Virus record (IMG/VR): IMGVR_UViG_3300033150_002791
Coordinates: 1-28,434 of that record
Source: a virus
Reading direction: 5' to 3' (one strand)
DNA: 28,434 nucleotides
The translations under genes were made by a program, and so were the position numbers. How positions within the stretch are numbered: the first letter of the stretch is position 1; every line of letters starts with the position of its first letter. Positions 1 to 28,434 of this stretch are shown here, in pieces. The notes under the pieces were generated by a model. It ran no database searches. It worked only from the letters and a program-made list of their open reading frames with translations, and had not been told where the DNA came from.

Positions 1-2
1 TC

Positions 3-152
3 ATCGAGCATCACGAGAAAACTAACCAGTGGCAATGTCTTGTTTGCAATCAGGAACTCTGGCTTTCTATTGACAGCGATGGACGGCTTCTTGGGCTTGT
101 CTGCCCATTTTGTAAAATCATCTATGTCTTTGAGGTAGCGATGACTATATAA
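3..152 (+). CDS. Partial CDS: C-terminal part of a small zinc-ribbon protein
   Basis: An open frame runs in from the left edge and stops at TAA 150-152, giving 49 residues with no start codon in the window. Two CxxC pairs (CLVC and CPFC, about 20 residues apart) form a probable zinc ribbon. The stop is followed at once by a strong Shine-Dalgarno sequence and the next gene, so the two look like one operon. Its function is unknown; zinc ribbons of this size in phages are usually nucleic-acid-binding or adaptor proteins. The frame is short but coherent. Confidence 0.55.
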   Translation: MEHHEKTNQWQCLVCNQELWLSIDSDGRLLGLVCPFCKIIYVFEVAMTI

Positions 153-159
153 GGAGGTG
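151..159 (+). promoter_or_regulatory. Strong Shine-Dalgarno site for the 163 gene
   Basis: AAGGAGGTG is almost fully complementary to the bacterial 16S rRNA 3' end. It fixes the start at ATG 163. It is unusual here because most genes in the window lack such a site. Confidence 0.75.
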
Positions 160-162
160 AAA

Positions 163-378
163 ATGAAGGAAAGATATGACCGCAAAAAGGTGATAAACTC
201 GCTGGAGGAAGCTTTGAGGCTTCTGGGGCTTGCCGAAGACAAACTCCGCAATGTTATCCCTCACATTGATGACAGATTTCAAGATTGGCTGTGTCTCCAC
301 GATGTCGCAAAACTCATTTTAAGGGCGAAGCTGGAAATCATCGAGGCAAGCGATGAAATCAATCTCAGCCTTTATTAG
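163..378 (+). CDS. Small hypothetical protein (71 aa)
   Basis: Start chosen at ATG 163 because a near-perfect Shine-Dalgarno sequence, AAGGAGGTG (151-159), lies five bases upstream; an in-frame GTG at 157 is inside that site. The protein is mostly charged alpha-helix (EEALRLLGLAEDKLRNV, then a second helix with DVAKLILRAKLEIIEA), with no membrane segment and no recognised motif. It is one of very few genes in the window with a classical ribosome-binding site. Function unknown. Confidence 0.7.
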   Translation: MKERYDRKKVINSLEEALRLLGLAEDKLRNVIPHIDDRFQDWLCLHDVAKLILRAKLEIIEASDEINLSLY

Positions 379-384
379 TTCTTT

Positions 385-523
385 ATGAGGAGGGGCTAAT
401 TACTTGATAGTTGGTCTCTCCTCTCTCTCCTCCTTATCACGATGAGGGGGCTACCAAAAGGTTCTGTCCTGCGGGAATCCCCCTCCTTATACAAAATTAT
501 AAGTTTCGTGATAAGGAGGAGGG
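385..523 (+). promoter_or_regulatory. Structured leader with a long inverted repeat covering a Shine-Dalgarno site
   Basis: Perfect 16-bp arms lie at 427-442 (CTCCTCCTTATCACGA) and 506-521 (its reverse complement). Inside them GAGGGGG (about 444-449) can pair with CCCCCTC (479-485). The right arm contains AAGGAGGAGGG, a Shine-Dalgarno sequence directly before ATG 524. A second copy of CTCCTTAT (483-490) could also pair with it, and GAGGAGGGG (385-393) could pair with the CTCCTC runs. This gives mutually exclusive foldings that hide or expose the site. No known riboswitch class is recognised. Confidence 0.5.
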
Positions 524-607
524 ATGCTGAACCTTGCTCAAATCTTACGTCCCTCAAAAAGGTTGCATAACAAAAATGTCTGTTTCGAAAAAGTTAGAAA
601 TACTTAA
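524..607 (+). CDS. Possible 27-residue leader peptide
   Basis: A short frame (begins MLNLAQIL, ends VRNT) starts at ATG 524, four bases after a strong GGAGG Shine-Dalgarno sequence that forms one arm of the inverted repeat upstream. It ends 27 bases before the lysis protease start. It may be a leader peptide whose translation is gated by the hairpin, or an accidental frame. There is no composition or homology support, only the ribosome-binding site and position. Confidence 0.3.
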   Translation: MLNLAQILRPSKRLHNKNVCFEKVRNT

Positions 608-634
608 AAGAATTAAGCCTAATAAGCGAAAGAT

Positions 635-1750
635 ATGGCATTTAGTATTATCAAAAATTGGTTCAGACACCCAGAACCTCCGCAGGGAGTTATTGAAGAC
701 CCAAGAAGAGAAGAGGAAAAGGAGTTAGATTATCAAGACGAGGAGATTTTAGAAGTTGCTCCAATTGCTTGGCCGAGATGGGAGGCAATAAAAACAAAAA
801 TTGAGGAAGATTTATCACATTACAAAGTTTTCAATCAAGACGGTTCTTCTTCTTGTTTAGCACAAGCAACCGCACTTGCTTTAGGAATTGATAATTATTT
901 AGAAGAAGGTAAATTTATTGCCTTTTCCCCTGCCGATATTTATTGTAGAAGGGCAAACAAACCAAGAAAGGGAATGTATTTTCAAGATGCACTTCATTTA
1001 GCATATAAAAGAGGAGCAACGCTTTACGATTGGCTTCCAACTGATGGATTGAACGAAGAGCAGATAAACAAACTTCTTGATAATTATCTACCAAGTTATG
1101 GAGAAGTAGCAAAAGTATTCAAAGCAGGAAACTATTTCTGGATTAAAGATGGTCACAAAGATATAGAAAGGGTCGCTTATTGGCTAAATGTAGAGAGGAG
1201 ACCTGTAATTTTAGGAGTTGCTTTTGGAAATAAAGAATGGTCAAGAACAGAGCCGAAACTTCTAACTAAATATGCTATTTATAGACACGGAATTTGTGCT
1301 GTGCCAGAAGGAGCATTTTTGAAGAACGGGAAAGCGTATATTTTAATTCAGGATAGTTGGGGAGTAAATTCTGGCTGGAATGGGAGAAGATTTGTGTCAG
1401 AAGATTGGTGGAAACAAGGTAGGATTTTAGGTGCTTTAACCTTCAAAAAACTAAAAAATACTTGGAGAAGTGAAGAAGATAAACCAAAGCCAAAATGGAA
1501 ATTTACAAGGGATTTAGTTTTTGGAATGAAAAACGAAGATGTGAGAATGCTTCAAGAGTGTCTTAAATACGAAGAGTTGTTCCCGATAAATGTGCCAAGC
1601 ACAGGGCTGTATCTTAATATAACCGCTAAGGCGGTTTATAAGTTTCAGGTTAAATATGAAGTTGCGCCGATGGCAGAATTAGATGCCTTAAAAGGTCGCA
1701 GGGTTGGGCCAAAAACGAGGGCAAAACTTAATGAATTGTTTGGAAAATGA
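635..1750 (+). CDS. Papain-like cysteine peptidase with peptidoglycan-binding domain (probable endolysin)
   Basis: Residues about 60-260 form a C1 (papain)-type peptidase: QDGSSSC with the nucleophile Cys74, His218 in RHGIC, and an aromatic DSWG at 240-243 where papains have Asn-Ser-Trp, so Asp replaces the usual Asn. Residues about 285-371 are a PG_binding_1-like domain with the pattern GMKNEDVRMLQ, then AVYKFQ and VGPKTRAKLN. Cleaving peptide cross-links in the cell wall while anchored to it fits an endolysin, and a holin-like gene lies 700 bases downstream. An in-frame TAA at 623-625 makes ATG 635 the first possible start. No signal peptide is evident, so export would need a holin. A virion-associated protease is the alternative. 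Confidence 0.85.
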   Translation: MAFSIIKNWFRHPEPPQGVIEDPRREEEKELDYQDEEILEVAPIAWPRWEAIKTKIEEDLSHYKVFNQDGSSSCLAQATALALGIDNYLEEGKFIAFSPADIYCRRANKPRKGMYFQDALHLAYKRGATLYDWLPTDGLNEEQINKLLDNYLPSYGEVAKVFKAGNYFWIKDGHKDIERVAYWLNVERRPVILGVAFGNKEWSRTEPKLLTKYAIYRHGICAVPEGAFLKNGKAYILIQDSWGVNSGWNGRRFVSEDWWKQGRILGALTFKKLKNTWRSEEDKPKPKWKFTRDLVFGMKNEDVRMLQECLKYEELFPINVPSTGLYLNITAKAVYKFQVKYEVAPMAELDALKGRRVGPKTRAKLNELFGK

Positions 1751-1908
1751 GAAAATTCTGCAGAAAATGTGGAAAAGCCTTTAATGCTCCAAGAGAAAGC
1801 CCGAACTTGTGTCCTTCCTGCCTTTTAGAAGAATATTACAACCATTATAGGAGAAAGGATAAAGAAAAGAAAAAAAATGAAAATATGGAAGCCCCTAACA
1901 AAGTTTAG
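1747..1908 (+). CDS. Small zinc-ribbon protein (53 aa)
   Basis: The ATG overlaps the previous stop as ATGA (1747-1750), the classic translational-coupling overlap. The N-terminus has CRKC and CPSC separated by about 14 residues, a compact zinc ribbon, followed by a helix (LLEEYYNHYRR) and a Lys-rich tail. The 3' end overlaps the next gene by 32 bases in another frame. It is probably a nucleic-acid-binding or adaptor protein; function unknown. Confidence 0.6.
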   Translation: MRKFCRKCGKAFNAPRESPNLCPSCLLEEYYNHYRRKDKEKKKNENMEAPNKV

Positions 1909-2089
1909 ATATACCGAAGACAGAAATGAGTGGAAATATCATACTGATTTTGCTGTTGAAGAGGGAGAAATGATAGAAGAATTTCAAGAGTTAATGAGAG
2001 TTTTTAAAGAAAAGTGTCCGAAAGGAAAAGAGTGGCGAATTCATTTTGAAATGGCGATAGAAGAGTTTGACGCCCCACACAAAAAATGA
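1877..2089 (+). CDS. Small hypothetical protein (70 aa)
   Basis: A soluble, charged protein with no membrane segment: a beta-like N-terminus (KFRYTEDRNEWKYH) followed by an acidic amphipathic helix (EEGEMIEEFQELMRVFKEKC). The start ATG sits in an A-run without a Shine-Dalgarno site, as for most genes here. It lies between the lysis protease and a basic protein gene. Family not recognised. Confidence 0.6.
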   Translation: MKIWKPLTKFRYTEDRNEWKYHTDFAVEEGEMIEEFQELMRVFKEKCPKGKEWRIHFEMAIEEFDAPHKK

Positions 2090-2105
2090 TATATATAATA
2101 TAAAA

Positions 2106-2110
2106 GGTCG
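2106..2110 (+). promoter_or_regulatory. AAAGGTCG leader element before the 2138 gene
   Basis: GGTCG, preceded by AAAA, ends 27 bases before ATG 2138. A TATAAT (2094-2099) lies six bases upstream, but no -35 sits at a normal distance. It is one of seven copies at matching positions in the window. Confidence 0.45.
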
Positions 2111-2137
2111 AAAAACAACCAATAAAAACAAGCGAAA

Positions 2138-2434
2138 ATGGTCACAAAAGTATTAAGAAAGAAAGGGAAAAAACCTATTAGGTTTGTTGCTGGCGGGCTT
2201 CATCGGTCTCTTGGTATCCCGCAAGGAGAAAAAATCCCAATGTCGCTGGTCAGAAAGTTGATACGGGCAGAAGTAGGAGAAACCGTTACAAATCCTACAA
2301 GTAAAGGGAGAAAAAGGATTAAGGTTACTACTCGCATTAAAAGACAAGTAACGCTTGGATTTAAGGGTGCATTAGCTGCAGGAAGGAGAAAAGTCCAGCG
2401 ACGACGCAGAAAAAGAAAAAAGAGAAAAAAATAA
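2138..2434 (+). CDS. Very basic small phage protein (98 aa)
   Basis: The central block GGLHRSLGIPQGEKIP resembles a motif found in short phage proteins that read G-A/G-L-H-x-x-L-x-V-P-x-G-E-x-I-P. The C-terminal 35 residues are almost entirely Lys and Arg, so nucleic-acid binding (DNA condensation or packaging) is plausible but not shown. It is preceded by the AAAGGTCG leader element and followed directly by the holin-like gene. The exact role is unknown. Confidence 0.7.
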   Translation: MVTKVLRKKGKKPIRFVAGGLHRSLGIPQGEKIPMSLVRKLIRAEVGETVTNPTSKGRKRIKVTTRIKRQVTLGFKGALAAGRRKVQRRRRKRKKRKK

Positions 2435-2446
2435 ATATATAAACTT

Positions 2447-2635
2447 ATGAAGAAAATCACATTAGACGGTTACAAAACTTATGTGAGCGGCGTGCTTATT
2501 GTTGTTTTCGCTATTCTATACGCTGCTCATCTTATTGAGGGAGAAACATTCTTAAAACTTTTGGGAGTTTTTCTCCCTCTTGAAGGGATAGCATTACGCC
2601 ACGCAATTAAAAAGGTCGAGAAACAAACCAAATAA
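2447..2635 (+). CDS. Holin-like small membrane protein (62 aa)
   Basis: A short basic N-terminus (MKKITLDGYKTY) leads into two hydrophobic stretches, about residues 13-31 (VSGVLIVVFAILYAAHLI) and 35-52 (LKLLGVFLPLEGIALRHA), and then a basic tail. Small size, two membrane spans, the charged C-terminus and location just after an endolysin-like gene all fit a holin. The layout resembles short phage holins with a 'KTYxxxxL' start. Other small phage membrane proteins remain possible, because holins share little sequence. Confidence 0.55.
   Translation: MKKITLDGYKTYVSGVLIVVFAILYAAHLIEGETFLKLLGVFLPLEGIALRHAIKKVEKQTK
2614..2618 (+). promoter_or_regulatory. AAAGGTCG leader element before the 2646 gene
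   Basis: AAAAAGGTCG lies inside the 3' end of the holin-like gene; GGTCG ends 27 bases before ATG 2646, the same gap as at 2138. The intervening sequence is A-rich. Confidence 0.45.
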
Positions 2636-2645
2636 ATAATTCACT

Positions 2646-2810
2646 ATGGAAGAAGAAGTTAAAGAGGAGGTAGCCACACCCGAAGAAGAAAAACAGGAAG
2701 AGGCTTCTGTTGAGGAATCTTCAGAAGAAGAAGCCTCCGAAGAAGAAAAGGAGTATAATGAAGTAGAAGATGCAGAAGACAAAGAATGGGTAGGCGGCCA
2801 TACGATGTAA
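2646..2810 (+). CDS. Extremely acidic small protein ending in WVGGHTM (54 aa)
   Basis: More than half the residues are Glu or Asp, giving a disordered, strongly negative protein. The last seven residues, WVGGHTM, are almost identical to the C-terminus (WIGGHTM) of the convergent sigma-region-4 gene at 3088-3552. The codons differ at the V/I and Gly positions, which points to selection on the peptide. It has the AAAGGTCG leader at the right distance, and its TAA is joined to the next gene as TAATATG. Possible roles are a DNA mimic, a scaffold-like protein or a transcription partner; none is proven. Confidence 0.7.
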   Translation: MEEEVKEEVATPEEEKQEEASVEESSEEEASEEEKEYNEVEDAEDKEWVGGHTM

Positions 2811-2811
2811 T

Positions 2812-3018
2812 ATGCCAGCGAAATCTCAGCGACAACACGGCTTTATGGGTTATGTCCTGCAGTATAAACTGACAGGACGTTTGCCACGTAAGATAAAAGA
2901 CCCTGATCTTATTCTCAAGATAAAGTTAGCGGCAAAGAGAATGACTGTAAAGCAGATTAAGGATTATCTGGAAACCAAGAAAAGCAAGTTGCCACGAAAG
3001 AAACGCAAGAGAAAATAA
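2812..3018 (+). CDS. Small basic phage protein, DUF3008-like (68 aa)
   Basis: The opening MPAKSQRQHGFMGYVLQYK matches the style of short phage proteins beginning MPAKSxxQQ-x-F/L-MG (DUF3008-like). A Lys-rich helix with KRMTVKQIKDYLETKK and a basic tail follow. The start is one base after the upstream stop (TAATATG). It is the last rightward gene before the bidirectional terminator. Function unknown; the family is usually found near late or structural genes. Confidence 0.65.
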   Translation: MPAKSQRQHGFMGYVLQYKLTGRLPRKIKDPDLILKIKLAAKRMTVKQIKDYLETKKSKLPRKKRKRK

Positions 3019-3035
3019 GGGAGATGTTGCAACAT

Positions 3036-3089
3036 AAAAAACCACCCCAGTTCGGGTAATGGGAGGGGCTCGGCTGGGGTGGTTTTTTT
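3036..3089. terminator. Bidirectional intrinsic terminator between convergent operons
   Basis: AAAAAACCACCCCAG (3036-3050) pairs perfectly with CTGGGGTGGTTTTTT (3074-3088). The G+C-rich stem is followed by a T-run on either strand. It closes the rightward late operon after 3018 and overlaps the last codons of the leftward operon, whose final stop is at 3088-3090. Confidence 0.9.
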
Positions 3090-3552
3090 ACATCGTATGC
3101 CCCCCAATCCACTGATTTCCTGATGGCTTGCGAATGCTTATCCTGTCTAAAAGCTTCTTATCTGCTGTAAAAGTTAAACTTCCCCCGTCAGAAAAAGAAA
3201 GTATAATAAGGCTTCGCCCTCTATCAATAGATAAATCCTTAATATGTGTAGAGGAGGGCGCCCCTGCTTTCTCCTCTTTAATTGGTTCTCCAATTGTTTC
3301 TTGGGTAGGCCCTTTTAGCATTTCTTTTACTTCTTGATATGCTTTCCAAATCTTTTCAATTGCTCGATATTCTATCTGCCTTACTCTTTCACCACTAACT
3401 CCTAACTTTTTCCCAATTTCTCTATAAGACATTTTTTCCTCGCCATCTAAACCATAATACATTCTAACTATCATTTTCTCTCTGCCCCCAAGTATATCGA
3501 TGTATCGGGGGAGAATTTCTTTTATTTTTTTTCTATCTATTTTTTTTGGCAT
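3088..3552 (-). CDS. Sigma-70 region 4-like transcription factor (154 aa)
   Basis: Residues 24-68 closely follow sigma-70 region 4: REKMIVRMYYGLDG, then the helix-turn-helix YREIGKKLGVSGERVRQIE and the helix AIEKI. Region 4 binds the -35 element and the RNA polymerase beta flap. Region 2, needed for -10 melting, is absent, so this is a region-4-only regulator or part of a split sigma, not a complete factor. Residues about 100-147 form an extra beta-rich domain, and the protein ends in WIGGHTM, shared with the acidic late protein. As the last gene of the leftward early block it is well placed to switch on late transcription. Confidence 0.8.
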   Translation of the reverse strand: MPKKIDRKKIKEILPRYIDILGGREKMIVRMYYGLDGEEKMSYREIGKKLGVSGERVRQIEYRAIEKIWKAYQEVKEMLKGPTQETIGEPIKEEKAGAPSSTHIKDLSIDRGRSLIILSFSDGGSLTFTADKKLLDRISIRKPSGNQWIGGHTM

Positions 3553-3559
3553 AGGCGTA

Positions 3560-3889
3560 TTATTTCTTCTTAATTGCTTTTAATGTTTTAATTTTATCTT
3601 TACGCTCCCACAACCTAATATCTTCTGGGGCATTAAAAATATAAATCATCACTGCTTTAATAAGTAAAAAGGCTAACGCTAATGCCTCATCTACGGCCAT
3701 CTCAAAATTGTCGTCGTCGATTTGCACGCTGTCCTTATCTATTTTCTTTTCCCTATAAAGTTGAAACCTAATTACATCGTGAGGCGGGTTATTATTCTTA
3801 ACTATTCCGCTTCTGTAAAATCCGTTTGGGTATATGACTTGCCCGATCCATTTAGTTCTTTTTCTTTTGCTTTTATTTGTATTTCTCAT
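3560..3889 (-). CDS. Hypothetical protein (109 aa)
   Basis: A basic N-terminus (NKSKRKRTK) precedes a beta-rich middle (WIGQVIYPNGFYRSGIV), an acidic patch with DDDNFE, and a hydrophobic helix ALALAFLLIKAVMIYIF that could be buried or membrane-associated. The start ATG overlaps the stop of the small Gly/Arg-rich gene upstream as ATGA. Family not recognised. Confidence 0.6.
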   Translation of the reverse strand: MRNTNKSKRKRTKWIGQVIYPNGFYRSGIVKNNNPPHDVIRFQLYREKKIDKDSVQIDDDNFEMAVDEALALAFLLIKAVMIYIFNAPEDIRLWERKDKIKTLKAIKKK

Positions 3890-4026
3890 AGTATTATTTT
3901 TTTTGACCTATAAGGAACCCCAATGGGTCCTCTTCCTTTTCCACGCCCCAAACCCCTTCCTTTTCCCTTAGAGCGGATTTTTGAACCTGGACATTTTCTT
4001 TTTCTCATAGGTTTTCTTTTAGCCAT
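3886..4026 (-). CDS. Small Gly/Arg/Lys-rich basic protein (46 aa)
   Basis: It begins MAKRKPMRKRK and continues with a GKGRGLGRGKGRG repeat and a short hydrophobic end (VPYRSKKIIL). The start is adjacent to the stop of the upstream gene, and its own stop overlaps the next ATG (ATGA). Its first ten codons are nearly the same as those of the neighbouring 4027-4218 gene, suggesting duplication. RGG-like basic peptides commonly bind nucleic acid; nothing more can be said. Confidence 0.55.
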   Translation of the reverse strand: MAKRKPMRKRKCPGSKIRSKGKGRGLGRGKGRGPIGVPYRSKKIIL

Positions 4027-4218
4027 TTAATAAATATCGGGATAAGAATCTTTTAAATCATTTATTTCCTCCCAGAGAAAAGCAAGCCACTTTAAGAGTT
4101 CTTCTTTGGTCATCTTTCTAAAATCCTCGTTATATTCTTCTGACAAATCATCTAACAGGATTTCCCACCTTTTTCTTCTTTTTCTTTTTCGTTTTTTCAT
4201 AGGGTTTCTTTTAGCCAT
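4027..4218 (-). CDS. Small protein with basic N-terminus and acidic helical body (63 aa)
   Basis: MAKRNPMKKRKRKRRKRW is followed by acidic helices (LLDDLSEEYNEDFRK and EELLKWLAFLWEEINDLKD). The start at 4218 is preferred because its MAKRxPM opening is shared with the adjacent paralogous start at 4026. ATG 4200 is an alternative, since it overlaps the previous frame's stop as ATGA. Function unknown. Confidence 0.55.
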   Translation of the reverse strand: MAKRNPMKKRKRKRRKRWEILLDDLSEEYNEDFRKMTKEELLKWLAFLWEEINDLKDSYPDIY

Positions 4219-4461
4219 TGTTGTTGCTTTTGGTAATAAATATCAAATTTTGCCGAATCTGCCAAAGGAATTCCACCTGATTTTTCCTCTATTCTCCAGA
4301 TTTCTTTATGTGTCTCCTCAAGCGTCTCCTCTATAAAGCGTTGGCGGAGTTATTCCACACATAGCGTGTTCGGTGGTGTAATCTACCTTTGTCAATGCAA
4401 AAATCTCTCGGGTTAATTTTCTTATCTCCTCTTTAATTGTTTTCTTTTGTTTTTTGGTCAT
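4197..4461 (-). CDS. Hypothetical gene split over two frames (possible +1 frameshift)
   Basis: Frame one starts at ATG 4461 (MTKKQKKTIKEEIRKLTREIF) and stops at TGA 4318-4320 after 47 codons. The +1 frame is open from just after a TAA overlapping codons of the first frame down to TGA 4197-4199. It reads as a convincing helical protein (RQRFIEETLEETHKEIWRIE, ending QQQWLKETL) but has no ATG, GTG or TTG near its beginning. Joining them gives about 90 residues. Candidate slip sites are CTT-TAT and GCT-TGA after the Shine-Dalgarno-like AGAGGAG. A real frameshift mutation or a sequence error is equally possible. Confidence 0.45.
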
Positions 4462-4702
4462 AGGTTTGCATATCTTCTAAAACCTTTAAAAAACCCTCAA
4501 GTAATTTTTTAGTTGCCCTTCTTGCCTCTTCACCTAAAAGAGGTTGAGGGGTAAAAATAACTCTTCCACGCATTATTTCTCCTTCTTTTTCGAATACTAC
4601 AGCCATAAACGGATAAATAGCTGGTTGTTGAATATATCTTTTAATACCTTTATTAGTGGCAACAAAAAGAGGAAAATCACCTTTCTTCTGCTTTTTGTTC
4701 AT
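4433..4702 (-). CDS. Hypothetical protein (89 aa)
   Basis: A mixed alpha/beta protein with a beta-strand core (AIYPFMAVVFEKEG, RGRVIFTPQ) and a C-terminal helix (EEARRATKKLLEGFLKVLEDM). There is no signal or membrane segment. It starts just after the 3D-domain gene and overlaps the start of the frameshifted gene. Family not recognised. Confidence 0.6.
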   Translation of the reverse strand: MNKKQKKGDFPLFVATNKGIKRYIQQPAIYPFMAVVFEKEGEIMRGRVIFTPQPLLGEEARRATKKLLEGFLKVLEDMQTYDQKTKENN

Positions 4703-4705
4703 AAC

Positions 4706-5194
4706 CTAATGGTAAATTTTAACTTCTTTTATCCTTCTCCCAAATCGCCTTGCCTCCCAATAATCCCACATCAAAATGTCAAACCTATTCTGATACCAAT
4801 ACTTTGGATGCATTCTATCTTGGCACTCATACAATTTCCCATCTATCTCAATAATCGTCCCAAACTCCAGCCAGACAGGGCAAGCCACAATTCCCTCTCT
4901 CACTCTTTCTCCTGACGCTGTTATATGCGGCGTAGAATCTGTTTGCTCTGGAACAGGATTATATGCAGTAACCACAGCCCTCACAACTCTTTTAGGATAA
5001 GCGTGAGGCGCATAGGCATACAGAAACGGTTCCTGATATCGCCCATAGTTATACAGAATAGAGGATTCGACCTTTGGTTTTTTAAGAGCCATTATGCAAA
5101 GTATTAGTGCTGTTATCAATGATAAGAATGTTAAGGTCCAAACGATTTTTATCAAGATTGGGAATCTCGGTAAGGGGTCATCGTTTTTACTCAT
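4706..5194 (-). CDS. Membrane-anchored 3D-domain (double-psi beta-barrel) cell-wall hydrolase
   Basis: A single N-terminal membrane segment (about residues 13-37, ILIKIVWTLTFLSLITALIL) is followed by a 3D domain (about 70-162): AVVTAYNPVPEQTDSTP, TASG, a Gly-Thr-Ile-Ile-Glu-Ile strand, CQDRM and RFDILMWD. The three aspartates (in QTDS, CQDR and RFDI) match the name-giving Asp triad of MltA/YuiC/RpfB-type 3D proteins, which act on peptidoglycan glycan strands. It lies in the leftward block rather than with the lysis protease, so it may remodel the wall during infection. Its start overlaps the YopX gene by eight bases. Confidence 0.82.
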   Translation of the reverse strand: MSKNDDPLPRFPILIKIVWTLTFLSLITALILCIMALKKPKVESSILYNYGRYQEPFLYAYAPHAYPKRVVRAVVTAYNPVPEQTDSTPHITASGERVREGIVACPVWLEFGTIIEIDGKLYECQDRMHPKYWYQNRFDILMWDYWEARRFGRRIKEVKIYH

Positions 5195-5579
5195 AGGTTT
5201 GGGTTAATAGTTCGGGATTTTGGAAGACATTTCCGACAACCGCAATTACCTTATAAAAGACAGAATACATTAAATCCTCTTTAGTATTTTCATCTTCGCC
5301 ATCTATATAAAAGCCAGCATCATCCCAGAAAACCCTTCTTAGCTTTTTGCTCCCATCAATTTTTACTATATCTCCCTCATAGATTTCCTTTCCATTTTTA
5401 TCTTTAAGTCCCGTGTATTGGAGAACTTTACCAGTCCTTCGTTTGAGAATGGAGTCATACTTTGTGTCTATGCGATAATATTCTGTAGCAGAAATTGGAA
5501 AAACATCATACTCCATCTTGCCTAAAGCTTCGTTCCAAGCCCTGAATTTTATTTCTCTTTTTGGTAATTCGTAGGTCAT
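5187..5579 (-). CDS. YopX family phage protein (130 aa)
   Basis: It contains the family signatures REIKFRAWNEALGKM near the start, LQYTGLKDKNGKEIYEGDIV in the middle and a closing VVGNVFQNPELL. Start chosen at ATG 5579 because YopX proteins begin a few residues before REIKFRAW, and the bases before it (AATTAAAAAATCTATG) match the leader style of neighbouring genes. A longer frame from 5642 is less likely. YopX proteins are common in phages of low-G+C bacteria; their biochemical role is not established. Confidence 0.85.
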   Translation of the reverse strand: MTYELPKREIKFRAWNEALGKMEYDVFPISATEYYRIDTKYDSILKRRTGKVLQYTGLKDKNGKEIYEGDIVKIDGSKKLRRVFWDDAGFYIDGEDENTKEDLMYSVFYKVIAVVGNVFQNPELLTQTYE

Positions 5580-5670
5580 AGATTTTTTAATTACTTTCTC
5601 TTGCCCCCCCGCCCAATGTGTTGACATATCCTTCATTTTCAAAATGCAGGATAGTCCAGGAACGGGGGAG

Positions 5671-6051
5671 CTATAATTTGTAAAGCCTTCCTATGATTTT
5701 GGTTTCTTTTGCTTTGACCTTTGCTACTTCAATAAAGTAAATCCAACTATCATTGAAGTTATACTTTTGCTCTAACACATCTATTAGAAGTTTCAACTGA
5801 TTATCTAAATCAAACTCATACGGATTAGTAGCATAAAAGAGCAACTTAAGTCCTAACGCACATTTTCTCTTTTTTTTCTTCGCCCACCAGCCAGATGGCG
5901 AAGGCAATAAAAAGAAGAAGTCCTTTTCCCATTCTTTCGCTTCGGTTGTCTTGTAAATTTTTCCAGCCCGATTTACTCTGTATATTCTGTTTAAGGAAAG
6001 TAGGTTAGTCTGAACCTCAAACTCGATTTCTGCGATTTCTTCTTTGGGCAT
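5671..6051 (-). CDS. rusA: RusA-like Holliday junction resolvase
   Basis: The C-terminal half carries the RusA pattern: FDLDNQLKLLIDVLE (Asp81, Asp83, Asn84, Lys87, Asp91), then NDSW (Asp101) and VAKVKAKE (Lys111). In RusA these aspartates bind metal and cut four-way DNA junctions. Length (126 aa) is normal for the family. Asn100 replaces the first Asp of the usual DD pair. It starts one base after the upstream stop (TAATATG) and sits beside a Cas4-like nuclease, consistent with recombination or debranching of replicated DNA before packaging. Confidence 0.87.
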   Translation of the reverse strand: MPKEEIAEIEFEVQTNLLSLNRIYRVNRAGKIYKTTEAKEWEKDFFFLLPSPSGWWAKKKKRKCALGLKLLFYATNPYEFDLDNQLKLLIDVLEQKYNFNDSWIYFIEVAKVKAKETKIIGRLYKL

Positions 6052-6052
6052 A

Positions 6053-6475
6053 TTAGTCTTTTAGAAGTTCTTCCAATTCAGGAGTAACCTTTTCCTCAAT
6101 GCTTTCTACGACCTTTTTAGGCACTTGAACGGGTTTTTTGTTTCCTTCTCCAGCAGGCGGGTTAATAGTTACCATTGGATTCTCTTCTCTGTCTCTGGCT
6201 CGTGCCTCTTGGGCTAACTTAAGAGCATAAGCCGACGCTTCTATATTTAGTCTGCGTTGAGCTTCTAAAGAGGGTTTTGTATTTACTACCAGAAAGGCTG
6301 GGTCTAACTGAACTTCACTTCCACATATAGGGCATCTGATTTTATCTATGCCTATTTTGGTGTTGTTTTTCTCTTCTGACTGAATGCTAAAGCGGTGATG
6401 ATTTTTTACACACAAAAGGTAATGAGTATATAACTGTTTTTCATTTTCCTTCTTTTTGTCTGTCTCCTTTTCCAT
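6053..6475 (-). CDS. Zinc-finger hypothetical protein (140 aa)
   Basis: A probable zinc site is formed by Cys22/His (LLCVKNHHRF) and the later CPIC pair. A helical region rich in Ala and Arg (RRLNIEASAYALKLAQEARARDRE) and an acidic C-terminal helix follow. It overlaps the upstream gene by 35 bases and is joined to rusA by TAATATG. Possibly a DNA-binding accessory protein; family not recognised. Confidence 0.6.
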   Translation of the reverse strand: MEKETDKKKENEKQLYTHYLLCVKNHHRFSIQSEEKNNTKIGIDKIRCPICGSEVQLDPAFLVVNTKPSLEAQRRLNIEASAYALKLAQEARARDREENPMVTINPPAGEGNKKPVQVPKKVVESIEEKVTPELEELLKD

Positions 6476-6707
6476 AAAATTCTGTTAATTCTTTTTTGCC
6501 TATATCTCGCCCAATGCGAGCATCAACCATATTAAGAATAGTTGATATTTCTTTAATAACTACTCCTTCCTCCATTAAAATCTCAATAATGCGGTCAACA
6601 ATTCTATTAAGCCTTTCTTCTTCTGCTTTAGCTACTGCCTTTGCCCGCATCATCGCAGGGTCTAATATAGGGGCATTTGCTGGAATTTTAATCTTTTTTT
6701 CTTTCAT
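6441..6707 (-). CDS. Hypothetical helical protein (88 aa)
   Basis: After a basic start (MKEKKIKIPANAPILDPAMM) the protein is nearly all helix (KAVAKAEEERLNRIVDRIIEILMEEG), followed by a short element, EISTILNMVDARIGRDIGKK, that could be a helix-turn-helix. It overlaps both neighbours by 20-35 bases, typical of this block. Function unknown. Confidence 0.6.
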   Translation of the reverse strand: MKEKKIKIPANAPILDPAMMRAKAVAKAEEERLNRIVDRIIEILMEEGVVIKEISTILNMVDARIGRDIGKKELTEFYGKGDRQKEGK

Positions 6708-7008
6708 AAACTTTTCGCCATTCTTCTGCTTGTTGGTAACGCTGAAGATTGGCTTGTTTGTTTGGTCTTAAGTGAGGATAATCTTGAAAGACCTTTCTTA
6801 TTGCCCTATCAAGGGCGGAATATTTTGTTAATCCTCCCTCTTTTCCTTGTTTAAGCCACATTTCTTTTGTAATGCCAAAAATTAAACCATCATATTTTTT
6901 CCAATACTCCCATTCTAATTCCCTTCTATTATATCTCAATTTTGGCTTTTCGCAAAGTAATTTATATACTTTTTCTTCAATTGTTTTTAATTGCTGTTTT
7001 AGTTCCAT
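6688..7008 (-). CDS. Hypothetical protein (106 aa)
   Basis: Start chosen at ATG 7008, which overlaps the Cas4-like gene by 32 bases; an upstream alternative start at 7044 lies deeper in that gene. The protein is helical and basic, with conserved-looking aromatic blocks (RELEWEYWKKYDGLIFGITKEMW) and ALDRAIRKVFQDYPHLRP, possibly a winged-helix DNA-binding fold. It follows a nuclease in the recombination block. Family not recognised. Confidence 0.6.
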   Translation of the reverse strand: MELKQQLKTIEEKVYKLLCEKPKLRYNRRELEWEYWKKYDGLIFGITKEMWLKQGKEGGLTKYSALDRAIRKVFQDYPHLRPNKQANLQRYQQAEEWRKVYERKKD

Positions 7009-7609
7009 TTTCTTTTTTAACTTTTTTAAAGCATAAAGGAGCAAAGGGGCAGTATTTACATAACCAACTTATCTTACGAGGCGGGGCTTTTCCTTCTTTT
7101 AATGCCTTTTCTAATGTTGTTTTCCGTTCTATCATCTCTTTTTCAATCGTTTCTATTGGACGAGGATTAACTTTAAAGAACTGATGAGCAGGATATTTCT
7201 TTTCCAAATAAAGCAGGTATAAGTCGGTGACGGGTATTGAGTTGTGTGTGCATAAGACCAGATAATACTCTAATTGAGTGATGTGGTGTTCGTAGGGTGA
7301 AGAAGGTAGCGATTTACAGGTTTTCTTTTCTACCAGCGTTCCCTTTTCGTATTCATCAATTCTTCCCACAACTCCTTTCCATTCTAACTCTATTTCTCCT
7401 TGTTCTAAAAAATTTGCTAAATGGATTGCTCTACCCAACCAGAAATCATAAGCAGTCTCAATATCATAGAACTGACCAAGCGTTTTCTCATAATATGCCC
7501 TTCTTAAACACGGATACACAATACTTGTTACTGAAATTTTCCCAGAAGGGATATGGTCTTGGTCAAAAAGCCCCTCGTTAAATTTTTCCTCTAATTCTTC
7601 TATTGTCAT
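6977..7609 (-). CDS. Cas4/RecB-like PD-(D/E)xK nuclease with iron-sulfur cysteines
   Basis: The fold markers are in order: Cys34 (YPCLRRAYY), His63 in GRAIHLA, the motif GRIDEYEKGTLVEKKT with Asp85, Glu94 and Lys96, QLEYY (Gln112, Tyr115), and a terminal C-x2-C-x5-C cluster (Cys184, Cys187, Cys193). The four cysteines should hold a 4Fe-4S cluster, as in Cas4 and AddB. There is no cas1, cas2 or CRISPR array, so it is a phage recombination or end-processing exonuclease, not a CRISPR adaptation protein. RusA lies about 900 bases downstream. Confidence 0.88.
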   Translation of the reverse strand: MTIEELEEKFNEGLFDQDHIPSGKISVTSIVYPCLRRAYYEKTLGQFYDIETAYDFWLGRAIHLANFLEQGEIELEWKGVVGRIDEYEKGTLVEKKTCKSLPSSPYEHHITQLEYYLVLCTHNSIPVTDLYLLYLEKKYPAHQFFKVNPRPIETIEKEMIERKTTLEKALKEGKAPPRKISWLCKYCPFAPLCFKKVKKENGTKTAIKNN

Positions 7610-7613
7610 TTTG

Positions 7614-8021
7614 TTATTTTAATTCCTCTTCCGTCGCCCCAACCGCTTTTAATAATTGTCCGACCTCATAAGGAAGAAACATCTCTTCCTCTTTTTCTCC
7701 ACCCATTGGGGTTGGTTTTTTTACTTTATTCTCCTTAATAATCCTTACCAGAAATTTCCATTTATCGTCTGATATTTCTACCTCTTTTTTCTTTTTATCG
7801 GCAAAAAGAATTCCCAGTTCTGTCGTCCAAAAGTATTCTTTATTCTCTATAATGTTGAATTTTGATGATAAAAGAGCAAGAAGGTAATCCCTGACTGTTA
7901 ATTCTTCCATTACGGGTTTTCCTTTTGACATCACCACCTTACCATTTTCATCTCGTTTCTGTCTCTTTATTGGCTTCCCAGAAGGAATAACCATTTTTGT
8001 ATCAAGTTTGATTTTCTTCAT
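7614..8021 (-). CDS. Hypothetical protein (135 aa)
   Basis: A basic N-terminal half with a repeated lysine-rich strand pattern (KKIKLDTKMVIPSGKPIKRQ) and a helical middle (LTVRDYLLALLSSKF, DDKWKFLVRIIKEN). The end is acidic and helical (FLPYEVGQLLKAVGATEEEL). It sits between the nuclease and a coiled-coil protein and starts a few bases after the upstream stop. Small phage recombination accessory proteins often look like this, but no family is recognised. Confidence 0.65.
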   Translation of the reverse strand: MKKIKLDTKMVIPSGKPIKRQKRDENGKVVMSKGKPVMEELTVRDYLLALLSSKFNIIENKEYFWTTELGILFADKKKKEVEISDDKWKFLVRIIKENKVKKPTPMGGEKEEEMFLPYEVGQLLKAVGATEEELK

Positions 8022-8025
8022 AGGA

Positions 8026-8373
8026 TTAGGATAAATTAGTTGCTAAAAATGAGGCGGAGACCTGAAGAACACCATATCTGGCTAATAATTCTTTCAGTTC
8101 TTCTCGAAATTGTTTTAATCTTCTTTCGGGTATTTTATTCAGTCCAACTATACCTACAACAAAAAGAGGGTTTTGGGGGTTAGAAGAAGGGCTTATAGGA
8201 GCAATCTCGCCAGGGGTGGACATTATTTCTTCTAATAATTTTGCGTCTATTCTTTCTCGCTCCGCCTCAAGCTTGCGCATACTCTCGGCTACTTCTTCGA
8301 CCTTTCGGATAAGGGCAAGGAGTAAATCACGGTCAACCTCTAATTTTACTTCATCTTTTTTCTTTTTTGCCAT
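8026..8373 (-). CDS. Coiled-coil hypothetical protein (115 aa)
   Basis: The N-terminal half is a strongly predicted coiled coil (LLALIRKVEEVAESMRKLEA and on). A Pro/Ser-rich linker and a small alpha/beta domain (LFVVGIVGLNKIPERRLKQF) follow. It starts one base after the stop of the OB-like gene (TAATATG), so the two are probably translated together and may interact. Function unknown. Confidence 0.65.
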   Translation of the reverse strand: MAKKKKDEVKLEVDRDLLLALIRKVEEVAESMRKLEAERERIDAKLLEEIMSTPGEIAPISPSSNPQNPLFVVGIVGLNKIPERRLKQFREELKELLARYGVLQVSASFLATNLS

Positions 8374-8374
8374 A

Positions 8375-8917
8375 TTATTCCCCTTCTTCGTTAATTGCCA
8401 TTTTTTCTACCAGATAGCGGGTGCGGTTTCCCTGCTTCACTTTTGAGACACGGATTTTGTCATTTTCTTGAATGTTTTGCTCTTTGAACTGATTAAATAC
8501 TCCCAGGCCTGTAAAAGTCCATTGTTTTTCATTTCCCTCCTCGTCTAAAAGTTTAACCAGCCACGCATCTTCAACCTCGCCAGAAATAGGATTTTGCCTT
8601 TTGATTGCCTCCATTGAAAGAAAAGTAAAGACAGCCGTTTCCCCCGCTTCCATTGTAAGGAACTTGCTCTTTTTTCTTTTTTCTTTAACAATTTGGTCAA
8701 ATTGAGAATAATCCATATTTTCGTGCTTAATTTTTTCTATCCCCGCAAAAGGGTTAAGAGCATAGGGTGTGCCTGCCGTCGGGTCATCATACCATTCACG
8801 CCTATCAGAATAAATCGCCCAATATCCCTTGCGGGGAACAACTTCGATAATTGGAATTTCCTCGCCATTGCGACGAGGACGACCTTTAGGACTTGGGACG
8901 ACCTTTTTGAATGTCAT
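8375..8917 (-). CDS. Possible OB-fold single-stranded DNA-binding protein (180 aa)
   Basis: The C-terminal half reads as five beta strands with short turns, as in an OB fold: ETAVFTFLSMEAI, WLVKLLDEEGNEKQWTFTGL, KIRVSKVKQGNRTRYLVEKM. The N-terminus is basic (FKKVVPSPKGRPRR) and aromatic residues are frequent. Its place beside recombination genes and directly after a consensus early promoter suits an SSB-like role. This is a structural guess from sequence pattern, not a family match; it overlaps the upstream small gene by 32 bases. Confidence 0.6.
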   Translation of the reverse strand: MTFKKVVPSPKGRPRRNGEEIPIIEVVPRKGYWAIYSDRREWYDDPTAGTPYALNPFAGIEKIKHENMDYSQFDQIVKEKRKKSKFLTMEAGETAVFTFLSMEAIKRQNPISGEVEDAWLVKLLDEEGNEKQWTFTGLGVFNQFKEQNIQENDKIRVSKVKQGNRTRYLVEKMAINEEGE

Positions 8918-9074
8918 AATTGGGAATATGATATTTATTTTTATCTCTGTGCCACACTTTTATAACATTGGGCTTTTTCTTTCCTAATGCTTTTGCTATC
9001 CAGCCATATCCGTAGCCTAATTTGTGTAAAACTACAATTGCCTCGTTGGCTTCTTTTTGTAATGGCATTGCCAT
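8886..9074 (-). CDS. Small helix-turn-helix protein (62 aa)
   Basis: Start set at ATG 9074. The longer frame from ATG 9101 is rejected because that ATG lies in the -10 box of a consensus promoter (TATAATG), upstream of where transcription should begin. The leader AAACAAAACTATG matches the local start style. Residues about 8-40 form a likely helix-turn-helix (EANEAIVVLHKLGYGYGWIA then GKKKPNVIKVWH), followed by a basic tail. As the first gene after its promoter it may be a regulator of this transcription unit. Confidence 0.65.
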   Translation of the reverse strand: MAMPLQKEANEAIVVLHKLGYGYGWIAKALGKKKPNVIKVWHRDKNKYHIPNYDIQKGRPKS

Positions 9075-9099
9075 AGTTTTGTTTATTACTTCTTCTTTC

Positions 9100-9129
9100 A
9101 TTATACACCCCCCATATATACCTTGTCAA
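9100..9129 (-). promoter_or_regulatory. Leftward consensus sigma-70 promoter
   Basis: On the minus strand TTGACA (9129-9124) and TATAAT (9105-9100) are both perfect, with an 18-base spacer. TGTGGAT lies eight bases before the -35, and GAAAGAAGA follows the -10. The -35 overlaps the stop codon of the upstream gene. It shares its layout with the two promoters near 14.1 kb. Confidence 0.85.
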
Positions 9130-9746
9130 GCCCAGAAATCCACAGACCGCCAATAATCACGATATTTTTTCCAGAAATTGAAGTATCCTTTTCCAAATGG
9201 AGCGCGAGCAAAGTCCTCTTGAATTTCATCTAATTTCTTGTAAATATCATTACAAAGATATTCGAAAGCGCCAGGCTTTATTGCGTCAATCTTGTCTTTT
9301 TGAACATCAAATTTTTCGGGCAAAAAGGGAGATTGCTTTCCCCTTACATAAGATAAAGCAACAACAATTTCTCTGTCTTTATCTACAATTAAGGAACAGC
9401 CACAGAAACTAATGGTTTCGTATTTCTCAAACGCTTTCGGACTATCAAAATATATATAATCGGCGGTTTGCTCTTTTTCCTTCGTTGTTTTTCTCGGCCT
9501 CCATTTCCCCCCAACATTCTTTAAGATGGCATAATTGGTAGCCACAGCGATTGCTAAACTCTTGCTAAATTTTTCTGAATAACCTGCTCTTTTAGCAACG
9601 CAGTATGCAAGGGTTGCCATTATAGGGTAGCGGTTGATGAGGAATTGGCTCTTCGTGCTGGTAGAAGGAAATTGTTTTTTTGAGAGGACGGGCTTCATCT
9701 GAAACCCGTCCTTTTGTAATGTTTTGATGATTTCTTCTGAAAACAT
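9126..9746 (-). CDS. Hypothetical protein (206 aa)
   Basis: An alpha/beta protein with a helical N-terminal half (IMATLAYCVAKRAGYSEKFS, SLAIAVATNYAILKN), a basic loop and a beta middle (FCGCSLIVDKDREIVVALSY). The C-terminus is aromatic-rich (FNFWKKYRDYWRSVDFW). It is joined to the upstream gene by TAATATG. It is one of the larger unknowns in the early block; no catalytic motif is evident. Confidence 0.7.
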   Translation of the reverse strand: MFSEEIIKTLQKDGFQMKPVLSKKQFPSTSTKSQFLINRYPIMATLAYCVAKRAGYSEKFSKSLAIAVATNYAILKNVGGKWRPRKTTKEKEQTADYIYFDSPKAFEKYETISFCGCSLIVDKDREIVVALSYVRGKQSPFLPEKFDVQKDKIDAIKPGAFEYLCNDIYKKLDEIQEDFARAPFGKGYFNFWKKYRDYWRSVDFWA

Positions 9747-9747
9747 A

Positions 9748-9939
9748 TTATTTTTTATTTAATTTTTCGCAAGCATTCTCAATTTCTGGCTCAATGTGAA
9801 TATCTTTTTCTCGGCAGATATAATATAATTGCCTTTTAATTGCCTCTAAATCGTTTGTTATGCGGAGCAAAGCTAAAGAAATAGCCTTAAGAGAGCTGAG
9901 AACAATAAATATGGTGTCGTCTTGTTTTTTCTTTTTCAT
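9748..9939 (-). CDS. Small hypothetical protein (63 aa)
   Basis: A helical protein with a basic start (MKKKKQ), a hydrophobic-to-amphipathic helix (TIFIVLSSLKAISLALLRI) that may be membrane-associated, and a second helix (LEAIKRQLYYIC). The leader AATTAACCCAAAAATATG fits the local start consensus. Function unknown. Confidence 0.55.
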   Translation of the reverse strand: MKKKKQDDTIFIVLSSLKAISLALLRITNDLEAIKRQLYYICREKDIHIEPEIENACEKLNKK

Positions 9940-9952
9940 ATTTTTGGGTTAA

Positions 9953-10327
9953 TTATTTAATTAATTCGTCCTCTTTCCAGATATCGTATGGTTCAATCAT
10001 TCCGCCTAATGGGTAATCTTCTGAAACTTCCTCGTTTTCTTCCATCAGTTTATCAACCTCTAAATCAACCGCCCTATCAATTTCTCTATCATCGTTGCTA
10101 TCTAAATGTCTCTTTGGATAAAAAATTTCCATCAGTTTATCGGTATCTTCTTGCGTTTCGTCTAAATATAAATGTTCTAACAGGTATTCATCGGGATATT
10201 CGTTCAAAAGAGGATATTTCATTCTCAAAATTTCTAATGCTTCTTCTTTGTTTTCTGCCCCTACTTTTCTTTCAAAATCTGGTTCTTCGGAGTGAGATTT
10301 AAGATAAAGAATAAATGTTTTTTTCAT
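9953..10327 (-). CDS. Acidic hypothetical protein (124 aa)
   Basis: The N-terminus is a beta-alpha-beta unit (TFILYLKSHSEEPDFERKVG followed by NKEEALEILRMKYP). The remainder is rich in Asp and Glu. The leader AATTAACTTAAAAACTATG is of the local type, and a stem-loop lies 23 bases upstream of the start. The short N-terminal module and acidic tail recall phage inhibitors or DNA mimics, but this is speculation. Confidence 0.6.
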   Translation of the reverse strand: MKKTFILYLKSHSEEPDFERKVGAENKEEALEILRMKYPLLNEYPDEYLLEHLYLDETQEDTDKLMEIFYPKRHLDSNDDREIDRAVDLEVDKLMEENEEVSEDYPLGGMIEPYDIWKEDELIK

Positions 10328-10349
10328 AGTTTTTAAGTTAATTACAACC

Positions 10350-10380
10350 GCCAGTTTTACATTAACCCGTGAAAACTGGC
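10350..10380 (-). promoter_or_regulatory. Leader hairpin upstream of the 10327 gene
   Basis: GCCAGTTTT-AC (10350-10360) pairs with GTGAAAACTGGC (10369-10380) with one bulged base. There is no T-run, so it is more likely an mRNA processing or stability hairpin than a terminator. It lies between two leftward genes. Confidence 0.5.
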
Positions 10381-10403
10381 AAAAGCGGAGGCTTTACGCC
10401 TGT

Positions 10404-10718
10404 TTAGAAGCAGTAAAAATCTACACAACTGCTCTTTCGTTTTTTCATTTCCTTTCTAATTTCCGATATTATTTCTTTGGCTCTTTTGACTTCTTCCCAG
10501 TTAATATCTCCTGTGTTTCCTTTAATATCTGCCTCAATATCTTCTTCTAATGCTTTAAGATGGCACTCACATATTCCTAAAATTCCGTATCCGTCTATAT
10601 TTAGTTGGTTAAGTAGTCCCTCTCTGTCTAACAATTCTCTAAAATAGTCATCGTGCCAGAGGTTAAAAATTTCTCTACCATAATTGATTTTTTTGATTGG
10701 ATATGCTCTTACACTCAT
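10404..10718 (-). CDS. Hypothetical protein (104 aa)
   Basis: It opens MSVRAYPIKKINYGREIFNL and contains an aromatic and acidic helical region (LWHDDYFRELLDREGLLNQL). A central GYGILGICECHLKALEE follows, then a basic helix and a Cys-rich end (SSCVDFYCF). The start is preceded by the AAAGGTCG leader at the typical distance and by AATTAAC. Family not recognised. Confidence 0.6.
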   Translation of the reverse strand: MSVRAYPIKKINYGREIFNLWHDDYFRELLDREGLLNQLNIDGYGILGICECHLKALEEDIEADIKGNTGDINWEEVKRAKEIISEIRKEMKKRKSSCVDFYCF

Positions 10719-10745
10719 AAGTTTATTTTGTTTGTTAATTGAGGG

Positions 10746-10750
10746 CGACC
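10746..10750 (-). promoter_or_regulatory. AAAGGTCG leader element before the 10718 gene
   Basis: On the minus strand AAAGGTCGC begins just after the upstream gene's stop; GGTCG ends 27 bases before ATG 10718. It is followed by CAATTAAC and an A-rich stretch, very like the leader of the scaffold gene at 25668. It is the only non-coding copy in the leftward block. Confidence 0.45.
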
Positions 10751-10751
10751 T

Positions 10752-10943
10752 TTATTCAAATAAATTGAGATAAATGGCAATGGGTATGCGGGTGCGAGGT
10801 TTAAAGAGAAGAAGATGTCCTTCCCAAATAACATAATCTCCTCTTTCAATTGCTCTTTTGGCCTTTTCAAATTCGGCAACGGTTAATGTATTCCGATATT
10901 CTTCTTTTAAGGTTTCTAAAACCTGTTTTTGTTCTTGGGTCAT
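10752..10943 (-). CDS. Small hypothetical protein (63 aa)
   Basis: A basic N-terminal helix (EQKQVLETLKEEYRNTL, AEFEKAKRAIERGDY) is followed by two beta strands (YVIWEGHLLLFKPRTRIPIA). It starts shortly after the AAA+ gene with an A/T-rich leader. No family is recognised. Confidence 0.55.
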   Translation of the reverse strand: MTQEQKQVLETLKEEYRNTLTVAEFEKAKRAIERGDYVIWEGHLLLFKPRTRIPIAIYLNLFE

Positions 10944-10956
10944 AATGGTAATTTAA

Positions 10957-11808
10957 TTATTGATGATAGAGTTTTTGAGCAACCTCTTGCCAATGAGCGG
11001 GAGACAAGAGACAAATGTTGTAAAGTTGCTGTAAGGTTCGGAGGCTAATTTTTTCTTCTGGTATCTTGGCAAGAAATTCTATAATCTTTCTTTTTTGCTT
11101 TTCTGATAATTGATAATTCGGTTTTGCGATTTCTTGTTGCATCATTTCAATCATTTCTGGTTTAGAGATTCTCATTTCAAAGAAGAAACTTCTATCTATC
11201 AATGCCTGAATAAAGTGGTTTTTGAGTTGTAGGTAATTGAGAATAAAGATAATTTTTCCCTGAAAGTTGAAATGACTCTCTTTAATTTTGGAAGTTCCAG
11301 AAAGCCAAGATACTTGCCTTCTTCCGCCTGCTTCCCATAATGCTCCCTTCAAAAGCCCCAGAATGCGTTGGTTTTTAAGAGTTTCCTCAATATCATCTAA
11401 AACAAGGATTTTAGGAGGTTCGAGTTCGTTGACTTCTCTCAATAATTTATAGAATTCAAGCCCTGTAATGTAGTTGTTCCAATAAAAATAATGCTTGCCC
11501 TCTGTTAAATTTAAAGAGTTTAGAGTTTGTAATGTGGTAGTTGTTTTGCCAATCCCTGCCTTGCCTACTACCAGCAAGGAGTGTTGGACTTTGCTTTGAG
11601 TTAAAGCAAGAATAAGTTTTTTGAGAATTTCGTGTTGTTTCGTCATAATAGTAAGCCAGATAATAGGAGGTAAAAACCGCCAAAAACCCTCACTATTATC
11701 TGAAAATAACTTCTTCCAAGAAAAGAATGTTTTGATTGTCAAGCCCTGGTCTGTTCCCAGTGTCAGGAGGTCTATTCCCTCCAGCCAAGGAGGTTTCCCT
11801 TTAGTCAT
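10957..11808 (-). CDS. AAA+ P-loop ATPase, clamp-loader or helicase-loader like
   Basis: The ATPase core begins at Met55 (ATG 11646): QHEILKKLILAL, Walker A GKAGIGKTT (82-90), Walker B ILVLDDIE, a sensor-1-like strand IIFILNYL, and ALIDRSFFFEM near a lid helix. It is built like the motor domain of clamp loaders or phage helicase loaders. Start is ambiguous: ATG 11808 has an AAGAGGGG Shine-Dalgarno-like site and adds 54 residues of unclear value, encoded by a structured stretch; ATG 11646 would give 229 residues. The adjacent upstream gene is sliding-clamp-like, which favours a replication role. Confidence 0.75.
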   Translation of the reverse strand: MTKGKPPWLEGIDLLTLGTDQGLTIKTFFSWKKLFSDNSEGFWRFLPPIIWLTIMTKQHEILKKLILALTQSKVQHSLLVVGKAGIGKTTTTLQTLNSLNLTEGKHYFYWNNYITGLEFYKLLREVNELEPPKILVLDDIEETLKNQRILGLLKGALWEAGGRRQVSWLSGTSKIKESHFNFQGKIIFILNYLQLKNHFIQALIDRSFFFEMRISKPEMIEMMQQEIAKPNYQLSEKQKRKIIEFLAKIPEEKISLRTLQQLYNICLLSPAHWQEVAQKLYHQ

Positions 11809-12043
11809 CGCCCCTCTTCCTACTTGCCCATCATCTCGCAGGACGCCTGTCCCTATACCATATCTCCCTTGCGGGAGTGGGAGACGGTTTTTTCGTTTCT
11901 ATCGTTTTTGTCGTTTCTATCGTTCCCAGTGGTCAGGTTCAGGCGCTCCCCTGCAAGCAATAGGTTTTCGTCAGAGGAGGTGCTAAAGTTCCGCCTCCTG
12001 TGCCTTGCTCCTCTTTTGAGAAGCAAGGTGTCAGGAAGCAAAA
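11809..12043 (-). promoter_or_regulatory. Structured, G+C-richer leader between the clamp and ATPase genes
   Basis: No convincing gene is seen in these 235 bases. On the minus strand several hairpins can form: CCTTGCTTCTC/GAGGAGCAAGG near 12001-12030 with one mismatch, AGGAGG/CCTCCT near 11975-12000, and CTCCC-GCAA-GGGAG near 11867-11880. A 14-base direct repeat (11893-11906 and 11911-11924) lies inside. The composition is visibly richer in G+C than the flanking genes. It looks like an mRNA leader or regulatory RNA; no known class is recognised. Confidence 0.4.
11893..11924. repeat. Tandem 14-bp direct repeat, 18-bp period
   Basis: TCGTTTCTATCGTT occurs at 11893-11906 and again at 11911-11924, separated by TTTG. 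Each copy itself contains two CGTT units. The near two-helical-turn spacing suits a protein-binding site. It lies in the leader before the AAA+ gene. Confidence 0.7.
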
Positions 12044-12649
12044 CTATCCTTCTTTTATCGGCATTAAAACTGCGTCGGCTCGTTGGTCAATATCATCTAT
12101 TCTTCTTATGCCTGTAAAGAAAATCGGCTTGGTGCTGTCTCTTGGTATATATAGTTCAATGTGCTTGCTTGTTGTGAAATTGTAAAAGAAATCTACTATA
12201 TCCTTTAGGAGTTTTACATCTAAAAGTATTCTTTTGCCTTCTCTTTTATTTATTATCTCTTTGTAATTCGGATAAGTTGCCTCTTTTGGTCTTGCCATTA
12301 TGCTTTGTATAGTTTCTAAATCGGCAAAAGTTATCTCTACGCTGTCTTTTTTCGCCCTTGTAATAACTGCGTTTTCTAAAATCGGCAATGTTGTTTTAAT
12401 CTTTGATAATTCGCTTGCTATTTTCAGTGCTGTTTGAGATGGTAAAATGAAGGGCTGAAAATTGCTTTTTGGTTGCTTGCCTGCGGGAAGTTGCGGGTAA
12501 TCGTTCAGGTCTTTTTTAATGCTTTTAACCCTTATCAACCTAAAACCGTCAGTTGCGACGGTCTCGCTTGGAGTGATATAAACCCCGTCAAGGTTTTCTC
12601 TTGTGCCTCCAAACTTTGCTATTGAGAAATTGAATTTGTTGTAAAGCAT
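12044..12649 (-). CDS. Sliding-clamp-like (DnaN-related) protein, 201 aa
   Basis: Several stretches fit bacterial beta-clamp signatures: SETVATDGFRLIRVK (TDGfRLa), DYPQLP, a LPSQTALKIASEL helix, a YPNYKEII segment, a helix LLKDIVDFF, and a C-terminal IPRDSTKPIFFTG... AVLMPIKEG like the LMP end of DnaN. Bacterial DnaN has three domains and about 365 residues; this is about two domains, the size of T4 gp45 or PCNA. It would tether a polymerase to DNA and lies next to an AAA+ ATPase. No polymerase is in the window. Moderate certainty, because it rests on scattered motifs. Confidence 0.7.
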   Translation of the reverse strand: MLYNKFNFSIAKFGGTRENLDGVYITPSETVATDGFRLIRVKSIKKDLNDYPQLPAGKQPKSNFQPFILPSQTALKIASELSKIKTTLPILENAVITRAKKDSVEITFADLETIQSIMARPKEATYPNYKEIINKREGKRILLDVKLLKDIVDFFYNFTTSKHIELYIPRDSTKPIFFTGIRRIDDIDQRADAVLMPIKEG

Positions 12650-12665
12650 AGTTTTGAAATTTTAA

Positions 12666-12908
12666 TTATTTTTTAAGTTGCTCATTTATCAGAGAATCTA
12701 CCGCTTGGTCAAAACCCTTTTCCGCCTCATCGTCCTGCTCATCGTTGAAATAATAATGAAGCCAGCCTAAAGCATAGTGAAGCCCACTTTTTACTCCTGC
12801 ATAGTAATTTCCTAAAGCCTCGCCTCCATTTTTTCTTGCTGTTTTTTCGTTTACTTCCGCTGTGTCTTTTAACTCTCTCAAAATTTGAAGAAGCCTTTCT
12901 TTTGTCAT
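12666..12908 (-). CDS. Hypothetical protein (80 aa)
   Basis: An all-helical acidic protein, ERLLQILRELKDTAEVNEK, then NGGEALGNYYAGVKSGLHYA and an acidic end. The A-rich leader AAATTAAAAACTATG fits the local consensus. Upstream of the clamp-like gene; family not recognised. Confidence 0.6.
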   Translation of the reverse strand: MTKERLLQILRELKDTAEVNEKTARKNGGEALGNYYAGVKSGLHYALGWLHYYFNDEQDDEAEKGFDQAVDSLINEQLKK

Positions 12909-12918
12909 AGTTTTTAAT

Positions 12919-13098
12919 TTAATAATTTAAAAATATCACTTTGATAAATTGAGGAAGAAGCCAAGCCAGAATATAACCTGCTATTAAAGAGAGAAGAAAA
13001 AGCATTGCTAAATCGCCACATCGTTGTATTTTTGCCTGCCTTTTTTCTTTTTTGTATCTCCTAATAATCGAGGAGGTAAAATTTAATCGGTAAATCAT
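12919..13098 (-). CDS. Small membrane protein (59 aa)
   Basis: Start chosen at ATG 13098, preceded by AATTAACAATAAAAAGTATG; a longer frame using TTG 13149 would run through a strong hairpin. A basic N-terminus (RRYKKEKRQAKIQR) is followed by a hydrophobic segment of about 25 residues (LAMLFLLSLIAGYILAWLLP). The basic side should face the cytoplasm. Function unknown. Confidence 0.6.
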   Translation of the reverse strand: MIYRLNFTSSIIRRYKKEKRQAKIQRCGDLAMLFLLSLIAGYILAWLLPQFIKVIFLNY

Positions 13099-13124
13099 AC
13101 TTTTTATTGTTAATTCTTTATCTC

Positions 13125-13148
13125 TGCCCGCCTCAAAAGAGACGGGCA
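13125..13148 (-). promoter_or_regulatory. Perfect leader hairpin before the 13098 gene
   Basis: TGCCCGCCTC (13125-13134) and GAGACGGGCA (13139-13148) form a ten-pair stem (one G-T) with a four-base loop. No T-run follows on the minus strand, so it probably marks processing or protects the downstream message. Confidence 0.55.
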
Positions 13149-13166
13149 AAGTAAGGAATTAACCAT

Positions 13167-13493
13167 TTACCAGCCCCGCCAACTCAAAAACTCCTTTTTA
13201 AACTTATAACCATCATCAAATAACCATCGCCCCAGGTTATAGACAATTTCAAAGGTTCTATCTGTTCCTAATGCGTCGCACTCGAAAACTTTCTTTTTGT
13301 CGTTCCAATAAGCGGGTTTGTCTTTTTCTTCGCTGTTAATGAAAACCTGCCTCAATTCATTTTTTTTGATATAATAAACCCTGAAAGTCCGCCAGATGCC
13401 CTTGTCCCAGTGTGGGTTCGTTCCTTGGGTTATGCCCACCAGATATAATTTTTTAATGTTCCGTAATTCTTTTTTTAATTCTTTTTTAGTCAT
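13167..13493 (-). CDS. Hypothetical protein (108 aa)
   Basis: A beta-rich protein with many aromatics: LYLVGITQGTNPHWDKGIWR, TFRVYYIKKNELRQVFIN, then WNDKKKVFECDALG and a helical end. The leader contains AATTAAC twice before AAAAAAACTATG. It is one of the first genes of the leftward block. Family not recognised. Confidence 0.6.
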   Translation of the reverse strand: MTKKELKKELRNIKKLYLVGITQGTNPHWDKGIWRTFRVYYIKKNELRQVFINSEEKDKPAYWNDKKKVFECDALGTDRTFEIVYNLGRWLFDDGYKFKKEFLSWRGW

Positions 13494-13543
13494 AGTTTTT
13501 TTGTTAATTGTTAATTATCGCCCACCCGCCCACCGCTTTAAAC

Positions 13544-13858
13544 TTATATCTGCACCTGTTCATTTATCGCCCACCCTGCGAATTCTTTAATGTCATCCTT
13601 AAAAATTCTATAAATCCTTTCTTTTTCTTCCTCTGCTTTCTTTATTGTCTTTTCTATGATATTATTATCTAACCTTTTTGAAGTTAGTTCTACCCCAAAA
13701 ATTTTAAGACTATCATATTTTGTTAAAAAAGCCCCGTCAATGCTTATGATGTAAATTTTCTTACAAGTTATGATGTCTCTATCCACCCTTGTATAAACTG
13801 CACATTTAATGTTGTTGATAAATCTTAAGCCCTTAATCTCTCTTATCTCTGTTTTCAT
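13544..13858 (-). CDS. Hypothetical protein, first gene of the leftward block (104 aa)
   Basis: Alternating beta strands (CAVYTRVDRDIITCKKIYII, SLKIFGVELTSKRL) are followed by a long helix (IIEKTIKKAEEEKERIYRIF). It is the first gene after the tandem early promoters and their structured leader, a position often used for takeover proteins. A hairpin with TTTTAT lies about 25 bases upstream of its ATG. Family not recognised. Confidence 0.6.
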   Translation of the reverse strand: MKTEIREIKGLRFINNIKCAVYTRVDRDIITCKKIYIISIDGAFLTKYDSLKIFGVELTSKRLDNNIIEKTIKKAEEEKERIYRIFKDDIKEFAGWAINEQVQI

Positions 13859-14082
13859 ATTTTTAATAATTTAATTATAAAAGGACTTGCACAAGGCAAG
13901 CCCCAAACCCAAGAGAAGGAAGACGCAAGCCTTAAAGTTTAGGACTGAAGCCCGCCTTTTATTATGTTTTTATTGTTGATTCTTTGAGCCGTCCTAACTT
14001 AGAGCCTGCATCTTTTAACCCCTACCCCTGAGCCGTGGGCTTGCCCGCTATTATTTATCTTTTTTTAATGTCCTCTTCTTTC
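13859..14082 (-). ncRNA. Structured leader of the leftward early transcript
   Basis: No gene is seen between the early promoters and ATG 13858. On the minus strand the leader has AGTTAGGAC pairing with GTCCTAAACT (13991-13999 with 13936-13945, one bulge), GGCTC repeated three times (two as ACGGCTC), and a final hairpin (13883-13903, eight pairs, loop of five) followed by TTTTAT. The last element resembles a terminator just before the first gene, so the leader may act by attenuation or antitermination. No known riboswitch class was recognised. Confidence 0.45.
13883..13903 (-). terminator. Possible attenuator hairpin before the first early gene
   Basis: GGGCTTGC and GCAAGTCC (minus strand) pair around a five-base loop and are followed by TTTTAT. 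The U-run is short, so termination would be partial. It ends about 25 bases before ATG 13858. Confidence 0.45.
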
Positions 14083-14111
14083 ATTATATACCCTTTCAAA
14101 ATCTTTGTCAA
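14083..14111 (-). promoter_or_regulatory. Leftward early promoter 1
   Basis: Minus strand: TTGACA (14111-14106), 17-base spacer, TATAAT (14088-14083), followed by GAAAGAAGA. TGTGGAT lies nine bases before the -35. Both hexamers are perfect consensus. It fires into the leader of the 13858 operon. Confidence 0.88.
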
Positions 14112-14151
14112 CCCCTATCTATCCACAACCCCGTTTTTTCTCTCTTCTTTC

Positions 14152-14180
14152 ATTATATACCGCTAAAAAAATCTTGTCAA
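14152..14180 (-). promoter_or_regulatory. Leftward early promoter 2
   Basis: Minus strand: TTGACA (14180-14175), 17-base spacer, TATAAT (14157-14152), followed by GAAAGAAGA, with TGTGGAT nine bases before the -35. It lies 69 bases upstream of promoter 1 in the same direction, so the two form a tandem pair. Confidence 0.88.
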
Positions 14181-14204
14181 TAGTAATTCATCCACAACCC
14201 GCCC

Positions 14205-14420
14205 CGCTAAATAAAAAAGAAAAGGAAAGAAAAGAAAGAAAAACAAGAAAGGAAAAAGGAAGAAGAAAAGAAGAAAAAAGATAAAAGAATAAAAAAGGAT
14301 AAAAAAGGATAAAAAAAAGAGTAAAAAAGAGATAACCCCGCCTCCTCTCTTTAAAATCTCTTTATAAACCCCAAAAGAAAGAAAAAATAAAATAAGATAA
14401 GATAAGATAAGATAAAATAT
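14205..14420. repeat. Purine-rich tract with GATAA tandem repeats
   Basis: From about 14205 to 14335 the plus strand is nearly all A and G with scattered T. At 14396-14415 GATAA is repeated four times in tandem, and AAAAAGGATAAA is repeated near 14295-14315. Such one-sided A+T-rich DNA melts easily and could be part of a replication origin; that role is inferred only from composition and its place between divergent operons. Confidence 0.5.
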
Positions 14421-14461
14421 AATCCTTGCCCGTATATGGTAAATATAAGAACACGGCAAAA

Positions 14462-14507
14462 CCCAGAAAATCCCAGAAGCCCCAGAGGAGAGAATCCCAG
14501 AGGAGAG
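14462..14507. repeat. Four CCCAGA repeats, two extended to CCCAGAGGAGAG
   Basis: CCCAGA occurs at about 14462, 14472, 14482 and 14496; the last two are within the 12-base copies CCCAGAGGAGAG. The spacing is close to one helical turn for the first three. It may be an iteron-like protein-binding array; the rest of 14420-14685 shows no gene. Confidence 0.5.
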
Positions 14508-14689
14508 CGGAGTTTGCTTTGTAGCCCCTCCTCACTGAGAGAAAATTTCATTCTCGCCCCAGAACTTTTCTTTCTTTTTGCTTTGTTTTTTCTTTCTTTT
14601 GCTTATGTTCTGCTCCCTTAGGAATACCCCCAACCAAAAGGTCCCCTGTCCTTTCTTTTTCTTTTCTCTCTTTTTTTCTTGAAAAACTC

Positions 14690-14718
14690 TTGACAGGGTT
14701 TGATAAAAAGAGTAAAAT
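14690..14718 (+). promoter_or_regulatory. Rightward promoter for a putative noncoding RNA
   Basis: TTGACA (14690-14695) and TAAAAT (14713-14718) with a 17-base spacer. Transcription should begin near 14725. No convincing open frame follows before the terminator at 14924-14961. Confidence 0.8.
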
Positions 14719-14724
14719 AGAGTA

Positions 14725-14965
14725 ATTTCGGGGAGCGTTTGTGAAAGAACTCTCATTGAGTGGTTTGTGGGAATCTCTGCTCCCTTGAGGTTTCCCCCCA
14801 CCAATGAGGCTCCATCTGCTTGCGGGCAAAGAAAAAGAAAAGAGAGAAGTCGGAGACAATATGCTTATAAGGGCCAGATGGATTTAACCCCTCCACCCTT
14901 ACGAAGCATATTGTTCCGAGAAAAACAAAACGCTCAGGATTTTATCCCTGGGCGTTTTGTTATAA
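14725..14965 (+). ncRNA. Putative structured noncoding RNA, about 240 nt
   Basis: It is bounded by a good promoter and an intrinsic terminator. The 3' half forms a clear stem-loop: CGGA/TCCG (14851-14854 with 14915-14918), ACAATATGCTT/AAGCATATTGT (14856-14866 with 14904-14914), TAAGGG/CCCTTA, and TGGA/TCCA closing a small loop. The 5' half has alternative helices, GGGAGC/GCTCCC (14731-14736 with 14779-14784) and CTCATTG/CAATGAG (14752-14758 with 14802-14808), which cross and so imply a pseudoknot or a switch. It does not look like tmRNA, RNase P RNA or a known riboswitch. It could be a phage regulatory or packaging RNA. Confidence 0.5.
14924..14961. terminator. Bidirectional terminator shared by two convergent RNAs
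   Basis: AACAAAACGCTCAGG (14924-14938) pairs over 15 positions (one T-G) with CCTGGGCGTTTTGTT (14947-14961) around an eight-base loop. T-rich ends are present on both strands; the minus-strand exit, TTTTGTTTTTCTC, is the stronger. It receives a promoter from each side. Confidence 0.85.
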
Positions 14966-15055
14966 AATTGTCTTTGAAAAATTTTTCATAGGAACAGTGC
15001 AGGACTTAACAATCTCGGAGGCTGAGAGGCGGGCAATTCGGGGTCTCTCAGCCTC
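14924..15055 (-). ncRNA. Putative leftward noncoding RNA, about 130 nt
   Basis: A leftward promoter (15062-15090) predicts a start near 15055. The RNA would begin with a perfect 11-bp hairpin (15045-15055 with 15018-15028, 16-base loop) and end at the shared terminator. No open frame of note lies inside. It converges with the rightward RNA, and the two overlap only in the terminator hairpin. Function unknown. Confidence 0.5.
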
Positions 15056-15061
15056 ACTTCC

Positions 15062-15090
15062 ATTATAATCCATTCAAAAAATTGAGTCAA
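15062..15090 (-). promoter_or_regulatory. Leftward promoter for the 130-nt RNA
   Basis: Minus strand: TTGACT (15090-15085), 17-base spacer, TATAAT (15067-15062). Unlike the early promoters it lacks the TGTGGAT box and the GAAAGAAGA extension. Confidence 0.75.
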
Positions 15091-15093
15091 GTC

Positions 15094-15121
15094 TTGCAAA
15101 CCTGTGGAAAACTGCTATACT
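15094..15121 (+). promoter_or_regulatory. Possible late promoter for the packaging and head genes
   Basis: TTGCAA (15094-15099), 16-base spacer, TATACT (15116-15121). The predicted start falls within one or two bases of ATG 15129, so the first message may be leaderless. The -35 is imperfect, and TGTGGAAAA, resembling a DnaA box read from the other strand, lies in the spacer. Confidence 0.5.
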
Positions 15122-15128
15122 AAAATTG

Positions 15129-15698
15129 ATGATTGAAAATATCGAAAAATACGAAGAAGAAATCAAAAAGATTTGGCTTGAGTGGCGCAACAAAGAAAGC
15201 GCTTGGGAGATTTTTAATAAAAGGCTCAATAAGTATTTTGAGCCAGGTTGGGGAGGAGGAAATCCTGATTGGGCATATTTTATGCGTCTCATCAAAAAAT
15301 GGAAAAGGGAAGAAAGAGAGAAGAAGTCTATTGAGGATTTGACCGACGAAGAAATTTTAGAAATTCAAAAAGAAAACCGAGCAAGGACAATTCTGCTTCT
15401 CAAGAAAATTTTAGATGAAGCAGATAAGCAACCTAACCTGTGGAAAAAAACTACTCTTAATCAAATTACTCGCCTTTACCAGGTCGTTCAAGCAGCAGAA
15501 GAAGCAGCTAAAAGAACTGCTATTGCCGCTCATAAAGAGAAGCGAGAAACTTTATCTATGCTTCTTCCCTACAAAGATATGTCTGTCGAAGATTTATTAA
15601 AATTAAGAGAAATTTTCCTCAATGGACTTGAAGAAATTCTCAAACTTAAAACTGGAGGAGAAGTTACTTCCAGCGATAATCCAGCTGGGGAGGCATAA
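15129..15698 (+). CDS. Probable terminase small subunit (189 aa)
   Basis: It directly precedes and overlaps the large terminase (77 bases), the usual place for the DNA-recognition subunit. The protein is almost entirely helical: an N-terminal aromatic domain (IWLEWRNKESAWEIFNKRL, GGGNPDWAYFMRLIKKW), then coiled-coil-like helices (RARTILLLKKILDEADKQ, VVQAAEEAAKRTAIAAHKEK), matching the helical oligomerisation cores of small terminases. No family signature is seen, so the call rests on position and fold type. ATG 15129 is used; an in-frame TTG at 15126 is the alternative. Confidence 0.6.
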   Translation: MIENIEKYEEEIKKIWLEWRNKESAWEIFNKRLNKYFEPGWGGGNPDWAYFMRLIKKWKREEREKKSIEDLTDEEILEIQKENRARTILLLKKILDEADKQPNLWKKTTLNQITRLYQVVQAAEEAAKRTAIAAHKEKRETLSMLLPYKDMSVEDLLKLREIFLNGLEEILKLKTGGEVTSSDNPAGEA

Positions 15699-17112
15699 CC
15701 CAGTTTTTTTTGCCCAATACTTCCTCGGTTTAGATTTGAACCCATTTCAGAAAAGGTATCTGTTAGGAACGCTGAACTCAAAGCAGAATTTAGTTGTGAC
15801 AGGAAACCAAGTTGGAAAAACCGTCGCCTTAGCAATTCTTCATATCTGGTGGAATTATTACAAGATAGGTATTTCTGGAGATCCAAACATTGTATCAAAA
15901 GCATATATCAGAACGCTGAATATTTCACCAGTCTCCAGGCAATCAAAAGAAGCCTTCCGTTATATTGAGGAGATTCTTCATTCACAATTTACTTGGGAAA
16001 AAGACGGGAAGCGGTATGTAAATCGTTGCAAGATTGAGCACTTTTTCAAGGGGAAAAACGAAAATTTAGGCAGAATCGATTTTTCCAACAATTCCTCTGT
16101 TTTCTGCCTTTCTACCAAGGAAGATAAGGGTGCGGCGTTACAAGGAGCGCAATTTCCCCTGATTACCTACGACGAATGCGTCCAATCTTATCATCTCGCC
16201 GATGAGTTACCAGCAAGAGTTTTCTCAAGAGTCGCAAAATACAATGGGCGGATTGATTTAATTTCTACTCCAGACGAGCAGGCTCATTCTCAACAATACT
16301 GGTATCACCTTTTTTCAGAAGCAGAAAAAGGAGAAAGCGATTGGAAATTATTTACAGGCGTTTATGACGAAAACATTTTTATTCCCGAAGAAGACCGAAA
16401 AGAATACAAGAAAAGATTAAAAAAGCTTTCTCCTGAAAGATACGAACAAGTTGTTTATGGAAAATTTGTTGTTTCTGAGGCAAGCGTCTTTACTCCTGAA
16501 ATGATTGAAAGCCTTTGGAATGGCAGAAGAGAACCAACTTCTCCGAAACCCGACCACTCTTATGTTATCTCGATTGATTGGGGAGTGTCTGATCAGGGAG
16601 ATGAGACAGTGATGTTAGTTGCCGATGACACTGACCCAAATGAAGCAGAGATTGTTCGTGCCTATTACAAGCGAGGGGGAGATCCTGCAGACCTAATTGC
16701 AATGGCTGCCTACTTGAAAGATGAATACAATGATGCTAAAATAATAATGGACGTTGCTTCAATGGGCGGAGCGATCTTTCGCAAGCGAATGAGAAAAATG
16801 AAACCAATAGCTTTTCCTACCGACCAGAAAGGAGTAGCCATCGCTTATGCAAAAATGAGATTAAGAAACAATTTGAGGAAAAACCCCTTGACACAAAAAG
16901 ATGAAGGTGGTAATGGTAAAATAAGAAGCTATTATTTGCACAAATTGGAATCACAGCTTGCTTCTTATCGCATTGACGACAAAAAACTGAAGCAAGATTG
17001 GGTAATGGCTTTTGTTCAACTTTGCTGGTATTTAGAAGAATACAGGGTCAAGAAAAAAATTAGCACTTACCCTCTCAGATATTTCAATGAACATAAACCC
17101 ATCAGTCAATAA
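15622..17112 (+). CDS. terL: Terminase large subunit (TerL), 496 aa
   Basis: The packaging motor ATPase and headful nuclease. N-terminal ATPase: adenine-binding NPFQ (40-43), Walker A TGNQVGKT (60-67), Walker B LITYDE (Asp184, Glu185). C-terminal RNase H-like nuclease: SIDWGVSDQGD (Asp319), IIMDVASMGG (Asp377), and Asp459 in KQDWVMAF as the probable third metal ligand. Length is normal. The start overlaps the small terminase gene, and the end overlaps the portal start, the order expected of a packaging operon. Confidence 0.95.
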   Translation: MDLKKFSNLKLEEKLLPAIIQLGRHNPVFFAQYFLGLDLNPFQKRYLLGTLNSKQNLVVTGNQVGKTVALAILHIWWNYYKIGISGDPNIVSKAYIRTLNISPVSRQSKEAFRYIEEILHSQFTWEKDGKRYVNRCKIEHFFKGKNENLGRIDFSNNSSVFCLSTKEDKGAALQGAQFPLITYDECVQSYHLADELPARVFSRVAKYNGRIDLISTPDEQAHSQQYWYHLFSEAEKGESDWKLFTGVYDENIFIPEEDRKEYKKRLKKLSPERYEQVVYGKFVVSEASVFTPEMIESLWNGRREPTSPKPDHSYVISIDWGVSDQGDETVMLVADDTDPNEAEIVRAYYKRGGDPADLIAMAAYLKDEYNDAKIIMDVASMGGAIFRKRMRKMKPIAFPTDQKGVAIAYAKMRLRNNLRKNPLTQKDEGGNGKIRSYYLHKLESQLASYRIDDKKLKQDWVMAFVQLCWYLEEYRVKKKISTYPLRYFNEHKPISQ

Positions 17113-18799
17113 AAATCTAACCGAAGCACAGCTGAAACGGTATGTTCTTCAGAAGGATGCGGAATTAGAAACTGATTACGGTTATCGTGTTAACGGCTTA
17201 AAAAACACTACAGGCACAGGCTATAAGCTGGCGGGCTATAACAATCTTCGGAAATTTTATGAGGGAGACCACTGGGATTATGTCAGAGAAGACGGACAAA
17301 CCCAGCGGGTTTTTAACTATTGCAAGACCATTGTAGATAACTATACTGCTTTTCTTGCAGCTGATCCCCCAGAAGATGATTGTGTTCCATCTGATCCTAC
17401 CGATGACGAGGAATGGGCAAGAGCTGCTGAAAAAGAAAAACTTCTGGCCGCTATCAAGGAAGACAACAATTTCCCATTAGTTTTTGAAGAGGCTGTCCAA
17501 AATCAGTCGCTTTTAGGCGACGCTTTTATTTTTGGTCCATACATTGAGTGGGTAAAAGTAGGAGAAAGAGAAATTCCACGTATTCGCTTCAAAAATATCA
17601 AACGAGTAGAAAATGTGCGACTTATCTGGAGCGATGAAGATTACACTGAATACGATGGCTTTATTTTACATCACCGAGTTTCCAGACGACGCATAGAAAA
17701 AATCTACGAAAAGCAGCTAAAAGAGCGGGGGATTACTTTAACCGAGTCTCCGAGAAGAACAAGTGGCGGCACTTCCTCTCCTGACCTAATGGTTGATTTG
17801 CTGATTTATTGGGACGATACTTATATGCTTGTTTTGGCTGATAACAAGGTGATTGATTTTCAAAAACACGATTGGGGTTTTGTTCCAGGCATTTATATCA
17901 AGAATACAAATCACCCGACTTTACCCTGGGGCATTTCCGACATCGAAGACATTTTAGATGCTCAACAAGAATACAATGAAACAGTTGCCGATACTCGTGG
18001 AAAGATTAAGCAAGTTTCTATTCCTCATATTTTCTACGCAGGCGAAGGAGAACCTGTAGAATATCAAGCAGGACAAGCCCAGATGATTAAAATTGGGGAA
18101 AATGATAGAATCTTCCCAGACCCAATGGGACAATCTACTGCCCCATTTGAAATGCATATTCAGAGAACAGAGGCAGATATTCATAAACTTTCAATGATTT
18201 CTGAGATTTTCTTCGGGGCAGTTCCAACAAGATTGAGCGGAAGAGCATTGTCTGTTTTACTTCAGGGTGTTCAGAACAAGGTAAAACTTAAACAGCAACG
18301 CTGGCGAGTTGCTCTTAAAAAACTTAATGCTAACATTTTCAGGTTAGTAGAATTGTATTTCGAGGGCGGAGAAGAGTTGATTCAAGGAGATTATCGCACA
18401 GAGGTTTATTTCCCCTCTACTTTAGTGAGAGACGTAACCGAAGAGATTAACAAATTCAATATGAAGATTCAATCTTTAACAACTACACAAAAGAATCTTG
18501 GTATTGCTTCTCCAAAAGAGGAACAAAAACTGATGAAGAAAGAGTGGAATGATCGAGACCTGATGATTGAAATTTCCAGAAACCCAGCCCTGCGAATGCA
18601 GTTACAGGCACAATTACATCAAATGATTGCCAACGCTATTAGAGCGCAACAGGCAGCCCAAAGGCCAATTTTGAGTGAGGCAGCGGGCGGAGCTGGAAGG
18701 ACAAGAGAAGAAACAATGCCGATGGCTGCGCCAGGCACAGCGCAACCATCACCAATCTCTCCCGAAGGAGCATTAAGACAACAAGCATTAGGTTTGTAA
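17087..18799 (+). CDS. Portal protein (570 aa)
   Basis: It follows TerL directly with a 26-base overlap. Features of SPP1 gp6-type portals are visible: a long N-terminal wing (YKLAGYNNLRKFYEGDHWDY, FNYCKTIVDNYTAF), the beta-rich centre, and a helical stem/crown part (TRLSGRALSVLLQGVQNKVK, RWRVALKKLNANIFRLVELY). An Ala/Gln-rich C-terminal tail ends in a disordered, Pro-rich stretch. It forms the dodecameric DNA gate at one capsid vertex. The next gene starts after TAATATG. Confidence 0.88.
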   Translation: MNINPSVNKNLTEAQLKRYVLQKDAELETDYGYRVNGLKNTTGTGYKLAGYNNLRKFYEGDHWDYVREDGQTQRVFNYCKTIVDNYTAFLAADPPEDDCVPSDPTDDEEWARAAEKEKLLAAIKEDNNFPLVFEEAVQNQSLLGDAFIFGPYIEWVKVGEREIPRIRFKNIKRVENVRLIWSDEDYTEYDGFILHHRVSRRRIEKIYEKQLKERGITLTESPRRTSGGTSSPDLMVDLLIYWDDTYMLVLADNKVIDFQKHDWGFVPGIYIKNTNHPTLPWGISDIEDILDAQQEYNETVADTRGKIKQVSIPHIFYAGEGEPVEYQAGQAQMIKIGENDRIFPDPMGQSTAPFEMHIQRTEADIHKLSMISEIFFGAVPTRLSGRALSVLLQGVQNKVKLKQQRWRVALKKLNANIFRLVELYFEGGEELIQGDYRTEVYFPSTLVRDVTEEINKFNMKIQSLTTTQKNLGIASPKEEQKLMKKEWNDRDLMIEISRNPALRMQLQAQLHQMIANAIRAQQAAQRPILSEAAGGAGRTREETMPMAAPGTAQPSPISPEGALRQQALGL

Positions 18800-18800
18800 T

Positions 18801-20495
18801 ATGGCAGTAGAAAGGCTTCCACAATTTGTTCTGGATTTAGGAGAAGTCGTTCAGGCACGACTGCGGGCTTTAGCTGAACAAAGAGAAATTATTCGAGCAA
18901 GAGAAGAAGCTGAATTCCAGCGACGCATTTTAGAAGAGGGGCTTTTACCAGAAGAACAGCTTGCTTATCGTCAACAGCAACTTGAGAGAGAACAGAATCG
19001 TGCATTTCCTGATCAAAACTTTATTGCTGCTCTGAAAAAAGAAATTGCCAGCCTGAAAAAGATTATTCGTCAACGAAAATTCCGCCAAGAATATTACGAC
19101 TTTTTACAAGAGGCTGCCGCAGGCAGGAAAAGTATTAGCGACGAAATAAACTTTTTGCAAGATCAATTAGCTGACGCTATTGATGACGAGACCCGTGATG
19201 AAATTCGGGATAGGCTTATTGCCTTGATTCAGCGACAAACAGCCATTGACAAAGCAGTAGAAGACCAAAAAATTGAATTTTATTCCAAAGATCGCACTTT
19301 AGAATCTTACGACAAGGCAATTGATCTCGTTAGAAAACAACTTTCCAAAATAGAAGTGATTAAAAACCCAGAAGTAGCAAACGCTTATCGGTTAAAATTG
19401 CAAGCCCTGCAACAAGAAAGGGCAAGCATTGTTGTAGAGGAGCAACTCAATGATTTAGCGATTGAAATGAGTAGAGCTTCAGATTATGCTTATCCGTCTT
19501 TAGCGAAATTAAATAAGTTGCATAGTCTTGTTAGTGCTGCTGACGAAAACACTCCCGTAATTATTAATAATGTTCGTTATAATTCCGCAAGAGAATTTTG
19601 GCAATCCACGCTGGACAACTTTGTTAATACCCAATTTGCTACTGACTTTACTCAAGAGGTAAAGAAAAACCTTTCACTTGTAAAAACGCAAAAAGGGAAA
19701 GTTCCAGATGGTTTTATCGAGGATATTTCCAGCCGATTAGATAATCTCAAAAACAATCCTATCTTGAAAAATTATCCAGACGTTGTGACTGCTCTCAGGC
19801 AAGATGTCGCTTCTGCCGTATTGTCGGAGAAGATTGACGATATAAAGAGCGAATTTAATCTTGGCACTTCCTTAGCTACTCGCTTTGATGTGTGGAAAGC
19901 AAAAAATCGTCTTTTCTCCTACCAGAAATATTTCCCCGATGTCTCTTTAGAACCAGCCTTAAAGCAATTTGAAGAAATGGCAGCCGAAAAACAATTGCAA
20001 TTGAGCCAAGAAGTGCTTTCGGCAGCAGTTTCTTACCGAGAACAACACCCAGAAGTAAGTTTAGAAGAAGCAATTAAGAAAGTTACTCCTCTTGTTGGTG
20101 CTATTGTTCCAAAAGAGGAATTGACAAAGCCAAAAACTACCGAAGAACTTGGCAGGGAATTGGCAAAGAAAGCCGAAGCACCAGAAGAACTACTGAAGGA
20201 AGAACGAAAACAGAAAGAAGAGGTTGTAAAAGAAGAAGAAAGATTGATGAAAGAAGCGGCCAAAACTCTTGAGGGAGAAGCCGAGCAGCCAGAGATGATT
20301 AAGGCTCCAAAAGAAGAGGAATTTGCGACTCACAAAGTGCAGGCAGGCGAAACTTTATGGTCAATAGCGAAAAAGTATTTAGGGTCTGGTAGAAGGTGGA
20401 AAGAGTTGCTTAAACCAGAAGGAACTCCATTTACCGCAGAGGAAGCAAAAAGATTGCAGGTCGGGCAAGAAATTAAAATTCCTAAACTAAAATAA
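18801..20495 (+). CDS. Coiled-coil virion protein with C-terminal LysM domain (564 aa)
   Basis: Most of the protein is long charged helix rich in Gln, Glu and Lys (RAREEAEFQRRILEEGLLPE and following), compatible with extended coiled coils. The last about 55 residues form a LysM domain (HKVQAGETLWSIAKKYLGSG ... LQVGQEIKIP), which binds N-acetylglucosamine glycans such as peptidoglycan. An acidic hinge separates them. Placed between portal and other head-region genes, it is probably a virion protein that meets the cell wall during DNA entry or helps as an internal head protein. It is joined to the portal by TAATATG. Confidence 0.75.
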   Translation: MAVERLPQFVLDLGEVVQARLRALAEQREIIRAREEAEFQRRILEEGLLPEEQLAYRQQQLEREQNRAFPDQNFIAALKKEIASLKKIIRQRKFRQEYYDFLQEAAAGRKSISDEINFLQDQLADAIDDETRDEIRDRLIALIQRQTAIDKAVEDQKIEFYSKDRTLESYDKAIDLVRKQLSKIEVIKNPEVANAYRLKLQALQQERASIVVEEQLNDLAIEMSRASDYAYPSLAKLNKLHSLVSAADENTPVIINNVRYNSAREFWQSTLDNFVNTQFATDFTQEVKKNLSLVKTQKGKVPDGFIEDISSRLDNLKNNPILKNYPDVVTALRQDVASAVLSEKIDDIKSEFNLGTSLATRFDVWKAKNRLFSYQKYFPDVSLEPALKQFEEMAAEKQLQLSQEVLSAAVSYREQHPEVSLEEAIKKVTPLVGAIVPKEELTKPKTTEELGRELAKKAEAPEELLKEERKQKEEVVKEEERLMKEAAKTLEGEAEQPEMIKAPKEEEFATHKVQAGETLWSIAKKYLGSGRRWKELLKPEGTPFTAEEAKRLQVGQEIKIPKLK

Positions 20496-20499
20496 CAAT

Positions 20500-21768
20500 A
20501 TGCCACGCATAAATCTTTACGACATTCTATATCGAGGCGGATTATCTCCCGAAGAGAGAATTCAAAGAGAGGCACAAGAAGAAAAGGAAAGAGTGTTACG
20601 ACGATTAGATGAGGAATATCGCTATGCTGCAGAGAAAACTTTAAGGGAGGCGACTTTAAATTTCGCCAACGATCCTTATGGTTTTTCCTTAATGATGTTT
20701 AACGAATATTCGGCAATGGCGGATAGTTTAAGCGAGGCAATCGAGGAATTAGGCGATGAGGCCAATATTCAAATGCTGCAAACCAGAGATAAGTTTCGGG
20801 AAGAGGCAAATAAGTATTGGGCTGTTATTACTGCTATTGATGGAATTACTCGTGCCAGAGTAAAAGGAGATACTGAAAAAGAAAATTACTACCAAGAACG
20901 TCTCTCAAATTACGCCGTTGTTTATGACACAGAGCCAACGGGAGAAATTAGAACAATGCGAATCGAAAGTATTGCTGCCCTTCCTTCTAAATCTTATCCT
21001 ACAAACATTGGGATTACGGTAGCGGGAGTGACGGAAGACGCTAAACCTGTTATTAGTGCTGCCGATATAGAGAAGACGCCAGGAATGAGGGTGTTTGTAA
21101 GAGGGGTTAGTCCTGATTTTGCTCCTCAGGTTCGTTTAGGAGGATTTGTTTTAAATTGGTCGAAGCCAATTTATAAAGTGACCGCTACAGGAGATGCATT
21201 GCGAAAAGGACGAAAGGAAATCAATTGGGATTTTGGATTACAACAAATTCATCGCACAAGTTTTATTAGTAAGCCCCCAGGCTCTGTTGTAAAAGATAGC
21301 AAGGGAAAAATGTATTATGTCAACTATGACGGAAGCCTTTCATTGATTAAAAGCAGAAAACTTCTTGAACGTTTAGGGGTAGATTTTGAACAAGTATATC
21401 CTCTTGATCCTTGGGAAGAGGAAACCCTTCCTCCTGAAGAAGATTTAGCAAAGAGACGAAGCGATCCCGTTTTAGACCTTATATCAAAATACGAAGCAGA
21501 AGCGGAAGAAATCAGAAGGAAATATACTCCTCACCCTCTTGAGGTAAAAGTGGCAGAAACAGGGCGGAAGGTTTATCAATTAGCAAAAATGCCTATTACT
21601 CTTATGTTTGGAAGGAAGCGAAGAGAGGAGGAAGCGCAAAAACGCCAAGAGCGCCTTGCTCCTCCTCTTAGTGAAAAGCTTAAAGAATTAGAACTTACCC
21701 AACCTGTAAGTCGAGGGGAGTGGAGTGAGCTTGCAGAACCATTTAAGTCACTTTTCCCTAAGAAATAA
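20500..21768 (+). CDS. Structural-region hypothetical protein (422 aa)
   Basis: Helical N-terminal part (EERIQREAQEEKERVLRRL, DEANIQMLQTRDKFREEAN), then a beta-rich middle domain (PGMRVFVRGVSPDFAPQVRL, VLNWSKPIYKVTATG, SKGKMYYVNYDGSLSLIKSR) and a charged helical C-terminus. No motif or family is recognised. Its position among portal, large virion protein and scaffold genes suggests a virion or internal head component. Confidence 0.7.
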   Translation: MPRINLYDILYRGGLSPEERIQREAQEEKERVLRRLDEEYRYAAEKTLREATLNFANDPYGFSLMMFNEYSAMADSLSEAIEELGDEANIQMLQTRDKFREEANKYWAVITAIDGITRARVKGDTEKENYYQERLSNYAVVYDTEPTGEIRTMRIESIAALPSKSYPTNIGITVAGVTEDAKPVISAADIEKTPGMRVFVRGVSPDFAPQVRLGGFVLNWSKPIYKVTATGDALRKGRKEINWDFGLQQIHRTSFISKPPGSVVKDSKGKMYYVNYDGSLSLIKSRKLLERLGVDFEQVYPLDPWEEETLPPEEDLAKRRSDPVLDLISKYEAEAEEIRRKYTPHPLEVKVAETGRKVYQLAKMPITLMFGRKRREEEAQKRQERLAPPLSEKLKELELTQPVSRGEWSELAEPFKSLFPKK

Positions 21769-21769
21769 T

Positions 21770-24700
21770 ATGGCTGTTTTTCTAACACAAGAAGATATAA
21801 AGAAAATAAAAGGCTTTACACAGATCGGGGGAAGCCCCGATACTTTTTACTCTTTTCGTCCATACGATACGCAGGAGGAAAGAGAACCGAAAGGTTTTTT
21901 AATGAAAGCTCTTGATTATTATAGTAGAACTAATTATGCTGTTGCCAGTTTTGTTAATTCTTTGTTCGTGGAAAAGGAAGGTCTTGGCGAGGCAATGAGT
22001 GATGCTTGGAAGGGGTTAAAGGGAGAACAAAGAATGTTTTTTTCCGATGTGTTAGAAAATGCGGGAGTGAGAAATAAGTATATAAGAGCGATTGTGGGCT
22101 GGGCACTTGACGCCTTCCTCGATCCTCTTAACTGGCTTACTATAGGTGTTGGGCAGGGAACAAAATTGGGGCTTACTACTCTTTCTAAACAGGGACGATT
22201 GCTTTTACAAACTCGTCTCAAAAAAGATTTGCCTCGGTATACTGCTAAATTTTTAAAGGAGGTGGGGGAAAAGAAATTGGCACAAACAATGGCAAGAGAG
22301 GCAATAGAGGCAGAAGTTTTAAGAACCGCCCTTAGAAACCCCGCCAAGTATGTAGCCAAACCCGCCTTAAGGTATTTTGGGAGAAAGATTCCCATTGTTT
22401 CTAATGTTACTCAACCCGCAATTCAAAAACTTGGTGCTTTAAAAACAAGATTGGTAAGAAGGCAGCCAATGAGGTGGATTGGAAAAGCATTTATCGGGGA
22501 TGAATTTATTCTGAAACACTCTAAGGAATTTACCCCCCTTCAGAAAAATTTACTTGCCCTTGCTCGACAACAAAAATTATTAAGAGAAGCGGAGGGTTAT
22601 GCAGAGGCAGAAAAGTTTTTTTTCAAGGTGGCTAAAAAAGTTCCAAGGGTGACAGACAGAGAACGAATAATGAGGGCAATCGAAAAAAGGGAAATTTCCA
22701 AACTTCCCAAAAAATTGCAACCAGTTGCAAAAGAGCTTTCTGATTGGCTTAAAAAGAATATCACTGAACCAGAAATGAGGTTGGGGCTATTGCGAAGGTT
22801 TAGGGGTAAAAAACTCGAATATGTGCCTCACTATACACGTGAAAGGGTGTGGGGTAGAGGAAGGGGGCTTTATATTGGAATAACAAAAAGTGGGCAGCCA
22901 AGATATTTTGAGTCGCTTGAAGCCTTGAAAAAGGCAGGACTTACACCAATAGAAGATGTAGCTGTTTCTTTTTCGATGAGGTATGCGTATTCAAGAAATT
23001 TGATTGCATTTGATGATTATGTGCAGAAAATGGTTAATACGGTTGGAACAAAGATAGATAAAAAAACTTTTAGAAAATTGTTGGCTGGTGGAAAGAAACT
23101 TCCAGAAGGTTATGCAATTTATATACCACGACCCATAGTAAGATTTTACCCCTTATATTTTTCCAAAAAACCAATTTCGAAACAGAAACTAATACAAAAA
23201 GCCATAAATCTCCTTGACGAATTAGAGGGGATACGGGATTGGTCAAAGGGCGAGGTTCTGAAAATGATTCACTCTACTTCAGTTGGGAAGGCACTAAAAA
23301 TTACAGAGGATTTGCCAGTTTATCTTCTTCCGAAAGAGATAGCAGATATGCTTAATACTGCTTCTCCTTTTGTTTCTCGCACCACTTCTGACTTCTTGAG
23401 GTTTGCAGACAGGGTAACTAATTTTTGGAAAGCGTCTGTAACTTCTTGGTTTCCTGCTTGGCATTCTCGAAATGCAGAGTCTAACTTATGGTTATGTTTT
23501 CTTGGGGGAATGCAACGTCCCAGCGATGTAAAATATTTTATGCAAGCCTTCAAATTGCAGAAATATGGTTTTTTGAAGAGGCTTGGCAAGGAGCCAAAAG
23601 ATTTTGTCATAACACTAGGTAGCAAAAAATTCCGTGCTTCTCAGCTCTATGATATGGCAAAAGAGACAGGTGTTTTCACTGGTTGGTATATGAGGGAGCT
23701 TGGGGCTGGATATGAGAGAGAGTTGTTAAAAAGAGCGGGTGGTGTGCGAAGGGGAGCAGCAATGTTAGAGAGAGCGTTATTCGAGAAACCAAGAGCTGTA
23801 GGTTCGGCTGTAGAAAATAACGCCAGAATGGCCTTGTTTTTACATCGTTTAGCAAAGGGAGATGATTATCGGTCTGCGTCAAGGTTTGTAAAGAAATTTC
23901 TCTTTGATTATGGAGAGTTAACCCCGTTTGAAAAACAAGTAATGAGAAGAATTATACCCTTCTACTGTGTTCCAACAGATGCTGAAATACTTACTAAAGA
24001 TGGCTGGAAAAAATATAATGAGGTAGTTATTGGGGAGGAGGTTTTAACTTATGATTATAAAACAAAGAAATTGGTTTGGCAGCCGCTACAAGATAAGGCA
24101 GTGTTTGAGTATAATGGTCAGTTGATGAGATTAGGAAATACAAGAATGGAGTTTTTGGCTACTTTTGATCATAGGTGGGTTGTTAATGATGGCAAAAGAG
24201 AAAAAATTGTTCGTGGTTATCAATTAAGAAGCAACCACAAAATTCCTCTAACTGGCGATTATCAACCGAATGAGAGTATTTTAACGCCACGAGAGGCAGC
24301 AATTCTTGGCTGGATAGTAACCGATGGGTATTTCAGGTGGAGAGGGAATTATTTTGAGGCAGTAATTTATCAGCATCCTAAGAAATACGCAAAAGAAATT
24401 AGAAAACTGCTGGGAACGGATTGTTCCAGCGAGTTTGTTCATCCTGACAGTGGGGTTATTTGTTTTAGAATAAAGGCTTCTGCTTTAAAGAACATAAAAA
24501 AATATCTACGGAGCAAAGATGATTTAATGAGTATAGTGACAAGGCTGAACAAGGAAGCAATGGCAGAGATGAGGCGGGCTATGCTTATGGCGGAAGGTGG
24601 AATTAGTGGAAGAAAAAAGGATTGTCTATTTTTTACTCAAGAAGACAACAATGTGAGGGATGCTTTTCAATTCTTGTCTCAAATGCTTGGAGAACCTATC

Positions 24701-25510
24701 ATTCTTAAAAAGAGAGGAGGATATGTAAAGAAGCGAAGATATATGAAAGTTTTTGGAGCAATTGGCGTAGAGTGGTATTCTGGAAAAATATGGTGTCCCA
24801 AAACACCTAATGGGACTTGGGTAATGAGAAGGAATGGTGCGGTTATTATTACTGGAAACACCTGGCTCAGGAAGAATATCCCACTTCAACTTGAGCAAAT
24901 GGTAAAGCAGCCTGGTAAGTTTGCCCAGATAAAGAAAATGCAACACGCTGTAGAAAGTTTATCTCCTGCTCCAGATGAGAGATATTTGCCAGATTGGATG
25001 CAGGAAAAAGAATTATTTGTAAGAGTTCCTTACTACAAAGAGGGAAGTCCGTTATATATAAATCCCGACCTTGCCTTTCAGGATTTGGCTTATTTGAACC
25101 TCAAAGATCCTGATGTAATAAGATCGTGGTTTGCCAATCTTCATCCTGCGATTAAAATTCCTTTTGAAACTTTAACTAATTACAGCCTTTTTAGGGGCAG
25201 AAATGTGGTAGATCCAGATTTGCCTGGCGATATAGAGTTTAGGGAAGCATTGAAAGAAGAATTGCTTGATAGTTTAAGAATTTGGGGTTATAAAGAGCGC
25301 CTTTCCAGAGAAGACGTTGCAACCCTTCACAAAATTATAGACATAGTATTAGGAATTAAGGCTTATCCCTACGATGAGATTAAAAGTCGTTATTGGTATT
25401 TCCAAAGAAAAAGGCGAGAAGAAAATGCCTTAAGGCGTTATTATGAGAAAAAAGCCAAAGAAAAGCTTAAAAAGAAAAAACCCCTTATTTTGCCCTATGA
25501 AGGTTTGTAG
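21770..25510 (+). CDS. Large virion-region protein containing an in-frame intein (1246 aa precursor)
   Basis: ATG 21770 is chosen because it follows the upstream stop as TAATATG; an in-frame GTG at 21725 would overlap the previous gene. The mature extein product would be 948 residues after loss of the 298-residue intein (733-1030). The N-extein is helical and basic with a block FWKASVTSWFPAWHSRNAES shared in style with large phage virion proteins. Splicing restores IPFY-TWLRKNIP, a likely conserved motif. Its position suggests an internal head or DNA-injection protein; the family is not certain. Confidence 0.75.
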   Translation: MAVFLTQEDIKKIKGFTQIGGSPDTFYSFRPYDTQEEREPKGFLMKALDYYSRTNYAVASFVNSLFVEKEGLGEAMSDAWKGLKGEQRMFFSDVLENAGVRNKYIRAIVGWALDAFLDPLNWLTIGVGQGTKLGLTTLSKQGRLLLQTRLKKDLPRYTAKFLKEVGEKKLAQTMAREAIEAEVLRTALRNPAKYVAKPALRYFGRKIPIVSNVTQPAIQKLGALKTRLVRRQPMRWIGKAFIGDEFILKHSKEFTPLQKNLLALARQQKLLREAEGYAEAEKFFFKVAKKVPRVTDRERIMRAIEKREISKLPKKLQPVAKELSDWLKKNITEPEMRLGLLRRFRGKKLEYVPHYTRERVWGRGRGLYIGITKSGQPRYFESLEALKKAGLTPIEDVAVSFSMRYAYSRNLIAFDDYVQKMVNTVGTKIDKKTFRKLLAGGKKLPEGYAIYIPRPIVRFYPLYFSKKPISKQKLIQKAINLLDELEGIRDWSKGEVLKMIHSTSVGKALKITEDLPVYLLPKEIADMLNTASPFVSRTTSDFLRFADRVTNFWKASVTSWFPAWHSRNAESNLWLCFLGGMQRPSDVKYFMQAFKLQKYGFLKRLGKEPKDFVITLGSKKFRASQLYDMAKETGVFTGWYMRELGAGYERELLKRAGGVRRGAAMLERALFEKPRAVGSAVENNARMALFLHRLAKGDDYRSASRFVKKFLFDYGELTPFEKQVMRRIIPFYCVPTDAEILTKDGWKKYNEVVIGEEVLTYDYKTKKLVWQPLQDKAVFEYNGQLMRLGNTRMEFLATFDHRWVVNDGKREKIVRGYQLRSNHKIPLTGDYQPNESILTPREAAILGWIVTDGYFRWRGNYFEAVIYQHPKKYAKEIRKLLGTDCSSEFVHPDSGVICFRIKASALKNIKKYLRSKDDLMSIVTRLNKEAMAEMRRAMLMAEGGISGRKKDCLFFTQEDNNVRDAFQFLSQMLGEPIILKKRGGYVKKRRYMKVFGAIGVEWYSGKIWCPKTPNGTWVMRRNGAVIITGNTWLRKNIPLQLEQMVKQPGKFAQIKKMQHAVESLSPAPDERYLPDWMQEKELFVRVPYYKEGSPLYINPDLAFQDLAYLNLKDPDVIRSWFANLHPAIKIPFETLTNYSLFRGRNVVDPDLPGDIEFREALKEELLDSLRIWGYKERLSREDVATLHKIIDIVLGIKAYPYDEIKSRYWYFQRKRREENALRRYYEKKAKEKLKKKKPLILPYEGL
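23966..24859 (+). mobile_element. Intein with LAGLIDADG homing endonuclease
   Basis: 298 residues. Block A starts with Cys1 (CVPTDAEILTKDGW); block B has TFDH (Thr66, His69). A LAGLIDADG motif ILGWIVTDGYF (113-123, Asp120) and a second, weaker copy RRAMLMAEGGIS (Glu210) lie between. The end is RRNGAVIITGN followed by Thr+1. The last Asn is the expected splice residue, but the usual penultimate His is Gly and no block-F His is evident. Splicing joins Tyr to Thr. It is a selfish element; the endonuclease is probably active or recently so. Confidence 0.92.
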
Positions 25511-25607
25511 AGCAATTATAGATTTTATTATTGGTTTTTTCATTTCAATAGGATGGCTGATTTTATATTATTGGCTTGGCGTTTGGTTACATTCTCGCGT
25601 AGGTTGA
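25497..25607 (+). CDS. Very small membrane protein (36 aa)
   Basis: It starts within the end of the large virion gene (14-base overlap, other frame). After MKVCR the protein is one long hydrophobic segment (AIIDFIIGFFISIGWLILYY) continuing to WLGVWL, with a short basic end. The stop overlaps the -35 of the following promoter. It could be a second holin, a spanin-like or a membrane-targeting peptide; the only support is the clean hydrophobic frame. Confidence 0.4.
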   Translation: MKVCRAIIDFIIGFFISIGWLILYYWLGVWLHSRVG

Positions 25608-25632
25608 CTTGTTTTTATGAAATTGATAAAAT
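25604..25632 (+). promoter_or_regulatory. Promoter before the scaffold and capsid genes
   Basis: TTGACT (25604-25609), 17-base spacer, TAAAAT (25627-25632). The predicted start falls near the AAAGGTCG element (25638-25645), so that element would lie at the 5' end of the message. Confidence 0.6.
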
Positions 25633-25640
25633 AAATTAAA

Positions 25641-25645
25641 GGTCG
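25641..25645 (+). promoter_or_regulatory. AAAGGTCG leader element before the scaffold gene
   Basis: AAAGGTCG with GGTCG ending 22 bases before ATG 25668; AATTAAC follows in the gap. It nearly repeats the leader of the 10718 gene. Confidence 0.45.
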
Positions 25646-25667
25646 CAAATTAACAAAATCCAAACTT

Positions 25668-26381
25668 ATGGCTGATACAAAAGGAGACGCTACTCCAGCC
25701 CCATCTGAAGTTGAGGAAGAAGTTCCTCAACAGGCGGATACTGAGGAAGCCACTCCTCAGGAGGGCGGAGAAAGCACTCCACAAACTCAAACAGAGGAGG
25801 ACGGAGTAACCTCCTCTCAAAAAGTGGCAGAACTCCAAGCAGAATTAGAGCGGCTCCGAAAAGAGGTAGAACACGCAAGGAATATGCAGTCTATTGCAGA
25901 TAAGAAGGCAAGAGAAGAAAGGCGAGCCCGTCTCAAATTAGAGAAAGAGATTAAAAGAATTCGGGAAGGTAAAGTAGAAGAAGGAGAACCGTCTTCTACC
26001 GAGCCAGAGGAAGGAATTAGTAAAATTGCAGTTAGGGGAAGGGTGGCAGAGATGTTGCTGCGCAACCCTGATTATCAGAAGGTTGTGGAGCAAGATCCTA
26101 CCCTTAAAGAGGTTTTGCTAACCAACCCGATGGCGTTAGTAGAAGATGCTCTTGATGTAGAAGATGCGGTAGATCAGATTCGAGAAAGAATCGAAAAGCG
26201 CCTTACAGAGGCATCAAATAAAGAATCAGCCGCCAAAAAGGCGACTGACCAAAGGAAAGTGGAAGCAGGAGCCGTTCAGCCTCCTGAAAACCGCCTTCCC
26301 GACGAAGAAGTCAGAAGGCGGGAAGCCTTAAAGAAGGGCAATATCGAGGAGGCAATTTTATCACGCCTAAAAACAGGATAG
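25668..26381 (+). CDS. Capsid scaffolding protein (237 aa)
   Basis: It lies immediately upstream of the major capsid gene. The first about 50 residues are acidic and Pro/Thr/Gln-rich (disordered). A strong coiled coil follows (VAELQAELERLRKEVEHARN ... KLEKEIKRIREGK), then a helical C-terminal half (NPDYQKVVEQDPTLKEVLLT). Acidic N-terminus, coiled coil and position are the normal features of a tailed-phage scaffold that drives procapsid assembly and then leaves. No protease domain is seen. Confidence 0.75.
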   Translation: MADTKGDATPAPSEVEEEVPQQADTEEATPQEGGESTPQTQTEEDGVTSSQKVAELQAELERLRKEVEHARNMQSIADKKAREERRARLKLEKEIKRIREGKVEEGEPSSTEPEEGISKIAVRGRVAEMLLRNPDYQKVVEQDPTLKEVLLTNPMALVEDALDVEDAVDQIRERIEKRLTEASNKESAAKKATDQRKVEAGAVQPPENRLPDEEVRRREALKKGNIEEAILSRLKTG

Positions 26382-26384
26382 AAA

Positions 26385-26389
26385 GGTCG
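26385..26389 (+). promoter_or_regulatory. AAAGGTCG leader element before the major capsid gene
   Basis: GAAAGGTCGC begins just after the scaffold stop; GGTCG ends 31 bases before ATG 26421. GTCG can pair with CGAC directly before the start codon (26416-26419). Confidence 0.45.
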
Positions 26390-26420
26390 CTAAACAAGAT
26401 AGTCCCTCCCGAAAACGACT

Positions 26421-27584
26421 ATGGCTTTAAGTGCAGCTTCTGGATTAGCAGCCTATAGCATTCCAGCAGGTGTTAAGAAGTTAGATTTGTCAGAGGAATT
26501 GGCTGAAGTGATTAGAACCGATAATACCGCCTTGATTTCTCGTGTTGGCGTTGGTCATTTCACTGCTACTCAGTTGACACACAAGTGGCTTGAGGACAAG
26601 TTGAATCCTAACACTGCTACATTGAATGGTAATTTAGACGCTTCTTCTACCACTGTAAATGTGGCAAGTGGTCAGGGTAGCAGGTTTAAGGTAGGAACTA
26701 TTTTCAAGTTCAACGAGAAAGGTAAAACAGAAATGTGTAGAGTTACTGCTGTTTCTGGTGATGCCTTGACAGTTGAACGAGGTTATGGTTCTACCAGTGG
26801 AGAAACTCACGCTGATGGAGCAACAATAATGATCATCGCCCACACGAAACAGGAAGGTTGGGAGCCAAATAAGGAAGATTGGTCTCAAGAGCGAACCTCG
26901 GTCTACAACTATCTCACCACAATGGGTTATGGTATTACCATTACCCGAAGGAGACAGTTAGTAGACCACGCCGCTATTCCAAGCGAGTTCGCCCATCAGA
27001 GTGCCTACCGATTGAAAGAGTTTATGAGACAACTTGATAGCTCGGTCATAAACTCTATTAGATCGGCTTCCGAAGGAGGCGCTTCCGACTATTCCTCAAT
27101 GGGCGGTATCATTGAGTTTGTTTCTCAGGCTGGAGGTAATACAAATAGCACCGACGAGAAACTCTCTCCAAGCGTAATGAATGATATGATTAAGCAAATC
27201 TGGGACGACGGTGGAATGGTTGCTGGCGGAAGATTAGTCGCTATTGTCGGTGGTGTCCAGAAGAGGATCATCTCTCAATTCGACCAAGCCTACAGAAGGT
27301 TAGATTATGACTCTAACGCTGTAGGATATGTCGTTGAGAGATTTATCTCTGACCTCGGTTTCGAGGTAGAGATTGTTGTTGATCCTTGGATGCCAGATGA
27401 CACCATTGTTATCGGCGACATTAACCGCCTTAGAATTGGACCCCTTCAAGGTGATGCTGTTGGAGTAGAAGATTTGGCTAAAACTGGAAGACTTATTCAG
27501 GCAATGCTTTCAGGAACTTACACCTGCGAGGTTAGGAATGCTAAAGAGGCTTGGGCAATTCATACGAATTTGAAGTTAAGTTAA
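26421..27584 (+). CDS. Major capsid protein, SU10-like / HK97 fold (387 aa)
   Basis: It follows the scaffold gene and matches the SU10-like (DUF5309) group. An N-arm with LSEELAEVIRTDNTALISRV comes first, then a small inserted beta domain (about 72-140, LDASSTTVNVASG ... DALTVERGYG). The spine helix region RRRQLVDHAAIPSEFAHQSA and a C-terminal A-domain with SDLGFEVEIVVDPWMPDDTI and IGDINRLRIGP follow. Length fits. It forms the icosahedral shell. It should be among the most strongly expressed genes, and its leader carries the AAAGGTCG element. Confidence 0.87.
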   Translation: MALSAASGLAAYSIPAGVKKLDLSEELAEVIRTDNTALISRVGVGHFTATQLTHKWLEDKLNPNTATLNGNLDASSTTVNVASGQGSRFKVGTIFKFNEKGKTEMCRVTAVSGDALTVERGYGSTSGETHADGATIMIIAHTKQEGWEPNKEDWSQERTSVYNYLTTMGYGITITRRRQLVDHAAIPSEFAHQSAYRLKEFMRQLDSSVINSIRSASEGGASDYSSMGGIIEFVSQAGGNTNSTDEKLSPSVMNDMIKQIWDDGGMVAGGRLVAIVGGVQKRIISQFDQAYRRLDYDSNAVGYVVERFISDLGFEVEIVVDPWMPDDTIVIGDINRLRIGPLQGDAVGVEDLAKTGRLIQAMLSGTYTCEVRNAKEAWAIHTNLKLS

Positions 27585-27670
27585 TGGGCAGTTGATCCCG
27601 ATTAGTTTTTAAGGGTTTGCGGTTATCCCGCTTCTCCTTGTGGGCGAAAACCGCCCCTCCCACCTTTCAA

Positions 27671-27675
27671 GGTCG
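27671..27675 (+). promoter_or_regulatory. AAGGTCG leader element before the 27700 gene
   Basis: CAAGGTCG with GGTCG ending 24 bases before ATG 27700. It lies at the end of a small hairpin (ACCTT-TC-AAGGT). The 115-base gap upstream also has GCGGTT/AACCGC and CCCGC/GTGGG pairings but no gene. Confidence 0.45.
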
Positions 27676-27699
27676 TATATAAATAAGAACTATAAAATT

Positions 27700-27954
27700 A
27701 TGGCTACCGAAATAGGAAAGTATTATCCTGGCATAAAAGAAGTAGAGTTGTCGTTTGGGGCAACCGACGACTCTAAAACGGCTACCGTTCCAGAGGGTAG
27801 CGTGATTCTTGGGTATTATTGTAGTGCTTTTACTGGGTCACCATCTTCAAAAATCTTGAAACTTTCCATTAGCGGAACTACGTTGACAGGAACTCTTGAT
27901 GCTGCCCCTGGAAGTGGTAATTCTATCACTTATAAAGTAATAATTCAGGGCTAA
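27700..27954 (+). CDS. Small beta-rich head protein (84 aa)
   Basis: ATG 27700 is chosen over an upstream in-frame ATG because it carries the AAAATTATG leader and the AAAGGTCG element. The protein is all beta with small residues (KTATVPEGSVILGYYCSAFT, LKLSISGTTLTGTLDAAPGS), as in capsid decoration or head-fibre proteins. It directly follows the capsid gene. Joined to the next gene by TAATATG. Confidence 0.65.
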   Translation: MATEIGKYYPGIKEVELSFGATDDSKTATVPEGSVILGYYCSAFTGSPSSKILKLSISGTTLTGTLDAAPGSGNSITYKVIIQG

Positions 27955-27955
27955 T

Positions 27956-28228
27956 ATGAATGTTCTCAAAATCACAAGTTCAACCGATGCAGTAAAAACA
28001 GGCACGATGAGAATAATTGCTGTTAGGTTAGTAGCTGGTTCTGATGCAGCATCAGCGTTGCTTTATGACGCTTCTACTGCTACGGGAGATGAATTCTGTA
28101 AGTTGTCTGCTCCTGATGCTAATGCTGTAGATAAACAATGGTTTGGCAGAAATGGTTTTCCGATTGATACTGCCTTGTCTGTTACGCTTTCTGGGACAAA
28201 TTCTGTTTTGTATGTTTATTATGAATGA
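27956..28228 (+). CDS. Small beta-rich head-region protein (90 aa)
   Basis: A beta-sheet protein (NVLKITSSTDAVKTGTMRII, VRLVAGSDAASALLYDAST, SVTLSGTNSVLYVYYE). The layout is that of small phage proteins found just after the capsid gene, possibly decoration proteins. It probably acts with its neighbour, with which it is translationally coupled. Family not firmly recognised. Confidence 0.65.
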   Translation: MNVLKITSSTDAVKTGTMRIIAVRLVAGSDAASALLYDASTATGDEFCKLSAPDANAVDKQWFGRNGFPIDTALSVTLSGTNSVLYVYYE

Positions 28229-28257
28229 GGTTTATCGGCGAATACCATCGCCACAAA

Positions 28258-28262
28258 GGTCG
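28258..28262 (+). promoter_or_regulatory. AAAGGTCG leader element before the 28288 gene
   Basis: ACAAAGGTCGC with GGTCG ending 25 bases before ATG 28288. It sits in the loop of a possible 11-bp stem, GGTTTATCGGC (from 28229) with GCTGATAAACC (one G-T). Confidence 0.45.
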
Positions 28263-28287
28263 CTGATAAACCAATAGACTTAAAATT

Positions 28288-28434
28288 ATGGCTGCAAGTT
28301 TCAGTTGGGCTCAAACAAACGGCAGCGCTGGCTCGGAGACTACAACCGATTTAGGAGAGACAGGAAACTTATTCAACTTCAAGAATATTGATAGTGCTGG
28401 AACGACAGATTACGACAATTACCCGATTACTGCA
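28288..28434 (+). CDS. Partial CDS: start of a further structural protein
   Basis: The frame from ATG 28288 stays open to the window end (49 residues). It begins MAASFSWAQTNGSAGSETTT and is rich in Ser, Thr, Gly and Asn, as in phage tail or head-decoration proteins. It carries both the AAAGGTCG element and the AAAATTATG leader. Too short to classify. Confidence 0.6.
   Translation, partial: MAASFSWAQTNGSAGSETTTDLGETGNLFNFKNIDSAGTTDYDNYPITA

Follow-up and report, generated by a model that had tools for sequence, protein, structure and literature searches.

A phage intein with a class 1 N-terminus and a class 3-like active site at a conserved motif of a large, unnamed phage protein

The DNA analysed here, a virus record of 28,434 bases (the window), carries a genuine intein with base-exact boundaries at positions 23966-24859. 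It interrupts the gene of a large phage protein that belongs to an abundant but unnamed family, and it is very probably a mobile, bifunctional phage intein, for which we infer splicing, endonuclease activity and a role of the host protein. The element is a further member of a known phage intein type, of which the host protein and the double-nucleophile active site are worth following.

The insert and its empty sites

The host gene lies in a frame on the + strand (21725-25510) that is open over 1261 codons from a GTG at 21725. The ATG at 21770, which is codon 16 of the GTG frame and stands directly after the stop of the upstream gene, is likely the better start. Counted from this ATG, the 1246-codon precursor minus 298 residues leaves a spliced product of 948 residues, in agreement with the length of roughly 948 given by a previous annotation of this DNA made without database searches (the sequence-only reading). 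That annotation had placed a 298-residue intein, from Cys1 to Asn298, at the same positions and had named a block A, a TxxH block B and two LAGLIDADG-like motifs; all of these are found in the translation (Table 1), and the limits are borne out by the absence of a stop between Cys1 and Asn298 and by an exact empty site in a relative. The junctions read IPFY/CVPT on the left and ITGN/TWLRKN on the right.

Table 1. Positions of the host gene, the intein and its motifs in the window
Feature	Positions	Strand	Basis or remark
Intein-bearing host gene	21770-25510	+	Likely ATG start; 1246-codon precursor, 948-residue product
N-extein, end ...RRIIPFY	21770-23965	+	Reading frame and homologues
PFY, left half of the PFY-TW-RKN motif split by the intein	23957-23965	+	Homologues, alignment
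Intein, 298 codons, Cys1 to Asn298	23966-24859	+	Frame; exact empty site in L137
Block A, CVPTDAEILTKDGW, Cys1 nucleophile	23966-24007	+	C1 invariant
Block B, T66-F-D-H69-R-W71 (Thr B:7, His B:10, Trp B:12)	24161-24178	+	T66/H69/W71 invariant in same-site inteins
LAGLIDADG motif 1, 113-ILGWIVTDGY-122	24302-24331	+	Asp120 invariant
LAGLIDADG motif 2, 204-RAMLMAEGGI-213	24575-24604	+	Glu210; Asp/Glu in all relatives
Block F, WCP with Cys277 at F:4	24791-24799	+	W276, C277, P278 invariant
Block G, ...IITGN, Thr296-Gly297-Asn298 (G:5 to G:7)	24851-24859	+	Family survey
C-extein, first residue Thr+1 (TWLRKN...)	24860-25507	+	Frame; L137 alignment

At the level of sequence comparison, the decisive evidence for an insertion comes from the closest relative found, L137 (contig QMZU01000082.1, listed as part of an Aenigmatarchaeota MAG), which has the same downstream genes and an exact empty site in place of the intein. 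Window positions 22069-23965 align with L137 4099-2200 at 67.7% DNA identity and positions 24858-27058 with L137 2201-1 at 85.0%; the alignment stops at window base 23965 and restarts at 24860, with nothing lost or gained. The empty-site join is ...CCTTTCTAC/ACCTGGCTCAGG... in L137, the window reads ...CCCTTCTAC/intein/ACCTGGCTCAGG..., and the join TTCTAC/ACCTGGCTCAGGAA is identical in both. A sharp recombination break at the intein flanks was considered and rejected, identity to L137 following a gradient from ~67% upstream to ~90% downstream. A second natural pair, L153 with the intein and L101 without it (87-89% DNA identity), diverges exactly at the ends of a 906-base intein, and bases 5300 and 5301 of L101 are adjacent.

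The wider host family gives the same picture of the junction. Scanning IMG/VR for codons of PFYxWxRKNxP gave at least 120 loci, of which 118 of 120 among the matches listed encode a relative of the exteins, and PFY is directly joined to (T/A/S)W in all 118 intein-free homologues among these matches. The residue after PFY in the intein-free homologues (at least 118) is T in 114, A in 3 and S in 1; since PFY, W, K and N were fixed by the search pattern, these counts speak for the contiguity of the junction and the homology of the remaining protein. The prediction that excision joins IPFY to TWLRKN was thus upheld, FY standing directly before (T/A/S)W in at least 118 homologues. Neither of the outcomes that the sequence-only reading had named as refuting it occurred: homologues with FY joined to TW exist, and none of those seen keeps the insert as normal protein sequence. 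In a 35-row alignment of host proteins, P, F and Y of the motif are among the six columns invariant in all rows and T, W, R, K and N are nearly invariant, which places the intein at the most conserved point of the protein.

A comparison with intein profiles, also proposed beforehand, did yield matches, all of them weak: the intein alone matched TIGR01445 at E = 0.019 and PF14528 at E = 4.8e-4, slightly under the curated cut-off. A single-sequence search of the PDB with the intein returned no intein match. Because the library models scored weakly, comparison with relatives was relied on instead; the inteins at the same codon in 10 other contigs and the exact empty site of L137 put the element well outside what chance would give. 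The AlphaFold model of the intein, built with nine locus sequences (mean pLDDT 91.6, pTM 0.88), has a HINT fold with a LAGLIDADG domain, and aligned by VIA-align with solved inteins at Z 15-22.5. The whole intein matched the TliVMA intein with its endonuclease at Z 22.5 (286 residues, rmsd 4.5) and PI-PfuI and PI-SceI at Z 17-20. These class 1 inteins with endonuclease resemble it in HINT and LAGLIDADG fold over the whole length (Z 17-22.5) at about 11-14% identity, whereas the window intein has a smaller endonuclease domain (298 residues in total), a Gly-Asn end and Cys at F:4. When the splicing domain was aligned by itself, the AceL NrdHF class 3 split intein ranked first (6zgq; Z 18.7, rmsd 2.1, 143 residues), followed by Hedgehog, Ssp DnaB and others at Z 14-17. 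The element hence joins the features of an intein, namely an in-frame insertion that is absent from homologues with exact empty sites, an N-terminal nucleophile (Cys1), TxxH (T66-F-D-H69), a C-terminal Asn298 followed by Thr+1, and the HINT fold.

Splice junctions and active site

The sequence-only reading had singled out the penultimate Gly and the +1 Thr as departures from the standard. Thr belongs to the standard set at +1, and the Gly proved to be the rule in a survey based on the block F signature WCPxTxxxTWV, a pattern that fixes Cys F:4 and leaves the intein ends free. At least 95 complete inteins were delimited in at least 92 loci, in many different host genes. Among the matches listed, position 1 is Cys in 100 of 100 readable N-termini, 105 of 109 C-termini end in TGN, and Trp occupies B:12 in 73 of 95 inteins; the +1 residue is Ser, Cys or Thr. 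By these counts, the Gly-Asn/Thr junction is ordinary for a large phage intein lineage. Mycobacteriophage class 1 inteins with penultimate Gly have been described (Kelley et al. 2016, PMC5050341), including the Bethlehem RDF (gp51) intein, which splices completely with this Gly and slowly when it is changed to His (PMC5050341). These phage inteins likewise have Cys1 and a LAGLIDADG endonuclease, but the host gene and hosts of the Bethlehem intein differ from those of the window intein. Two cultured phages, detected by homology to the window intein or its relatives, have Cys1, TxxHxW, WCP and TGN as in the window: the annotated portal intein of Gordonia phage Woes (L162) and the DNA polymerase intein of a Phapecoctavirus (L292). 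They differ in insertion gene and site, in a +1 residue of Ser or Cys and in low identity (38% over 74 N-terminal residues for L292).

The active site combines features of two classes. The class 3 signature, Trp B:12, Cys F:4 and Thr G:5 (PMC3196547, PMC7664689), is complete in W71, C277 and T296, a triplet that the sequence-only reading had missed, and it stands alongside Cys1 and a class 1-like TxxH. Class 3 inteins have no nucleophile at position 1, where class 1 inteins have Cys, Ser or Thr and the window intein has Cys1. The class 3 inteins compared (Msm/Mch DnaB1, AceL NrdHF; PMC7664689, PMC7891396) share Cys F:4 and Thr G:5 with the window intein; at B:12, Msm/Mch DnaB1 have Trp as well, whereas AceL NrdHF has Met. 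None of them has Cys1; the phage references end in THN, not TGN, are without the conserved Thr at B:7 and occupy another part of the tree. The six phage class 3 inteins fetched (L286-L291) all have other residues at B:7 and the THN end. In the splicing-domain tree, which carries moderate weight with its short alignment of 157 columns, class 3 inteins are joined (98%) to the Cys1 inteins of mycobacteriophage Pinkcreek and lie apart from the window lineage; the row L003_TerL1, wrong in its block F/G portion, was given no weight. The window lineage as progenitor of class 3 inteins was accordingly rejected, the tree putting class 3 elsewhere. On its sequence, we therefore assign the window intein to class 1 for its N-terminus and describe its active site as class 3-like.

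In the mechanism that we favour, the HINT domain (about residues 1-110 and 250-298) would excise itself from the 1246-residue precursor and ligate IPFY to TWLRKN, giving the 948-residue host protein. Cys1 would most likely initiate by an N-S acyl shift, aided by Thr66 and His69, and the chain would then be transferred to Thr+1. Asn298 would cyclise, with Gly297 standing where His is usual, and the ester would become a peptide bond. The missing penultimate His and the presence at F:4 of Cys, not Asp, count against this explanation.

Splicing could alternatively begin at Cys277, whether as in class 3 inteins or through a relay from Cys1 via Cys277 to Thr+1, leaving Cys1 an accessory or a relic. 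On the one hand, the triplet is complete, W71 and C277 are invariant at the same site, and the solved splicing domain closest by Z belongs to a class 3 intein, AceL NrdHF. On the other hand, the Cys1 found in every readable N-terminus among the listed matches is expected if this residue is needed, the Thr at B:7 is class 1-like and differs from the fetched class 3 references, and the tree joins the class 3 inteins to other Cys1 inteins, away from this lineage. Moreover, Cys F:4 is on record for class 1 inteins, and those that have it are polyphyletic (PMC3196547), Cys being the commonest F:4 residue after Asp (PMC4031507), and a large hydrophobic residue, Trp included, is frequent at B:12 in class 1 (PMC7891396). 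A start at Cys277 is thus unlikely, and we would give slightly less credence still to the broader proposition of a widespread, undescribed phage lineage with two potential initiating nucleophiles, in which Cys1 and the complete Trp/Cys/Thr triplet of class 3 would both take part in a splicing relay.

Same-site relatives and homing

The pattern of PFY followed by Cys retrieved 10 other viral contigs, all with an intein at the same codon. These inteins have 297-312 residues, are 35-49% identical to the window intein and retain C1, T66, H69, W71, D120, W276, C277, P278 and N298 without exception, and one of them (L152) ends in SQN. A search by the C-terminal junction, with no Cys1 requirement, added one more intein, in a contig (L168) that breaks off before intein residue 1, together with three chance matches. 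GTDB genomes yielded no copy by the same-site pattern requiring Cys1. No match came from a search of viral contigs with the single N-extein protein or from tblastn with the N-extein in cultured phages; the motif patterns succeeded.

In the tree of host proteins (exteins), the intein bearers are scattered, and their distribution over strongly supported branches requires a minimum of five gains or losses. In the full-length intein tree, the same-site inteins share one branch (support 82/65, recovered in 84% of bootstrap trees), which also holds the copy in L268, from a much longer host protein. The tree of splicing domains only sets the same-site inteins of L153 and L155 apart from the others with weak support, and the full-length tree joins them. 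A single origin of the inteins at the PFY/TW site is favoured by these trees, and their forming one clade is weakly supported. One intein clade set against scattered host proteins is the disagreement that homing predicts. In our model, the central LAGLIDADG domain would cut intein-free gene copies at the conserved PFY/TW-RKN codons, and repair of the cut gene would copy the intein in. The two LAGLIDADG motifs hold acidic catalytic residues (D120 and E210, the latter position being Asp or Glu in all relatives), and there is a fold match to I-DmoI and PI-PfuI.

There is only a slight chance that intein or endonuclease is no longer functional and that a degraded insert, unable to splice or to home, leaves the host protein interrupted, as the absent penultimate His and the library scores under cut-offs might suggest. 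The frame is open over its full length, every splice residue is retained, as are both acidic LAGLIDADG residues, the host motif is otherwise invariant, and Gly-Asn is the norm of the family. In addition, the inteins of L151 and L157 differ at dN 0.26 and dS about 3 (saturated), values which indicate that inteins of this lineage are under strong purifying selection. The window intein is therefore probably active, for which we infer both splicing and endonuclease function.

The host protein and what its splicing may mean

Neither extein had a meaningful match in Pfam, NCBIfam or PHROGs, and homologues of the host protein show a weak match to a PHROG annotated as tail fibre. Outside the motif the host family varies strongly, and its long versions have extra stretches, as would suit an ordinary inserted domain retained in the mature protein, yet this reading is barely tenable given the exact empty sites in two DNA pairs, the insertion within the single most conserved motif, the intein blocks at both ends and a HINT fold that aligns with a solved intein at Z 22.5.

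The order of genes in the window is TerL, portal, a LysM protein, a 422-residue protein, the host gene, a scaffold-like gene and an SU10-type major capsid protein, parts of which are retained in L134 and L137. In cultured phages, the host-family gene adjoins genes for peptidoglycan cutting (Cellulosimicrobium phage DS1, and Microbacterium phage Shocker, where the family member is gp37). PHROGs scans of neighbour genes at other loci found little. The structure of the family was modelled from a homologue (L012), not from the window protein, with moderate confidence (pLDDT 69.5). Its named matches in BFVD are mostly phage large polyvalent-domain (LPD-type) proteins, although the LPD38 model of Pfam, a name borne by some of these neighbours, matched neither the window exteins nor five homologues. 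Against the PDB set, the four best VIA rows are core/ejectosome proteins of T7, E1004 and cyanophage A4, weak matches at Z 7.4, 6.7, 6.1 and 5.1 (next row 4.2; Foldseek E 0.1), and the host protein has no sequence match to the T7 gp16 family. For polyvalent proteins, packaging and injection have been proposed (PMC5512222). Gene position, the weak structural matches and the analogy with polyvalent proteins together suggest, as a best guess and a lead, that the host protein may be an internal, injected virion protein of ejectosome-like type.

The sequence-only reading had called it a head-region virion protein, which holds only in part: the gene does lie between portal and major capsid protein, but the best structural leads for this uncharacterised family point to T7-type core/ejectosome proteins. 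Its view that a virion-type host is unusual holds in that such hosts are uncommon, but they are known from the portal inteins of mycobacteriophages (PMC5050341) and of Gordonia phage Woes.

The window offers a clean, base-exact case of an intein entering a protein that is probably carried inside the virus particle. The insertion motif is kept in more than 100 diverse phages, and the conserved PFY/TW site is a possible annotation marker for this abundant unnamed family. The lineage, with Cys1, Cys F:4, TGN and usually Trp B:12, raises the question of whether class 1 and class 3 nucleophiles can both serve in a single active site. The host protein would, we expect, need splicing to work; should it resemble the ejection proteins of T7, its function would presumably be blocked as long as the insert stays in place, and splicing would gate infectivity.

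Insertion sites of the related inteins

Closely related inteins were found in two relatives of the protein that hosts the window intein, at residues 2636-2949 in L172 (ORF frame + 284) and at residues 117-429 in L224. Both are inserted two codons downstream of the window site, reading PFYSW/C rather than PFY/C at the left junction, and the insertion site of this intein lineage therefore appears to have shifted inside one and the same motif. The extein family also includes giant members of 2,800-3,400 residues (L071, L026, L023 and other loci), in which long additional stretches lie on the N-terminal side, upstream of the PFYTW motif. Elsewhere among the compared loci, L239, L212, L273 and L003 each carry two inteins in a single open frame; L003 is a terminase, with one intein ending in VHN and the other in SGN. 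Intein coding sequences were identical on different contigs in two pairs (L148/L149 and L155/L156).

Gene content and host of the window phage

Coordinates of other genes in the window
Feature	Position	Strand	Remark
SU10-type major capsid protein	26421-27584		Residues 64-136 match tail fibre PHROGs
Sigma-70 region 4 protein	3088-3552	-	
Cas4-like PD-(D/E)XK nuclease	6977-7609	-	

The tail fibre-like segment of the capsid protein is perhaps an inserted surface domain. The nearest kin of the window phage (L134, L137 and L145) are short contigs binned in MAGs of Pacearchaeota, Aenigmatarchaeota and Neomarinimicrobiota. The window encodes a LysM protein as well as the sigma-70 region 4 protein, which suggests a bacterial host; thus, the binning of these contigs may be wrong, or the host may be unclear.

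Identity gradient against an intein-free relative

Across window positions 22069-27058, identity with the intein-free L137 climbs as a gradient from 5' to 3': it is ~67% upstream of the intein site, the C-extein reaches ~75% and the capsid gene ~90%, a pattern that possibly reflects mosaic ancestry.
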